A DNA stretch of 45,399 nt from Bacteroidota bacterium (lineage in GTDB: Bacteria > Bacteroidota > Bacteroidia > AKYH767-A > 2013-40CM-41-45), in the NCBI GenBank assembly GCA_026391975.1, contig JAPLDB010000037.1:1-45399 (forward strand). Reading direction: 5' to 3'. Below the pieces are notes generated by a model. The model was given only the letters and a program-made list of their open reading frames with translations. It was not told the DNA's origin and ran no database searches. Of this stretch, positions 1 to 45,399 are shown one piece after another; within the stretch, counting starts at the first letter, position 1, and every line of letters begins with the position of its first letter. The translations under genes and the position numbers were made by a program.

Positions 1-117
1 CAGAATGGCAGCAAAAAACAAATGGATCTGGAAGTTCAGCCTCTATCCGGCGGAATCTATTTTATAAAAGTAATATGTGATGATCATACCTTTTGGGCAA
101 AATTCTTGAGGAAATAA
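1..117 (+). CDS. T9SS cargo protein, C-terminal fragment
   Basis: The window opens inside a gene read in frame 1. Only its last 38 residues are present, followed by a TAA stop. The text ends LSGGIYFIKVICDD...FLRK, which has the form of the last strands of the type A C-terminal sorting domain used by the Bacteroidota type IX secretion system: 'G.Yfikv', then a short hydrophobic strand and a basic end. The rest of the protein lies upstream of the window, so its function cannot be stated. It ends 12 bp before the start of the next T9SS cargo gene on the same strand, so the two may be co-transcribed. Confidence 0.75.
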   Translation, partial: QNGSKKQMDLEVQPLSGGIYFIKVICDDHTFWAKFLRK

Positions 118-129
118 ATTTAGCTTATC

Positions 130-1530
130 ATGAGAACGTCTCTATTCTTTCTTGCCCTTTTTATTTTCATAAAATCCCCGGCACAAAATCTGGTCAGCAA
201 TCCGGGGTTTGAGCAGAATACAGGAATACCATCTGGTGCAGCGCAGTGGAACCTTGCCACCGGATGGTCAAACTGCGGTGGAGGCGGAAGTCCTGATTAT
301 GCACATGTACTTGGAACCGGACTTGCTGCACTTCCAAACAATTATTTTGCTACGGTCTCCCCTAACAGTGGCGATGCAATCATGGGTTTTATCCTCTGGC
401 ATACAGGTTATCTTTTCCGGGAATACCTTTCTACTCCACTCACATCTCCACTCACTATCGGACAGACATACAATGTTTCCTTCTACCTGACCAATGGAGT
501 AAACAACGGCAATTATGGAGGATTCGCAGTGGATCAGGTCGGAGCAGTATTTTCTACTTCGCAGCTCACACAAAACGCTTCAGATAATATCGCCGTAACA
601 CCTCACTATGTTTACCCCGGTCCTTTTCAAAACAGCGTATGGCAGCTTGTATCCTTTCAGTTCATTGCAGACTCAGCATATCAATTTATCACCTTCGGAA
701 ACTTCGCTGATGATTTGGCTACGGACACAACATATTATGCAACAAGTGGAATTCCGGCAGCCTATTATTTTCTTGATGACGTGACAGTGGAACTCACCAA
801 CCTTCAACCCCAGGCTGCATTCGTTTCAGCAAATCATATTTGTCCGGGTACATGCACAGACTTTACCAACCTCTCGCAAAACGCCACTTCTTACCTGTGG
901 ACATTTTCTGGCGCAACGCCATCAATCAGCACAGACATAAACCCTTCAACTATTTGCTATAATTCGCCCGGCACGTATGCAGTTTCGCTCATCGCCACAA
1001 ATGCAATCGGCAGCGATACGCTGACATTGAATAATTACATCACGGTTTATCCATATCCAGCACCGCAAGGAATTTTGCAAAGCGGCGATACGCTGTTTGC
1101 AAATCAGGGAGCAGTTAGCTACCAATGGTACTACAATGGAAATATCATCAATGGTGCAACTAACTACTACTACATCGCCTCTCAAAACGGAGATTACAAT
1201 GTGGTGGCCACAGATGCAAATGGTTGCGAAGTTGAAGCTGCGATCTTTGATGTAACAACAAGCATTTTCAATAATCCGTCGGATGACGAATTGTTGATTT
1301 GCATATTTCCGAATCCTGCGACAGATGATATATTGATCAGCTGCAGATCTGAAATACAAACACTGGAAATTTATAATGCATTGGGAGAATTAATTTCACA
1401 AAATCAATTTCAGAAATTAATTTCCGGACTTCAGGCTAAGTTGGATGTCACGCAATTTTCACAAGGGACATATTGGATAGAAATTTCCGATGGGAAAAGA
1501 ATAATGCGAAAGCACTTTATAAAACAATAA
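130..1530 (+). CDS. PKD-domain T9SS type A sorting domain protein
   Basis: Predicted secreted surface protein of 466 residues. The N-terminus is a Sec signal peptide (basic MRTS, hydrophobic stretch, cleavage after PAQ). Residues about 20-220 begin NLVSNPGFEQ and end YYFLDDVTVE, the usual borders of a carbohydrate-binding-like jelly-roll domain in Bacteroidota secreted proteins. Residues about 225-310 are a PKD domain (CTDFTNLSQNATSYLWTFSG, then PGTYAVSLIATN). An Ig-like stretch with YQWYYNGN follows at about 315-375. The last 80 residues are a type A sorting domain (IFPNPATDDILI ... GTYWIEISDGK ... HFIKQ). The Ala-X-Gln signal-peptidase site and sorting domain point to export through Sec and then T9SS. 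No catalytic motif is visible, so an adhesin or polysaccharide binder is the likeliest role. Confidence 0.85.
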   Translation: MRTSLFFLALFIFIKSPAQNLVSNPGFEQNTGIPSGAAQWNLATGWSNCGGGGSPDYAHVLGTGLAALPNNYFATVSPNSGDAIMGFILWHTGYLFREYLSTPLTSPLTIGQTYNVSFYLTNGVNNGNYGGFAVDQVGAVFSTSQLTQNASDNIAVTPHYVYPGPFQNSVWQLVSFQFIADSAYQFITFGNFADDLATDTTYYATSGIPAAYYFLDDVTVELTNLQPQAAFVSANHICPGTCTDFTNLSQNATSYLWTFSGATPSISTDINPSTICYNSPGTYAVSLIATNAIGSDTLTLNNYITVYPYPAPQGILQSGDTLFANQGAVSYQWYYNGNIINGATNYYYIASQNGDYNVVATDANGCEVEAAIFDVTTSIFNNPSDDELLICIFPNPATDDILISCRSEIQTLEIYNALGELISQNQFQKLISGLQAKLDVTQFSQGTYWIEISDGKRIMRKHFIKQ

Positions 1531-2165
1531 AGCGAAAATTATTTTTTTCCTGTCACTTCCCGCTCCACCCAGGCCTTGCCCCAGTTTTCAATTTCTTCTT
1601 GTTTTCGACAATTAGGCACCTACCTTTCATTTGTCATCATAGTCAAACTAATTTCAACAAAAAGTTGCCCCGTTGAAAATTTCGACTCAATTATTAATTT
1701 TTTAAGGTGCTCAATAATATTAAAGAAGGCGCCTATCCAATAATTCCGAGCTCCATAGGAGCGACCTGTTTGTAGAAAATATTTATTGGATTAGTTTGAG
1801 CTCCGTAGGAGCGGCCTGTTTTTGCAATCCAAAAATACCCTTCTTAAACAATTGATGAATCCGATAGGGGCTGTAGTTTTATTTGTCTTAAAATAATAAA
1901 ATTGATCTGTTGATTAATTTTGAAATCTGTGAGGTTAATTTACAGGCCGCTCCTACGGAGCTCAAAAAACTGGTCGATACTTGGCTACTACAAACAGGCC
2001 GCTCCTATGGAGCTCGTGTTTGCAATATCAAATTAACTATCGGAACCTTGCCAAAATTCAACAAGGTACAACTGAACATAGCGTTAGAATGCTATATTTT
2101 CAAACCTTACAATGGCAATTTTATGAGCTTGTTTTTAAATGTCGAAGACAGGCGCAAAATGAAAA
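1531..2165. repeat. Noncoding island with nested inverted repeats and a duplicated kynA 3' end
   Basis: This is the only stretch over 300 bp without a gene. It holds four copies of a palindrome-cored unit (core GCTCC-rTA-GGAGC, followed by a GrCCTGTTT tail): forward at 1748-1775 and 1798-1823, reverse at 1943-1963 and 1988-2015. The outer pair match over 28 bp with one mismatch and the inner pair over 21 bp exactly, giving an A-B-B'-A' layout. A weaker, degenerate copy may lie near 1860-1876. The start of the island (1534-1599) is a second copy of the last 66 bp of kynA, whose own copy is at 2161-2226. Short frames crossing the region are not convincing genes. Confidence 0.8.
1534..1599 (-). 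pseudogene. Duplicated 3' end of kynA (remnant)
   Basis: On the minus strand this segment reads EIENWGKAWVEREVTGKK followed by a stop, against EIENWGKAWVEREVIGKM and a stop at the true end of kynA. Bases 1553-1599 are identical to 2180-2226 (47 bp), and the flanking gaaaatta also matches at the same spacing. The reading frame and the position of the TAA stop are conserved, while the last few codons have drifted. There is no gene body attached, so this is a remnant of a second copy or a recombination footprint rather than a gene. It lies 4 bp after the stop of the PKD protein. Confidence 0.8.
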
Positions 2166-3170
2166 TTACATCTTCCCGATCACTTCCCGCTCCACCCAGG
2201 CCTTGCCCCAGTTTTCAATTTCTTCTGCATTCCAGAGTTCAGGATAAAAAATCCTTCGCTGGAAACGTGGTGGTAAGTATTTCTGCCAGTTTGTTCCTCC
2301 TGTTGCAGGAACATCTCCGTCCTTTGCCTGCAGGTATTTGGCAGCAGAGCGGTAATGCACCAATGGCCAGTTCACATTGATGTTGGCATCGAGTTCGCGC
2401 AATGCAGTGATAACGGCAGGGCTCTGTTGATCCTTATCAGACAATGATTTATATTTTGCCCAGACGTTGCATGGTTTACAATTATTGGCAAGCGAAATAA
2501 ACTGTGCAGAGTATTTCTTTTCAAACTGTTCTAATGTCAGCGTTTTCTTTCCTGACACGAGTTCTGTAGCTCCCTGTTTCCAATAAATGTGCTCATACAT
2601 CTCCTCGATTGTATGATTTCCTTTTCTGTAATTTTCCCTCACATCTTTATCGACAAGCTGAATAAAGTCTGTAGCATAAATTTCAATCATCCTGTATTGT
2701 GCACTTTGAAAACCGCTTGCAGGAAGAAGTGCCATTCGGAAAGCCAGGAATTGTTCGCGCTCCATACCATCACCCATGATGTCGAAAGACTTTGTAAGCG
2801 CTTCGAAATACCGGTTGACCCGGCCTAATCTTTCAACAAAGAATTTTGAATCGAGTTTATCTTTCCACCCAAGGTCATGTCCGTTTGGTTTAACGTCTCT
2901 GCCATTGTGGGCTATTTGTTCAAGCTCATGCAATGCCAGCTTGAAATACAATTCTGTTATCTGGTGATAAACAATAAAGATCTGTTCATCAGGAAAGTCA
3001 GTCTTAGGATTTTGAAGTGTGAGCAGCGTATCTACATGTGTATAATCCCAGTAAGGAAGATAGTTGGCCATCAGTAAGCCGTCAAGATAGGAGACAAGAT
3101 TTTGCCCCATCAATTCATACTTTGCGTTCAGCTTATTGAGGCGATCGGTAATTTCTGGCGTCAGTTCCAT
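2166..3170 (-). CDS. kynA: Tryptophan 2,3-dioxygenase family protein
   Basis: Heme enzyme that opens the indole ring of L-tryptophan with O2 to give N-formylkynurenine, the first step of the kynurenine pathway; cytosolic. Of 334 residues, the family signatures are clear: YWDYTHVDTLLTLQ near 41, DEQIFIVYHQITELYFK near 81 (with the active-site His of the HQ..EL motif), FRMALLPASGFQSAQYR near 147 (the Arg that binds the substrate carboxylate in this family), a candidate proximal heme His in WPLVHYRSAA near 273, and ATGGTNW near 291 in place of the canonical GTGGS loop. The altered loop leaves some doubt about substrate. It starts 65 bp after the DUF3108 gene stops on the same strand. A TATATTTG octamer lies 5 nt before the ATG. 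Its 3' end is duplicated at 1534-1599. Confidence 0.88.
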   Translation of the reverse strand: MELTPEITDRLNKLNAKYELMGQNLVSYLDGLLMANYLPYWDYTHVDTLLTLQNPKTDFPDEQIFIVYHQITELYFKLALHELEQIAHNGRDVKPNGHDLGWKDKLDSKFFVERLGRVNRYFEALTKSFDIMGDGMEREQFLAFRMALLPASGFQSAQYRMIEIYATDFIQLVDKDVRENYRKGNHTIEEMYEHIYWKQGATELVSGKKTLTLEQFEKKYSAQFISLANNCKPCNVWAKYKSLSDKDQQSPAVITALRELDANINVNWPLVHYRSAAKYLQAKDGDVPATGGTNWQKYLPPRFQRRIFYPELWNAEEIENWGKAWVEREVIGKM

Positions 3171-3235
3171 GCGGACAAATATACATGAAACATAAAACGA
3201 TCCGCATGAGTATTGTCAGGTGAAAAATGATCCGT

Positions 3236-4057
3236 TTACTTACCTTTTACTATTGAAAGCGGACCTTCAAGATTTTCAAAACTGACCAGGTCCATTTTTA
3301 TGGAACCGACAAGCACATTTGCCTGTACGCGGACAGGGATGTGGTTGTCATCATCGCTGACCCACACTGTCATGTCTTCATTTTCCTTGAAGACGCGTCC
3401 TTCCTGCAACATTGGACGGAAGGCCATACATTTAATGGTACCAACCTTTGTTTTAATCTCGTCGCGGCCAATAAATTTAACATCAAGGGGGAGCGTATAG
3501 TCATCGAGGTAACCGGGAATTGGGTAAATGTCTCCGGGTTTTACATTTGTCGCATCAAACGTGCGTGAATAATAAAAAGCAGAGATTAAATCCTGGGTAT
3601 AGTCAGGAATTGAAATTGTCTTCTTGTCGCTTTTGGCAGAATCGGTGTAGTGATTGAAACTTACATTCTGGTTAACTGAATATCCGCCTTCACTTACCCT
3701 TCTGAAAAACAACCAGGGTATGATTGCCTGGCTGTCAACGACACTTTCATAACGGTCACGTACTTTGAAAAACCAGTCAAAAGCCCCCATTGTCTCACCG
3801 GTTGTTACGATATGGTAACAAGGCCTGCCGCCAATGTTTTTCATTTCCTTTTTAACCTCCATCGTTGCAGTACCTGCGTCAATGAAGCCATAGTGGATCC
3901 GGAACTTTAATTTTTCCCCTGCCCTGAATGCTTTGTTGTCAATTGTCCTTAAAACCTTTTGACCGTTGGAAGAGTGCGCGGAAAGGCAAACCAACAAAAA
4001 ACAGATGGTGATCCTACTCAGGTGATAACTTCGGAGGGCGCTAAGTATTTTTTTCAT
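3236..4057 (-). CDS. DUF3108 domain protein, secreted
   Basis: Protein of 273 residues matching the DUF3108 family, periplasmic or outer-membrane-associated proteins of unknown biochemical role. After a basic start (MKKILSALRSYHLSR) comes a hydrophobic signal segment, then RAGEKLKFRIHYGFIDAGTATMEV, which is the typical opening of the domain. Conserved-looking pieces further on are YHIVTTGETMGAFDWFFKVRDRYES and GTIKCMAFRPMLQEGRVF. The frame is open 186 bp further upstream, but that extension would overlap scpB and lacks a signal peptide at its N-terminus, so the ATG at 4057 is preferred. It sits between scpB and kynA on the same strand with short gaps, so the three may share a transcript. Confidence 0.82.
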   Translation of the reverse strand: MKKILSALRSYHLSRITICFLLVCLSAHSSNGQKVLRTIDNKAFRAGEKLKFRIHYGFIDAGTATMEVKKEMKNIGGRPCYHIVTTGETMGAFDWFFKVRDRYESVVDSQAIIPWLFFRRVSEGGYSVNQNVSFNHYTDSAKSDKKTISIPDYTQDLISAFYYSRTFDATNVKPGDIYPIPGYLDDYTLPLDVKFIGRDEIKTKVGTIKCMAFRPMLQEGRVFKENEDMTVWVSDDDNHIPVRVQANVLVGSIKMDLVSFENLEGPLSIVKGK

Positions 4058-4187
4058 GCGCCAGCACATGGCAAAGACTATTCCAAGTCGAAAAAAACCA
4101 GAGGTGATGTTGGAAATGAAGGAGTTGTATTGCATACCAAACAATACTACAAACGAATTAAAACAACTAAAGTTTGAGCCGGCTTGT

Positions 4188-5018
4188 TCAGGAAGGGAGT
4201 TCTTCCTCGTCAATAGAAGAAGATATATCATTGCCTTGCTCAAACGATTCGTCCTGAAGGCTTTCGCTTTCTAAAAATATCTTTTTACGGTCAGGCAGTT
4301 CATCTGAATCAGGATTTTCATCAGTCAGAATTTGCAAATTTTCCTCAACCGGTATTGTTTCAGTGATTTCAGTTTCTGAAAGCACGGTTTCAGAAAAAAC
4401 TTCTACGTTACTTTCGTTCAAAACGAGCGTTTCAACTTCTGAAGGCAAGTCTTCCATGGACTGCTCTGATTCACCGATCTCGTTTTGCGGAGCACGTAAA
4501 TCCTTTAATTGCGGAAGATCAGTCACATTCTTAATTCCGAAATAGTCCATAAAAACCTGACTGGTGGCGTAAAGCATCGGTCTTCCCGGACCATCACTTT
4601 TGCCTTGCATCACAATCATCTCCTTTTCAAGCAGCTTCTGAACAGCGTAATCGCAATTTACACCGCGGATGTGCTCAATTTCTGTTTTAGAGATGGGTTG
4701 TTTGTATGCAATGATTGCAAGGGTTTCCATCTGGGCTACAGAAAGTTTCTTTTTGGCTTTGTGCTGAAGAAGTGCAGCAAGGGTGCTATGGTATTCTTTC
4801 TTGGTAAGGAACTGATACCCCTCAGCTATTTCGCAAAGTTCAAATGCAAAATCTTCAGGAAGGTATTTCTGTCTTATTTCTTCAATGGCGTTAATAAGAT
4901 CTTCATCCCTCACTTCCCATCCCATAGACAATTTCAGAGAAGCCTGAATTTCATCCAGGGTAATACAGTTCTCAGAGCAAAAAATAAGCGCCTCTATATG
5001 TTGTTTCAGTAGTTGCAT
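4188..5018 (-). CDS. scpB: Segregation and condensation protein B
   Basis: Subunit of the SMC-ScpA-ScpB condensin that compacts and segregates the chromosome. The first ~180 of 276 residues form the two winged-helix domains: QHIEALIFCSENCITLDEI at the start, then KKKLSVAQMETLAIIAYKQPISKTEIEHIRG, GRPMLYATSQVFMDYFGI and LPQLKDL, all hallmark ScpB segments. Residues about 185-276 are a low-complexity acidic tail rich in Glu, Ser and Asp (many EE, ES and SE pairs), longer than in typical ~200-residue ScpB, and probably disordered. The downstream DUF3108 gene begins 130 bp after its stop. scpA is not in the window. Confidence 0.92.
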   Translation of the reverse strand: MQLLKQHIEALIFCSENCITLDEIQASLKLSMGWEVRDEDLINAIEEIRQKYLPEDFAFELCEIAEGYQFLTKKEYHSTLAALLQHKAKKKLSVAQMETLAIIAYKQPISKTEIEHIRGVNCDYAVQKLLEKEMIVMQGKSDGPGRPMLYATSQVFMDYFGIKNVTDLPQLKDLRAPQNEIGESEQSMEDLPSEVETLVLNESNVEVFSETVLSETEITETIPVEENLQILTDENPDSDELPDRKKIFLESESLQDESFEQGNDISSSIDEEELPS

Positions 5019-5162
5019 GTTTCTATAAATGGTCGACCAGATAATGTACGATACGAATATACAATTTTATGCGCAAGAAAGGTGATTTGCGAGGGTTGGG
5101 GAAATTTTTTTTTCAACAATGGCACTTGGCACTGAGTCTCAATGAGGAAAGTTTTTCGGCTA

Positions 5163-6137
5163 TTAATTCGTCCTTTCAATTGTAAACTGAACCAGGTCCC
5201 GCAGCGAATCCTTGTAAACGCTCTGTGGAAATGTATCGAGAATTTCAAAAGCTTTTACCTGGTATTCCTTCATTCTGGATTCTGAGTATTCAATACCTCC
5301 GCTCTTTTTCACAAAATCAATCACTTCTTTTACCTTTTTATCGTCTGTATTGTGGTTTTTTACAATGTTGATGATCCGTTTGCGGTCTGAATAACCGGAC
5401 TTATCCAATGCATGTATCAATGGAAGTGTCATCTTGCTTTCTTTGATGTCAATACCTGTTGGTTTGCCGATGATGCCCTCCGGGCCATAGTCAAACAGGT
5501 CATCTTTGATCTGGAATGCAATACCAATATGCTCACCGAACTGATGCATTTTTTCGATCGTCGCTGCATCAGCCCCTGCCGCCGCCGCACCACAGGCACA
5601 ACAGGAAGCAATAAGTGACGCTGTTTTCTGCCTGATGATATCGAAATAAATTTCCTCCTTGATGTCCAACCGCCTGGCTTTTTCGATCTGCAAAAGTTCC
5701 CCTTCGCTCATTACGCGTACGGCAGTACTAACTATTTTCAGGAGATCGTGGTCATTGTTTTCGACAGAAAGCAGCAAACCTTTGGAAAGCAGGTAATCCC
5801 CTACCAGCACGGCAATTTTATTTTTCCAGAGCGCATTGATGGAGAAAAAACCCCTCCGTTCATTGGAATCGTCAACTACATCGTCATGAACCAGCGTTGC
5901 CGTATGCAGCAACTCAATCAAAGCAGCAGCGCGGTAGCTTGCATCGGTAATACCTCCGCAAAGGCCAGCCGAAAAGAATACAAACATCGGGCGCATCTGT
6001 TTCCCTTTCCGCTTCACAATATAATGAGTGATGCGGTCAAGCAATGCCACCTTGCTTCGCATCGACTCCCGGAAATGGGATTCGAATTTCTCCATAACCG
6101 GAGCAATTGGTTCTTTTATTTTATTCAGCGAAAGCAT
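5163..6137 (-). CDS. ispB: Polyprenyl synthetase (octaprenyl/heptaprenyl diphosphate synthase type)
   Basis: Trans-isoprenyl diphosphate synthase that lengthens farnesyl diphosphate with isopentenyl diphosphate to make the menaquinone side chain. Of 324 residues, GKQMRPMFVFFSAGL (about 45) is the IPP-binding region. The first aspartate-rich motif is LVHDDVVDDSNERRG (DDVVD at 85-89), and the second is FQIKDDLFDY (DDLFD at 212-216). All Asp needed for Mg-diphosphate binding are present. Product chain length cannot be read directly, so the symbol is by analogy. The gene diverges from engB, with 78 bp between their starts. A TACTTTCG box, one mismatch from TAnnTTTG, lies just upstream on the minus strand (6146-6153). 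Confidence 0.9.
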   Translation of the reverse strand: MLSLNKIKEPIAPVMEKFESHFRESMRSKVALLDRITHYIVKRKGKQMRPMFVFFSAGLCGGITDASYRAAALIELLHTATLVHDDVVDDSNERRGFFSINALWKNKIAVLVGDYLLSKGLLLSVENNDHDLLKIVSTAVRVMSEGELLQIEKARRLDIKEEIYFDIIRQKTASLIASCCACGAAAAGADAATIEKMHQFGEHIGIAFQIKDDLFDYGPEGIIGKPTGIDIKESKMTLPLIHALDKSGYSDRKRIINIVKNHNTDDKKVKEVIDFVKKSGGIEYSESRMKEYQVKAFEILDTFPQSVYKDSLRDLVQFTIERTN

Positions 6138-6215
6138 TGCGGCTGCGAAAGTAAATTAAAATAATTGCGAAAGTGTTCCCGGGGTTTCTGTTTCTTTACA
6201 CCCTCAATGGCATCC

Positions 6216-6812
6216 ATGAAAATTACCGAAGCTGAATTTACCGGCAGCTTTCCAAAAGTTGACCTTTGCCCGAAACCGGTAATGCCGGAGTATGCTTTTA
6301 TCGGTCGATCCAATGTCGGAAAATCAAGCCTGATCAATATGCTGACCAATAGAAAAGGTCTGGCAAAGATCTCCTCTACTCCGGGAAAAACACAGCTTAT
6401 TAATTATTTTCTCATCAATAAGAAATGGAACCTTGTGGATCTTCCAGGCTATGGATTTGCTAAAGTATCCAAGGACAAACGGCAGGAATTTGAAAAAATG
6501 ATCCGGGGTTTCCTTACCGGCCGGCCATGCCTGATGACGGTTTTTATTCTTGTAGATGCCAGGATCCCACCCCAAAAGCTCGACATTGATTTTATTAATA
6601 AAACCGGAGCCAGCAATATTCCTTTGGTGTTGGTATTTACAAAAACGGATAAATTATCGGCGCGGCAGATCTCGAAAAGTACGCAGGCCGTACTGGATGA
6701 ACTGGCAAAAACCTGGGAAGAGATGCCAAGGCATTTCATTACTTCTTCCGTTACAAGAACGGGGAAGGATGACATCCTGAAATATATTGAAGAGTCGAAT
6801 AAGGTTTTTTAG
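6216..6812 (+). CDS. engB: Ribosome biogenesis GTP-binding protein EngB (YihA/YsxC)
   Basis: Small essential GTPase acting in late assembly of the large ribosomal subunit. Starting at 6216 it has 198 residues, normal for the family. G1 is GRSNVGKSSLINML, the G2 region is GLAKISSTPGKTQLINYF, G3 is DLPGYGFAKV, G4 is TKTDKL and G5 is ITSSVTRTGKDD. The frame is open back to 6165 and an ATG also occurs at 6207, but EngB proteins begin close to the KITEAEFTGSF segment, so 6216 (or 6207) is preferred. It lies head to head with ispB and converges on gldC. Confidence 0.92.
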   Translation: MKITEAEFTGSFPKVDLCPKPVMPEYAFIGRSNVGKSSLINMLTNRKGLAKISSTPGKTQLINYFLINKKWNLVDLPGYGFAKVSKDKRQEFEKMIRGFLTGRPCLMTVFILVDARIPPQKLDIDFINKTGASNIPLVLVFTKTDKLSARQISKSTQAVLDELAKTWEEMPRHFITSSVTRTGKDDILKYIEESNKVF

Positions 6813-6886
6813 AACGAACGAGGTTTCCTCTTTTCTTTTATGGAACCTTTGGATTCTCCGGAATGCCAGTTAACAAAATATTTTTT

Positions 6887-7222
6887 TCAGGAAGTCTTAA
6901 ATATCTCCGTCTCTTTCGCAAACTGCTCGGCAAACTTTTTTATTTCGCGTGTCATGTGCGCGTCGTTGGTTGCACGCTGATAGGTTTCAGCCATTGTCAT
7001 CATGTTCTCATAGAAAAAACGCTTCATGTCGTCAACAAGCATCTCCTTTGTCCAAAGGTCGATGCGGAGCGTAGTGTTTTCTTTTCCATCCCATACCGTA
7101 AGCATGGTGGCCTTGCAATCGCGCTTGCCTTCAAAGCCGCTGTCTGTTGCTTCCCACTGAATGGATTCAGGGACCTTGTTTTCGTCAAGGGTAACGGTGA
7201 ATTTGATTTCTGATGACTTCAT
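6887..7222 (-). CDS. gldC: Gliding motility protein GldC
   Basis: Small protein (111 residues) of the Bacteroidota gliding system. In Flavobacterium johnsoniae gldC lies next to gldB and its loss weakens gliding. The recognisable features are the opening KSSEIKFTVTLDENKVPESIQWEA, the central LRIDLWTKEMLVDDMKRFF and the C-terminal YQRATNDAHMTREIKKFAEQF. No signal peptide or membrane segment is visible, so it is probably soluble. It follows gldB on the same strand after a 241-bp gap filled with tacgaat-type repeats, which would lie within a shared transcript if there is one. Confidence 0.9.
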   Translation of the reverse strand: MKSSEIKFTVTLDENKVPESIQWEATDSGFEGKRDCKATMLTVWDGKENTTLRIDLWTKEMLVDDMKRFFYENMMTMAETYQRATNDAHMTREIKKFAEQFAKETEIFKTS

Positions 7223-7226
7223 TAGG

Positions 7227-7332
7227 TACGAATAACGAATGTTTGCGAATTTACGGATGTACGAAATACGAATCGATACGAATGTACAAAATACGAATGG
7301 TACGAAAGATTGCGAATTTACGAAATACGAAT
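7227..7332. repeat. tacgaat-type degenerate repeat tract
   Basis: About a dozen imperfect copies of tacgaat/tacgaaa/tgcgaat, spaced 4-10 nt apart, fill the gap between gldC and gldB. They are separated by short spacers rather than strictly in tandem. Immediately after comes a tract built from 'tattgcctac' and 'ctgcctactgcc' words (about 7366-7462), containing a perfect 6-bp stem CCCGAT/ATCGGG at 7419-7434. Related words (tactaattacgaatatga) recur at 9285-9328. Such words are, to my knowledge, common between genes in Bacteroidota; no coding frame crosses the tract. Confidence 0.7.
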
Positions 7333-7463
7333 GAAGTAATCACCGGAATTTTTAATGGCTGCATCCTGCCTATTGCAACCTGCGTATTGCCTACTTTTTT
7401 TCCTTTGCCTATTGCCAGCCCGATAGATATCGGGAGCTTACTGCCTACTGCCTACTTCTCCTT

Positions 7464-8483
7464 TCACTTCGCCGGTTTGTACCCGGAGTCGCGGAATATC
7501 TTTTGAGAATCCTTCTCGGTCATCAGTTGTGCGAGGGAAATCCCGGAGTGTTTGTCCATATACGCTTTCACGATTTTGTACCCGATCCAGGCGCCGATAT
7601 TACCCGGAGACTCTTTCGGAAAACCATTGGTAGATGGCCCGTCATTGATAAATTTTCCAATCTGGCTGGCTTCACTGGAGAATAATAGTTTGTGTTCAAT
7701 AAAGAATGACCAGATCGATTTTTCGCTTGCAATACACCAGTCCAATTGTTTTTTTGCATAGCCGAATTTGATAGTGTCACTGATTTCAGGCAGCATCATG
7801 TCCAGAAAATATTGCTCTTTACCAAGATTGATCATCTGACTTATTAGATCTGTCCGGGCCGGATCTGGCTCGTATTCACTCTGACCCCATCCGCGCATGG
7901 CATCAACAACGATATATTCCCTTCTCATCTTACGGATCTTGTATTCCGGCATTTGAAGAGAAGGATAATATTTTGAATCACTTCCGAGATACATGTCGAG
8001 CCCGATGCCGAGCATGCTGTCGGCACTGATTACTGCATAGTTAAATCCCGAAATATATGTTATCACACGTGGAATATTTTTTTCAGGAAAATAATATTTG
8101 TAATGCCGGAAAGCATTTGTGAATTGCCCGTTCAATTCCGAAAAATCATTGTACGTTTTTTTTGTGTCTGCAAATATGTTTGTGATGTCAGGATCATGCA
8201 CAAAATCATTCAGTCTGGTTTTGAGAAGAATGGTATCCGGAGTGCCCAACTTCAATAACTGGTAAGTAAAAAGGTCAAAAAAGCTGCCGTATTTGTGCTG
8301 AAGCAGAAATATGTTTCCCGAATTCTCGGCAAGATCATTTTCAAATCGTTCTGTTTCAATCTTTACATCCACCTGCGAAACATCTACATTCTTCTTATCC
8401 GGTGAACAGGAAGAGATGAACAATAAAATGTAAAAAAGAATATGACGGCGGAGCGGAATGCGCTTTGAAAATTGGCGTAACAT
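7464..8483 (-). CDS. gldB: Gliding motility lipoprotein GldB
   Basis: Outer-envelope lipoprotein required for gliding in Flavobacterium johnsoniae, here 339 residues. The frame is open to 8555, but the ATG at 8483 gives a proper lipoprotein leader: basic MLRQFSKRIPLRRH, hydrophobic core, lipobox LFISSC with the lipid-bearing Cys at about residue 26. The body shows family segments such as VKIETERFENDL, ISGFNYAVISADSMLGIGLDMYLG, PARTDLISQMINLGKEQYFLDMMLPEISD, and the C-terminal SPGNIGAWIGYKIVKAYM. A TACCTTTG box sits about 27 nt upstream on the minus strand (8510-8517). It diverges from the PorT-like gene. Confidence 0.9.
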   Translation of the reverse strand: MLRQFSKRIPLRRHILFYILLFISSCSPDKKNVDVSQVDVKIETERFENDLAENSGNIFLLQHKYGSFFDLFTYQLLKLGTPDTILLKTRLNDFVHDPDITNIFADTKKTYNDFSELNGQFTNAFRHYKYYFPEKNIPRVITYISGFNYAVISADSMLGIGLDMYLGSDSKYYPSLQMPEYKIRKMRREYIVVDAMRGWGQSEYEPDPARTDLISQMINLGKEQYFLDMMLPEISDTIKFGYAKKQLDWCIASEKSIWSFFIEHKLLFSSEASQIGKFINDGPSTNGFPKESPGNIGAWIGYKIVKAYMDKHSGISLAQLMTEKDSQKIFRDSGYKPAK

Positions 8484-8509
8484 TGCAGTACATTCTGAAA
8501 GCATAATTG

Positions 8510-8517
8510 CAAAGGTA
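8510..8517 (-). promoter_or_regulatory. Candidate -7 box for gldB
   Basis: On the minus strand this reads TACCTTTG, an exact match to the Bacteroidota TAnnTTTG element, 26 nt before the gldB ATG. No clear TTG box is seen 17-22 nt further upstream, so support is partial. Confidence 0.35.
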
Positions 8518-8588
8518 AAACAAAGAAGACCTTCAGGCGTTTGCTTTATCATCATCAGTTAACAATTAATATTTACAAATACATCAAA

Positions 8589-9275
8589 ATGAAAAAGGCG
8601 TTTCTTATTCTTACTCTACTATCTGTGTCATTGGCGGGTTATTCACAAAAAGGCGACAACAAATTTCATTTTGGAATAAAAGCCCAGCCTGCTTTGGCCT
8701 GGTTTAATGTAGATGCTCCAGAAGGTGTATCACTAAAATCGGATGGCCTTCCGTTTGGATTCGGATACGGACTGATCACTGATTTCGGATTTGCCGATCA
8801 TTATGCCTTCTCAACCGGCCTTGAAGTGGTTTACAGGGGTGGAAAAACTTTAAGGAATTCTAAAAACATACTGGGCCAGGACCCTACTACTGCAAATAAA
8901 TACTCTTTGCAATTTATTGAACTTCCAATAACCCTGAAATTGAGAACAAATGAGATCGGTTACATGACCTATTTTTTCCAGGTTGGTTTTGCACCCGGGT
9001 ATGCCATTCGTACAAAAGCTGATATCACAACAAACAACAATGGTGTAACAAGTACAAAAACAAGGGTTGATGTAAGCGATGATATCAATGAGTTCAACAT
9101 GAGCATGATCATCGCTGCCGGCGCTGAATACAACATCAGTGGTAACACTTCATTGCTGTTCGGGCTTACTTTCAATAATGGATTTCTTGACCTCCTTGAC
9201 GATACCCAATACGGCGGTAAAAAAGTAAAAGGCACCAGTAATTTCCTTTCATTGACAGCAGGCATCATGTTCTGA
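8589..9275 (+). CDS. PorT-family outer-membrane beta-barrel protein
   Basis: Predicted small outer-membrane barrel of 228 residues. The ATG at 8589 starts a clean signal peptide (MKKAFLILTLLSVSLAGYSQ). The open frame upstream of it has no signal features and is discounted. The mature part alternates polar and hydrophobic residues with aromatic girdle positions: FHFGIKAQPALAWFNV, FGFGYGLITDFGFADHYAFSTGLEVVYRGG, LQFIELPITLKLRTNEIGYMTYFFQVG, and a C-terminal strand FLSLTAGIMF ending in Phe. The 'YLQFIELP..LKL' segment is characteristic of the PorT / outer-membrane beta-barrel family. True PorT is a T9SS component, but this may equally be a general paralogue. It lies between gldB and nadE. Confidence 0.8.
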   Translation: MKKAFLILTLLSVSLAGYSQKGDNKFHFGIKAQPALAWFNVDAPEGVSLKSDGLPFGFGYGLITDFGFADHYAFSTGLEVVYRGGKTLRNSKNILGQDPTTANKYSLQFIELPITLKLRTNEIGYMTYFFQVGFAPGYAIRTKADITTNNNGVTSTKTRVDVSDDINEFNMSMIIAAGAEYNISGNTSLLFGLTFNNGFLDLLDDTQYGGKKVKGTSNFLSLTAGIMF

Positions 9276-9284
9276 GAAAATGTT

Positions 9285-9328
9285 TACTAATTACGAATAT
9301 GATCCTAATGTACTAATTACGGATATGA
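9285..9328. repeat. Direct repeat tactaattacg(a/g)atatga
   Basis: Two 18-bp copies (9285-9302 and 9311-9328) differing at one base, in the 158-bp gap before nadE. Further related AT-rich words (tatttagta twice between about 9400 and 9432) reach almost to the nadE start codon. Between them, 9330-9362 can fold through tcccga/tcggga words. No gene is seen here. Confidence 0.6.
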
Positions 9329-9433
9329 ACCTTCCCGATAGCTCCCGACACATCGGGACGGGATTACCAGTTACGCATAGCTCTTCCTTATCCATTGGTA
9401 TTTAGTAAATTCGTATAAATTAGTATTTAGTAC

Positions 9434-11068
9434 ATGTTAAAGATTGCACTTGCCCAGTTAAACTACACCATCGGCGATTTTGAGAAAAATGTTTTCAAAA
9501 TCAAGGAGTCCATCGCACGGGCAAAAGCGGAACATGCGGATCTGATTGTTTTTTCTGAACTGTGTATCAGTGGCTATCCTCCACGGGATTTTCTCGAGTT
9601 CAGTGATTTTATTGACCGTTGTAATAAAGCTGCTGAAGAAATAGCTTCTGTTTGTGTTGGCATTACTGCCATTGTAGGCTGCCCGACAATCAACCCTAAA
9701 CCGGAAGGAAAAAACCTGTTCAACTCCGCTTATGTATGTACGGATGGAAAAATTACAGATGTCATTCATAAATCCTTGCTTCCGAACTACGACATCTTTG
9801 ATGAATACCGCTACTTCGAACCGAACAGCAATTTCCATTGCATCAGCGTGAAAGGAAAAAAAATCGCATTGACCATTTGTGAGGACTTATGGAATGTAGA
9901 AGACGATCCGATGTACGTTAGTTCACCAATGGATGAACTGATCAGGGAAAAGCCGGAACTGATGATCAACATTGCCGCTTCGCCATTTGACTATGGCCAT
10001 GCTGAAAAAAGAAAAAGTATTTTAAGCAGGAATACAAAACAATATGGTATTCCACTGTTATATCTGAATCATGTAGGTGCACAAACCGAAATTGTTTTTG
10101 ACGGTGGTTCAATGGCAATGAATGAAAAGGGAGAAGTGACTTGTCAGATGAAATACTTTGAAGAGGATTTTGAAGTCGTTGAAATATTCACTGCGAAGAC
10201 GCCGATTTTGGCAGGCAAAACAATGTCAAAGATTGACCGGATTCACGCAGCATTGGTGCTTGGCATCAAAGACTATTTTCACAAACAGAATTTTACAAAA
10301 GCAATTCTGGGATTGTCAGGCGGCATTGATTCTGCAATTGTAACCTGCCTTGCTACAGAGGCATTGGGAAAAGAAAATGTGCTTCCTGTCTTAATGCCTT
10401 CACAATATTCATCTGAAGAATCAGTCTCAGATTCCGTTGCTTTATGCAAAAACCTCGGAATCCGATATGAAATAATTCCGATCGAAAAAGTGTATGCTGA
10501 ATATATTCTGACCTTAAGCAATCAGTTTAAAGGCTTGACTCCGGGAATTGCTGAAGAAAACATCCAGGCAAGAATTCGCGGAATGCTCCTGATGGCCATG
10601 TCAAATAAGTTTGGACATATCCTGCTGAACACATCCAACAAAAGTGAAATCGCAGTCGGATATGGTACATTGTATGGTGACATGTGCGGAGGGATTTCTG
10701 TAATTGGCGACGTTTATAAAACGGAAGTGTATGACCTGGCCAAAAACATCAACATGGAAAAGGAGATCATACCTGATGCTATTATTACAAAAGCGCCTTC
10801 AGCAGAATTAAGGCCCGGGCAAAAAGATTCCGACTCGCTTCCTGAATATCATTTGCTTGATCCGATACTATACCAGTACATCGAAAAACGGAAAGGCCCA
10901 CAGGAATTGGTCGGGGCGGGAAATGATGCTGCTCTTGTGAAACGGATCCTTAAGCTTGTAAACACCAACGAATACAAGCGCTACCAGACGCCGCCCATTC
11001 TGCGCGTTTCACCGAAAGCATTCGGTCAGGGCCGCAGGCTTCCCATCGTGGGGAAATATTTATCGTAA
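9434..11068 (+). CDS. nadE: Glutamine-dependent NAD+ synthetase
   Basis: Final step of NAD+ synthesis: ATP-dependent amidation of nicotinic acid adenine dinucleotide, using ammonia released from glutamine. The 544 residues contain two domains. Residues 1-260 are the nitrilase-like glutaminase with its triad: Glu42 (FSELCISGYPP), Lys113 (HKSLLPNYDIFDEYRYF) and Cys149 (TICEDLW). Residues 265-544 are the synthetase, with the ATP-pyrophosphatase P-loop LSGGIDS at 294-300, then NTSNKSEIAVGYGTLYGD and KAPSAELRPGQKDSDSLP. It is complete and of normal length. The close linkage engB-gldC-gldB-nadE resembles, as I recall it, the gldB/gldC neighbourhood of Flavobacterium. Confidence 0.95.
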   Translation: MLKIALAQLNYTIGDFEKNVFKIKESIARAKAEHADLIVFSELCISGYPPRDFLEFSDFIDRCNKAAEEIASVCVGITAIVGCPTINPKPEGKNLFNSAYVCTDGKITDVIHKSLLPNYDIFDEYRYFEPNSNFHCISVKGKKIALTICEDLWNVEDDPMYVSSPMDELIREKPELMINIAASPFDYGHAEKRKSILSRNTKQYGIPLLYLNHVGAQTEIVFDGGSMAMNEKGEVTCQMKYFEEDFEVVEIFTAKTPILAGKTMSKIDRIHAALVLGIKDYFHKQNFTKAILGLSGGIDSAIVTCLATEALGKENVLPVLMPSQYSSEESVSDSVALCKNLGIRYEIIPIEKVYAEYILTLSNQFKGLTPGIAEENIQARIRGMLLMAMSNKFGHILLNTSNKSEIAVGYGTLYGDMCGGISVIGDVYKTEVYDLAKNINMEKEIIPDAIITKAPSAELRPGQKDSDSLPEYHLLDPILYQYIEKRKGPQELVGAGNDAALVKRILKLVNTNEYKRYQTPPILRVSPKAFGQGRRLPIVGKYLS

Positions 11069-11081
11069 AACTAAGTGGAAA

Positions 11082-11477
11082 TCAGAAACTGACAGCCTGC
11101 AGGTATTTTTCGCTCAGCGGCTTGTTCAGGTACTTTGTCACATAAGGATTGGTTGATGCACGATTGATATCTTCTGCGGATATCGAAGATGAAAGTACGA
11201 TCACCTTGCAAAATTTCTTAATGATATCCGGCAGTTTTTCATACTCAACCAGGAAGCCAAAACCATCCATGACTGGCATGTTGAGGTCAAGAAAAATGAC
11301 CTGAGGAAGGGTATCGGTGGAATCAGAATTTCTGCGGAGGAAATCAAGTGCTCCTTCAGCCGAATTTTTTACGGTAACCTGCTTTGAAAAATTCGATGTC
11401 GTGATCATCCTTTCATTGATAAAATTATCAATGTCATTGTCATCAACCAGCAGTACGCGTTCAAACATTGTTGCCAT
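11082..11477 (-). CDS. Stand-alone response regulator (CheY-like receiver)
   Basis: A single receiver domain of 131 residues with no output domain. The acidic pocket is Asp12-Asp13 (VLLVDDNDIDNF), the phosphoacceptor is Asp64 (VIFLDLNMPVMDGF), the Ser/Thr position lies in VIVLSSSIS near 96, and the conserved Lys119 is in YLNKPLS. The long loop after NSDSTDT and the DN.IDNFI opening are typical of Rcp1-type receivers paired with hybrid or phytochrome-like kinases. No histidine kinase is nearby, so its partner is unknown. It converges on nadE with 13 bp between stops. An alternative ATG lies three codons inside. Confidence 0.9.
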   Translation of the reverse strand: MATMFERVLLVDDNDIDNFINERMITTSNFSKQVTVKNSAEGALDFLRRNSDSTDTLPQVIFLDLNMPVMDGFGFLVEYEKLPDIIKKFCKVIVLSSSISAEDINRASTNPYVTKYLNKPLSEKYLQAVSF

Positions 11478-11570
11478 TACTTATTCTCTATATTCCTTAA
11501 ATACGGCTTAAGTGTTATTATGTTTCTTTTCCCTTGTGAAAAACCATTTCGAATAATGATGCAGGAAATT

Positions 11571-11603
11571 TTGTTTGGCAGGTGTAAAATATTTCTACTT
11601 TTG
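11571..11603 (+). promoter_or_regulatory. Candidate promoter of tRNA-Phe
   Basis: A Bacteroidota-type promoter: TTTG at 11574-11577 (with another TTG at 11571-11573), an 18-nt spacer, then TACTTTTG at 11596-11603, an exact match to TAnnTTTG. The predicted start of transcription is a few bases before the tRNA at 11615. This is the best promoter match in the window. Confidence 0.55.
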
Positions 11604-11614
11604 CCAACCTTTTT

Positions 11615-11687
11615 GGTGACATAGCTCAGTTGGTAGAGCAAAGGACTGAAAATCCTTGTGTCGCTGGTTCGATTCCAGCTGTCACCA
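11615..11687 (+). tRNA. tRNA-Phe (anticodon GAA)
   Basis: A complete 73-nt cloverleaf: acceptor GGTGACA pairs with TGTCACC, D stem GCTC/GAGC, anticodon stem AAGGA/TCCTT around CTGAAAA (anticodon GAA), variable loop GTGTC, T stem GCTGG/CCAGC around TTCGATT, discriminator A. CCA is not encoded: the genome continues CAG after the discriminator, so it must be added enzymatically. The gene ends 57 nt before the coaX start. Confidence 0.97.
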
Positions 11688-11744
11688 CAGAAATTAACTA
11701 CTCCGGGCTTGTGCTCACAATTTCGGAAAATTACCAATAAAAAG

Positions 11745-12473
11745 ATGAATCTTATTATTGATATTGGTAATACAAGGACAAAAGTTTTTGTTTTTGACGG
11801 AGAACGGTTGCTGGCCGACCATACTTTTCGAAAATTAACTTCGGCACTCCTTAGCAAGATCCTTTCAGGTCATAACTTTGACGCCTCCATTCTCTCATCT
11901 GTAGTCAAAACTGGCAGCGCAACAGCAAAATTGCTAAGGAAAAAGACAGATTTTGTTCAATTGAGCCAAAACACATCCCTTCCTTTCCGAAACGAATATA
12001 AATCCAAAGAAACCCTTGGAAATGACCGGGTTGCCAATGCTGCCGGAGCATTAAAGACTTTCCCGGGGAAGCATTGTCTGATCATTGATGCCGGCACCTG
12101 TGTGAAATATGACTTCATCAATAAAAGCAAGAAATACCTTGGCGGGGCCATCAGCCCTGGATTGATGATGCGGTACCGTGCGCTGCATCAATTTACCTCC
12201 AAGCTGCCATTGGTAAAGCCCTCAGGCAGTGTTCAGCTTACAGGCAAGACAACAAAAGAGTCAATTATTTCAGGTGTTCAGCTTGGAATACTGAACGAAA
12301 TGGAAGGATATATTCGTCAGTATAGCTTAAAATATAAGGGTCTGAAGGTAATTCTTACCGGAGGGGATGCTGTATATTTTGCTCATCTTCTTAATTTCCC
12401 CATCTTTGCCGCCCCTAAATTGACAGCCATCGGACTAAATGAAATTTTGCAACATAATCTTGAGAAGAAATAA
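11745..12473 (+). CDS. coaX: Type III pantothenate kinase
   Basis: Phosphorylates pantothenate, the first committed step of coenzyme A synthesis. The ASKHA-fold motifs are all present in 242 residues: phosphate 1 loop LIIDIGNTRTKV at the N-terminus, GNDRVANAAGA at about 94, phosphate 2 loop LIIDAGTCVKYDF with the catalytic Asp at about 115, GGAISPGLMMRYRALHQFTSKLP, and VILTGGDA near the end. The frame stays open back into the tRNA-Phe gene, but the ATG at 11745 sets LIIDIGNT at the N-terminus as in all CoaX. The next gene overlaps its last 35 bp. Confidence 0.93.
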   Translation: MNLIIDIGNTRTKVFVFDGERLLADHTFRKLTSALLSKILSGHNFDASILSSVVKTGSATAKLLRKKTDFVQLSQNTSLPFRNEYKSKETLGNDRVANAAGALKTFPGKHCLIIDAGTCVKYDFINKSKKYLGGAISPGLMMRYRALHQFTSKLPLVKPSGSVQLTGKTTKESIISGVQLGILNEMEGYIRQYSLKYKGLKVILTGGDAVYFAHLLNFPIFAAPKLTAIGLNEILQHNLEKK

Positions 12474-13959
12474 CATCGCTTTTCTATTCCTGTTTTTCTT
12501 TGCTTTTTCGGTCCGGGCCCAGGTTTCAACCAGTTCTCCGTATTCCCGTTACGGGATCGGCGATCTCCAGTTTGGCGGATTTTCAAAAAACCTCGGAATG
12601 GGCGGAATGGGATTTGCGCTTTCTCAACCTTTCACCATCAATTTTAACAACCCGGCAACTTACAGTTCCATTGCCCTCACCACTTTTGAAGCAGCAGGAA
12701 CCGGAAGCATGTATGAACAACATAACGCCACCAGCCAGCATGCATTTCAATACAATGGAGACTTCGGCTACCTGGCTATGGGTTTTCCATTAATTTCAAA
12801 AAAATGGGGACTAAGTTTCGGTTTGCTACCATATAGCAGTGTTGGATATGGCATTGCCGACAAACAGATCAACAAAGTGAGTGGTGATGTGCAATACCAT
12901 ACTTATGAAGGATCAGGCGGATTAAATCAGTTTTACATTGGATCAGGATTTTCGCTGGGAAAAAATTTCTATGCAGGAGTAAACGCTTCATTTCTTTTCG
13001 GAACCATCAACCAGTTGAGGAAAGTGGAGTATCCGTCAAACAGCTACTACAATACGAAGTTGACTGACCAGACCATCATCAACAACTTTTATTTCAAAGC
13101 CGGCTTGCTAAAGACCTTCGACAGTCTGGCCATTGCGAAAAGTGACAGTATCATCTTATTTGATAAAAGAATAGCAGCATATGAAGACTCCATTACTGTT
13201 CTTCATAAATTAATTTCAGCTTTGAACGAACTGAAGTCAACGGATAGCATTACAGTTCAAATCCAGCGTGAATCGCTTGCAAAATCTGTCTCTGATCTCA
13301 ATGAGCAAATCATGCAGGCAGATGCAGCACGCGAGCAGGTTACAAGGCGAAAACAAAAAAGCGGATGGTCACTCTCCATTGGTTTAACCGGCTCTCCATC
13401 GCAATCGCTGAAAGCAAAACATACCCAGCTTGCGCAGAGTTATTATTATTCAAATGGCATAGAATATATTCGTGACACTGTATATAATATTGAAGAGGAA
13501 AAAGGGAAACTGGTTCTTCCTTTATCTCTTGGACTTGGATTTACATTTAAAGAAAGTAGTCACTGGATTGCCGGCGCAGATTTTTCCGTTCAAAACTGGC
13601 AGGAATATTCTCTTTTCGGAGTTAAGGATTCTCTGGCAAACAGCTGGAGGGCTTCAGGAGGATTTCAGTGGACGCCAAATGACAGGAGTATCAAATCCTA
13701 TTTCAGCCTTGTTCAGTATCGCTTTGGCGGCCATTTCGAACAAACCTACCTTCAATTAAAAAATTCACAACTTGTGGATTATGGATTAAGTATGGGATTC
13801 GGATTCCCTATGAAACGTGTTGCCACCACCATTCAAATTGCTTTTGAAGCAGGTAAAAGAGGAACCATTGCAAATAACCTCGTAGAGCTGAACTATGTTA
13901 AATGCACCATTGGATTTACACTGAATGACCGCTGGTTTATCAAGCAGAAGTTTGATTAG
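12439..13959 (+). CDS. Outer-membrane beta-barrel protein with a helical insert
   Basis: Predicted outer-membrane protein of 506 residues. A signal peptide (MKFCNIILRRNN, hydrophobic run, SVRAQ) precedes STSSPYSRYGIGDLQFGGF, a common opening for Bacteroidota FadL/OmpP1-like barrels, and NNPATYSSI strengthens that link. Strand-like segments rich in Gly and aromatics run through both halves. Residues about 225-312 differ: SKSDSIILFDKRIAAYEDS to EQVTRRKQKSG is Lys/Glu/Leu-rich and helical, with coiled-coil potential, set between strands. The last strand ends WFIKQKFD. It overlaps coaX by 35 bp and lies upstream of lptC, so a role in the envelope is likely; the substrate is unknown. Confidence 0.8.
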   Translation: MKFCNIILRRNNIAFLFLFFFAFSVRAQVSTSSPYSRYGIGDLQFGGFSKNLGMGGMGFALSQPFTINFNNPATYSSIALTTFEAAGTGSMYEQHNATSQHAFQYNGDFGYLAMGFPLISKKWGLSFGLLPYSSVGYGIADKQINKVSGDVQYHTYEGSGGLNQFYIGSGFSLGKNFYAGVNASFLFGTINQLRKVEYPSNSYYNTKLTDQTIINNFYFKAGLLKTFDSLAIAKSDSIILFDKRIAAYEDSITVLHKLISALNELKSTDSITVQIQRESLAKSVSDLNEQIMQADAAREQVTRRKQKSGWSLSIGLTGSPSQSLKAKHTQLAQSYYYSNGIEYIRDTVYNIEEEKGKLVLPLSLGLGFTFKESSHWIAGADFSVQNWQEYSLFGVKDSLANSWRASGGFQWTPNDRSIKSYFSLVQYRFGGHFEQTYLQLKNSQLVDYGLSMGFGFPMKRVATTIQIAFEAGKRGTIANNLVELNYVKCTIGFTLNDRWFIKQKFD

Positions 13960-13963
13960 ATCC

Positions 13964-14044
13964 GGAACGCAGATGACGCAGATATAGCAGATTCGCACCG
14001 ATTTTATCATAAATTATCATCATCACCTGCTCAATCTGCGTTCC
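13964..14044. repeat. Intergenic imperfect hairpin (ggaacgcagat / atctgcgttcc)
   Basis: An 11-bp perfect inverted repeat, 13964-13974 against 14034-14044, encloses further cgcagat-type words (gacgcagata, agcagattcgca). It lies between the stop of the barrel gene and lptC. 'acgcagatgacgcagat' words recur in many bacterial genomes as dispersed intergenic repeats; a terminator role is possible, but no T-run follows. Confidence 0.5.
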
Positions 14045-14112
14045 ATAATATTTCATTTTACCTTCCATTATTTCTCTTTTCCGGATTCGCGCAATCGTGT
14101 ATATTTGCTCAA

Positions 14113-14676
14113 GTGTTATCAAAGAAAACAGTTCTTATTTTACTCTTTTCGACCTTTGTTTTTGCGTCATGCGAAAATGATATTGAAAAAGTAAAACTGC
14201 TGAGTGATCATAAAATAGCTCCGGTTGAAACGGCTTCGGTGATTAGGATCATATACAGTGACTCCGCCAAAGTTCAGATGGAGATTTCTGCAAAAGAACT
14301 CAACAGGTTTGAAACTGAGAATCCTTACATAGAAATGCCGAAAGGATTTCAGGCGAATTTCTTTGACGACAGTATGCACGTAAAAAGCAAACTCACCGCA
14401 GATTACGGCATACGTTACGAGCGCGATCAGAAAATGGAAGCAAGGAAGAATGTGGTGGTGGTGAATGAAAAAGGAGAAACGCTGAATACGGAGCACCTCA
14501 TCTGGGATGAACGCACAGAGAAGTTGAGGAGTGATGAGTTTGTTAAGATCACGACAAAAGGAGAAATCATCATGGGTACAGGCTTTGAGGCCAACCAGGA
14601 TTTCAGTAAGTATAAAATATTCAACATAAAAGGAACCATTCCAATAAATTCAAATAATCATGCTCCGAATTCTTGA
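14113..14676 (+). CDS. lptC: LPS export periplasmic protein LptC
   Basis: Bridges the inner-membrane LptBFG transporter and periplasmic LptA in lipopolysaccharide export. The 187 residues start with a lipoprotein leader (MLSKKTVLILLFSTFVFASC, Cys at 20), as is common for Bacteroidota LptC. The mature part is the beta-jellyroll: VIRIIYSDSAKVQMEISAK, then YIEMPKGFQANFFDD, LTADYGIRYERDQKMEARKNVVVVN, and GETLNTEHLIWDERTEKLRSDEFVKI. The start codon is GTG; a TATATTTG box ends only 5 nt before it. The next small gene begins 17 bp before its stop. Confidence 0.88.
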   Translation: MLSKKTVLILLFSTFVFASCENDIEKVKLLSDHKIAPVETASVIRIIYSDSAKVQMEISAKELNRFETENPYIEMPKGFQANFFDDSMHVKSKLTADYGIRYERDQKMEARKNVVVVNEKGETLNTEHLIWDERTEKLRSDEFVKITTKGEIIMGTGFEANQDFSKYKIFNIKGTIPINSNNHAPNS

Positions 14677-14869
14677 GATCGCCTGGCTTTGTGTAGCAAT
14701 TGCAACTTTTGGTGCAGCGCTTTTCCAGTTTTTCACCGGTGAAGAATCCTGGTGGTTTTTGCTGATCGGGACTGCCATTGCAGTAACCATGTACATGGTG
14801 CGAAAAAAGCAGCGTATCAAGATGGAAGAATATTCAAGGAAACAGCAGGATGCGGGGAGGTATCATTGA
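14660..14869 (+). CDS. Small two-helix membrane protein
   Basis: Protein of 69 residues with two hydrophobic segments, IAWLCVAIATFGAALFQFF (about 7-25) and WWFLLIGTAIAVTMYMV (about 31-47), followed by a basic tail (RKKQRIKMEEYSRKQQ). The ATG lies inside the end of lptC, overlapping by 17 bp, which implies translational coupling. I do not recognise a named family. The overlap suggests a link with LPS export or another envelope function, but that is inference only. Confidence 0.7.
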   Translation: MLRILEIAWLCVAIATFGAALFQFFTGEESWWFLLIGTAIAVTMYMVRKKQRIKMEEYSRKQQDAGRYH

Positions 14870-14898
14870 GATTTTATTAGTCTTTACCTCAGAATAAA

Positions 14899-16020
14899 AT
14901 GATGAAATTCATTTTAATTTTTATTCTGCTTTCCAATACAGTATTATCACAATCTACGTTTTTTACGGGAGGAAATATTTGTCCATCAGACGACTGGCAT
15001 CTCGTGTTCAGTGATGAATTTAATGACACCACTCTGAATAAAGATATTTGGTTTACATATTATCCATGCAATGATAATTGGTCTGTTCCCTGTGAAGGGG
15101 CGCGTGTAAGTAATAATAATCTTTGGCTGGAAAATAATGTTGTTGAAAGCAATGGGACACTAAAATTAATTGCAAGGAAAGAGACTGCAACCTGGTTTTC
15201 AACAACGAGGGATTTCACATCAGGGCTGATTTTTTCGAATGGATCTTACAGATTTCCTTATGGGAAATTTGAAATGTACGGGAAGGTCCCGTCTGGCGCA
15301 GGTTTAAATGCAGCCTTCTGGCTTTTCGGAGGTGATGGAGCAGGTAATAGTACAGAAATAGACGTTTTTGAATTTCGGGGAGACAAACCTAAAATTTATC
15401 ATCCGGGCATTTTTAAATATGAAGGTGCCGATTTTAAAGCACATCATGATTGCAAAATTGAAAGCATTGATTTTTCTCTTGACTATCATTTATATGTAGT
15501 TGAATGGGATCCATTCCTAATTACCTTCTATATTGACAATAGTCCGGTTTTTATCATCAGCAGGTTTTATACTTTGTCTGGTAACGAGGTTACATGGTGT
15601 TGCGTTGAACCAGGAATATATACTATACAGCCGGCTTATCCTCACGGACTAAATACTGTCCTAAGTATTATTGCCGGCTTAGGCGTCGGTTCCGGCGACG
15701 ACGCCCCAAACGCCAACACCTCCTTCCCTTCTCAGTTTGAAATCGATTACATTCGCGTGTACCAGCGTGACCCACCTTCAAGCGCTGACTACAATTGCGA
15801 AGTTCTACTTTTCCCAAATCCTGTTACTTCCTCTCTTAAAATCAGAAAAAACAGGATGACACGTGTTCGAATTGAAAATATTTTCGGCGAAATACTTTTT
15901 TCAAAGACAGTAACCGGAGATGAAACAGATGCAGACGTAAGTTTTTTCAGGCAGGGAATTTATTTTGTTGAAGTACAATCGGAGGATGGTACCTTTGCGA
16001 ATAAATTTATCAAACAATAA
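14899..16020 (+). CDS. Secreted GH16 glycoside hydrolase with T9SS sorting domain
   Basis: Endo-acting glycosidase of family GH16 (laminarinase, agarase and related beta-glucan or galactan hydrolases), 373 residues. After a signal peptide, the catalytic jelly-roll begins WHLVFSDEFND and contains YGKFEMYGKVPSGAGLNAAFWLFGGDG followed by the active-site motif TEIDVFEFRG, where the first Glu is the nucleophile and the second the acid/base. VEWDPFLITFYIDN and FEIDYIRVYQ close the domain near residue 294. Residues about 300-373 are a type A sorting domain (LFPNPVTSSLKIRKN ... GIYFVEVQSEDG ... FIKQ). Substrate cannot be fixed from sequence; beta-1,3-glucan is a reasonable guess. MKF at the second codon is an equal start. 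Confidence 0.92.
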   Translation: MMKFILIFILLSNTVLSQSTFFTGGNICPSDDWHLVFSDEFNDTTLNKDIWFTYYPCNDNWSVPCEGARVSNNNLWLENNVVESNGTLKLIARKETATWFSTTRDFTSGLIFSNGSYRFPYGKFEMYGKVPSGAGLNAAFWLFGGDGAGNSTEIDVFEFRGDKPKIYHPGIFKYEGADFKAHHDCKIESIDFSLDYHLYVVEWDPFLITFYIDNSPVFIISRFYTLSGNEVTWCCVEPGIYTIQPAYPHGLNTVLSIIAGLGVGSGDDAPNANTSFPSQFEIDYIRVYQRDPPSSADYNCEVLLFPNPVTSSLKIRKNRMTRVRIENIFGEILFSKTVTGDETDADVSFFRQGIYFVEVQSEDGTFANKFIKQ

Positions 16021-16042
16021 TTCAAAATAGATTCCTCATTCC

Positions 16043-16060
16043 ACCCCGTTAAACCGGGGT
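16043..16060 (+). terminator. Hairpin after the GH16 gene
   Basis: A six-base stem ACCCCG/CGGGGT around TTAAAC, 22 bp after the GH16 stop. There is no T-run, so it may act as a weak terminator or a processing hairpin. A second stem, GCCCC/GGGGC, lies near 16173-16191, before the thioredoxin gene. Nothing else is seen in this 213-bp gap. Confidence 0.35.
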
Positions 16061-16233
16061 TCCATTCGGAAAGACATTGCCAATTGTAAATTATGGGAGA
16101 TGTCGGGTGTAGTATAGAATTGGAATCCTGCAATCTCCCGATTATTTAAGTTTGCGTTGCAATTCCGACCCCGCCCCAAAAACTTCGGGGCGAAAAAGAA
16201 ATCTCAGCGATCTATAAAGTCATCAATATTTCT

Positions 16234-17331
16234 ATGAAAGCTTCCATTCTTTTCTTTACAACAGCCGCCCTCCTCATTTCCTGCAGTCCGCAGAAAAAGG
16301 AGCTCACTACCATCACAGGTCAGCTGCAAAACGCCGCCAACATTAATATCTATTTTGAAAAAATTACCGCCGATGGTGATATCCCCGTTGATTCAGCCAC
16401 AACCGATGGCGATGGAAACTTTACACTCATTAACCGCGCTGATGAACTGGATTACTACCTGCTGAGAACAGGAAACCAAAGTGTTGCTTACCTGATCTTA
16501 AAAGGCGGCGAAACACTTACCATTAAAGGAGATGCCAATAACATGGAACAGACTTATGAAGTGAAAGGATCAGAAGACACGCGCGTCCTATTACAGTTAA
16601 AACGATTTGATACGCACCTATCTGATTCCATGAACAGGATTTATTCCGCCTTCAGGGAAGAGAATCCGTTTCAGAAGGATTCTGTTGGTGCATTGCTGCA
16701 ACAGCAGTACCTCTCTACGATGCGCGATTTTGCAATCAACCTGATCAGGCAAAATTTTTCTTCGATGGTTTCTCTTTCCGCCACAAAATACCTTGACAAA
16801 CAAAAAGATTTTTCTCTCTTCGTCATGCTGAACGACTCCCTGCATCAGGCACTCGGAGACAACAGATATGTCAACGTATTTTCAAAGCAGGTTGAAGACA
16901 TGAAACGGTTGCCTGTGGGCAGCATGGCTCCTGAAATAAAATTACCATCACCTGAAGGAAAAGAAATTGCTTTGTCTTCGTTGAAAGGGAAGGTCGTTGT
17001 GATTGATTTCTGGGCAAGCTGGTGCGGACCATGCAGACGTGAAATGCCGGAAATGATTGAGCTCTATAAAAATTTTAAAAACCTCGGACTTGAGATTTAC
17101 GGCGTATCACTCGATGACAATATAGATGCCTGGAAAACTGCAATTGCAAGTGATCATATTACATGGATACAGGTGAGTGAACTGAAGAAATGGGATTCAA
17201 AAGTTGCGCTGGAATATGGGATCGAAGAAATTCCGCAAACGATTCTCATTGATCGTGAAGGCAAGATTGTAGCGAAGGGATTACCATTTGGTGAGCTGCA
17301 GGTTAAATTGCAAGAGGTGTTAAGGATGTAG
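16234..17331 (+). CDS. TlpA-like thioredoxin-domain lipoprotein (DUF4369 + redoxin)
   Basis: Predicted envelope thiol-disulfide reductase, 365 residues. The leader MKASILFFTTAALLISC carries a lipobox with Cys17. Residues about 20-105 fit DUF4369 (ITGQLQNAANINIYFEKI ... VDSATTDGDGNFTL). A helical linker follows. Residues about 225-365 are the AhpC/TSA-thioredoxin domain: PVGSMAPEIKLPSPEGKEIALSSLKGKVVVIDFWASWCGPCRREMPEM with the CGPC active site, and the cis-Pro region in IEEIPQTILIDREGKI. Such proteins are abundant in Bacteroidota, and specific partners are unknown. The 3' flank (17332-17358) repeats 'atgtaatatgtaa'. Confidence 0.92.
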   Translation: MKASILFFTTAALLISCSPQKKELTTITGQLQNAANINIYFEKITADGDIPVDSATTDGDGNFTLINRADELDYYLLRTGNQSVAYLILKGGETLTIKGDANNMEQTYEVKGSEDTRVLLQLKRFDTHLSDSMNRIYSAFREENPFQKDSVGALLQQQYLSTMRDFAINLIRQNFSSMVSLSATKYLDKQKDFSLFVMLNDSLHQALGDNRYVNVFSKQVEDMKRLPVGSMAPEIKLPSPEGKEIALSSLKGKVVVIDFWASWCGPCRREMPEMIELYKNFKNLGLEIYGVSLDDNIDAWKTAIASDHITWIQVSELKKWDSKVALEYGIEEIPQTILIDREGKIVAKGLPFGELQVKLQEVLRM

Positions 17332-17445
17332 GATGTAATATGTAAAATGTAATATGTAAGTCAGGAACTTGGGTGCATGTTTTGGCTTACGGAATTCGTG
17401 AGAAACGATTTTTTTTCTAAGTTGCAGGCTTATTCCAACTAAATA

Positions 17446-20400
17446 ATGAGCAATTCTACAAAGCTTATTTTTTCATTCCTGAGTTTTTCATTGTGCATCA
17501 TGCATGGTGCATTTTCAAAAGATTATTTTCAGCAAAAAGTAGAATACACCATCCGCGTTTCACTTGACGACAAAAAACATGCCCTCAAAGGTGAAGAGGT
17601 GATCACTTACACCAATAATTCTCCTGATTCACTTTCAGAAATCTATTTTCACCTGTGGCCGAATGCGTATAAAAATGATGAGACCGCTTTGTCTGATCAG
17701 CTTGAGAGGTTGGGAGACAATCGTATGGTCATTGCGAAGGACAGCGACTTCGGTTACATTGACGGGCTGAGTTTCAGGATTGACGGAAAGGCAATTGACT
17801 GGGAATTCATTGAAGACACCATTGATGTTTGTGTATTGCATCTTAAAAAAGCTTTACAACCTTCAGCAACAATTACAATCTCCACAAATTTCAAAGTTCA
17901 GATCCCATCCGCGGATCTTTCACGCCTCGGGCACGATGGTCAGGCTTATTACATTACCCAATGGTACCCGAAACCGGCAGTATATGACGTAAATGGATGG
18001 AATTATTTTCCATACCTCGACAAAGGAGAGTTTTATTCTGAATTCGGAAGCTTCGATGTATACATAACGCTGCCGAAGAATTATGTGGTTGGTGCCACGG
18101 GAAACCTGACCGGCAATGACAGTGAATTGGTCTGGTTGAATGAGAAAGCAATAGCAACCCGGGCAATGACTGCCTTCGAAAAGGACATGTCATTCCCCTT
18201 GTCAGATACAGCAGACAAAACACTTCACTACCATGCAGAAAATGTACATGACTTTGCCTGGTTTGCAGACAAACGCTACCACGTCTTGAAAGATGAATTC
18301 GAATTTCCGGTTTCAAAAAAGAAAGTCACAACCTGGGCGTTTTTTACAAATGCAGAACCGGAACTATGGCGGAAGGCAAATGAATATTCAAAAGATGCAC
18401 TCACTTATTTTTCAAAATGGGTTGGTGAATATCCATACAATCAATTTACATGCGTCGATGTGGCATATGCTTCAGGAGACGGGATGGAATACCCGATGCT
18501 CACTGCAATCGGTACATATGGCAGTGCTTTTGATCTTGAGGCAACCATACAGCATGAAGTAGGTCATTCATGGTTTTATGGAATACTTGGAAGTAACGAA
18601 CGCCTGCATCCATGGATGGATGAAGGCATGACACAGTTTCTTGAAACGCGTTACACCTATGCAAAGTACGCAAATGACAGTGCGAAGCAAATGGAACACA
18701 CCGGTCTTTTTGGGAATGGCACCAACGTCACTTATAACCACCGCAAACTGGAATACCTGAAATACTGGCATGGCGCGCGTGCCAATACAGACCAGCAACC
18801 TGAACTGAATGCGGAATATTTCTCGTCCATTAATTACAGCGCCGACGCTTATCGTAAAACAGCATTGAGCTTTGACTATCTTAAATGCTATCTCGGTGAT
18901 TCATTATTTGACAGGTGCCTGCACGAGTATTTTGATCAGTGGAAATTCAAACATCCGATGCCCGGTGATTTGAAAAAAGTTTTTGAAAAGAGTTCAGGAA
19001 AAAAACTGGACTGGCTATTCACGGATCTCATCCGCTCGACAAAAAAAATTGATTACAAAATCTCCTCTGCCGGTAAATCCGGCGACGGATATTCTGTCCG
19101 CCTTAAAAATTCAGGAAGCATTTCATCACCTGTGTCATTGAGTGGAATGAAAAACGGAAAGGTGCTGAATACTTCATGGTACGATGGTTTCAAAGGAGCA
19201 AAAACACTCAGCTTTTCATGTACCGATTGTGATGCGATCAAAATTGACGGAGAAGAGCGGATCCCGGAACCGAGAAGAAGAAATAATACGATCCGCACTT
19301 CCGGAATTTTCCGTAAGATCGAAAAGATAAAGATCCAGATCCCCGTCGGAGAAGAAGATCCAACACGTTCGCAGATCTACCTTGCCCCTGCCATTGGCTG
19401 GAACAACTACAATAAATGGATGTTTGGGGGCGCCATCCACAACCTTACACTGATTGAGAAAAGGTTTGAATATTTACTTGCGCCAATGTATGCTCTTGGC
19501 AATAGTACTCTTGCAGGCGGAGGAAGACTGAGCTACAATATCTATTTCAACAATGCTTCAGTCAACAAGCTCAACTTCAGTGTCGGATATTCAACATATG
19601 CATACGAAAATTTCGAAACTTATATTGACACCACTAAACAGGATTTTTCAGCAGCGCTTACTTTCAGTAAAATATCTTCATCAATAACATTGAGTTTGCT
19701 GGACAGAAAGAAAAATCCTGACGAATATAGTTTTGTTAGATTTCGCCATGTGTACATAGAGTATGAGCGCCCTGAATTTACACTCTTGAATAAGCCAACT
19801 GACTCCATCAGCATTTATCATGTTGGCTTGAGAAAATACTATCCTAATTTTTATTTCCTTTCTTATCAATTCGGAAACCAGGTAACATTCCATCCGCGTG
19901 AATTTAACCTGACATTCGGACAAACGCTAAACCTTGTCCTGGCAAGTATTGAATACAACCAGATCATTTCCTTTAATAAAAAAGGACGGGGATTTGAATA
20001 CAGGATTTTTGCCGGCTTCAACGGGGAACTTGAAGACGTAAAATATACCTCATCAGGAATTTTTGATGCAAGGTATCATATCAACGGACAATCCGGAGCA
20101 ACTGACTATTTGCGGGATGAAGTATTTATGGGGAGGTCAGAAACGACAGGATTGCTTTCACAACAATTTACTTCGACGCATGGTGGACTAAAGATCGCAA
20201 CCGATTATCTCGGGCAAGCAAAAACATGGCTGATGGCCTTGAATATGAAAGTACCATTTCCTGGAAAACTGCCTTTGTATTTTTTTGCTGATGTAGGCGC
20301 ATTTGATAAGGCGAAAGTTAATTCCCTGAAAAGCGAGGCTGATTTTGTATACGATGCCGGCGTTGAAGTCCGCCTGATTCCAAAAATCCTTTCCGTTTAT

Positions 20401-20544
20401 TTCCCGTTTTTCTATTCAAACAATGTTAAAGAAGTCTATGACCAGTTTCCAGACAAGTATAATAGCTATTTGAAAAAAATCCGCTTCGAGCTGAATATAT
20501 CAAAGCTGAATCCGTTTACTTTGCGCGATCAGGTAAGGTTTTGA
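17446..20544 (+). CDS. M1 family metallopeptidase with barrel-like C-terminal domain
   Basis: Zinc aminopeptidase-like protein of 1032 residues with a signal peptide. The N-terminal beta domain (YTIRVSLDDKKHALKGEEVITYTNNS, IYFHLWPNAY) is followed by the catalytic domain: GMEYP at about 346-350 (the family GxMEN site, with Tyr for Asn), the zinc motif HEVGH at 370-374, and the third ligand Glu393 in MDEGMTQF, 18 residues on as expected. From about 650 to the end the sequence changes to repeated amphipathic strands (PMYALGNSTLAGGGRLSYNI, FNLTFGQTLNLVLASIEY) ending FTLRDQVRF, typical of an outer-membrane barrel with terminal Phe. This suggests a peptidase anchored in the outer membrane. It is much longer than soluble M1 enzymes. 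Confidence 0.88.
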   Translation: MSNSTKLIFSFLSFSLCIMHGAFSKDYFQQKVEYTIRVSLDDKKHALKGEEVITYTNNSPDSLSEIYFHLWPNAYKNDETALSDQLERLGDNRMVIAKDSDFGYIDGLSFRIDGKAIDWEFIEDTIDVCVLHLKKALQPSATITISTNFKVQIPSADLSRLGHDGQAYYITQWYPKPAVYDVNGWNYFPYLDKGEFYSEFGSFDVYITLPKNYVVGATGNLTGNDSELVWLNEKAIATRAMTAFEKDMSFPLSDTADKTLHYHAENVHDFAWFADKRYHVLKDEFEFPVSKKKVTTWAFFTNAEPELWRKANEYSKDALTYFSKWVGEYPYNQFTCVDVAYASGDGMEYPMLTAIGTYGSAFDLEATIQHEVGHSWFYGILGSNERLHPWMDEGMTQFLETRYTYAKYANDSAKQMEHTGLFGNGTNVTYNHRKLEYLKYWHGARANTDQQPELNAEYFSSINYSADAYRKTALSFDYLKCYLGDSLFDRCLHEYFDQWKFKHPMPGDLKKVFEKSSGKKLDWLFTDLIRSTKKIDYKISSAGKSGDGYSVRLKNSGSISSPVSLSGMKNGKVLNTSWYDGFKGAKTLSFSCTDCDAIKIDGEERIPEPRRRNNTIRTSGIFRKIEKIKIQIPVGEEDPTRSQIYLAPAIGWNNYNKWMFGGAIHNLTLIEKRFEYLLAPMYALGNSTLAGGGRLSYNIYFNNASVNKLNFSVGYSTYAYENFETYIDTTKQDFSAALTFSKISSSITLSLLDRKKNPDEYSFVRFRHVYIEYERPEFTLLNKPTDSISIYHVGLRKYYPNFYFLSYQFGNQVTFHPREFNLTFGQTLNLVLASIEYNQIISFNKKGRGFEYRIFAGFNGELEDVKYTSSGIFDARYHINGQSGATDYLRDEVFMGRSETTGLLSQQFTSTHGGLKIATDYLGQAKTWLMALNMKVPFPGKLPLYFFADVGAFDKAKVNSLKSEADFVYDAGVEVRLIPKILSVYFPFFYSNNVKEVYDQFPDKYNSYLKKIRFELNISKLNPFTLRDQVRF

Positions 20545-20563
20545 AGGATCAGGGAAGAGATGT

Positions 20564-20626
20564 GAGAATTGAGAATTGAGAATTGAGAATTGAGAATTGA
20601 GAATTGAGAATTGAGAATTGAGAATT
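20564..20626. repeat. Tandem heptamer array, nine copies of gagaatt
   Basis: Nine perfect head-to-tail copies of GAGAATT cover 63 bp. Because 7 is not a multiple of 3, every forward frame crosses the same 21-nt cycle and meets TGA, so nothing can be translated through it on the plus strand. The array lies 20 bp after the M1 gene and runs directly into the coding sequence of the LpxH-like gene, whose first residues are missing. Perfect identity of all copies points to recent slippage, and the copy number is probably variable. Confidence 0.97.
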
Positions 20627-21358
20627 GTTCATCTGGGTGTTCCGGATTATGCATCCAGCCTGGAGCGTGAGAAAAAGATTGTGCGGTGGATGGATTCAAT
20701 AAGGAATGATTGCGAAGAATTATACCTGCTTGGAGATGTCTTTGATTTCTGGTTCGAATACAAAACTGTTGTGCCCCGCGGATTTGTCCGTCTGCTCGGA
20801 AAGATCGCTGAGTTTACCGATGCAGGAATTCCGGTTCATTATTTTACCGGCAACCACGACATGTGGACATTTGACTACCTCACAAAAGAACTCAACGTTA
20901 AACTTTACCGTGAGCCAATTGAAGCAGAATACAATGGCAGAAAATTTTACATCGGGCACGGAGATGGATTAGGCCCCGGTGATTATGGATACAAGTTCAT
21001 CAAGAAAGTATTTGCAAGTCCATTATGTCAATGGCTTTTTGCACGCCTTCATCCCAACCTTGGCGTTGGCATAGCCAATTATTTTTCAGGCAAAAGCAGA
21101 ATTGCCACAGGAACAACGGATGAAATTTATCATGGTGATGAAAAAGAATGGCTTGTCATTCATGCCAAAGCACTGCTGGAGAAAAAGCATTATACTTATT
21201 TTGTCTTTGGTCACAGGCATCTGCCACTTGACATAAGCCTTACCGGTGGTGTGGGAGAAAAGAGCAGCCGATATATTAACCTGGGCGACTGGGTGAAATA
21301 CTTCACCTATGCTGTATTTGACGGCAACGACCTGGAATTAAAAAAATACGAAGGTTAA
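20618..21358 (+). CDS. lpxH: LpxH-like UDP-2,3-diacylglucosamine diphosphatase, 5' end lost to repeat array
   Basis: Calcineurin-like phosphoesterase related to LpxH, which cleaves UDP-2,3-diacylglucosamine to lipid X in lipid A synthesis. Metal-binding motifs present: HLGVPDYASS (the His of DxH), YLLGDVFDFWFEY, FTGNHDMWTFDY, IGHGDGLGPGD and FGHRHLPLD. Missing: the residues that normally precede HLG, including the first ligand Asp of DxH (family opening 'sDxHLG'). The only in-frame start before HLG is a TTG at 20618 that lies inside the last heptamer; upstream is TGA in frame. The next ATG (about 20690) would lose even more. The gene is therefore either inactivated, dependent on a different copy number in other cells, or misassembled. 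It converges on the desaturase gene, 4 bp apart. Confidence 0.8.
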   Translation: MRIVHLGVPDYASSLEREKKIVRWMDSIRNDCEELYLLGDVFDFWFEYKTVVPRGFVRLLGKIAEFTDAGIPVHYFTGNHDMWTFDYLTKELNVKLYREPIEAEYNGRKFYIGHGDGLGPGDYGYKFIKKVFASPLCQWLFARLHPNLGVGIANYFSGKSRIATGTTDEIYHGDEKEWLVIHAKALLEKKHYTYFVFGHRHLPLDISLTGGVGEKSSRYINLGDWVKYFTYAVFDGNDLELKKYEG

Positions 21359-21362
21359 TTGT

Positions 21363-22469
21363 TCAGCCGATCGCAGTATTCAGGTCAGGCAATCTGCCAT
21401 ACTGCTGAAGGATGGCAAAGTGTGAGCGCATGGCTTTTCCAAAAGTTTCATTTTCCATGTAAGGGATCCCGAATTCTTCTGCAGTCTTTTTTACGATAGG
21501 GGCGATCACCGGATAATGTACGTGACATATCCTTGGAAAAAGATGATGTTCGACCTGAAAATTCAATCCGCCCACATACCATGAGATCCATTTGTTTTTC
21601 CGGGAGAAATTTTTTGTTGTATTCATTTGGTGAATAGCCCAGGAGTTTTCAATATTTCCGTATTCATCAGGCACAGGATGCGAGGTACCTTCAACTGTAT
21701 GCGCCAGCTGAAAAACGACCGTAAGTATGATCCCAGCGATAAAGTGCATAAGGAGAAATCCCGGCAAAAGTTCCATGAACGGAATACCAAAAACGAATAC
21801 AGGTAAGCCAAAGAATACGATATAGTAAACGACTTTACCGGCTACAATTTTCATCAGTTTATTGACATTATCAGCCGTTGACTTTGTGTTCACTTTATTC
21901 CTCACATACTTAGTGAACTGTACAAAATCTTTTAGGGTACACCAGTAAAGCGTCATAATACCATAAAAGAAAATGGCATAAAATTTCTGGAGCCGGTGAA
22001 AGCGATGAACCTTGGTATGAGGAGAAAACCGCAAAACAAGTTTGTTATCAATGTCCTCATCCATATCCGTGATATTGGTATAGGTATGATGTAGGATGTT
22101 ATGCTGCAATTTCCAGTTATAAACCGAACCTCCGAGCAAAATCAACGTATGCCCGAGAATCTTATTTACCATTTCATTGGAGGAATATGCTCCATGGTTG
22201 GCATCATGCATGACACTCATACCCATACCTGCCAGTCCTAACCCCATAATAGACCATAAGATAAAGCTTATACCAAATCCGGGATGATAGAGACAGATGA
22301 TGGCCAGTGGAAGCAGGTATGTGATCAGCAAAACCGCCGTTTTAATAACCATGGTGGCATTGGCATGGCGCGAAAGATGATTCTCGGTAAAATACCTGTC
22401 AACATTCTCACGCAGTGTATTGTAGAAAGCTGATTTGTCCTTGTCAACGAATTTGACCTGTCCTTTCAT
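21363..22469 (-). CDS. Membrane fatty acid desaturase (acyl-CoA/acyl-lipid type)
   Basis: Di-iron integral-membrane desaturase that introduces double bonds into fatty acyl chains, 368 residues. The three histidine boxes are HDANH (88-92), HNILHH (123-128) and QVEHH (near 309). The Gln in the third box is the mark of front-end / linoleoyl-CoA desaturase-like members. Membrane segments are visible at about 42-60, 66-86, 210-230 and 235-255. No fused cytochrome b5 domain is present. Likely role: membrane fluidity or polyunsaturated acyl chains. It is transcribed towards the LpxH-like gene; about 180 bp upstream separate it from the divergent giant cargo gene. Confidence 0.92.
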   Translation of the reverse strand: MKGQVKFVDKDKSAFYNTLRENVDRYFTENHLSRHANATMVIKTAVLLITYLLPLAIICLYHPGFGISFILWSIMGLGLAGMGMSVMHDANHGAYSSNEMVNKILGHTLILLGGSVYNWKLQHNILHHTYTNITDMDEDIDNKLVLRFSPHTKVHRFHRLQKFYAIFFYGIMTLYWCTLKDFVQFTKYVRNKVNTKSTADNVNKLMKIVAGKVVYYIVFFGLPVFVFGIPFMELLPGFLLMHFIAGIILTVVFQLAHTVEGTSHPVPDEYGNIENSWAIHQMNTTKNFSRKNKWISWYVGGLNFQVEHHLFPRICHVHYPVIAPIVKKTAEEFGIPYMENETFGKAMRSHFAILQQYGRLPDLNTAIG

Positions 22470-22576
22470 TTTCCGCTACATTATAGGTTGAAGGTGCAAG
22501 ATAGGTAAAAAAAGATAGCCGGCGTTTTTGGAAGTTATATTGATTAATGTTTTGAAAACTTTTCGAGTAAAAAAAA

Positions 22577-22604
22577 TTGCACCTTTCAATTCTATATATC
22601 TTTA
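22577..22604 (+). promoter_or_regulatory. Candidate promoter of the beta-helix cargo gene
   Basis: TTG at 22577-22579, a 17-nt spacer, then TATCTTTA at 22597-22604 (one mismatch to TAnnTTTG), 47 nt before the ATG at 22652. The TTG here is also the first codon of a longer open frame, but as a promoter box it argues against that longer start. Confidence 0.4.
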
Positions 22605-22651
22605 CCACACTTTTTATTCTGAATCTTCAACCCCTAATTAAATTAATAAAA

Positions 22652-25600
22652 ATGAGAAGAATTATTACTTCCCTTCCTTCACTGGTTTCAATTTTATGTC
22701 TATCGCTTTTTAGCATCCAGACTCAGGCCCAGGATGATGCCGGAATTGCCGGAATTACGCAACCAGCCTCAACAGTTTGCCGCGGAAATGCAAACGTAGA
22801 AGCAACGCTCCATAACTATGGTGCAGTCAACATCACTACATGCACAGTTCAATGGACCGTGAATGGCGTATTGCAGGCACCATTCAGCTATAGTGGAACG
22901 CTCACCCCGGGCAGTGATGCCACCGTCACACTTGGAAATTACATTTTCAATGCCGGGGCTTATGCTATTGTGGCATACAGTGAAAATCCAAACGGAAATA
23001 CTGATTCAGACAATTCGAATGATACTTCTGCAACAACAGTGAATACTCAGTTAAACGGAACATATACAATTGGCGGCACAACTCCTGACTATTCAAATTT
23101 CGCAGGTGCCGTGAATGACCTGAATAATTTTGGTGTATGCGGCGCTGTTATATTCAATGTGCGTGCAGGAACTTACAATGAAAAACTTGTCATTAATCAG
23201 GTAGCCGGCGCTTCCGCTACAAATACAATTACCTTTCAGAGTGAAACAGGCGACAGCAGTTCTGTAATTCTCAATACTCCATCAGTTGACAGCACACTTG
23301 CAAACAATTACCTGATCAGGCTGAATGGAACAGATTACCTTACCTTAAAGCAAATGACATTGTCCCGCTCCGGGATTTCTGCCAATGCAAGGATCCTGGA
23401 TTATACACAGGTTGCATCATTCAATATTGTAACCAATTGCCACCTGCTTGGCGTGAGTAACGGAATAACTGCCAACAGTCTTGGAGCGCTCGTTTATTCC
23501 AGCGGAGGAACTCCTTTCAATGATTCGATGAATACTTTTTCAAATAACCTTTTTGAAAATGGCTCAATCGGAATTTATTTTAATGGTGTCGGTACTTTAT
23601 CACTTGAAAACGGAACATCACTTACAGACAATCAGTTTGTGAATCAGTTTGCATTTGCCATGCAACTGGCCTATGATCAAGCGCCACTGATCACAGGAAA
23701 TTTCATTACCAGCAATTCAAACCACCCCGGCTATACAGGAATTTACCTGAGCGCCTGCCTTCGCAATACAATAGTCTCTAAAAACCAGCTTTCTTCCTGC
23801 CCTGGTAACGGGTTTTATTTTATTGACTGTGGTGCATTCCCTGTTCCCCGCGGCACTGTCTCAAATAATTTTGTAAATACCACTGATTCATCCGGAATTA
23901 CATTGCTGAATGGTGGAAACCTTGACATCGTATATAACAGTATCCACGTTCAGGATGTATCTGCAGGAAGTTCGGCGCTTGCATTACGCGGCGTAAATTA
24001 TGGAATGGTAGTCAAGAACAATGCACTTGTGAATTCAGGAGGCGGATACGCATACCTCATTGCGGATTCAGGCTTTGCAGGACTTGTTTCATCGGATTAC
24101 AATGACCTTTATACAACCGGTTCGAATGTTGGAAGCTACCGTGGCACAGATGCGGCAGGCCTCGCTGACTGGCAAATTGCGGCAGCACATGACACCAATT
24201 CAATTTCTGCAGATCCGGCTTTCGTTTCTGCAAGCAACCTCCATGCGACCTCTATCGGATTTGACAACAAGGGCACATCGCTGGCAGGAATACTTGTCGA
24301 TATTGACAACGACTTACGCAGTGCCACAACACCGGATATCGGTGCAGATGAATATACAGGCATGGGACATGATGTAGCAGTGGTAACAATGCTCAGCCCG
24401 CTGAACAATGACTGTGAAAATGCTGCTGCAGTTGTTTCTGTTGTCGTACATAACTACGGAGCATTTACAGAAACCAACATTTCTGTTCAGACAGATGTAA
24501 CGGGTGCTTTTACCGCAACACTGAACGGAAGTATTTCATCGCTTGCACCGGGTCTGGATTCAACACTTTCTTTCGCAACTACGCTTAATACGACAGGCGG
24601 AGGCGATGCAACATTTACTGCCTATACCCAGCTTGCCACAGATGACAACCATTCAAATGACACCCTGAACTCAGGTATAATCCATATCAATCCAATACCT
24701 GCATTACCAACAGTCAGCAATGACAGCATCTGCGGACCGGGATCAGTTACATTAAATGCTACTTCATCTGATACACTTTTCTGGTATGATGTTGCGACAG
24801 GAGGAATTTCCATCGGCCAGGGTTCACCGTTTAATACGCCTAACATCAGCACTACCACAACATACTATGTGGAGGCAAGAAATTTCTGTTCCAGCGGACG
24901 TGTTGCTGTTGATGCCATCATCATGCCTTTACCGAATATCAATCTCGGGAATGACACTTCCATTTTGCTTGGTTCATCCATCACACTTGATGCAGGAGCA
25001 GGATTTGCTATCTATGTATGGAGTACAGGTGAAACCAACCAGACCATCACCCAAAGCCCTGTATTGCCAACCTGTTACAACGTTACAGTGCTCGACAACA
25101 ATGGATGCGCGAATGCAGATACTATCTGTGTAAATGTCGTCTTCCCTTCAAATGTTGGTATCCAGTCATTGGTAACACCTACTGATCATCAATGTGAAAA
25201 TGCAGCCACTCCAATAACAGTTCTTGTTGCAAATTATGGAAGCAACACGGCTACAGATATTCCTATTCAGATTGACATTACAGGTGCCATAAATGTTTCA
25301 TTTAACGACACCTTGTTTGGATCAATACCTGCCGGCGGAAGTATCCCATTCACAATTGATTCAACGATCAACACAGCCGGCGGTGGTACGTTTAATATTA
25401 CTGCTTATACTGTTTATGCTTCAGATCAGTCATCCGGGGACGACACCCTCATTTCAGTGATCAATATCAATCATGTCCCTCTTGCGCCTGTTGGCACAGA
25501 CAATGCACGTTGCGGCGCTGGCGCGATAACATTGACGGGAACAGCTACAGATACAATTTACTGGTATGATGCACCTGTGGGAGGTAATCTTCTTGGTATT

Positions 25601-26179
25601 GGCACATACAACATTCCGTTTTTAGCAACAACAACAACTTACTACGCACAGACCGGATTTTCTTGTCCAAGTTTGACGCGCGATTCAGTAACTGCTACAA
25701 TTTATAACTTGCCCGTTATTGATCTCGGACCTGATACATTAATTGTATGTGGAGACACCATTACCCTGGATGCTGGAGCCGGTTATTCAATGTATTTATG
25801 GTCTAATTCAGCAACAACACAAACCATTGACGTTGATACCCTCGGTGATTATTCTGTAATGGTTATCGATACCAATGGCTGTGCAAATCAGGATACGCTT
25901 CACGTAGACTGTTATGTTGGCATTACTGCCCTCAATGCAATGAACAACGTAAATGTTTATCCGAATCCTTCAACAGGAATCATTACTGTTGAATTAGGAC
26001 GCTCAACATCTTCGGCAACCATCAGATGGATCGACCTCGAAGGCAGATTGATTTCAGAGGATGTTATTACAGGGATACACCAGAAAAACTATGACCTTAC
26101 CTCGGTCAGGAAAGGCGTTTATTTGCTCCAGGTAATTTCAGGTGATGGTGTTTCTGTGCACCGCGTCATCATTCAGTAA
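22652..26179 (+). CDS. Giant T9SS cargo: CARDB / parallel beta-helix / Ig-like protein
   Basis: Predicted cell-surface protein of 1175 residues. The signal peptide MRRIITSLPSLVSILCLSLF...QAQ fixes the ATG at 22652. Order: CARDB-like domain (NVEATLHNYGAVNITTCTVQW) to about residue 125; right-handed parallel beta-helix about 130-565 (FNVRAGTYNEKLVINQVAG, TGIYLSACLRNTIVSKNQLS), ending DIGADEYTG; then a module of CARDB + Ig-like + LGNDTSILLGSSITLDAGAG domain, and a second copy of the same module (LGPDTLIVCGDTITLDAGAG). A type A sorting domain closes it (VYPNPSTGIITVELG ... GVYLLQVISGDG). The beta-helix could bind or cleave polysaccharide, but no catalytic motif is recognisable. A strong terminator follows at 26200. 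Confidence 0.88.
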   Translation: MRRIITSLPSLVSILCLSLFSIQTQAQDDAGIAGITQPASTVCRGNANVEATLHNYGAVNITTCTVQWTVNGVLQAPFSYSGTLTPGSDATVTLGNYIFNAGAYAIVAYSENPNGNTDSDNSNDTSATTVNTQLNGTYTIGGTTPDYSNFAGAVNDLNNFGVCGAVIFNVRAGTYNEKLVINQVAGASATNTITFQSETGDSSSVILNTPSVDSTLANNYLIRLNGTDYLTLKQMTLSRSGISANARILDYTQVASFNIVTNCHLLGVSNGITANSLGALVYSSGGTPFNDSMNTFSNNLFENGSIGIYFNGVGTLSLENGTSLTDNQFVNQFAFAMQLAYDQAPLITGNFITSNSNHPGYTGIYLSACLRNTIVSKNQLSSCPGNGFYFIDCGAFPVPRGTVSNNFVNTTDSSGITLLNGGNLDIVYNSIHVQDVSAGSSALALRGVNYGMVVKNNALVNSGGGYAYLIADSGFAGLVSSDYNDLYTTGSNVGSYRGTDAAGLADWQIAAAHDTNSISADPAFVSASNLHATSIGFDNKGTSLAGILVDIDNDLRSATTPDIGADEYTGMGHDVAVVTMLSPLNNDCENAAAVVSVVVHNYGAFTETNISVQTDVTGAFTATLNGSISSLAPGLDSTLSFATTLNTTGGGDATFTAYTQLATDDNHSNDTLNSGIIHINPIPALPTVSNDSICGPGSVTLNATSSDTLFWYDVATGGISIGQGSPFNTPNISTTTTYYVEARNFCSSGRVAVDAIIMPLPNINLGNDTSILLGSSITLDAGAGFAIYVWSTGETNQTITQSPVLPTCYNVTVLDNNGCANADTICVNVVFPSNVGIQSLVTPTDHQCENAATPITVLVANYGSNTATDIPIQIDITGAINVSFNDTLFGSIPAGGSIPFTIDSTINTAGGGTFNITAYTVYASDQSSGDDTLISVININHVPLAPVGTDNARCGAGAITLTGTATDTIYWYDAPVGGNLLGIGTYNIPFLATTTTYYAQTGFSCPSLTRDSVTATIYNLPVIDLGPDTLIVCGDTITLDAGAGYSMYLWSNSATTQTIDVDTLGDYSVMVIDTNGCANQDTLHVDCYVGITALNAMNNVNVYPNPSTGIITVELGRSTSSATIRWIDLEGRLISEDVITGIHQKNYDLTSVRKGVYLLQVISGDGVSVHRVIIQ

Positions 26180-26199
26180 GCATCAAATGTTTTAATAAG

Positions 26200-26232
26200 A
26201 ATCCCGTTCCGAAACTTCGGGACGGGATTTTT
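26200..26232 (+). terminator. Rho-independent terminator
   Basis: A 14-base arm 26200-26213 pairs with 26216-26229 (one G-T pair), with a very short loop, followed by TTTTT through 26232. It lies 20 bp after the stop of the giant cargo gene and 19 bp before the GNAT gene. The inner sequence (cccg...cggg with ttccgaa) is of a kind that recurs in Bacteroidota terminators. Confidence 0.85.
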
Positions 26233-26250
26233 ATATTTCAATAACAGGTT

Positions 26251-26682
26251 ATGATCAACGAAGCATATACCATTTCCACTGACAAGTCATTGTTGGATTT
26301 CAGTATGATCTTCAATTATCTGTCGAAAGAAAGCTATTGGGCAAAGGGGATCTCAGAGAATGTTGTCAGGCGCTCGATTGAACATTCCCTGTGCTTCGGT
26401 GTTTACATTGAAAACAAGCAGGTGGGCTTTGCAAGGATCATAAGTGATTTTGCAACCTATGCTTATCTCGCCGATGTATTTTTGTTACAGGATTACAGGG
26501 GAAAAGGATTATCAAAAAGGCTAATGGAAACCATTATGGCTCATCATGATCTGCAGGGCCTTAGAAGGTGGGTGCTTGCTACTGCTGATGCACATGGCTT
26601 ATATGCCAGGTATGGGTTTATGCCAATTGCCAAACCCGAACGATGGATGGAAAAGCACAATCCTACAGTTTATCAAAAATGA
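26251..26682 (+). CDS. GNAT family N-acetyltransferase
   Basis: Transfers an acetyl group from acetyl-CoA to an amine of an unknown substrate; 143 residues, cytosolic. The GNAT core is clear: VGFARIISDFATYAYLADVFL (strands 3-4), the acetyl-CoA loop DYRGKGLSKRLMETIM matching R/Q-x-x-G-x-G/A at about 90-95, and LYARYGFMPI near the end. The C-terminal PERWMEKHNP is common in one Bacteroidota/Firmicutes GNAT subgroup. The stop codon overlaps the next start as ATGA, so the two genes are translationally coupled. Confidence 0.9.
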   Translation: MINEAYTISTDKSLLDFSMIFNYLSKESYWAKGISENVVRRSIEHSLCFGVYIENKQVGFARIISDFATYAYLADVFLLQDYRGKGLSKRLMETIMAHHDLQGLRRWVLATADAHGLYARYGFMPIAKPERWMEKHNPTVYQK

Positions 26683-27167
26683 AAAAGCTGCTGCTATTAT
26701 TTATTTTGTTTTTTCCTCCTAACATTAAGTTGTTGGCGGGGGCAATAAATGCAGACAGTCTTCCTGAACTTAACCGGAAAATAATTGCTTTTGTAGATTC
26801 GAAAATGAAAAAGAAAGTGGGAAGGGGGGAGTGCTGGGATCTTGCAGCATTTGCACTGAATGAAGCAGGCGCCTCCTGGAATGGCAAATTAAAATTTGGG
26901 CGGTTACTGGACCCAAAAACTGAAACCGTGCTTCCCGGCGACATCATTCAGTTTGAAGGCGTAAAAATTAAATTTGAAAAGGGTGGAACGAAATACAAAG
27001 AGATACTTAACCACCATACAGGAATAATATACAGTGTGATTAGTCCAATGCAATTTGATTTGGCAAACCAGAACACCGCACAATATGGAAGAAAGGTCGG
27101 GCTCAGTTTTATTGACCTTGAACAGGTAACATCAGGCAGGTATTTTATTTACAGGCCGGTAAGGTAA
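26679..27167 (+). CDS. Secreted CHAP/NlpC-like peptidase candidate
   Basis: Secreted protein of 162 residues. The ATG at 26679 overlaps the GNAT stop (ATGA) and begins a signal peptide (MKKLLLLFILFFPP...LLAGA). A possible cysteine-peptidase triad is visible: Cys in GRGECWDLAAFALNEAG, His in NHHTGIIYSV, and Asn in FDLANQNTAQYG. LPGDIIQFEGV between them is like the CHAP/NlpC-P60 pattern. If so, it would cleave amide bonds in peptidoglycan or peptides in the periplasm. The family assignment is by pattern only. A longer frame starting at 26643 lies within the GNAT gene and lacks a signal peptide at its start. Confidence 0.65.
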   Translation: MKKLLLLFILFFPPNIKLLAGAINADSLPELNRKIIAFVDSKMKKKVGRGECWDLAAFALNEAGASWNGKLKFGRLLDPKTETVLPGDIIQFEGVKIKFEKGGTKYKEILNHHTGIIYSVISPMQFDLANQNTAQYGRKVGLSFIDLEQVTSGRYFIYRPVR

Positions 27168-27247
27168 ATGAGGTGACCTTTTACAGAACTATATATTCAA
27201 CGGATCGTAATATGTTAAAATCTTCGCAATTATGTATTCCTCTCCCC

Positions 27248-27278
27248 TTGTGGCTTACAGGAGATTAAAATACCTTTA
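27248..27278 (+). promoter_or_regulatory. Candidate promoter of the LamG-phosphoesterase gene
   Basis: TTG at 27248-27250, a 20-nt spacer, then TACCTTTA at 27271-27278 (one mismatch to TAnnTTTG), 40 nt before the ATG at 27319. Spacing fits the Bacteroidota housekeeping promoter. Confidence 0.45.
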
Positions 27279-27318
27279 CATCCCGTTAACATCTGCTATT
27301 TCAATCTAACTTTTATCA

Positions 27319-30300
27319 ATGTTGAAGAAATTTTACGCTTTCCTCATTCTGTCGCTATTTGCATTTTTTACAACGCCTTTGTTCGCACAAACCGGTTTGA
27401 CATTTAATGGGGTGAACAGTTATGTTGCCATGGGTGCCGCGCCGGGATTGAACTCCACATCATTTACAGTTGAATGCTGGTTTAAAAAAGAAGGAGTTGG
27501 CGTGAGCACAAGTACGGGCACAGGTGGTTTATTTGCCATTCCGCTCGTTGCAAAAGGACGCGCAGAAGCAGAAGGCAGCAACAAAGACTTCAATTATTTT
27601 CTTGGTATTGATGCAACTGACAATGTGATCGCTGCTGATTTTGAAGAAGGACTAAGCGATCCGAATCCCGGAACAAACCATCCCATCAAAGGTGTTACGC
27701 CAATCTGTACGAACGTTTGGTACCATGCATGTGTCTCATACAACGGCACTACGTGGCGCCTATACCTGAATGGAGTGCTCGAAAGATTTTTAGTTATTAA
27801 TCACCTTCCGCAAGCTGCAAGTATTCAGCAGGCAAGTATTGGCTCGGCAGTTAATTCATTGGGCGTACCTGATGGTTTCTTTAAAGGCTCAATGGATGAA
27901 GTGAGAATATGGAACACTGCGCTCTCCCCTGCTACGATACTGAGCAATATGACACAACAGATCACATCAGCTTCCGGATTGGTGGGCAGGTGGGGAATGA
28001 ATGAAGGAATAGGAACCATTGCAGCCAGTACAGGCAGCGCTTCAGGCGTTAATGGTACATTGATCAACAGTCCTTCATGGACAACAGGTTCATCTTTTTC
28101 GCCAATCACGAATGTTTCCAATTGCGGACTCAACTTCGGCGGAACAAATGCTTATGTAGGATTCGGAAATCCTGCTGCTTTGGGTCTTGCACAGTTCACA
28201 CTGGAAGCGTGGATCTATAAGACAGGTAACGGAGCTACAGTAAGTACGGGTACAGGAGGAGTTATCGCACAACCGATCATTGCAAAGGGAAGGGATGAAT
28301 CCGAAGCCAATACCCGTGACCTTAATTATTTCCTTGGTATCAATAGCTCAGGAAAACTGGTTGCTGATTTTGAAGAAGGATCAGGCAGCGCAAGTCCTGG
28401 CACCAATCATCCGCTCACAGGAACAACAACCATTGCAAATAATACCTGGCATCACATTGCTGTTTCCTACAATGCAAGTATTTTGAAATTGTATCTTGAT
28501 GGTAATGTTGAAGCATCGCTGACAGTAAACCGCGGCGCACAATCATCAAGCATTCAACCGGTATCTGTCGGCACAGCATTGAATTCAACGAGCGTGCCGT
28601 CCGGTTTTTTCCAGGGAAGAATTGACGAAGCAAGAATCTGGAATGTAGCACGCACTCAGGCGGCTATTCAGGCAACCATCAACCAGCAACTCAGCATACC
28701 GCAAAGCGGAATGGTGGCCCGGTGGGGAATGAATGAAGCGTGCGGAACTTCTGTAAAGGACAGTTCAGTAAGCGTTGCCAATGGAACGATCACGGGAAGT
28801 GACTGGTACTGGACAACAGGTGCATCTTTCAATGCCATTACTGTAAATCTCCCTCCCAACCAGCCTGTACTTGTTTCACCTTCAAACAACGCAACCAATA
28901 CCAACCTCACAACCAATTTACAGACAAACGTAACTGATCCGGAATCAGGAACACTGACAGTTGCATATTATGCACGCCCTTGCCCTCCGTCGGCAGGAAG
29001 TGATTTCACTGTCATAGGAATTCCGGATACGCAATATTATACCTCATTGCTGAACGGCGGCACAAATTCAATTTATAAAGCGCAGATGACGTGGATCGTG
29101 AATCACCTTGTGAGCGACAATATTGTTTTTGTAGAAGGGCTTGGAGATTGTGTTGAAGATGGCGACAATGACCAGAATCAATGGAAACGTGTTGACACAG
29201 CACAAAAAATAATTGAGAACCCTTCAACAACAGGACTTACCTTCGGAATTCCGTATGCATTAAACGTTGGTAACCATGACCAGACTCCGGTGAACAATCC
29301 GAATGGTACAACAACATTGTACAATCAGTATTTCGGTTCTTCACGGTTTAGCGGCCGCAGTTACTATGGCGGACATTACGGATCCAACAACAACAATAAT
29401 TATGCATTCTTTTCCGCAAGCGGCCTTGATTTCATGATGCTTAACTTCGAATACAATCCGAATCCGCCGATTGCATTATTAAACTGGGGAAGGTCGCTGA
29501 TACAAGCCAACCCGAACCGCAGGGCAATTGTTGGAACCCATGCCCTCCTCGATTTGAACGGGAACTTTGGACCTCAGGGATTGTTTTTATACAACACATT
29601 AAAAGTTTGTCCGAACCTGTTTTTGTTACTTGGCGCACACGTTCCCGGTGAATCAAGAAGGGTAAATGCATTTTATGGTGATACCGTCTATTCCTGGATG
29701 GCAGACTTCCAGTCACGTTCAAATGGCGGTGACGGCTGGATGCGCATCATGCGTTTTTCTCCTTCAATAAATACCATCTCGGTTAAAACATATTCTCCAA
29801 CACTAAACCAGTACGAGACCGATGCAAGCAGTCAGTTCAGTGTTTATTATGATATGTCATCAACCTCTTCGCCTTTTTCACTGATAGGAACTAATACCGG
29901 AGTTGCTTCGGGAAGTACCACCACATTCCCGTATAGCGGCCTCTCTCCAAACACCTGCTACCAGTGGTATGTGACAGTGAGTGATGGGGAAAGCACTGTA
30001 ACAGGTCCGGTATGGACATTCACAACGGGAACCACTCCAATGCCTTTTGCTAACATGAGAGAATCCGAAGATCTTACAACAGTAGAGCGGAAGGATTTTA
30101 TTCTATATCCGAATCCAAGTGAAGATGGACTTTTCAATATTTTGTTTGCAGACGATTACAAAAATGCCGGTCTCACTGTGACAAATGCTATTGGAGAAAT
30201 AATTGTCAATGACAAACTTTCAGAAAGCAATCTCCAGCAACTCGATCTCACTTATTTAAAACCAGGAATTTATTTTCTCTCAGTTGAAAATAGTGTCGTG

Positions 30301-30330
30301 AAGGAAATGCGGAAACTGGTAATTCGCTAA
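27319..30330 (+). CDS. T9SS cargo: two LamG domains, Fn3-nested metallophosphoesterase
   Basis: Secreted protein of 1003 residues. Signal peptide to FAQ (about 24). Two LamG/concanavalin-like domains: GLTFNGVNSYVAMGAAPGLN to WNTALSPATIL (25-215) and GLNFGGTNAYVGFGNPAALG to WNVARTQAAIQ (270-450), with closely similar internal wording. From about 515 a fibronectin-III-like sandwich begins (PPNQPVLVSPSNNATN). It is interrupted by a calcineurin-like phosphoesterase (FTVIGIPDTQYY near 567, GLGDCVEDGDN, VGNHDQTP near 651, GTHALLD, LGAHVPGES), then resumes (FSLIGTNTGVASGSTTTF, YQWYVTVSDGES). A type A sorting domain ends it (LYPNPSEDGLFNILF ... GIYFLSVENS). It probably acts on an extracellular phosphoester; substrate unknown. 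Confidence 0.9.
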   Translation: MLKKFYAFLILSLFAFFTTPLFAQTGLTFNGVNSYVAMGAAPGLNSTSFTVECWFKKEGVGVSTSTGTGGLFAIPLVAKGRAEAEGSNKDFNYFLGIDATDNVIAADFEEGLSDPNPGTNHPIKGVTPICTNVWYHACVSYNGTTWRLYLNGVLERFLVINHLPQAASIQQASIGSAVNSLGVPDGFFKGSMDEVRIWNTALSPATILSNMTQQITSASGLVGRWGMNEGIGTIAASTGSASGVNGTLINSPSWTTGSSFSPITNVSNCGLNFGGTNAYVGFGNPAALGLAQFTLEAWIYKTGNGATVSTGTGGVIAQPIIAKGRDESEANTRDLNYFLGINSSGKLVADFEEGSGSASPGTNHPLTGTTTIANNTWHHIAVSYNASILKLYLDGNVEASLTVNRGAQSSSIQPVSVGTALNSTSVPSGFFQGRIDEARIWNVARTQAAIQATINQQLSIPQSGMVARWGMNEACGTSVKDSSVSVANGTITGSDWYWTTGASFNAITVNLPPNQPVLVSPSNNATNTNLTTNLQTNVTDPESGTLTVAYYARPCPPSAGSDFTVIGIPDTQYYTSLLNGGTNSIYKAQMTWIVNHLVSDNIVFVEGLGDCVEDGDNDQNQWKRVDTAQKIIENPSTTGLTFGIPYALNVGNHDQTPVNNPNGTTTLYNQYFGSSRFSGRSYYGGHYGSNNNNNYAFFSASGLDFMMLNFEYNPNPPIALLNWGRSLIQANPNRRAIVGTHALLDLNGNFGPQGLFLYNTLKVCPNLFLLLGAHVPGESRRVNAFYGDTVYSWMADFQSRSNGGDGWMRIMRFSPSINTISVKTYSPTLNQYETDASSQFSVYYDMSSTSSPFSLIGTNTGVASGSTTTFPYSGLSPNTCYQWYVTVSDGESTVTGPVWTFTTGTTPMPFANMRESEDLTTVERKDFILYPNPSEDGLFNILFADDYKNAGLTVTNAIGEIIVNDKLSESNLQQLDLTYLKPGIYFLSVENSVVKEMRKLVIR

Positions 30331-30337
30331 GTTGTTT

Positions 30338-30943
30338 TCAGAACTTGCAATTGCAGGTTGGCGACATAAATACTTTTGTATTTGGAAGCAGGGAATCAAT
30401 GCGTGCTGCTTCATCATCGCTGAAAAGAATACCGCGAAGCTCCAGTGCTTTTAACTTTTTGAGGTTGCCTATCTGATCAGGTATTCCGTAAAGTTCATTA
30501 TCCCAGAGTTCCAGTATTTCAAGATTGGATAGATTGCCGATTGTGGAAGGCAATGCCACAATTCTATTCCTGTTTAAGTTGAGATATGTTAGTGATGACA
30601 ACTGTCCGATCTCATCAGGCAGCATTTCAAGGTTGTTACCTGACAGGTTCAGCGATGTGAGCATTGTGAGCGACCCGATCTCATGGGGAATTGAATCGAT
30701 CCTGTTCTTGCTGAAGTCAAGTTCCCTGAGATTCGTGAACTTAAAAATATCAGCAGGGATTTCTTTCATCTTCGTTTTGCTGAGGTTCAGCCGGAAAACC
30801 TTTTCAGGATTCTGAAGTGCAACGCTTATGCTGCGATAAATATAATTGGTGTCATCAATAAGCTGAACGGAAGGTACGTCCTGGGCCCTTGAAAGCTGTC
30901 CGGTAAAAAGAAAAATCAGAAGAAAATACCTGGTAATCGACAT
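30338..30943 (-). CDS. Leucine-rich repeat protein, secreted
   Basis: Protein of 201 residues with a signal peptide (MSITRYFLLIFLFTGQLSRAQ) and five or six consecutive 23-residue leucine-rich repeats of the L..L.l..N.i..iP..ig.L..L type, from VFRLNLSKTKMKEIPADIF to IPDQIGNLKKLKALELRG. A short C-terminal cap contains Cys-Asn-Cys. LRRs are protein-binding scaffolds; no enzymatic domain or sorting domain is present, so it is probably periplasmic. It follows ribF by 38 bp on the same strand and converges on the LamG-phosphoesterase gene with 7 bp between stops. Confidence 0.88.
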   Translation of the reverse strand: MSITRYFLLIFLFTGQLSRAQDVPSVQLIDDTNYIYRSISVALQNPEKVFRLNLSKTKMKEIPADIFKFTNLRELDFSKNRIDSIPHEIGSLTMLTSLNLSGNNLEMLPDEIGQLSSLTYLNLNRNRIVALPSTIGNLSNLEILELWDNELYGIPDQIGNLKKLKALELRGILFSDDEAARIDSLLPNTKVFMSPTCNCKF

Positions 30944-30981
30944 TCCTGCTTATTAACGTTGGAAAAACAATATCAATAACG

Positions 30982-31908
30982 TCAGGCAAGCAATTTTGTT
31001 GCAACCAGCTTGTCTTCGTTCATCTTTTTCTTTAACTCTTCAAGGCTGCTCAGGTGAATGTCGTCTCGAACCCTCGCTTTGAGCAATACGGTAATGTTAT
31101 TATTGTAGATATTTTCGTTAAAGTCAAATATGTTAACCTCCACGCTCAGGCGTTTACCCTGCACAACAGGACGATAGCCGATGTATAACATGCCTTTATG
31201 CAGTTTATCCTCCACTTTAACCAGGACTGCATAAATTCCCGTTGCAGGTATCAGCTTGTATGGTTCTGCAATGCTGATGTTCGCCGTCGGGTAACCAAGC
31301 GTACGACCGATCTTGTCGCCATCTGCCACCTTGCCGGAAAGAGAGAATTCATATCCCAGCAAGCGATTGGCAGTTTGTACATCACCGGTCAACAAGGAAT
31401 TTCTGATCTTGGTAGAACTTACAGCAAGTTCATTGATCACATGTTTGGGAATTTCCTCCAGTCGGAAACCATAAATTGGTGCCATTTCCTCCAGATCTTT
31501 AAAAGACCCTTCGCGGTTTCGGCCAAAGTGATGATCGTAACCAATGACAAGCGTCTTTGTTCCGATCTTATTTACCAGGATGTCTCTTACAAACTCCACG
31601 GCGCTCTGCCGGCTGAATTCCTTATTGAATGGCTGAATGATGAGGTGATCCACTCCAGACTTCTTAAGAAGCTCAATCCGTTCACTCATGGTGGTCAGCA
31701 TTTTCAAATTATTGTCATCAGGCTGAAGTACCATGCGGGGATGCGGAAAAAAAGTAAGCACAACGCTTTCTCCCTTTTCACTTCCGGCCATTTCGCACAA
31801 ACGCGAAATAATTTTCTGGTGCCCTGCATGTACACCGTCAAAGGTGCCGATTGTGGACACGGCATTTGCAAGCGGTTTAAACTCCTCGATACTCTGGTAA
31901 ACTTTCAT
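30982..31908 (-). CDS. ribF: Bifunctional riboflavin kinase / FMN adenylyltransferase
   Basis: Makes FMN and then FAD from riboflavin and ATP. Of 308 residues, the N-terminal adenylyltransferase domain has IGTFDGVHAGHQKII (nucleotidyltransferase HxGH-like site), VLTFFPHPRMVL, VIGYDHHFGRNREG and STKIRNSLLTGDV. The C-terminal riboflavin kinase domain has GRTLGYPTANI, the ATP/Mg site, followed by GIYAVLV, YIGYRPVV and VEVNIFDFNENIY. Everything expected is present. It starts 24 bp after alaS stops, on the same strand, so the two are probably co-transcribed. Confidence 0.95.
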   Translation of the reverse strand: MKVYQSIEEFKPLANAVSTIGTFDGVHAGHQKIISRLCEMAGSEKGESVVLTFFPHPRMVLQPDDNNLKMLTTMSERIELLKKSGVDHLIIQPFNKEFSRQSAVEFVRDILVNKIGTKTLVIGYDHHFGRNREGSFKDLEEMAPIYGFRLEEIPKHVINELAVSSTKIRNSLLTGDVQTANRLLGYEFSLSGKVADGDKIGRTLGYPTANISIAEPYKLIPATGIYAVLVKVEDKLHKGMLYIGYRPVVQGKRLSVEVNIFDFNENIYNNNITVLLKARVRDDIHLSSLEELKKKMNEDKLVATKLLA

Positions 31909-31932
31909 TCGTGATTATGCCTTTCTTAAATA

Positions 31933-34677
31933 TTACTTCAAAAGGCTTCTGATTTTTTCGAGGGCAGCAGGAATTCCTGCCGGATTCTTCCCTCCTGCTG
32001 TAGCATAAAACGGTTGTCCTCCGCCTCCGCCTTGTATTTCCTTCGCTCCTTCACGAATCATGTTTGATGCATTGAAGTTTTTATCTTTCACTAAATTTTC
32101 ACTGATAATTACCGAGAGATATGCTTTGCCATCAATGGTTGCTCCAAGAACACAAACAAGATTTTCAAGCTGGTTCTTCAATTCAAAAGAAATATTCTTG
32201 ATCGCGTCTGCATTGCCAAGTTGTATTTGCTCAGCAATCAGGTTAACTCCATTTATTCCTGTTACCTTTTTCAGCAGGCCGGTCTTTACATTTTGTGCAA
32301 TCTCACCGGTAAGGTTATCGATAAGTTTCGACAAAGTATCTTCCTGCTGCTGCAATGGTGCTTTAAGATCAACTTCTTTTTCAAGGTCTATCACTGACTT
32401 CCCTTCAATTCCTGAATATAGGTTCCTTGCCTTAGCTTTCATCAATTCAATCTTATCTCTTAAAGCATTTTCAGCGGCAGCCTGTTTTTTGTTTTGTTCC
32501 TCGTTGTATTGATCTACCAATATCCCTGTGATGGCTTCCACTCTTCGCACACCCGCAGCAACAGAACTCTCCGAAATGATCTTGAACTTTTCTATTTCTC
32601 CTGTTGACCTTACATGAGTGCCTCCGCACAATTCCATTGAATACTGCGGATCAAAAACAATGACACGCACAAAATCCCCGTACTTCTCACCGAACAAGGC
32701 TGTTGCGCCCATTTCCTGTGCCTGCTTGATCGGCACATTTCTTTTTTCATCCAGTAAAATATTTTCACTGATTTTCTCATTCACCATCTTCTCGATCTTT
32801 TGCAATTCTTCATCACTCACCTTTGCAAAATGCGAAAAGTCAAAACGTGTATGCTCATCGTTCACGAGAGATCCTTTCTGATTTACATGGGCTCCGAGCA
32901 CACGCTTCAACGCGGAATGCATAAGGTGCGTTGCAGAGTGATTGCTTGTAATAAGTTTTCTCCTGTCCCGTTTTACAACAGCATGAAATGTTGCATTCAG
33001 ATCCTTCGGCAATTTATCAGCGAAATGAATGATCAGGTTGTTTTCCTTTTGCGTATCTGTAATATATATTTTTTCGGGCTGTTGACTGCTGCTGCTGACT
33101 GCCGCTTCTATATAGCCCGTATCACCTACCTGACCACCGCTCTCAGCATAAAAAGGCGTTCTTGACAATACAAGCTGAAACTGTTCTTTTCCCTTTGCCT
33201 TAACTTTCCTGTATTTTAAAATTTCACAATCACTTTCAAGTTCATCATAGCCGACAAAAGCTGTGGCTGCTGCTCCCTCTCCTTCCCCGCCCGGATGAAC
33301 ATCCGTTCGGACGGGGGAGAGGGCCGGGGTGAGGCTTATCCAGTCTTCAGTATCTACTTGCGCTGCAGCACGCGATCGGTTTTTCTGCTCTGAAAGGCAT
33401 TTATTAAATCCTTCCATATCCACATCCATGCCTTTTTCACGGGCCATGAGTTGTGTAAGGTCGATTGGAAAACCAAACGTATCATACAGTTCAAAAGCAA
33501 ATTCGCCTGAGACATTATTTGCCTTCAGGTCTTCAAATTTTTTAATTCCAACTTCAAGTGTTCTGAGGAATGCATTCTCTTCTTCGGTAACCACACGCAT
33601 GATAAAATCCTGCTGTGACTTTATTTCCGGAAAGACATCTTTGAACTGTTCAGCAAGGATGGGAATAAGCTTATTGAGGAACGGTTCCTTCAGGTTGAGA
33701 AAAGTAAATCCGTAACGCACGGCCCGGCGAAGAATTCTGCGGATCACATAACCTGCCTTGTTGTTTGATGGAAGTTGTCCGTCAGCTATTGCACAGGTGA
33801 TGGCACGGATGTGATCACTCATTACACGCATGGCAATGTCGCTCTTTTCATCTACTCCGTATTTTATTCCGCAGCGCGAAGAAATGAACTGTATGAGCGG
33901 TTGAAAAACATCAGTATCGTAATTGGATGTCTTGCCCTGAAGTGCCATGCACAATCTTTCAAAGCCCATACCTGTGTCCACATGCCTGGCCGGAAGCGGT
34001 TCAAGAGAACCATCGGCCTTCCTGTTGAATTCCATGAATACATTATTCCAGATTTCAACTACCTGCGGATGCCCTGCATTCACAAGGTTTTTTCCATCGG
34101 CTTTTTTCCTTTCTTCTTCACTTCTCAGGTCAACATGAATTTCTGAACAAGGGCCACAGGGACCCTGCTCGCCCATCTCCCAGAAATTGTCTTTTTTGTT
34201 TCCACGCAATATCCGCTCTTCGGCGATGTGCTGCTTCCAGAAGTCAAAACTATCCTGGTCAAATTTTAATTTTTCCTTTTCATCACCTTCAAAAACGGTG
34301 ACATACAATCGGTCCTTCTGAAGTTTGTAAACTTCTGTGAGCAATTCCCAGCTCCATGCAATTGCATCTTTTTTAAAATAATCGCCAAAGCTCCAGTTAC
34401 CCAGCATTTCAAACATGGTATGGTGGTAGGTGTCAATGCCAACCTCCTCCAGGTCATTGTGCTTTCCGCTAACCCGCAGGCACTTTTGGGTATCGGCAAC
34501 GCGGGGATATTTAATGGGCTGGTTACCCAGAAAAATATCTTTAAACGGAGCCATACCGCTATTGATAAACATCAGTGTTGGGTCATTCTTTACAACCATG
34601 GGAGAAGATGCAACAATCTGGTGTCCTTTACTCCCGAAAAACGCTAAAAATGTCTTTCTTATTTCTGTAGAAGTCAT
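31933..34677 (-). CDS. alaS: Alanyl-tRNA synthetase with an in-frame palindromic insertion
   Basis: Charges tRNA-Ala. The 914 residues include the class II catalytic domain (FINSGMAPFKDIFLGNQPI, RVADTQKCLRVSGKHNDLEEVG, the WEMGEQGPCGPCSEIH loop), the editing domain with zinc ligands (NHSATHLMHSALK ... ELCGGTHV) and the C-Ala domain (GGGGGQPFYATAGG). Between the tRNA-binding domain and the editing domain, at about residues 447-470, lies an insert beginning ISLTPALSPVRTD and ending PGGEGEGAA, encoded by a palindromic element at about 33273-33334. It keeps the frame, and flanking residues (AAAQVDTEDW and TAFVGYDELESDCEILKYRK) look normal. The site is a linker, so the enzyme is probably functional. 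It heads a likely operon with ribF and the LRR gene. Confidence 0.96.
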   Translation of the reverse strand: MTSTEIRKTFLAFFGSKGHQIVASSPMVVKNDPTLMFINSGMAPFKDIFLGNQPIKYPRVADTQKCLRVSGKHNDLEEVGIDTYHHTMFEMLGNWSFGDYFKKDAIAWSWELLTEVYKLQKDRLYVTVFEGDEKEKLKFDQDSFDFWKQHIAEERILRGNKKDNFWEMGEQGPCGPCSEIHVDLRSEEERKKADGKNLVNAGHPQVVEIWNNVFMEFNRKADGSLEPLPARHVDTGMGFERLCMALQGKTSNYDTDVFQPLIQFISSRCGIKYGVDEKSDIAMRVMSDHIRAITCAIADGQLPSNNKAGYVIRRILRRAVRYGFTFLNLKEPFLNKLIPILAEQFKDVFPEIKSQQDFIMRVVTEEENAFLRTLEVGIKKFEDLKANNVSGEFAFELYDTFGFPIDLTQLMAREKGMDVDMEGFNKCLSEQKNRSRAAAQVDTEDWISLTPALSPVRTDVHPGGEGEGAAATAFVGYDELESDCEILKYRKVKAKGKEQFQLVLSRTPFYAESGGQVGDTGYIEAAVSSSSQQPEKIYITDTQKENNLIIHFADKLPKDLNATFHAVVKRDRRKLITSNHSATHLMHSALKRVLGAHVNQKGSLVNDEHTRFDFSHFAKVSDEELQKIEKMVNEKISENILLDEKRNVPIKQAQEMGATALFGEKYGDFVRVIVFDPQYSMELCGGTHVRSTGEIEKFKIISESSVAAGVRRVEAITGILVDQYNEEQNKKQAAAENALRDKIELMKAKARNLYSGIEGKSVIDLEKEVDLKAPLQQQEDTLSKLIDNLTGEIAQNVKTGLLKKVTGINGVNLIAEQIQLGNADAIKNISFELKNQLENLVCVLGATIDGKAYLSVIISENLVKDKNFNASNMIREGAKEIQGGGGGQPFYATAGGKNPAGIPAALEKIRSLLK
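33273..33334. repeat. Palindromic repeat element inside alaS
   Basis: An outer stem CCCTCTCC/GGAGAGGG (33275-33282 with 33316-33323) and an inner stem CGGATG/CATCCG (33292-33297 with 33300-33305) form a long hairpin, extended by CCGGGGTGAGG. It is clearly more GC-rich than the surrounding gene. Read in the alaS frame it gives LTPALSP...GGEGEG, a peptide I know as the translated shadow of widespread GC-rich intergenic repeats. This is the only such element I see in the window. Confidence 0.75.
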
Positions 34678-34784
34678 CTTGTTTGTAATATTTTCAAGCC
34701 CGGACTGAAGAACAGTTAACTTCCACCGGTTTATTACTATTTATCAAATAGGTCATATCCGGTTCACTATTAGGAATTTCCTGT

Positions 34785-34792
34785 TATTTTTG
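34785..34792 (+). promoter_or_regulatory. Candidate -7 box for the M23 peptidase gene
   Basis: TATTTTTG, an exact TAnnTTTG match, ends 26 nt before the ATG at 34819, in the 141-bp gap between divergent alaS and the peptidase gene. No good TTG box is seen at the expected distance. Confidence 0.35.
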
Positions 34793-34818
34793 TCGCGGTT
34801 GCGCGAAAGTAAATCAAA

Positions 34819-35790
34819 ATGCCGAAAGTAAAGTACTATTTCAATCCTTCAAACCTGAAGTATGAGCGTGTCAGGATCACCCTGAAGAAACGCCTCCTTC
34901 GTGTATTCGGATTTCTCACTACTGCTATCGTATTTGCGGCCATCATTATTGTCGTTTTGTGGAACGTCGTAGACTCTCCAAAGGAGCGCCAGTTGAAACG
35001 TCAGCTGGAAGAAATTTCCCTGCAATATGAAATGCTACAGCAGCGTACCGACCAGGCCGAGGCCGTTTTGAGTGATATTCAGGACAGAGACAATACCATT
35101 TACCGTGTAATATTTGAAGCAGATCCGATTCCGCAGTCTGTGCGCGAGGCCGGATATGGAGGGGTGGATCGCTACAATGATCTTAAAGATTACTACAATG
35201 CTGATCTGATCAGGGAAGTAACAATGCAGGTAGACAAACTGAGCAAACAGCTTTATATTCAGAGCAAATCCTTTGATGAGGTTTTTAACCTTGTTAAGAA
35301 TAAATCACAGATGCTGGCTTCCATCCCTGCCATCCAGCCCATTGCAAATAAGGATCTGAAATACATTGCCAGTGGATTTGGCTGGCGGATCCACCCGATC
35401 TACAAGACGGAAAAAATGCACAGCGGAATGGATTTCACCGCACCGGTGGGGACTCCCATCCATGCTACAGGAAACGGAACTGTGGCAAAGATAGAATATG
35501 ACGGCCGTGGCTACGGGAATAACGTGATCGTCAATCATGGCTGGGGGTTTGAATCCCTGTATGGCCATATGAGCAAGATCGTTGTTCGTCCGGGGCAAAA
35601 AATAACCCGTGGTGACCTGCTTGGATATGTAGGCAGTACGGGGGCTTCAACGGGACCGCATTTACACTATGAGGTTCGGAAAGGCGGCACTCCCGTAAAC
35701 CCTGCCAACTTCTATTATAATGACCTTACTCCAGAGGAATATGAAAAGATGATGGAACTTGCTTCACGTCCTGGCCAGTCCTTTGATTAA
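34819..35790 (+). CDS. M23 family metallopeptidase, membrane-anchored
   Basis: Predicted peptidoglycan endopeptidase of 323 residues. A basic N-terminus (LKKRLLRVFGFL) and one membrane helix (about 34-50) anchor it in the inner membrane. A coiled-coil stretch follows (KERQLKRQLEEISLQYEMLQ, about 55-95). Residues about 190-300 are the LytM/M23 domain: GWRIHPIYKTEKMHSGMDFTAPVGTPIHA with zinc ligands in HSGMD, then VIVNHGWGFESLYGHMSKI and GPHLHYEV supplying the remaining His residues. All active-site residues are present, so it looks catalytically competent. The layout resembles cell-division or cell-shape M23 proteins of Bacteroidota. The MerR gene follows 51 bp later. Confidence 0.93.
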   Translation: MPKVKYYFNPSNLKYERVRITLKKRLLRVFGFLTTAIVFAAIIIVVLWNVVDSPKERQLKRQLEEISLQYEMLQQRTDQAEAVLSDIQDRDNTIYRVIFEADPIPQSVREAGYGGVDRYNDLKDYYNADLIREVTMQVDKLSKQLYIQSKSFDEVFNLVKNKSQMLASIPAIQPIANKDLKYIASGFGWRIHPIYKTEKMHSGMDFTAPVGTPIHATGNGTVAKIEYDGRGYGNNVIVNHGWGFESLYGHMSKIVVRPGQKITRGDLLGYVGSTGASTGPHLHYEVRKGGTPVNPANFYYNDLTPEEYEKMMELASRPGQSFD

Positions 35791-35815
35791 TAATCTGAAA
35801 ATCGGAATCAATTCA

Positions 35816-35823
35816 TATATTTG
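35816..35823 (+). promoter_or_regulatory. Candidate -7 box for the MerR gene
   Basis: TATATTTG, an exact TAnnTTTG match, lies 18 nt before the ATG at 35842. Its last bases overlap the TTG at 35821 that a longer open frame would use as start, which favours the ATG. Confidence 0.35.
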
Positions 35824-35841
35824 AATTCAAATCTCATCGCC

Positions 35842-36294
35842 ATGCCTTACAAAGAAAAAGAAATCGAAAAAATTTTTTACTCCATTGGAGAGGTTGCGAA
35901 AATGTTTGATGTGAATACATCTCACATCCGCTTCTGGTCTAAACAGTTTGATGTGATCAAACCGGCAACGAACAAAAAAGGCAACCGCATGTTCACAATT
36001 GGAGACATAGAGAATTTCAGGGTCATATATCATTTGGTGAAGGAAAAGGGATTTACTCTTAAAGGGGCAAAAGTGGAAATGAATGGCTTGAAAAAGAAAA
36101 TGAAACTTGCTCCTGAACCGAAGATGGATGTAATTGAATCATCAGAATCTGTATTTGCATCGGAACCGCAAATTGATATTGCACCTGTGCATAATGACCT
36201 GGTAGATAAAATTGCGTTGAAAAATTCATTGGGCAAATTGCGTTCATCCTTGCTTCAACTGAGCAATGAAATTGAAAAAATAGACGTTGCCTGA
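35842..36294 (+). CDS. MerR family transcriptional regulator
   Basis: DNA-binding regulator of 150 residues. Residues about 8-80 are the MerR winged helix: IFYSIGEVAKMFDVNTSHIRFWSKQF (helix-turn-helix), then the wing KGNRMFTIGDIENFRVIYHLVKEKGFTLKGAK. The C-terminal part is short and variable (KKKMKLAPEPKMDVIESS ...), ending in a helix LGKLRSSLLQLSNEIEKIDVA suited to dimerisation. No effector-binding domain or metal-binding Cys is visible. This short form is found, to my knowledge, beside M23 peptidases in many Bacteroidota. Start at the ATG rather than an upstream TTG. Confidence 0.9.
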   Translation: MPYKEKEIEKIFYSIGEVAKMFDVNTSHIRFWSKQFDVIKPATNKKGNRMFTIGDIENFRVIYHLVKEKGFTLKGAKVEMNGLKKKMKLAPEPKMDVIESSESVFASEPQIDIAPVHNDLVDKIALKNSLGKLRSSLLQLSNEIEKIDVA

Positions 36295-36354
36295 TTTTTT
36301 TTCGAAATGCAGTTGCAACAATACTCCTGACTTGTCGCACGAGGCGCGCATTTT

Positions 36355-37947
36355 CTATCTCACAATAAACCTTGCTGCTTTCATTCCATGCTCAGTCTTA
36401 ATGATGCATGTATAAAGACCTTCTGAAAAAGATGAAGTAGATACCGGAATATGAATGGTTTCTGATCTCTTGCCTTTGAACGAATAGCGTTTCAGTATTT
36501 TTCCTGCAACATCCATTACCTCCACTGATGCTTTGCCGCTTTCATTCATGATGAAATCAATGTAGGCAGTATGTCCAGTCGGATTAGGGTATACATTCAG
36601 TCCAAGTATCGTATTTGTAAGCGGCATGTCCTCAACTTCGTCGGGTGTAACATCAACCCACACCTCATAGGCCAATGCGCTTGGCCTGCTCATGCTTTCC
36701 GGATCGAGGTCTGCAATATTGGGGAAATCGCTTTCAATACCATTCACAATCCATCCAACACGGGTATTGCCTGAAAGTGAATTGAGGTCAATGATTGACC
36801 GATGCTTTATTGCATTTGCGGGGTCAGGAATAAACCGTGCATTGGTTCCGCTGAGTGAAGGCATCTCCACAGGTAATTTGTACTCTGTGAGATTTCCCGC
36901 ACCATCCCGGCTTACCTTGCTTATTGTATTTACAAACGGAACCAATGTATCCTGAACAAGGATATTGTTAACCGTATCGAAAGTGTACAAACTCATGCCA
37001 CCAAAAAAAACGGTGTGCATGAAATTATTGATGGAATCATAAACCGGCATCAATGCTGTTTCATACTGATTAAGGTTCTGATTGAAAGTTGTATTCTGGA
37101 AAATAGAAGTTGAAGTAATATCAATGGGTGTTAAAAATGGCAGTGAAGCTGCTTTTTGAAAAACGCCTCCGAAAGCAGTGTACCCGTAATCGCCATTGGG
37201 AAAAATCTGTTCTGAAACATTCAGGTCTCTGCGATGAAAATTATCAGTGTCAGTAACGGCAGTATAATTCGCAATGGAAAGAGAAATGCCGTCATCATGA
37301 ATATTGAACTTTCTGATTGAGTTCGAATAGGTCTGAACAAAAAGTGATGAACCTGTGATCTTGCTGTATTGTCCGTCGAATCGGTGCCCGAAAATAAGGT
37401 AGTAGGTAGAATCAATTTTCTCAAGGTGCCCACCGGCAATAACAATGTTTGAATCCTGGATCTGCCTGATAGCAGGAGCCACTGCATATCCATTCGTTAC
37501 CAGGTTAATGAGTGAATTGAGGTTAACAGCAGTAAGTGTAGGAAATGTAATGTTCGTAAGAAGAGAATCACATCGTCCGTAACCACCAACGATATAAAGC
37601 ATGGAGTCGGACTGACAGAATTCCGCATTAGAGGAGCTGATGGCTTCCCTCACATAGTCGGGCAAAGAAGTCAATGGCGCCACCCATTGTACATCAGCAA
37701 CAGGATCAACAACAAAGATGGAATCGTTTCGCATGTATTTCTGGAAACCCATTCCACCCTGAAAATTATGCAATCCATCTCTCCTCCCGCCAACAAAGAT
37801 CCATTTCCCGTTCCACTCAGCAAATACGCCTGATTGAATCGCGGGTACAGAAGTTAAAGGAGATGAAATCAGAGAAACAGAAAAAGGCTGCTGTGCAACG
37901 GTCATCTGAAACGCACACAATAAAATTGCAGTCAGTAGTTTTTTCAT
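36355..37947 (-). CDS. Kelch-like T9SS type A sorting domain protein
   Basis: Secreted protein of 530 residues. The ATG at 37947 begins a signal peptide (MKKLLTAILLCAFQMTVAQQ); the frame is open 39 bp further upstream without signal features. The body carries recurring Kelch-like blade motifs with paired Gly: KWIFVGGRRDG, LYIVGGYGRCD, IVIAGGHLEKID, YTAFGGVFQ and HTVFFGGMSLYTFD, indicating a beta-propeller of perhaps six blades. A type A sorting domain ends it (VYPNPTGHTAYIDFIMN ... GLYTCIIKTEHG ... RFIVR). No enzymatic residues were recognised. It lies 41 bp downstream of another T9SS cargo gene on the same strand. Confidence 0.82.
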   Translation of the reverse strand: MKKLLTAILLCAFQMTVAQQPFSVSLISSPLTSVPAIQSGVFAEWNGKWIFVGGRRDGLHNFQGGMGFQKYMRNDSIFVVDPVADVQWVAPLTSLPDYVREAISSSNAEFCQSDSMLYIVGGYGRCDSLLTNITFPTLTAVNLNSLINLVTNGYAVAPAIRQIQDSNIVIAGGHLEKIDSTYYLIFGHRFDGQYSKITGSSLFVQTYSNSIRKFNIHDDGISLSIANYTAVTDTDNFHRRDLNVSEQIFPNGDYGYTAFGGVFQKAASLPFLTPIDITSTSIFQNTTFNQNLNQYETALMPVYDSINNFMHTVFFGGMSLYTFDTVNNILVQDTLVPFVNTISKVSRDGAGNLTEYKLPVEMPSLSGTNARFIPDPANAIKHRSIIDLNSLSGNTRVGWIVNGIESDFPNIADLDPESMSRPSALAYEVWVDVTPDEVEDMPLTNTILGLNVYPNPTGHTAYIDFIMNESGKASVEVMDVAGKILKRYSFKGKRSETIHIPVSTSSFSEGLYTCIIKTEHGMKAARFIVR

Positions 37948-37988
37948 TCTAAAATAATCGTTGCCGGTCTGGAAGAAGAATGACACAA

Positions 37989-39884
37989 CTATTCAATGAT
38001 CAACCGCTTCGTGATTACACCCTCTTCTCCACTCACTTTTAAATTGTAAATTCCCTTTGAAAGCTGTGAGAGATTTATTGAAACAGATTGAGCACCTGCT
38101 TCTGCATGAATCAGTTCTTCATAAACGGTTCTTCCTGTCATATCAGAAACAGTTACATCAAGTTGCTTTGTTCTATCCATATACATCTCAAGTGAGAATA
38201 TTCCTGTATTCGGATTCGGATAGAGACTTAAATGTTGAATAAAAGTATGCATTGCTGTTCCTGTACACAGGTCAACATGGGTTGTTGCCGTTGTTGAGTT
38301 CACGCAACCTGATGTAAAATCAGTAAAAGTATAGGTGATGGTATGATCCCCCGGGCCTGCCATTGCAGGATCGAAATACCGGTTCGCAGGACCAAATAAG
38401 CCCGGTCCTGAAAAAGTTCCGCCTATCGGAGTTCCGGTGAGCGTGTCTTGATCGTGGTACACACAGTAGAAAGTATCCAGTCCTGTAACGTTTACAGAAG
38501 GCAATCCTGAATATATAACCAACACAGGAGCTGAGGTCGCGGTACAGTTGGATGTATCACCGGCAACAACATAATAAGTTCCCGCCTGGGTGATGAGTAA
38601 TGAATCGTTGTCACTGTTGCTCACAGCATTTCCGTCAAGGAACCACTCATAATGATATCCGTTTCCGGCCGGTGTCCTCAGGACATAAGGATTGATGGTA
38701 TCGCACACATAAATTGTATCATTGTTATTGATTGCAGCTACCGGTGAACATACAGTACCTTCAAAACGGTAAATGCCACCATTGCCATAATCAGCGCAAT
38801 AAAGTTCACCCCAGCGGTCTTCACCGAAAGCAACAACTGTAGAACGACCCAGCGCTCCCAGCATTGTTGCTGTCCATCCGCCGGTTCCATTGGGTTCCAG
38901 TGTACGGAACTGATAGGTACTTGTAAATTCATCAGTAAAAAAATATTTTCCATACATGTTGGAATACTTTGCACCCCTGTACCTGTATCCACCCACGATC
39001 GCTGCGCCGTTATTGGCATACTCATAAATCGGGGCATCATATGCTGAAGCTGCCTGACAGCCCGCAGTATTGTAAGGATGACCATTTCCTTCATAACACC
39101 GCCACCCGTAATTGCCGCCATGTTTTGTGGTAGGTTGGTAATCAACTTCCTCCCATGCATTTTGTCCTACATCTCCTACCCACAAATCACCATTCCACCT
39201 GTCAAAACTCCATCTCCATGGATTCCGGTGCCCGATGTCCCAAATTTCACCCCTGCCATTCCCGCCAACCAATGGATTATCGGATGGAATATTATAGGCA
39301 ACACTTGTATCACTTACATCAATGCGAAGCATTTTTCCAAGTAAGGAATCAACATTTTGTGCACGGTTCCCCGGATCACCGCCACTGCCGCCATCACCGG
39401 TTCCGATGTACAGATAATGGTCCTTCGGACTGAATGCAAGATGCCCGCCATTGTGGTTTGAATATGGTTGCCAGATAGTCAACAGTATTTGTTCGCTGTT
39501 GGCATCAACAGAGTCCGGATTTGTGTCGCTGACCCTAAACCTTGAAATTCTTGTATCGCCATGTGTTTGGGCAGTATAATTCACATAAATGAACTTGTTA
39601 TTTTTAAAATCAGGGTCAAATGCAAGTCCCAACAATCCTCTTTCTCCTCCTGATAAAACCCTCGTATGAATATCAAGGAAAGGATTGGGAAATGTGTTTC
39701 CATTGGTATCTACAATTTGAATGTATCCTGCCTGCTCAACAATGAATAATCTGTCATCGCCACAATTTTTGATGTCTACAGGAGAAGAAAAACCGGTTGC
39801 GAATGAACTCAAAGTAATTTGCGCATTGGAGGAACTGAAAAAGAATAATATGAACAGAAGGCAGGTTGTAAACAATTTTTTCAT
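37989..39884 (-). CDS. PQQ-dependent glucose/sorbosone dehydrogenase-like T9SS protein
   Basis: Secreted six-bladed propeller protein of 631 residues. After a signal peptide (to SNAQ, about 21), residues 22-380 match the glucose/sorbosone dehydrogenase (soluble aldose dehydrogenase, Asd/GcdB-like) family: FSSPVDIKNCGDDRLFIVEQAG, RGLLGLAFDPDFKNNKFIYVNY, NHNGGHLAFSPKDHYLYIGTGDGGSGGD, GHRNPWRWSFD and VGDVGQNAWEEVDY. Family members oxidise aldoses using PQQ; whether this one binds PQQ is not proven. Two Ig-like domains (380-450, 455-540) and a type A sorting domain follow (LYPNPNTGIFSLEMYM ... GIYNLKVSGEEG ... RLIIE). A TACTTTTG box lies upstream on the minus strand. Confidence 0.9.
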   Translation of the reverse strand: MKKLFTTCLLFILFFFSSSNAQITLSSFATGFSSPVDIKNCGDDRLFIVEQAGYIQIVDTNGNTFPNPFLDIHTRVLSGGERGLLGLAFDPDFKNNKFIYVNYTAQTHGDTRISRFRVSDTNPDSVDANSEQILLTIWQPYSNHNGGHLAFSPKDHYLYIGTGDGGSGGDPGNRAQNVDSLLGKMLRIDVSDTSVAYNIPSDNPLVGGNGRGEIWDIGHRNPWRWSFDRWNGDLWVGDVGQNAWEEVDYQPTTKHGGNYGWRCYEGNGHPYNTAGCQAASAYDAPIYEYANNGAAIVGGYRYRGAKYSNMYGKYFFTDEFTSTYQFRTLEPNGTGGWTATMLGALGRSTVVAFGEDRWGELYCADYGNGGIYRFEGTVCSPVAAINNNDTIYVCDTINPYVLRTPAGNGYHYEWFLDGNAVSNSDNDSLLITQAGTYYVVAGDTSNCTATSAPVLVIYSGLPSVNVTGLDTFYCVYHDQDTLTGTPIGGTFSGPGLFGPANRYFDPAMAGPGDHTITYTFTDFTSGCVNSTTATTHVDLCTGTAMHTFIQHLSLYPNPNTGIFSLEMYMDRTKQLDVTVSDMTGRTVYEELIHAEAGAQSVSINLSQLSKGIYNLKVSGEEGVITKRLIIE

Positions 39885-39907
39885 TTGAATGTGTTTAAAT
39901 AGTCCGG

Positions 39908-39915
39908 CAAAAGTA
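39908..39915 (-). promoter_or_regulatory. Candidate -7 box for the PQQ-dehydrogenase-like gene
   Basis: On the minus strand this reads TACTTTTG, an exact TAnnTTTG match, 23 nt before the ATG at 39884. A TTTCG (one base off TTTG) lies about 20 nt further upstream. The divergent CotH gene starts 168 bp away. Confidence 0.4.
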
Positions 39916-40028
39916 ATATTCTATATGAAGAATCCCGAAATTTCCTAAATCAGATCATTTTTGGATAATTCACCAAGAAAATACTGCCGTTCGTCAAAAT
40001 GTTCAAAAATTAAGCTTCATGATGTGCA

Positions 40029-40056
40029 TTTGGGAGGAATTCTGTAATTATCTTTA
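40029..40056 (+). promoter_or_regulatory. Candidate promoter of the CotH giant
   Basis: TTTG at 40029-40032, a 16-nt spacer (slightly short), then TATCTTTA at 40049-40056, one mismatch from TAnnTTTG, 27 nt before the ATG at 40084. The same TATCTTTA box occurs before the beta-helix cargo gene. Confidence 0.35.
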
Positions 40057-40083
40057 GTCCATCAACAACTAATACGCTTTACC

Positions 40084-43000
40084 ATGAAATTATTTACCCG
40101 CAACTTTTGGGTGGCGATGCTACTCCTTTTATTTTTTTATTTCAACCGGTGCTTATTCGCAGGTAGTAATAAATGAGATTACTCCAAGTAATAATGGATC
40201 TTTTACCGATGAATATAAATCAAATCCTGATTGGGTTGAATTATACAATGCCGGATTATCGGCAGTAAACATCAATGGTTATGGATTTTCAGATAATATA
40301 ACAATCCCATTAAAATGGACATTTCCAGACATTACAATTCCATCCCATGGTTATTTTATTGTGGTGACTGACGATACAAGTAAAAAGCAGACTACCCATC
40401 ACTGGGAAAGTGCTGCAAAAGCAAACGATTCCTGGAAGTATAAAATTCCCGCTGCAGGGGCTGATACCAACTGGAGAAATCTTTCATTCAATGATGCAAC
40501 ATGGACAAGCGGAACAGGTGGAATGGGTTTCGGCGACGCTGATGACGGAACAACCATTGCAACAAGTTCTGTTTCTGTTTACATGCGCAAAACTTTTACA
40601 ATTGCCGACACAGGAAAAATTACGCAAGGTGTTTTCAATATGGATTATGATGACGGATTTGTAGCTTACCTGAATGGGAAAGAAATTGCCAGGGCAAACC
40701 TCGGAACATCCGGTATTCGTCCGGCATATAACCTGCTTGCAACTGCTTCTCACGAAGCAACACTCTATCAGAGTCAAAAACCTGATTCATTTTACCTTAG
40801 CAAAACATTCCTTGCCACTGTTCTAGTAAACGGAACCAATGTATTAACTGTAGAAACGCACAACAACAGTGCAACCTCCACAGACCTTTCAAGCAATCCG
40901 TTTTTATCATTTGGATTGACAGACAATGTAACATATTTCAGCGCGCTCCCATCCTGGTTTTTAGCTCCGCCAACTGAGTATATGCATGCCAAATTCAAAC
41001 TTGACAAAACAGGCGAAACTGTTTTACTATCTGATGCACTTGGAACCATTCTAGATCAGAAAACATATCCGAACATGGAGATTGATGACAGCTATGGAAG
41101 AAGTACAGATGGTGGTTCAACGTGGTGCTATTTTGAAACACCAACAGCAGGTGCAACAAACAATTCTTCTGTTTGTGCAACAGGCTACGCCTCTATTCCA
41201 TTGTTCTCTCTCACCGGTAATTTCTATACCGGTTCGCAATCACTCACGCTAACAACAACACAGCCCGGCGGAGTGATCAGGTATTCAAGAGACGGGACCG
41301 ATCCGACAACTGCTTCAACGGTTTATTCTACCCCTATCAATCTTGATACAACGCAAGTAATCCGTGCCAAAGTATTCGCAACAGGATTCTTGCCGAGCGC
41401 AACCATAACCAATGATTATTTCATTAATGAAAACACAAAACTTCCGATTCTTGCGATTACAACAACACCGGGTAATCTGTGGGACTATAATACAGGCATC
41501 TATGTGATGGGACCAAATGCAAGCACAACAACTCCTTACTTCGGTGCAAACTTTTGGATGGACTGGGAGAAGCCGGCAACGATTGAATACTTTGACAAAC
41601 AAAAGAACCGTGTTTTTAAATTCAACGCCAACATCAAGATCAACGGTGGATATTCGAGGGCAAAACCACAAAAGAGTTTTGAGGTGAAGATGGATGACAA
41701 ATGGGGTACAGCCGCCATTGATTATGCATTGATCCCTGACAAAAGTTTCATTACGAAATGGGATGACTGGGTCATACGGAATGCAGGGAGCGATTGGCAG
41801 AGGGCTCATTTGAGGGATCCGGCGCTTGAAAAAAATCTGAAAAACACAAATGCATCTTACATGGCACAGGAACCTTGTCTGGGATTTGTAAATGGACAAT
41901 TTTTCGGTGTTTATTACCTTGATGAAAACGATGACCATAACTTTGTAAAAAATAATTACGGATACGGCAAAAGTGAAATAGACTTCCTTGCATCCAATAG
42001 CGGTGCAACGGAAGTAAAGCAAGGCAGCGATTCGGCATTCAATGCGATGTATGCTTATGCAACTGCATCCAGTCCATCTGCAGGCACATATTATTCTACA
42101 ATGAATGGAATGTTTGACCTGATGAATTTCGCTGACTATTTCATTTCGGAAATTTATTGTGGCAATAGCGATTGGATTGGTGACTGGAAAAACAATATAA
42201 AACTTTGGAGGCCAAGGACCCCGACCGGAAAATTCAAATACATCACTTATGACCTTGATCAGTCTGCGGGGTTAAATGTTACTTATTCCGACAACACGCT
42301 CACCCGTGCACGAAGACCAAACTTAGCAAATCCTTTTTCCGGAATGTTTGACAAATTGTTATCGAACACCCAGTTCAAACAATACTTCATTAACAGGTAT
42401 GCCGATTTACTGAACACTATTTTTCTTCCCACAAATGTGCTCAACCAGAAAAATGCTGTGAAGGACAGCATCAATGCTGATATGTCACGCAACTTTGCAA
42501 AATACGGAGGAAGTACTTCGGCATGGAATACAGAATTAAGTTCGTTCACTTCATTCATTAACAACCGGACATCAAATTGTAGAAACCAGGCACAAGCGGA
42601 ATTTGCTTTGACAGGACAAGTAACACTCACCTTAAATACTTCGCCTGCAGGTTCTGGCCATATCATCATCAGCACGATTTCTCCGGCAAGCTATCCCTGG
42701 ACCGGTGTTTATTTTAATGGAAATCCTGTAACGATTACTGCTGTTCCCAATCCGGGATATACGTTCAATTATTGGAAATCTACCGTTGCATTTCCTGTCA
42801 ATAATACCAATCAGACAGTGACACAAAACTTCACTGCTACCGATGCAATTACTGCCTATTTTACAGGAAGTTCTGCATCAACACAAATTACTTTCAGTGA
42901 AGTGAATTACAATTCAAGTTCAACTGCTGATGCCGGCGACTGGCTTGAGTTGTGGAATTATGGCACAACGTCACTTGATATTTCTTCATGGTACCTGAAA

Positions 43001-45399
43001 GATGAAAATGACAACCATAAATATACTTTCCCGGCAGGAACAGTACTTGCTTCCAATGGAAGGCTGGTACTTGCAACGGAAGTTGCGAAATTCCAGGCAC
43101 GTTTTCCTTCTGTAAGCAACTATCAGGCTATTGATTTCGGATTTGAAAATGGCGGAGAAACTATCCGTTTATATAAATATGACGGAACAATTTATAAATC
43201 ATTTATATACGATAATAGTGCCCCATGGCCGCTCACTCCTGACGGACAAGGATACACACTTGAATTATTAAGCCAGACAGGTAACCTTGATGATGGTGCT
43301 AATTGGTTTGCGGGTTGTCCGGGTGGATCACCCGGTGTGGCCTATAGCGCAGGTGCATGCTGTTCTGTAACGGCAACAGTTACCGCAGGAGGTGCAACCA
43401 CTTTCTGTACCGGATCAAGTGTGGCTTTAACTGCAGCAACCGGAACCGGGTACACATATCAGTGGAAAAAAGACGGAACAAACATTTCAGGTGCTACAGC
43501 CATATCTTATGTTGCAAATTCAACAGGTGCATTCACCTGTGCGGTAACAAGTGGCACCTGTACCCAAACTTCAAATTCGATTACAGTAACTGTCAATACT
43601 GCACCAACTTCAACCATCACACCTGCAGGTTCAACAACGATCTGTACAGGAAGCAGTGTTGTACTGAATGGAAATACAGGAACAGGTTTGACCTACCAAT
43701 GGAAACTTAACGCTGTAAATATTTCTGGTGCAACAGCTGCTTCATATACCGCAAATGCTATCGGTTCATATACGCTGTCAGTCACAAATTCATGTGCCAG
43801 TACCACCTCCGCAGCAACTGTAATAACTGTAAATCCATTGCCGACAGCAACCATTACTCCGGCAGGGTCGACAACAATATGCACAGGAAGCAGTGTGGTG
43901 CTCAATGGCAATACAGGAACCGGGTTGACCTATCAATGGAAACTCAATGCCTCTAATATTTCCGGCGCTACTGCTGCAAGTTACACTGCGAATGCTGCAG
44001 GATCGTTTACTCTTGTTGTGACCAACATTTGTGGAAATACAACATCATCTGCAATAGTTGTAACAGTTAACCCATTGCCAACGGCAACGATAACCGCCGG
44101 AGGACCTACAACTATTTGTACAGGTAATACAGTTGTGCTGAATGCAAACACAGGAACCGGCCTCACCTACCAGTGGAAAAATAATGGTTCTGCAATTTCG
44201 GGAGCCACTGCTGCTTCATATACTGCAAGTGCTTCAGGCTCTTATACTGTTGTAGTCAGTAATACCTGTGGCAATTCAACCTCTGCAGCAACTGTAGTTA
44301 CTGTAAGCGGAACAATTACTGCGACAATCACCGCCGGTGGACCAACTACATTCTGTACCGGCGGAAGCGTACTATTGACAGCATCAACAGGCACAGGATA
44401 TACGTACCAGTGGAAACTGAATGGCGCCAATATTTCAGGTGCAACGCTAATCACTTATGCTGCAAACGCTGCAGGAAGTTATGCTGTTGCGATTTCAAAT
44501 GGTGCATGCACAGCTACTTCATCAGCTACATCAATTATAGTCAACACTGCACCTCCGGCAACTGCAACGGCTGCAGGATCAACTCAGCTTTGCGGAGGAC
44601 AAACAGTTGTGATCAACGCCAATACCGGAACGGGGCTGACTTATCAATGGAAACTCAATGCAGTAAATATTTCCGGCGCTACTGCAGCTTCCTATACAGC
44701 AAGTACAGCCGGGTCCTATACTGTTTTGGTCACAAATTCTTGCGGTAGTGCTACGTCTTCTGCAGTTGTTGTTACCTCAGGAAGTATCACTGCAACTATT
44801 ACTGCCGGTGGATCTGTAAGTTGGTGTGGAACAGGAAGCGTATTGCTAAATTCAAACACCGGAACGGGTTATACATACCAATGGAAAAGTAGCGGAGCAA
44901 ATATCAATGGTGCCACTGCAGCGACATATTCTGCAACAACTGCCGGAAGCTACACAGTTACAATTACGAGCGGGGCATGCTCCGGGACTTCAAATGCAAT
45001 TACGGTAAGTACAACTACTGCACCCGTTGCCACAGTTAGCCCAATGACTATTTCCAAGTGTGCAAGTGCTTCAGTTACGCTCACTGCCTCTCCTCAAGGA
45101 ACAGGATATACCTACCATTGGCTGAAAAATGGCGCCTACATAAACAGTCTGACTGCAACACATACATCCGCCACTGCAACCACAGCCACTTATGCATGCA
45201 CGGTTACTAACGCCTGTGGCTCTTCCACTTCAGCAAATGCAACGGTAACAGTCAATTGTCGTGAATCAAATGACGATGCATCAATCGTAGATGGATTACA
45301 GGTAAAAGTTTTTCCAAATCCTTTTACGAATCAACTTTCAGTTATAGTCAATACTGAATCGGAAAATGAAATTATCATTCGGATATTTGATTTGCTGGG
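40084..45399 (+). CDS. Giant T9SS cargo: lamin-tail / CotH kinase / Ig-repeat protein, frameshifted in signal peptide, 3' end outside window
   Basis: About 1770 residues are visible. ATG 40084 opens a signal peptide (MKLFTRNFWVAMLLLLFF) but that frame stops at 40174. The main frame (from 40142, STGAYSQVVINEITP) is open to the window edge. Dropping one T from the T7 run at 40132-40138 joins the two into a normal signal peptide. Domains: lamin-tail domain, split around a galactose-binding-like insert (about 40385-40970); chitobiase-like C-terminal domain (VIRYSRDGTDPTT); CotH kinase-like domain (41440-42430: KINGGYSRAKPQKSFEV, FVNGQFFGVYYLDE, YITYDLDQSAG); InlB-B-type repeat (42640-42860); second lamin-tail domain (42890-43345); eight Ig-like repeats (43373-45256); and the start of a sorting domain (VFPNPFTNQLSVI). 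CotH proteins are atypical kinases that phosphorylate secreted proteins. The gene runs off the right edge. Confidence 0.88.
43373..45256 (+). repeat. Eight tandem Ig-like domain repeats, 237-bp period
   Basis: Repeat starts fall at 43373, 43610, 43847, 44084, 44321, 44558, 44792 and 45029. The first five intervals are exactly 237 bp (79 residues); one is 234 bp and the last 237. Each unit has the same skeleton: TITAGG.TT.CTG..V.L.A.TGTG, then YQWK.NG..ISGAT, then YTA...GSYTV.V.N.CG. Units two and three share long nearly identical runs. Cys in 'CTG' and in the last strand could form one disulfide per domain. These probably form a stalk holding the CotH and lamin-tail domains away from the surface. 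Confidence 0.92.

Follow-up and report, generated by a model that had tools for sequence, protein, structure and literature searches.

The break in reading frame at the start of the gene for a giant CotH/Ig protein probably reflects either a fault of assembly or a recent, random mutation and not an evolved on/off switch. The analyzed stretch of DNA (here called the window; 45,399 nucleotides) is the entire contig C177 of a draft genome of 239 contigs (3.61 Mb), of which 965 kb (∼27%) was surveyed, in stretches, for similar lesions. We weighed four explanations, i.e., a consensus error, an undirected null allele, phase variation, and bypass of the break during expression; the likelihoods assigned to them below are judgements and were not computed.

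On the forward strand, two frames meet at a run of seven thymines (T7; positions 40132 to 40138), as read directly from the sequence. Translation from the ATG at 40084 gives a signal-peptide-like start frame of 30 codons (40084 to 40176), reading MKLFTRNFWVAMLLLLFFYFNRCLFAGSNK up to the stop codon at 40174 to 40176, with the same layout as in the N termini of intact homologues. The main open frame (40088 to 45397; 1770 codons), the translation of which begins with NYLPATFGWRCYSFYFFISTGAYSQVVINEI, is closed on its upstream side by a TGA (40085 to 40087) and runs to the contig end without a usable start; it contains no ATG, GTG, or TTG before codon 92 (GTG at 40361), a position well within the mature protein. 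Since the other two frames of this open reading frame contain 85 and 98 stops, the main frame was taken to be real coding sequence. Joining both frames at the T run yields a signal peptide ending in AYSQ, judged as such by eye, the halves of which lie in the two frames. The description in the original prediction thus agreed with our reading: a start at 40084 that stops at 40174, a T7 tract at the stated place, a startless main frame open for more than 5 kb behind the TGA at 40085, and a one-base difference in the run that sets the frame. An alternative start of the main frame was rejected, none being present before codon 92 and an in-frame ATT at the run giving no signal peptide. The signal-peptide region also contains a hairpin resembling a terminator, with T-rich sequence after it, at 40109 to 40125 (1 versus 0.1 expected from shuffles of this short region).

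The domains of the main-frame product were assigned with Pfam. A CHB_HEX_C_1/Fn3-associated domain (41213 to 41410; residues 376 to 441) precedes a CotH kinase-like domain (PF08757; 41633 to 42574; residues 516 to 829; E value of 1.6e-29), which, with a score of 103.9 bits against a cut-off of 23.8, places the predicted product in the CotH kinase-like family. Further downstream are two lamin tail domain stretches, the better of which spans 42869 to 43201 (PF00932; residues 928 to 1038; E value of 1.3e-25), and Ig-like repeats (Ig_7), the best of which spans 45026 to 45256 (PF19081; residues 1647 to 1723; E value of 5.9e-14). At the contig end lies a tail-like sequence, FPNPFTNQLSV..., within which the contig stops and for which Pfam reported no Por_Secre_tail. 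This LTD/CotH/Ig protein is probably an ordinary secreted surface protein of the Bacteroidota, with a putative type IX secretion tail; its putative surface location follows from the combination of a signal peptide, a tail-like end, and Ig repeats. Three further full-length relatives are encoded in the same genome (49 to 52% identity), and relatives from other genomes of the family reach up to 56% identity over 680 residues. The LTD/CotH/Ig proteins of this family of genomes resemble the window copy in both the N terminus and the CotH region; however, all those inspected have their start and signal peptide in frame, and the window copy alone does not.

More generally, the N termini of 42 homologues were read, 21 from the same genome and its family and 21 from wider genomes, and all 42 were in frame, with ATG as the start codon in all except two (TTG or GTG). 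A run of T7 to T9 was found near the signal peptide in 13 of these 42, at differing positions and of differing lengths, while many homologues had no run at all; a T tract at a constant place across the 42 homologues was not found. Two of the paralogues in the same genome (with T8 and T7, respectively) and three family relatives, including the closest one (T7), are in frame despite carrying a T run. The tract was also sought elsewhere, in a collection in which this genome alone represents its genus; DNA relatives matched only at ∼65 to 71% identity (longer matches), and a search of viral contigs for the locus gave no match.

The tract itself is unremarkable. T7 occurs 34 times in the window, versus a shuffle mean of 44. 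Of 40 signal-peptide-like genes in an initial 274-kb sample, 10 had an A/T run of at least 7 within their first 90 nucleotides, although these genes were chosen by an in-frame ATG, so that the figure measures how common runs are and not how often they are broken. Across the 965 kb surveyed, coding A/T runs numbered 1,197 at length 6 and 477 at length 7 or more, and 85 of the latter fell in the first 100 nucleotides of genes. By both the window shuffles and the 965-kb survey, then, the T7 tract is neither unusually long nor enriched over background, and long A/T runs in Phe-rich signal peptides are frequent in this genome; hydrophobic cores rich in Phe and written with TTT codons would account for such runs without a switch. 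A start missing this far past the onset of coding was seen in only 8 of the 603 genes tested (at least 2 of these 8 at N gaps); the unusual feature of the locus is the absent start, not the T7 itself. Separately, a homologue in another Bacteroidetes metagenome-assembled genome (L033) carries both a T8 and a T9 run in one signal peptide (∼35 and 19 bases before position 5001) and is in frame; it would be a more promising place than the window copy to look for polymorphism in tract length.

These observations bear directly on the proposal, made in the original prediction, that slipped-strand mispairing at the T run acts as an on/off switch, with a run length that changes often and reversibly and thereby toggles export of the surface protein within a population. 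The run does lie within the signal peptide, the protein is probably displayed at the surface, and a single base sets the frame; in addition, the same genome contains a glycosyltransferase-like gene (L098:11615-12684; C119:51615-52684) in which an A6 run (L098:12235-12240; C119:52235-52240) divides the coding sequence into two overlapping frames, while a family relative with 54% identity reads through. Surface-glycan genes are classic phase-variable targets. Moreover, there is precedent for a tract this short in the 5′ A6/A7 run of inlA (PMC2831843). Against this stand the ordinary length and frequency of T7 in this genome, the lack of conservation of tract position and length, with none of the 42 inspected homologues in the off state, and the rates measured at tracts so short, which are near 1e-7; a search of a partial literature collection also gave no report of type IX cargo undergoing phase variation at a homopolymer, which is a weak argument. 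The switch was therefore not upheld, and we consider phase variation unlikely here. A broader idea appears more improbable still, namely, that the run functionally switches CotH/Ig giants exported by the type IX system and that it and the broken A6 glycosyltransferase belong to a small group of surface genes in this lineage that are controlled by short A/T homopolymers. A real switch would mean that homopolymers drive one form of surface variation in Bacteroidota and would make population-level heterogeneity plausible for CotH/Ig giants.

Breaks elsewhere in the assembly offer a more prosaic context. The single-copy gene purL (L158:4147-6320; C113) is missing a near-C-terminal stretch that its relatives have, and the remainder of the gene is out of frame. 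A conserved hydrolase gene (C230, near 62558) lacks ∼25 residues compared with its relatives, with a change of frame there and no homopolymer. Finally, porG, a core type IX secretion gene (L127, minus strand, ∼1049 to 1110; C65), contains a TAA within its signal peptide, whereas its relatives are intact. A healthy cell that encodes several type IX cargo proteins would hardly be expected to lack an intact purL or porG, and some of the breaks, at least, therefore probably arose in assembly.

The genome-wide survey relied on a codon-pair frame-change model, which was tried on planted one-base deletions and detected 75 of 78 when set permissively and 54 of 73 when set more strictly. At an intermediate setting, the 965 kb yielded 97 frame changes, mostly ordinary gene neighbors; as the automatic list includes many overlaps of adjacent genes and antisense artifacts, only cases checked against relatives are called broken here. 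The focal break was clearly found by the test for startless frames, but by the frame-change model only at the permissive setting, with the switch placed at 40134. It was missed at stricter settings because only 48 nucleotides of coding sequence precede the T run, and breaks near gene starts are accordingly underdetected by this model. Among ∼1,670 coding A/T runs of at least 6, just two were found out of frame: the focal T7 and the A6 of the glycosyltransferase. With only these two breaks in 965 kb, we rejected the idea of an assembly generally riddled with homopolymer errors. The assembly does contain runs of N of irregular length. In 800 kb (20 contigs) of a related genome, used as a control, no coding frame lay far from a start, versus eight here at the same threshold, and no break occurred at runs of at least 6; one methyltransferase-like gene was judged by eye to change frame twice. 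On small numbers and a single control genome, the genome containing the window fares worse.

Taken together, we tentatively place a sequencing or assembly consensus error first, slightly ahead of a real but undirected null allele, an assignment that we infer for this particular base. Several lines of evidence favor it: the in-frame start and signal peptide in 42 of 42 homologues, 13 of them with T7 to T9 nearby; the 1770 stop-free codons downstream; the breaks in purL, the hydrolase gene, and porG in the same assembly; the cleaner control genome (0 versus 8 startless frames and one broken gene in 800 kb); and the irregular N runs. If so, the T run would be one base off in the draft consensus only, in what would otherwise be an ordinary gene for a secreted protein, and in the cell population the signal peptide would be continuous and the protein exported. 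On the other hand, with 2 of ∼1,670 runs out of frame, the assembly is not generally poor at homopolymers; the faults in purL and the hydrolase gene are deletions and not homopolymer slips; and the lesions in porG, purL, and the hydrolase gene could themselves be real. A homopolymer assembly error had been named in the original prediction as the main alternative to the switch; with other conserved genes broken in the same assembly, it deserves at least equal weight.

A real null allele, in which replication slippage recently added one T in the sequenced strain, with no regulatory purpose needed, is also a serious possibility, though we hold it with less confidence than the consensus error. Its outcome would be a 30-residue peptide, and the giant surface protein would not be made. 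A/T runs slip readily, as illustrated by the 5′ A run of Listeria inlA (∼5.5e-7 for A6 to A7 and 3.9e-8 for A7 to A6; PMC2831843), and rates of this order agree better with sporadic null alleles than with rapid switching. The loss of one copy may, furthermore, be tolerated, given the three full-length paralogues in the genome. Such an allele would need to be young: a stop would arise from ∼4.2% of single-base changes in the main frame, so that in a null that is not bypassed, the first stop is expected after ∼16 substitutions, or 0.3% divergence (95% by 1.3%), and the 5.3-kb main frame is free of stops, which would limit the age to within ∼0.3 to 1.3% divergence. The several fault-like lesions in conserved genes of the same assembly speak against a genuine mutation and for the consensus error.

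The undecayed, open downstream frame would also suit a true T7 at which RNA polymerase or the ribosome slips often enough to produce the full protein, and bypass at homonucleotide repeats of 3 to 8 bases has been demonstrated experimentally (PMC3812077). However, when RNA polymerase slips in A/T runs, the usual outcome is the insertion of a single base, deletions being rare (PMC5574713), and a single inserted base leaves the frame in the window unrestored. The hallmarks of programmed frameshifting or slippage that we looked for were not found: the predicted folding of RNA 3′ of the T run is not more stable than that of shuffled sequences (z = −0.38), offering no stimulatory structure, and the inspected homologues share no conserved shift site, none of the 42 needing a shift. 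We therefore regard bypass as very improbable. Other readings were ruled out: a decayed pseudogene, by 1770 codons without a stop; an invertible promoter, by the lack of inverted repeats from 39780 to 40400; and a structured RNA, a tRNA being the only one in the window.

The locus carries a cautionary lesson in that a single out-of-frame copy, in one draft assembly that also breaks purL and porG, is no evidence of phase variation. The closest parallel among known systems is inlA of Listeria monocytogenes (PMC2831843), a surface-protein gene that, like the one in the window, has a short A/T run (6 to 7) at its 5′ end, and in both cases, one base more or less makes the difference between the full protein and a short peptide. 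The two differ in that the inlA run is a poly(A) tract, whereas the run in the window is a T tract inside the signal peptide. They also differ in the evidence behind them: for inlA, both alleles occur in natural isolates and reversion has been measured, whereas the locus in the window is represented by one consensus sequence, quite possibly an artifact.
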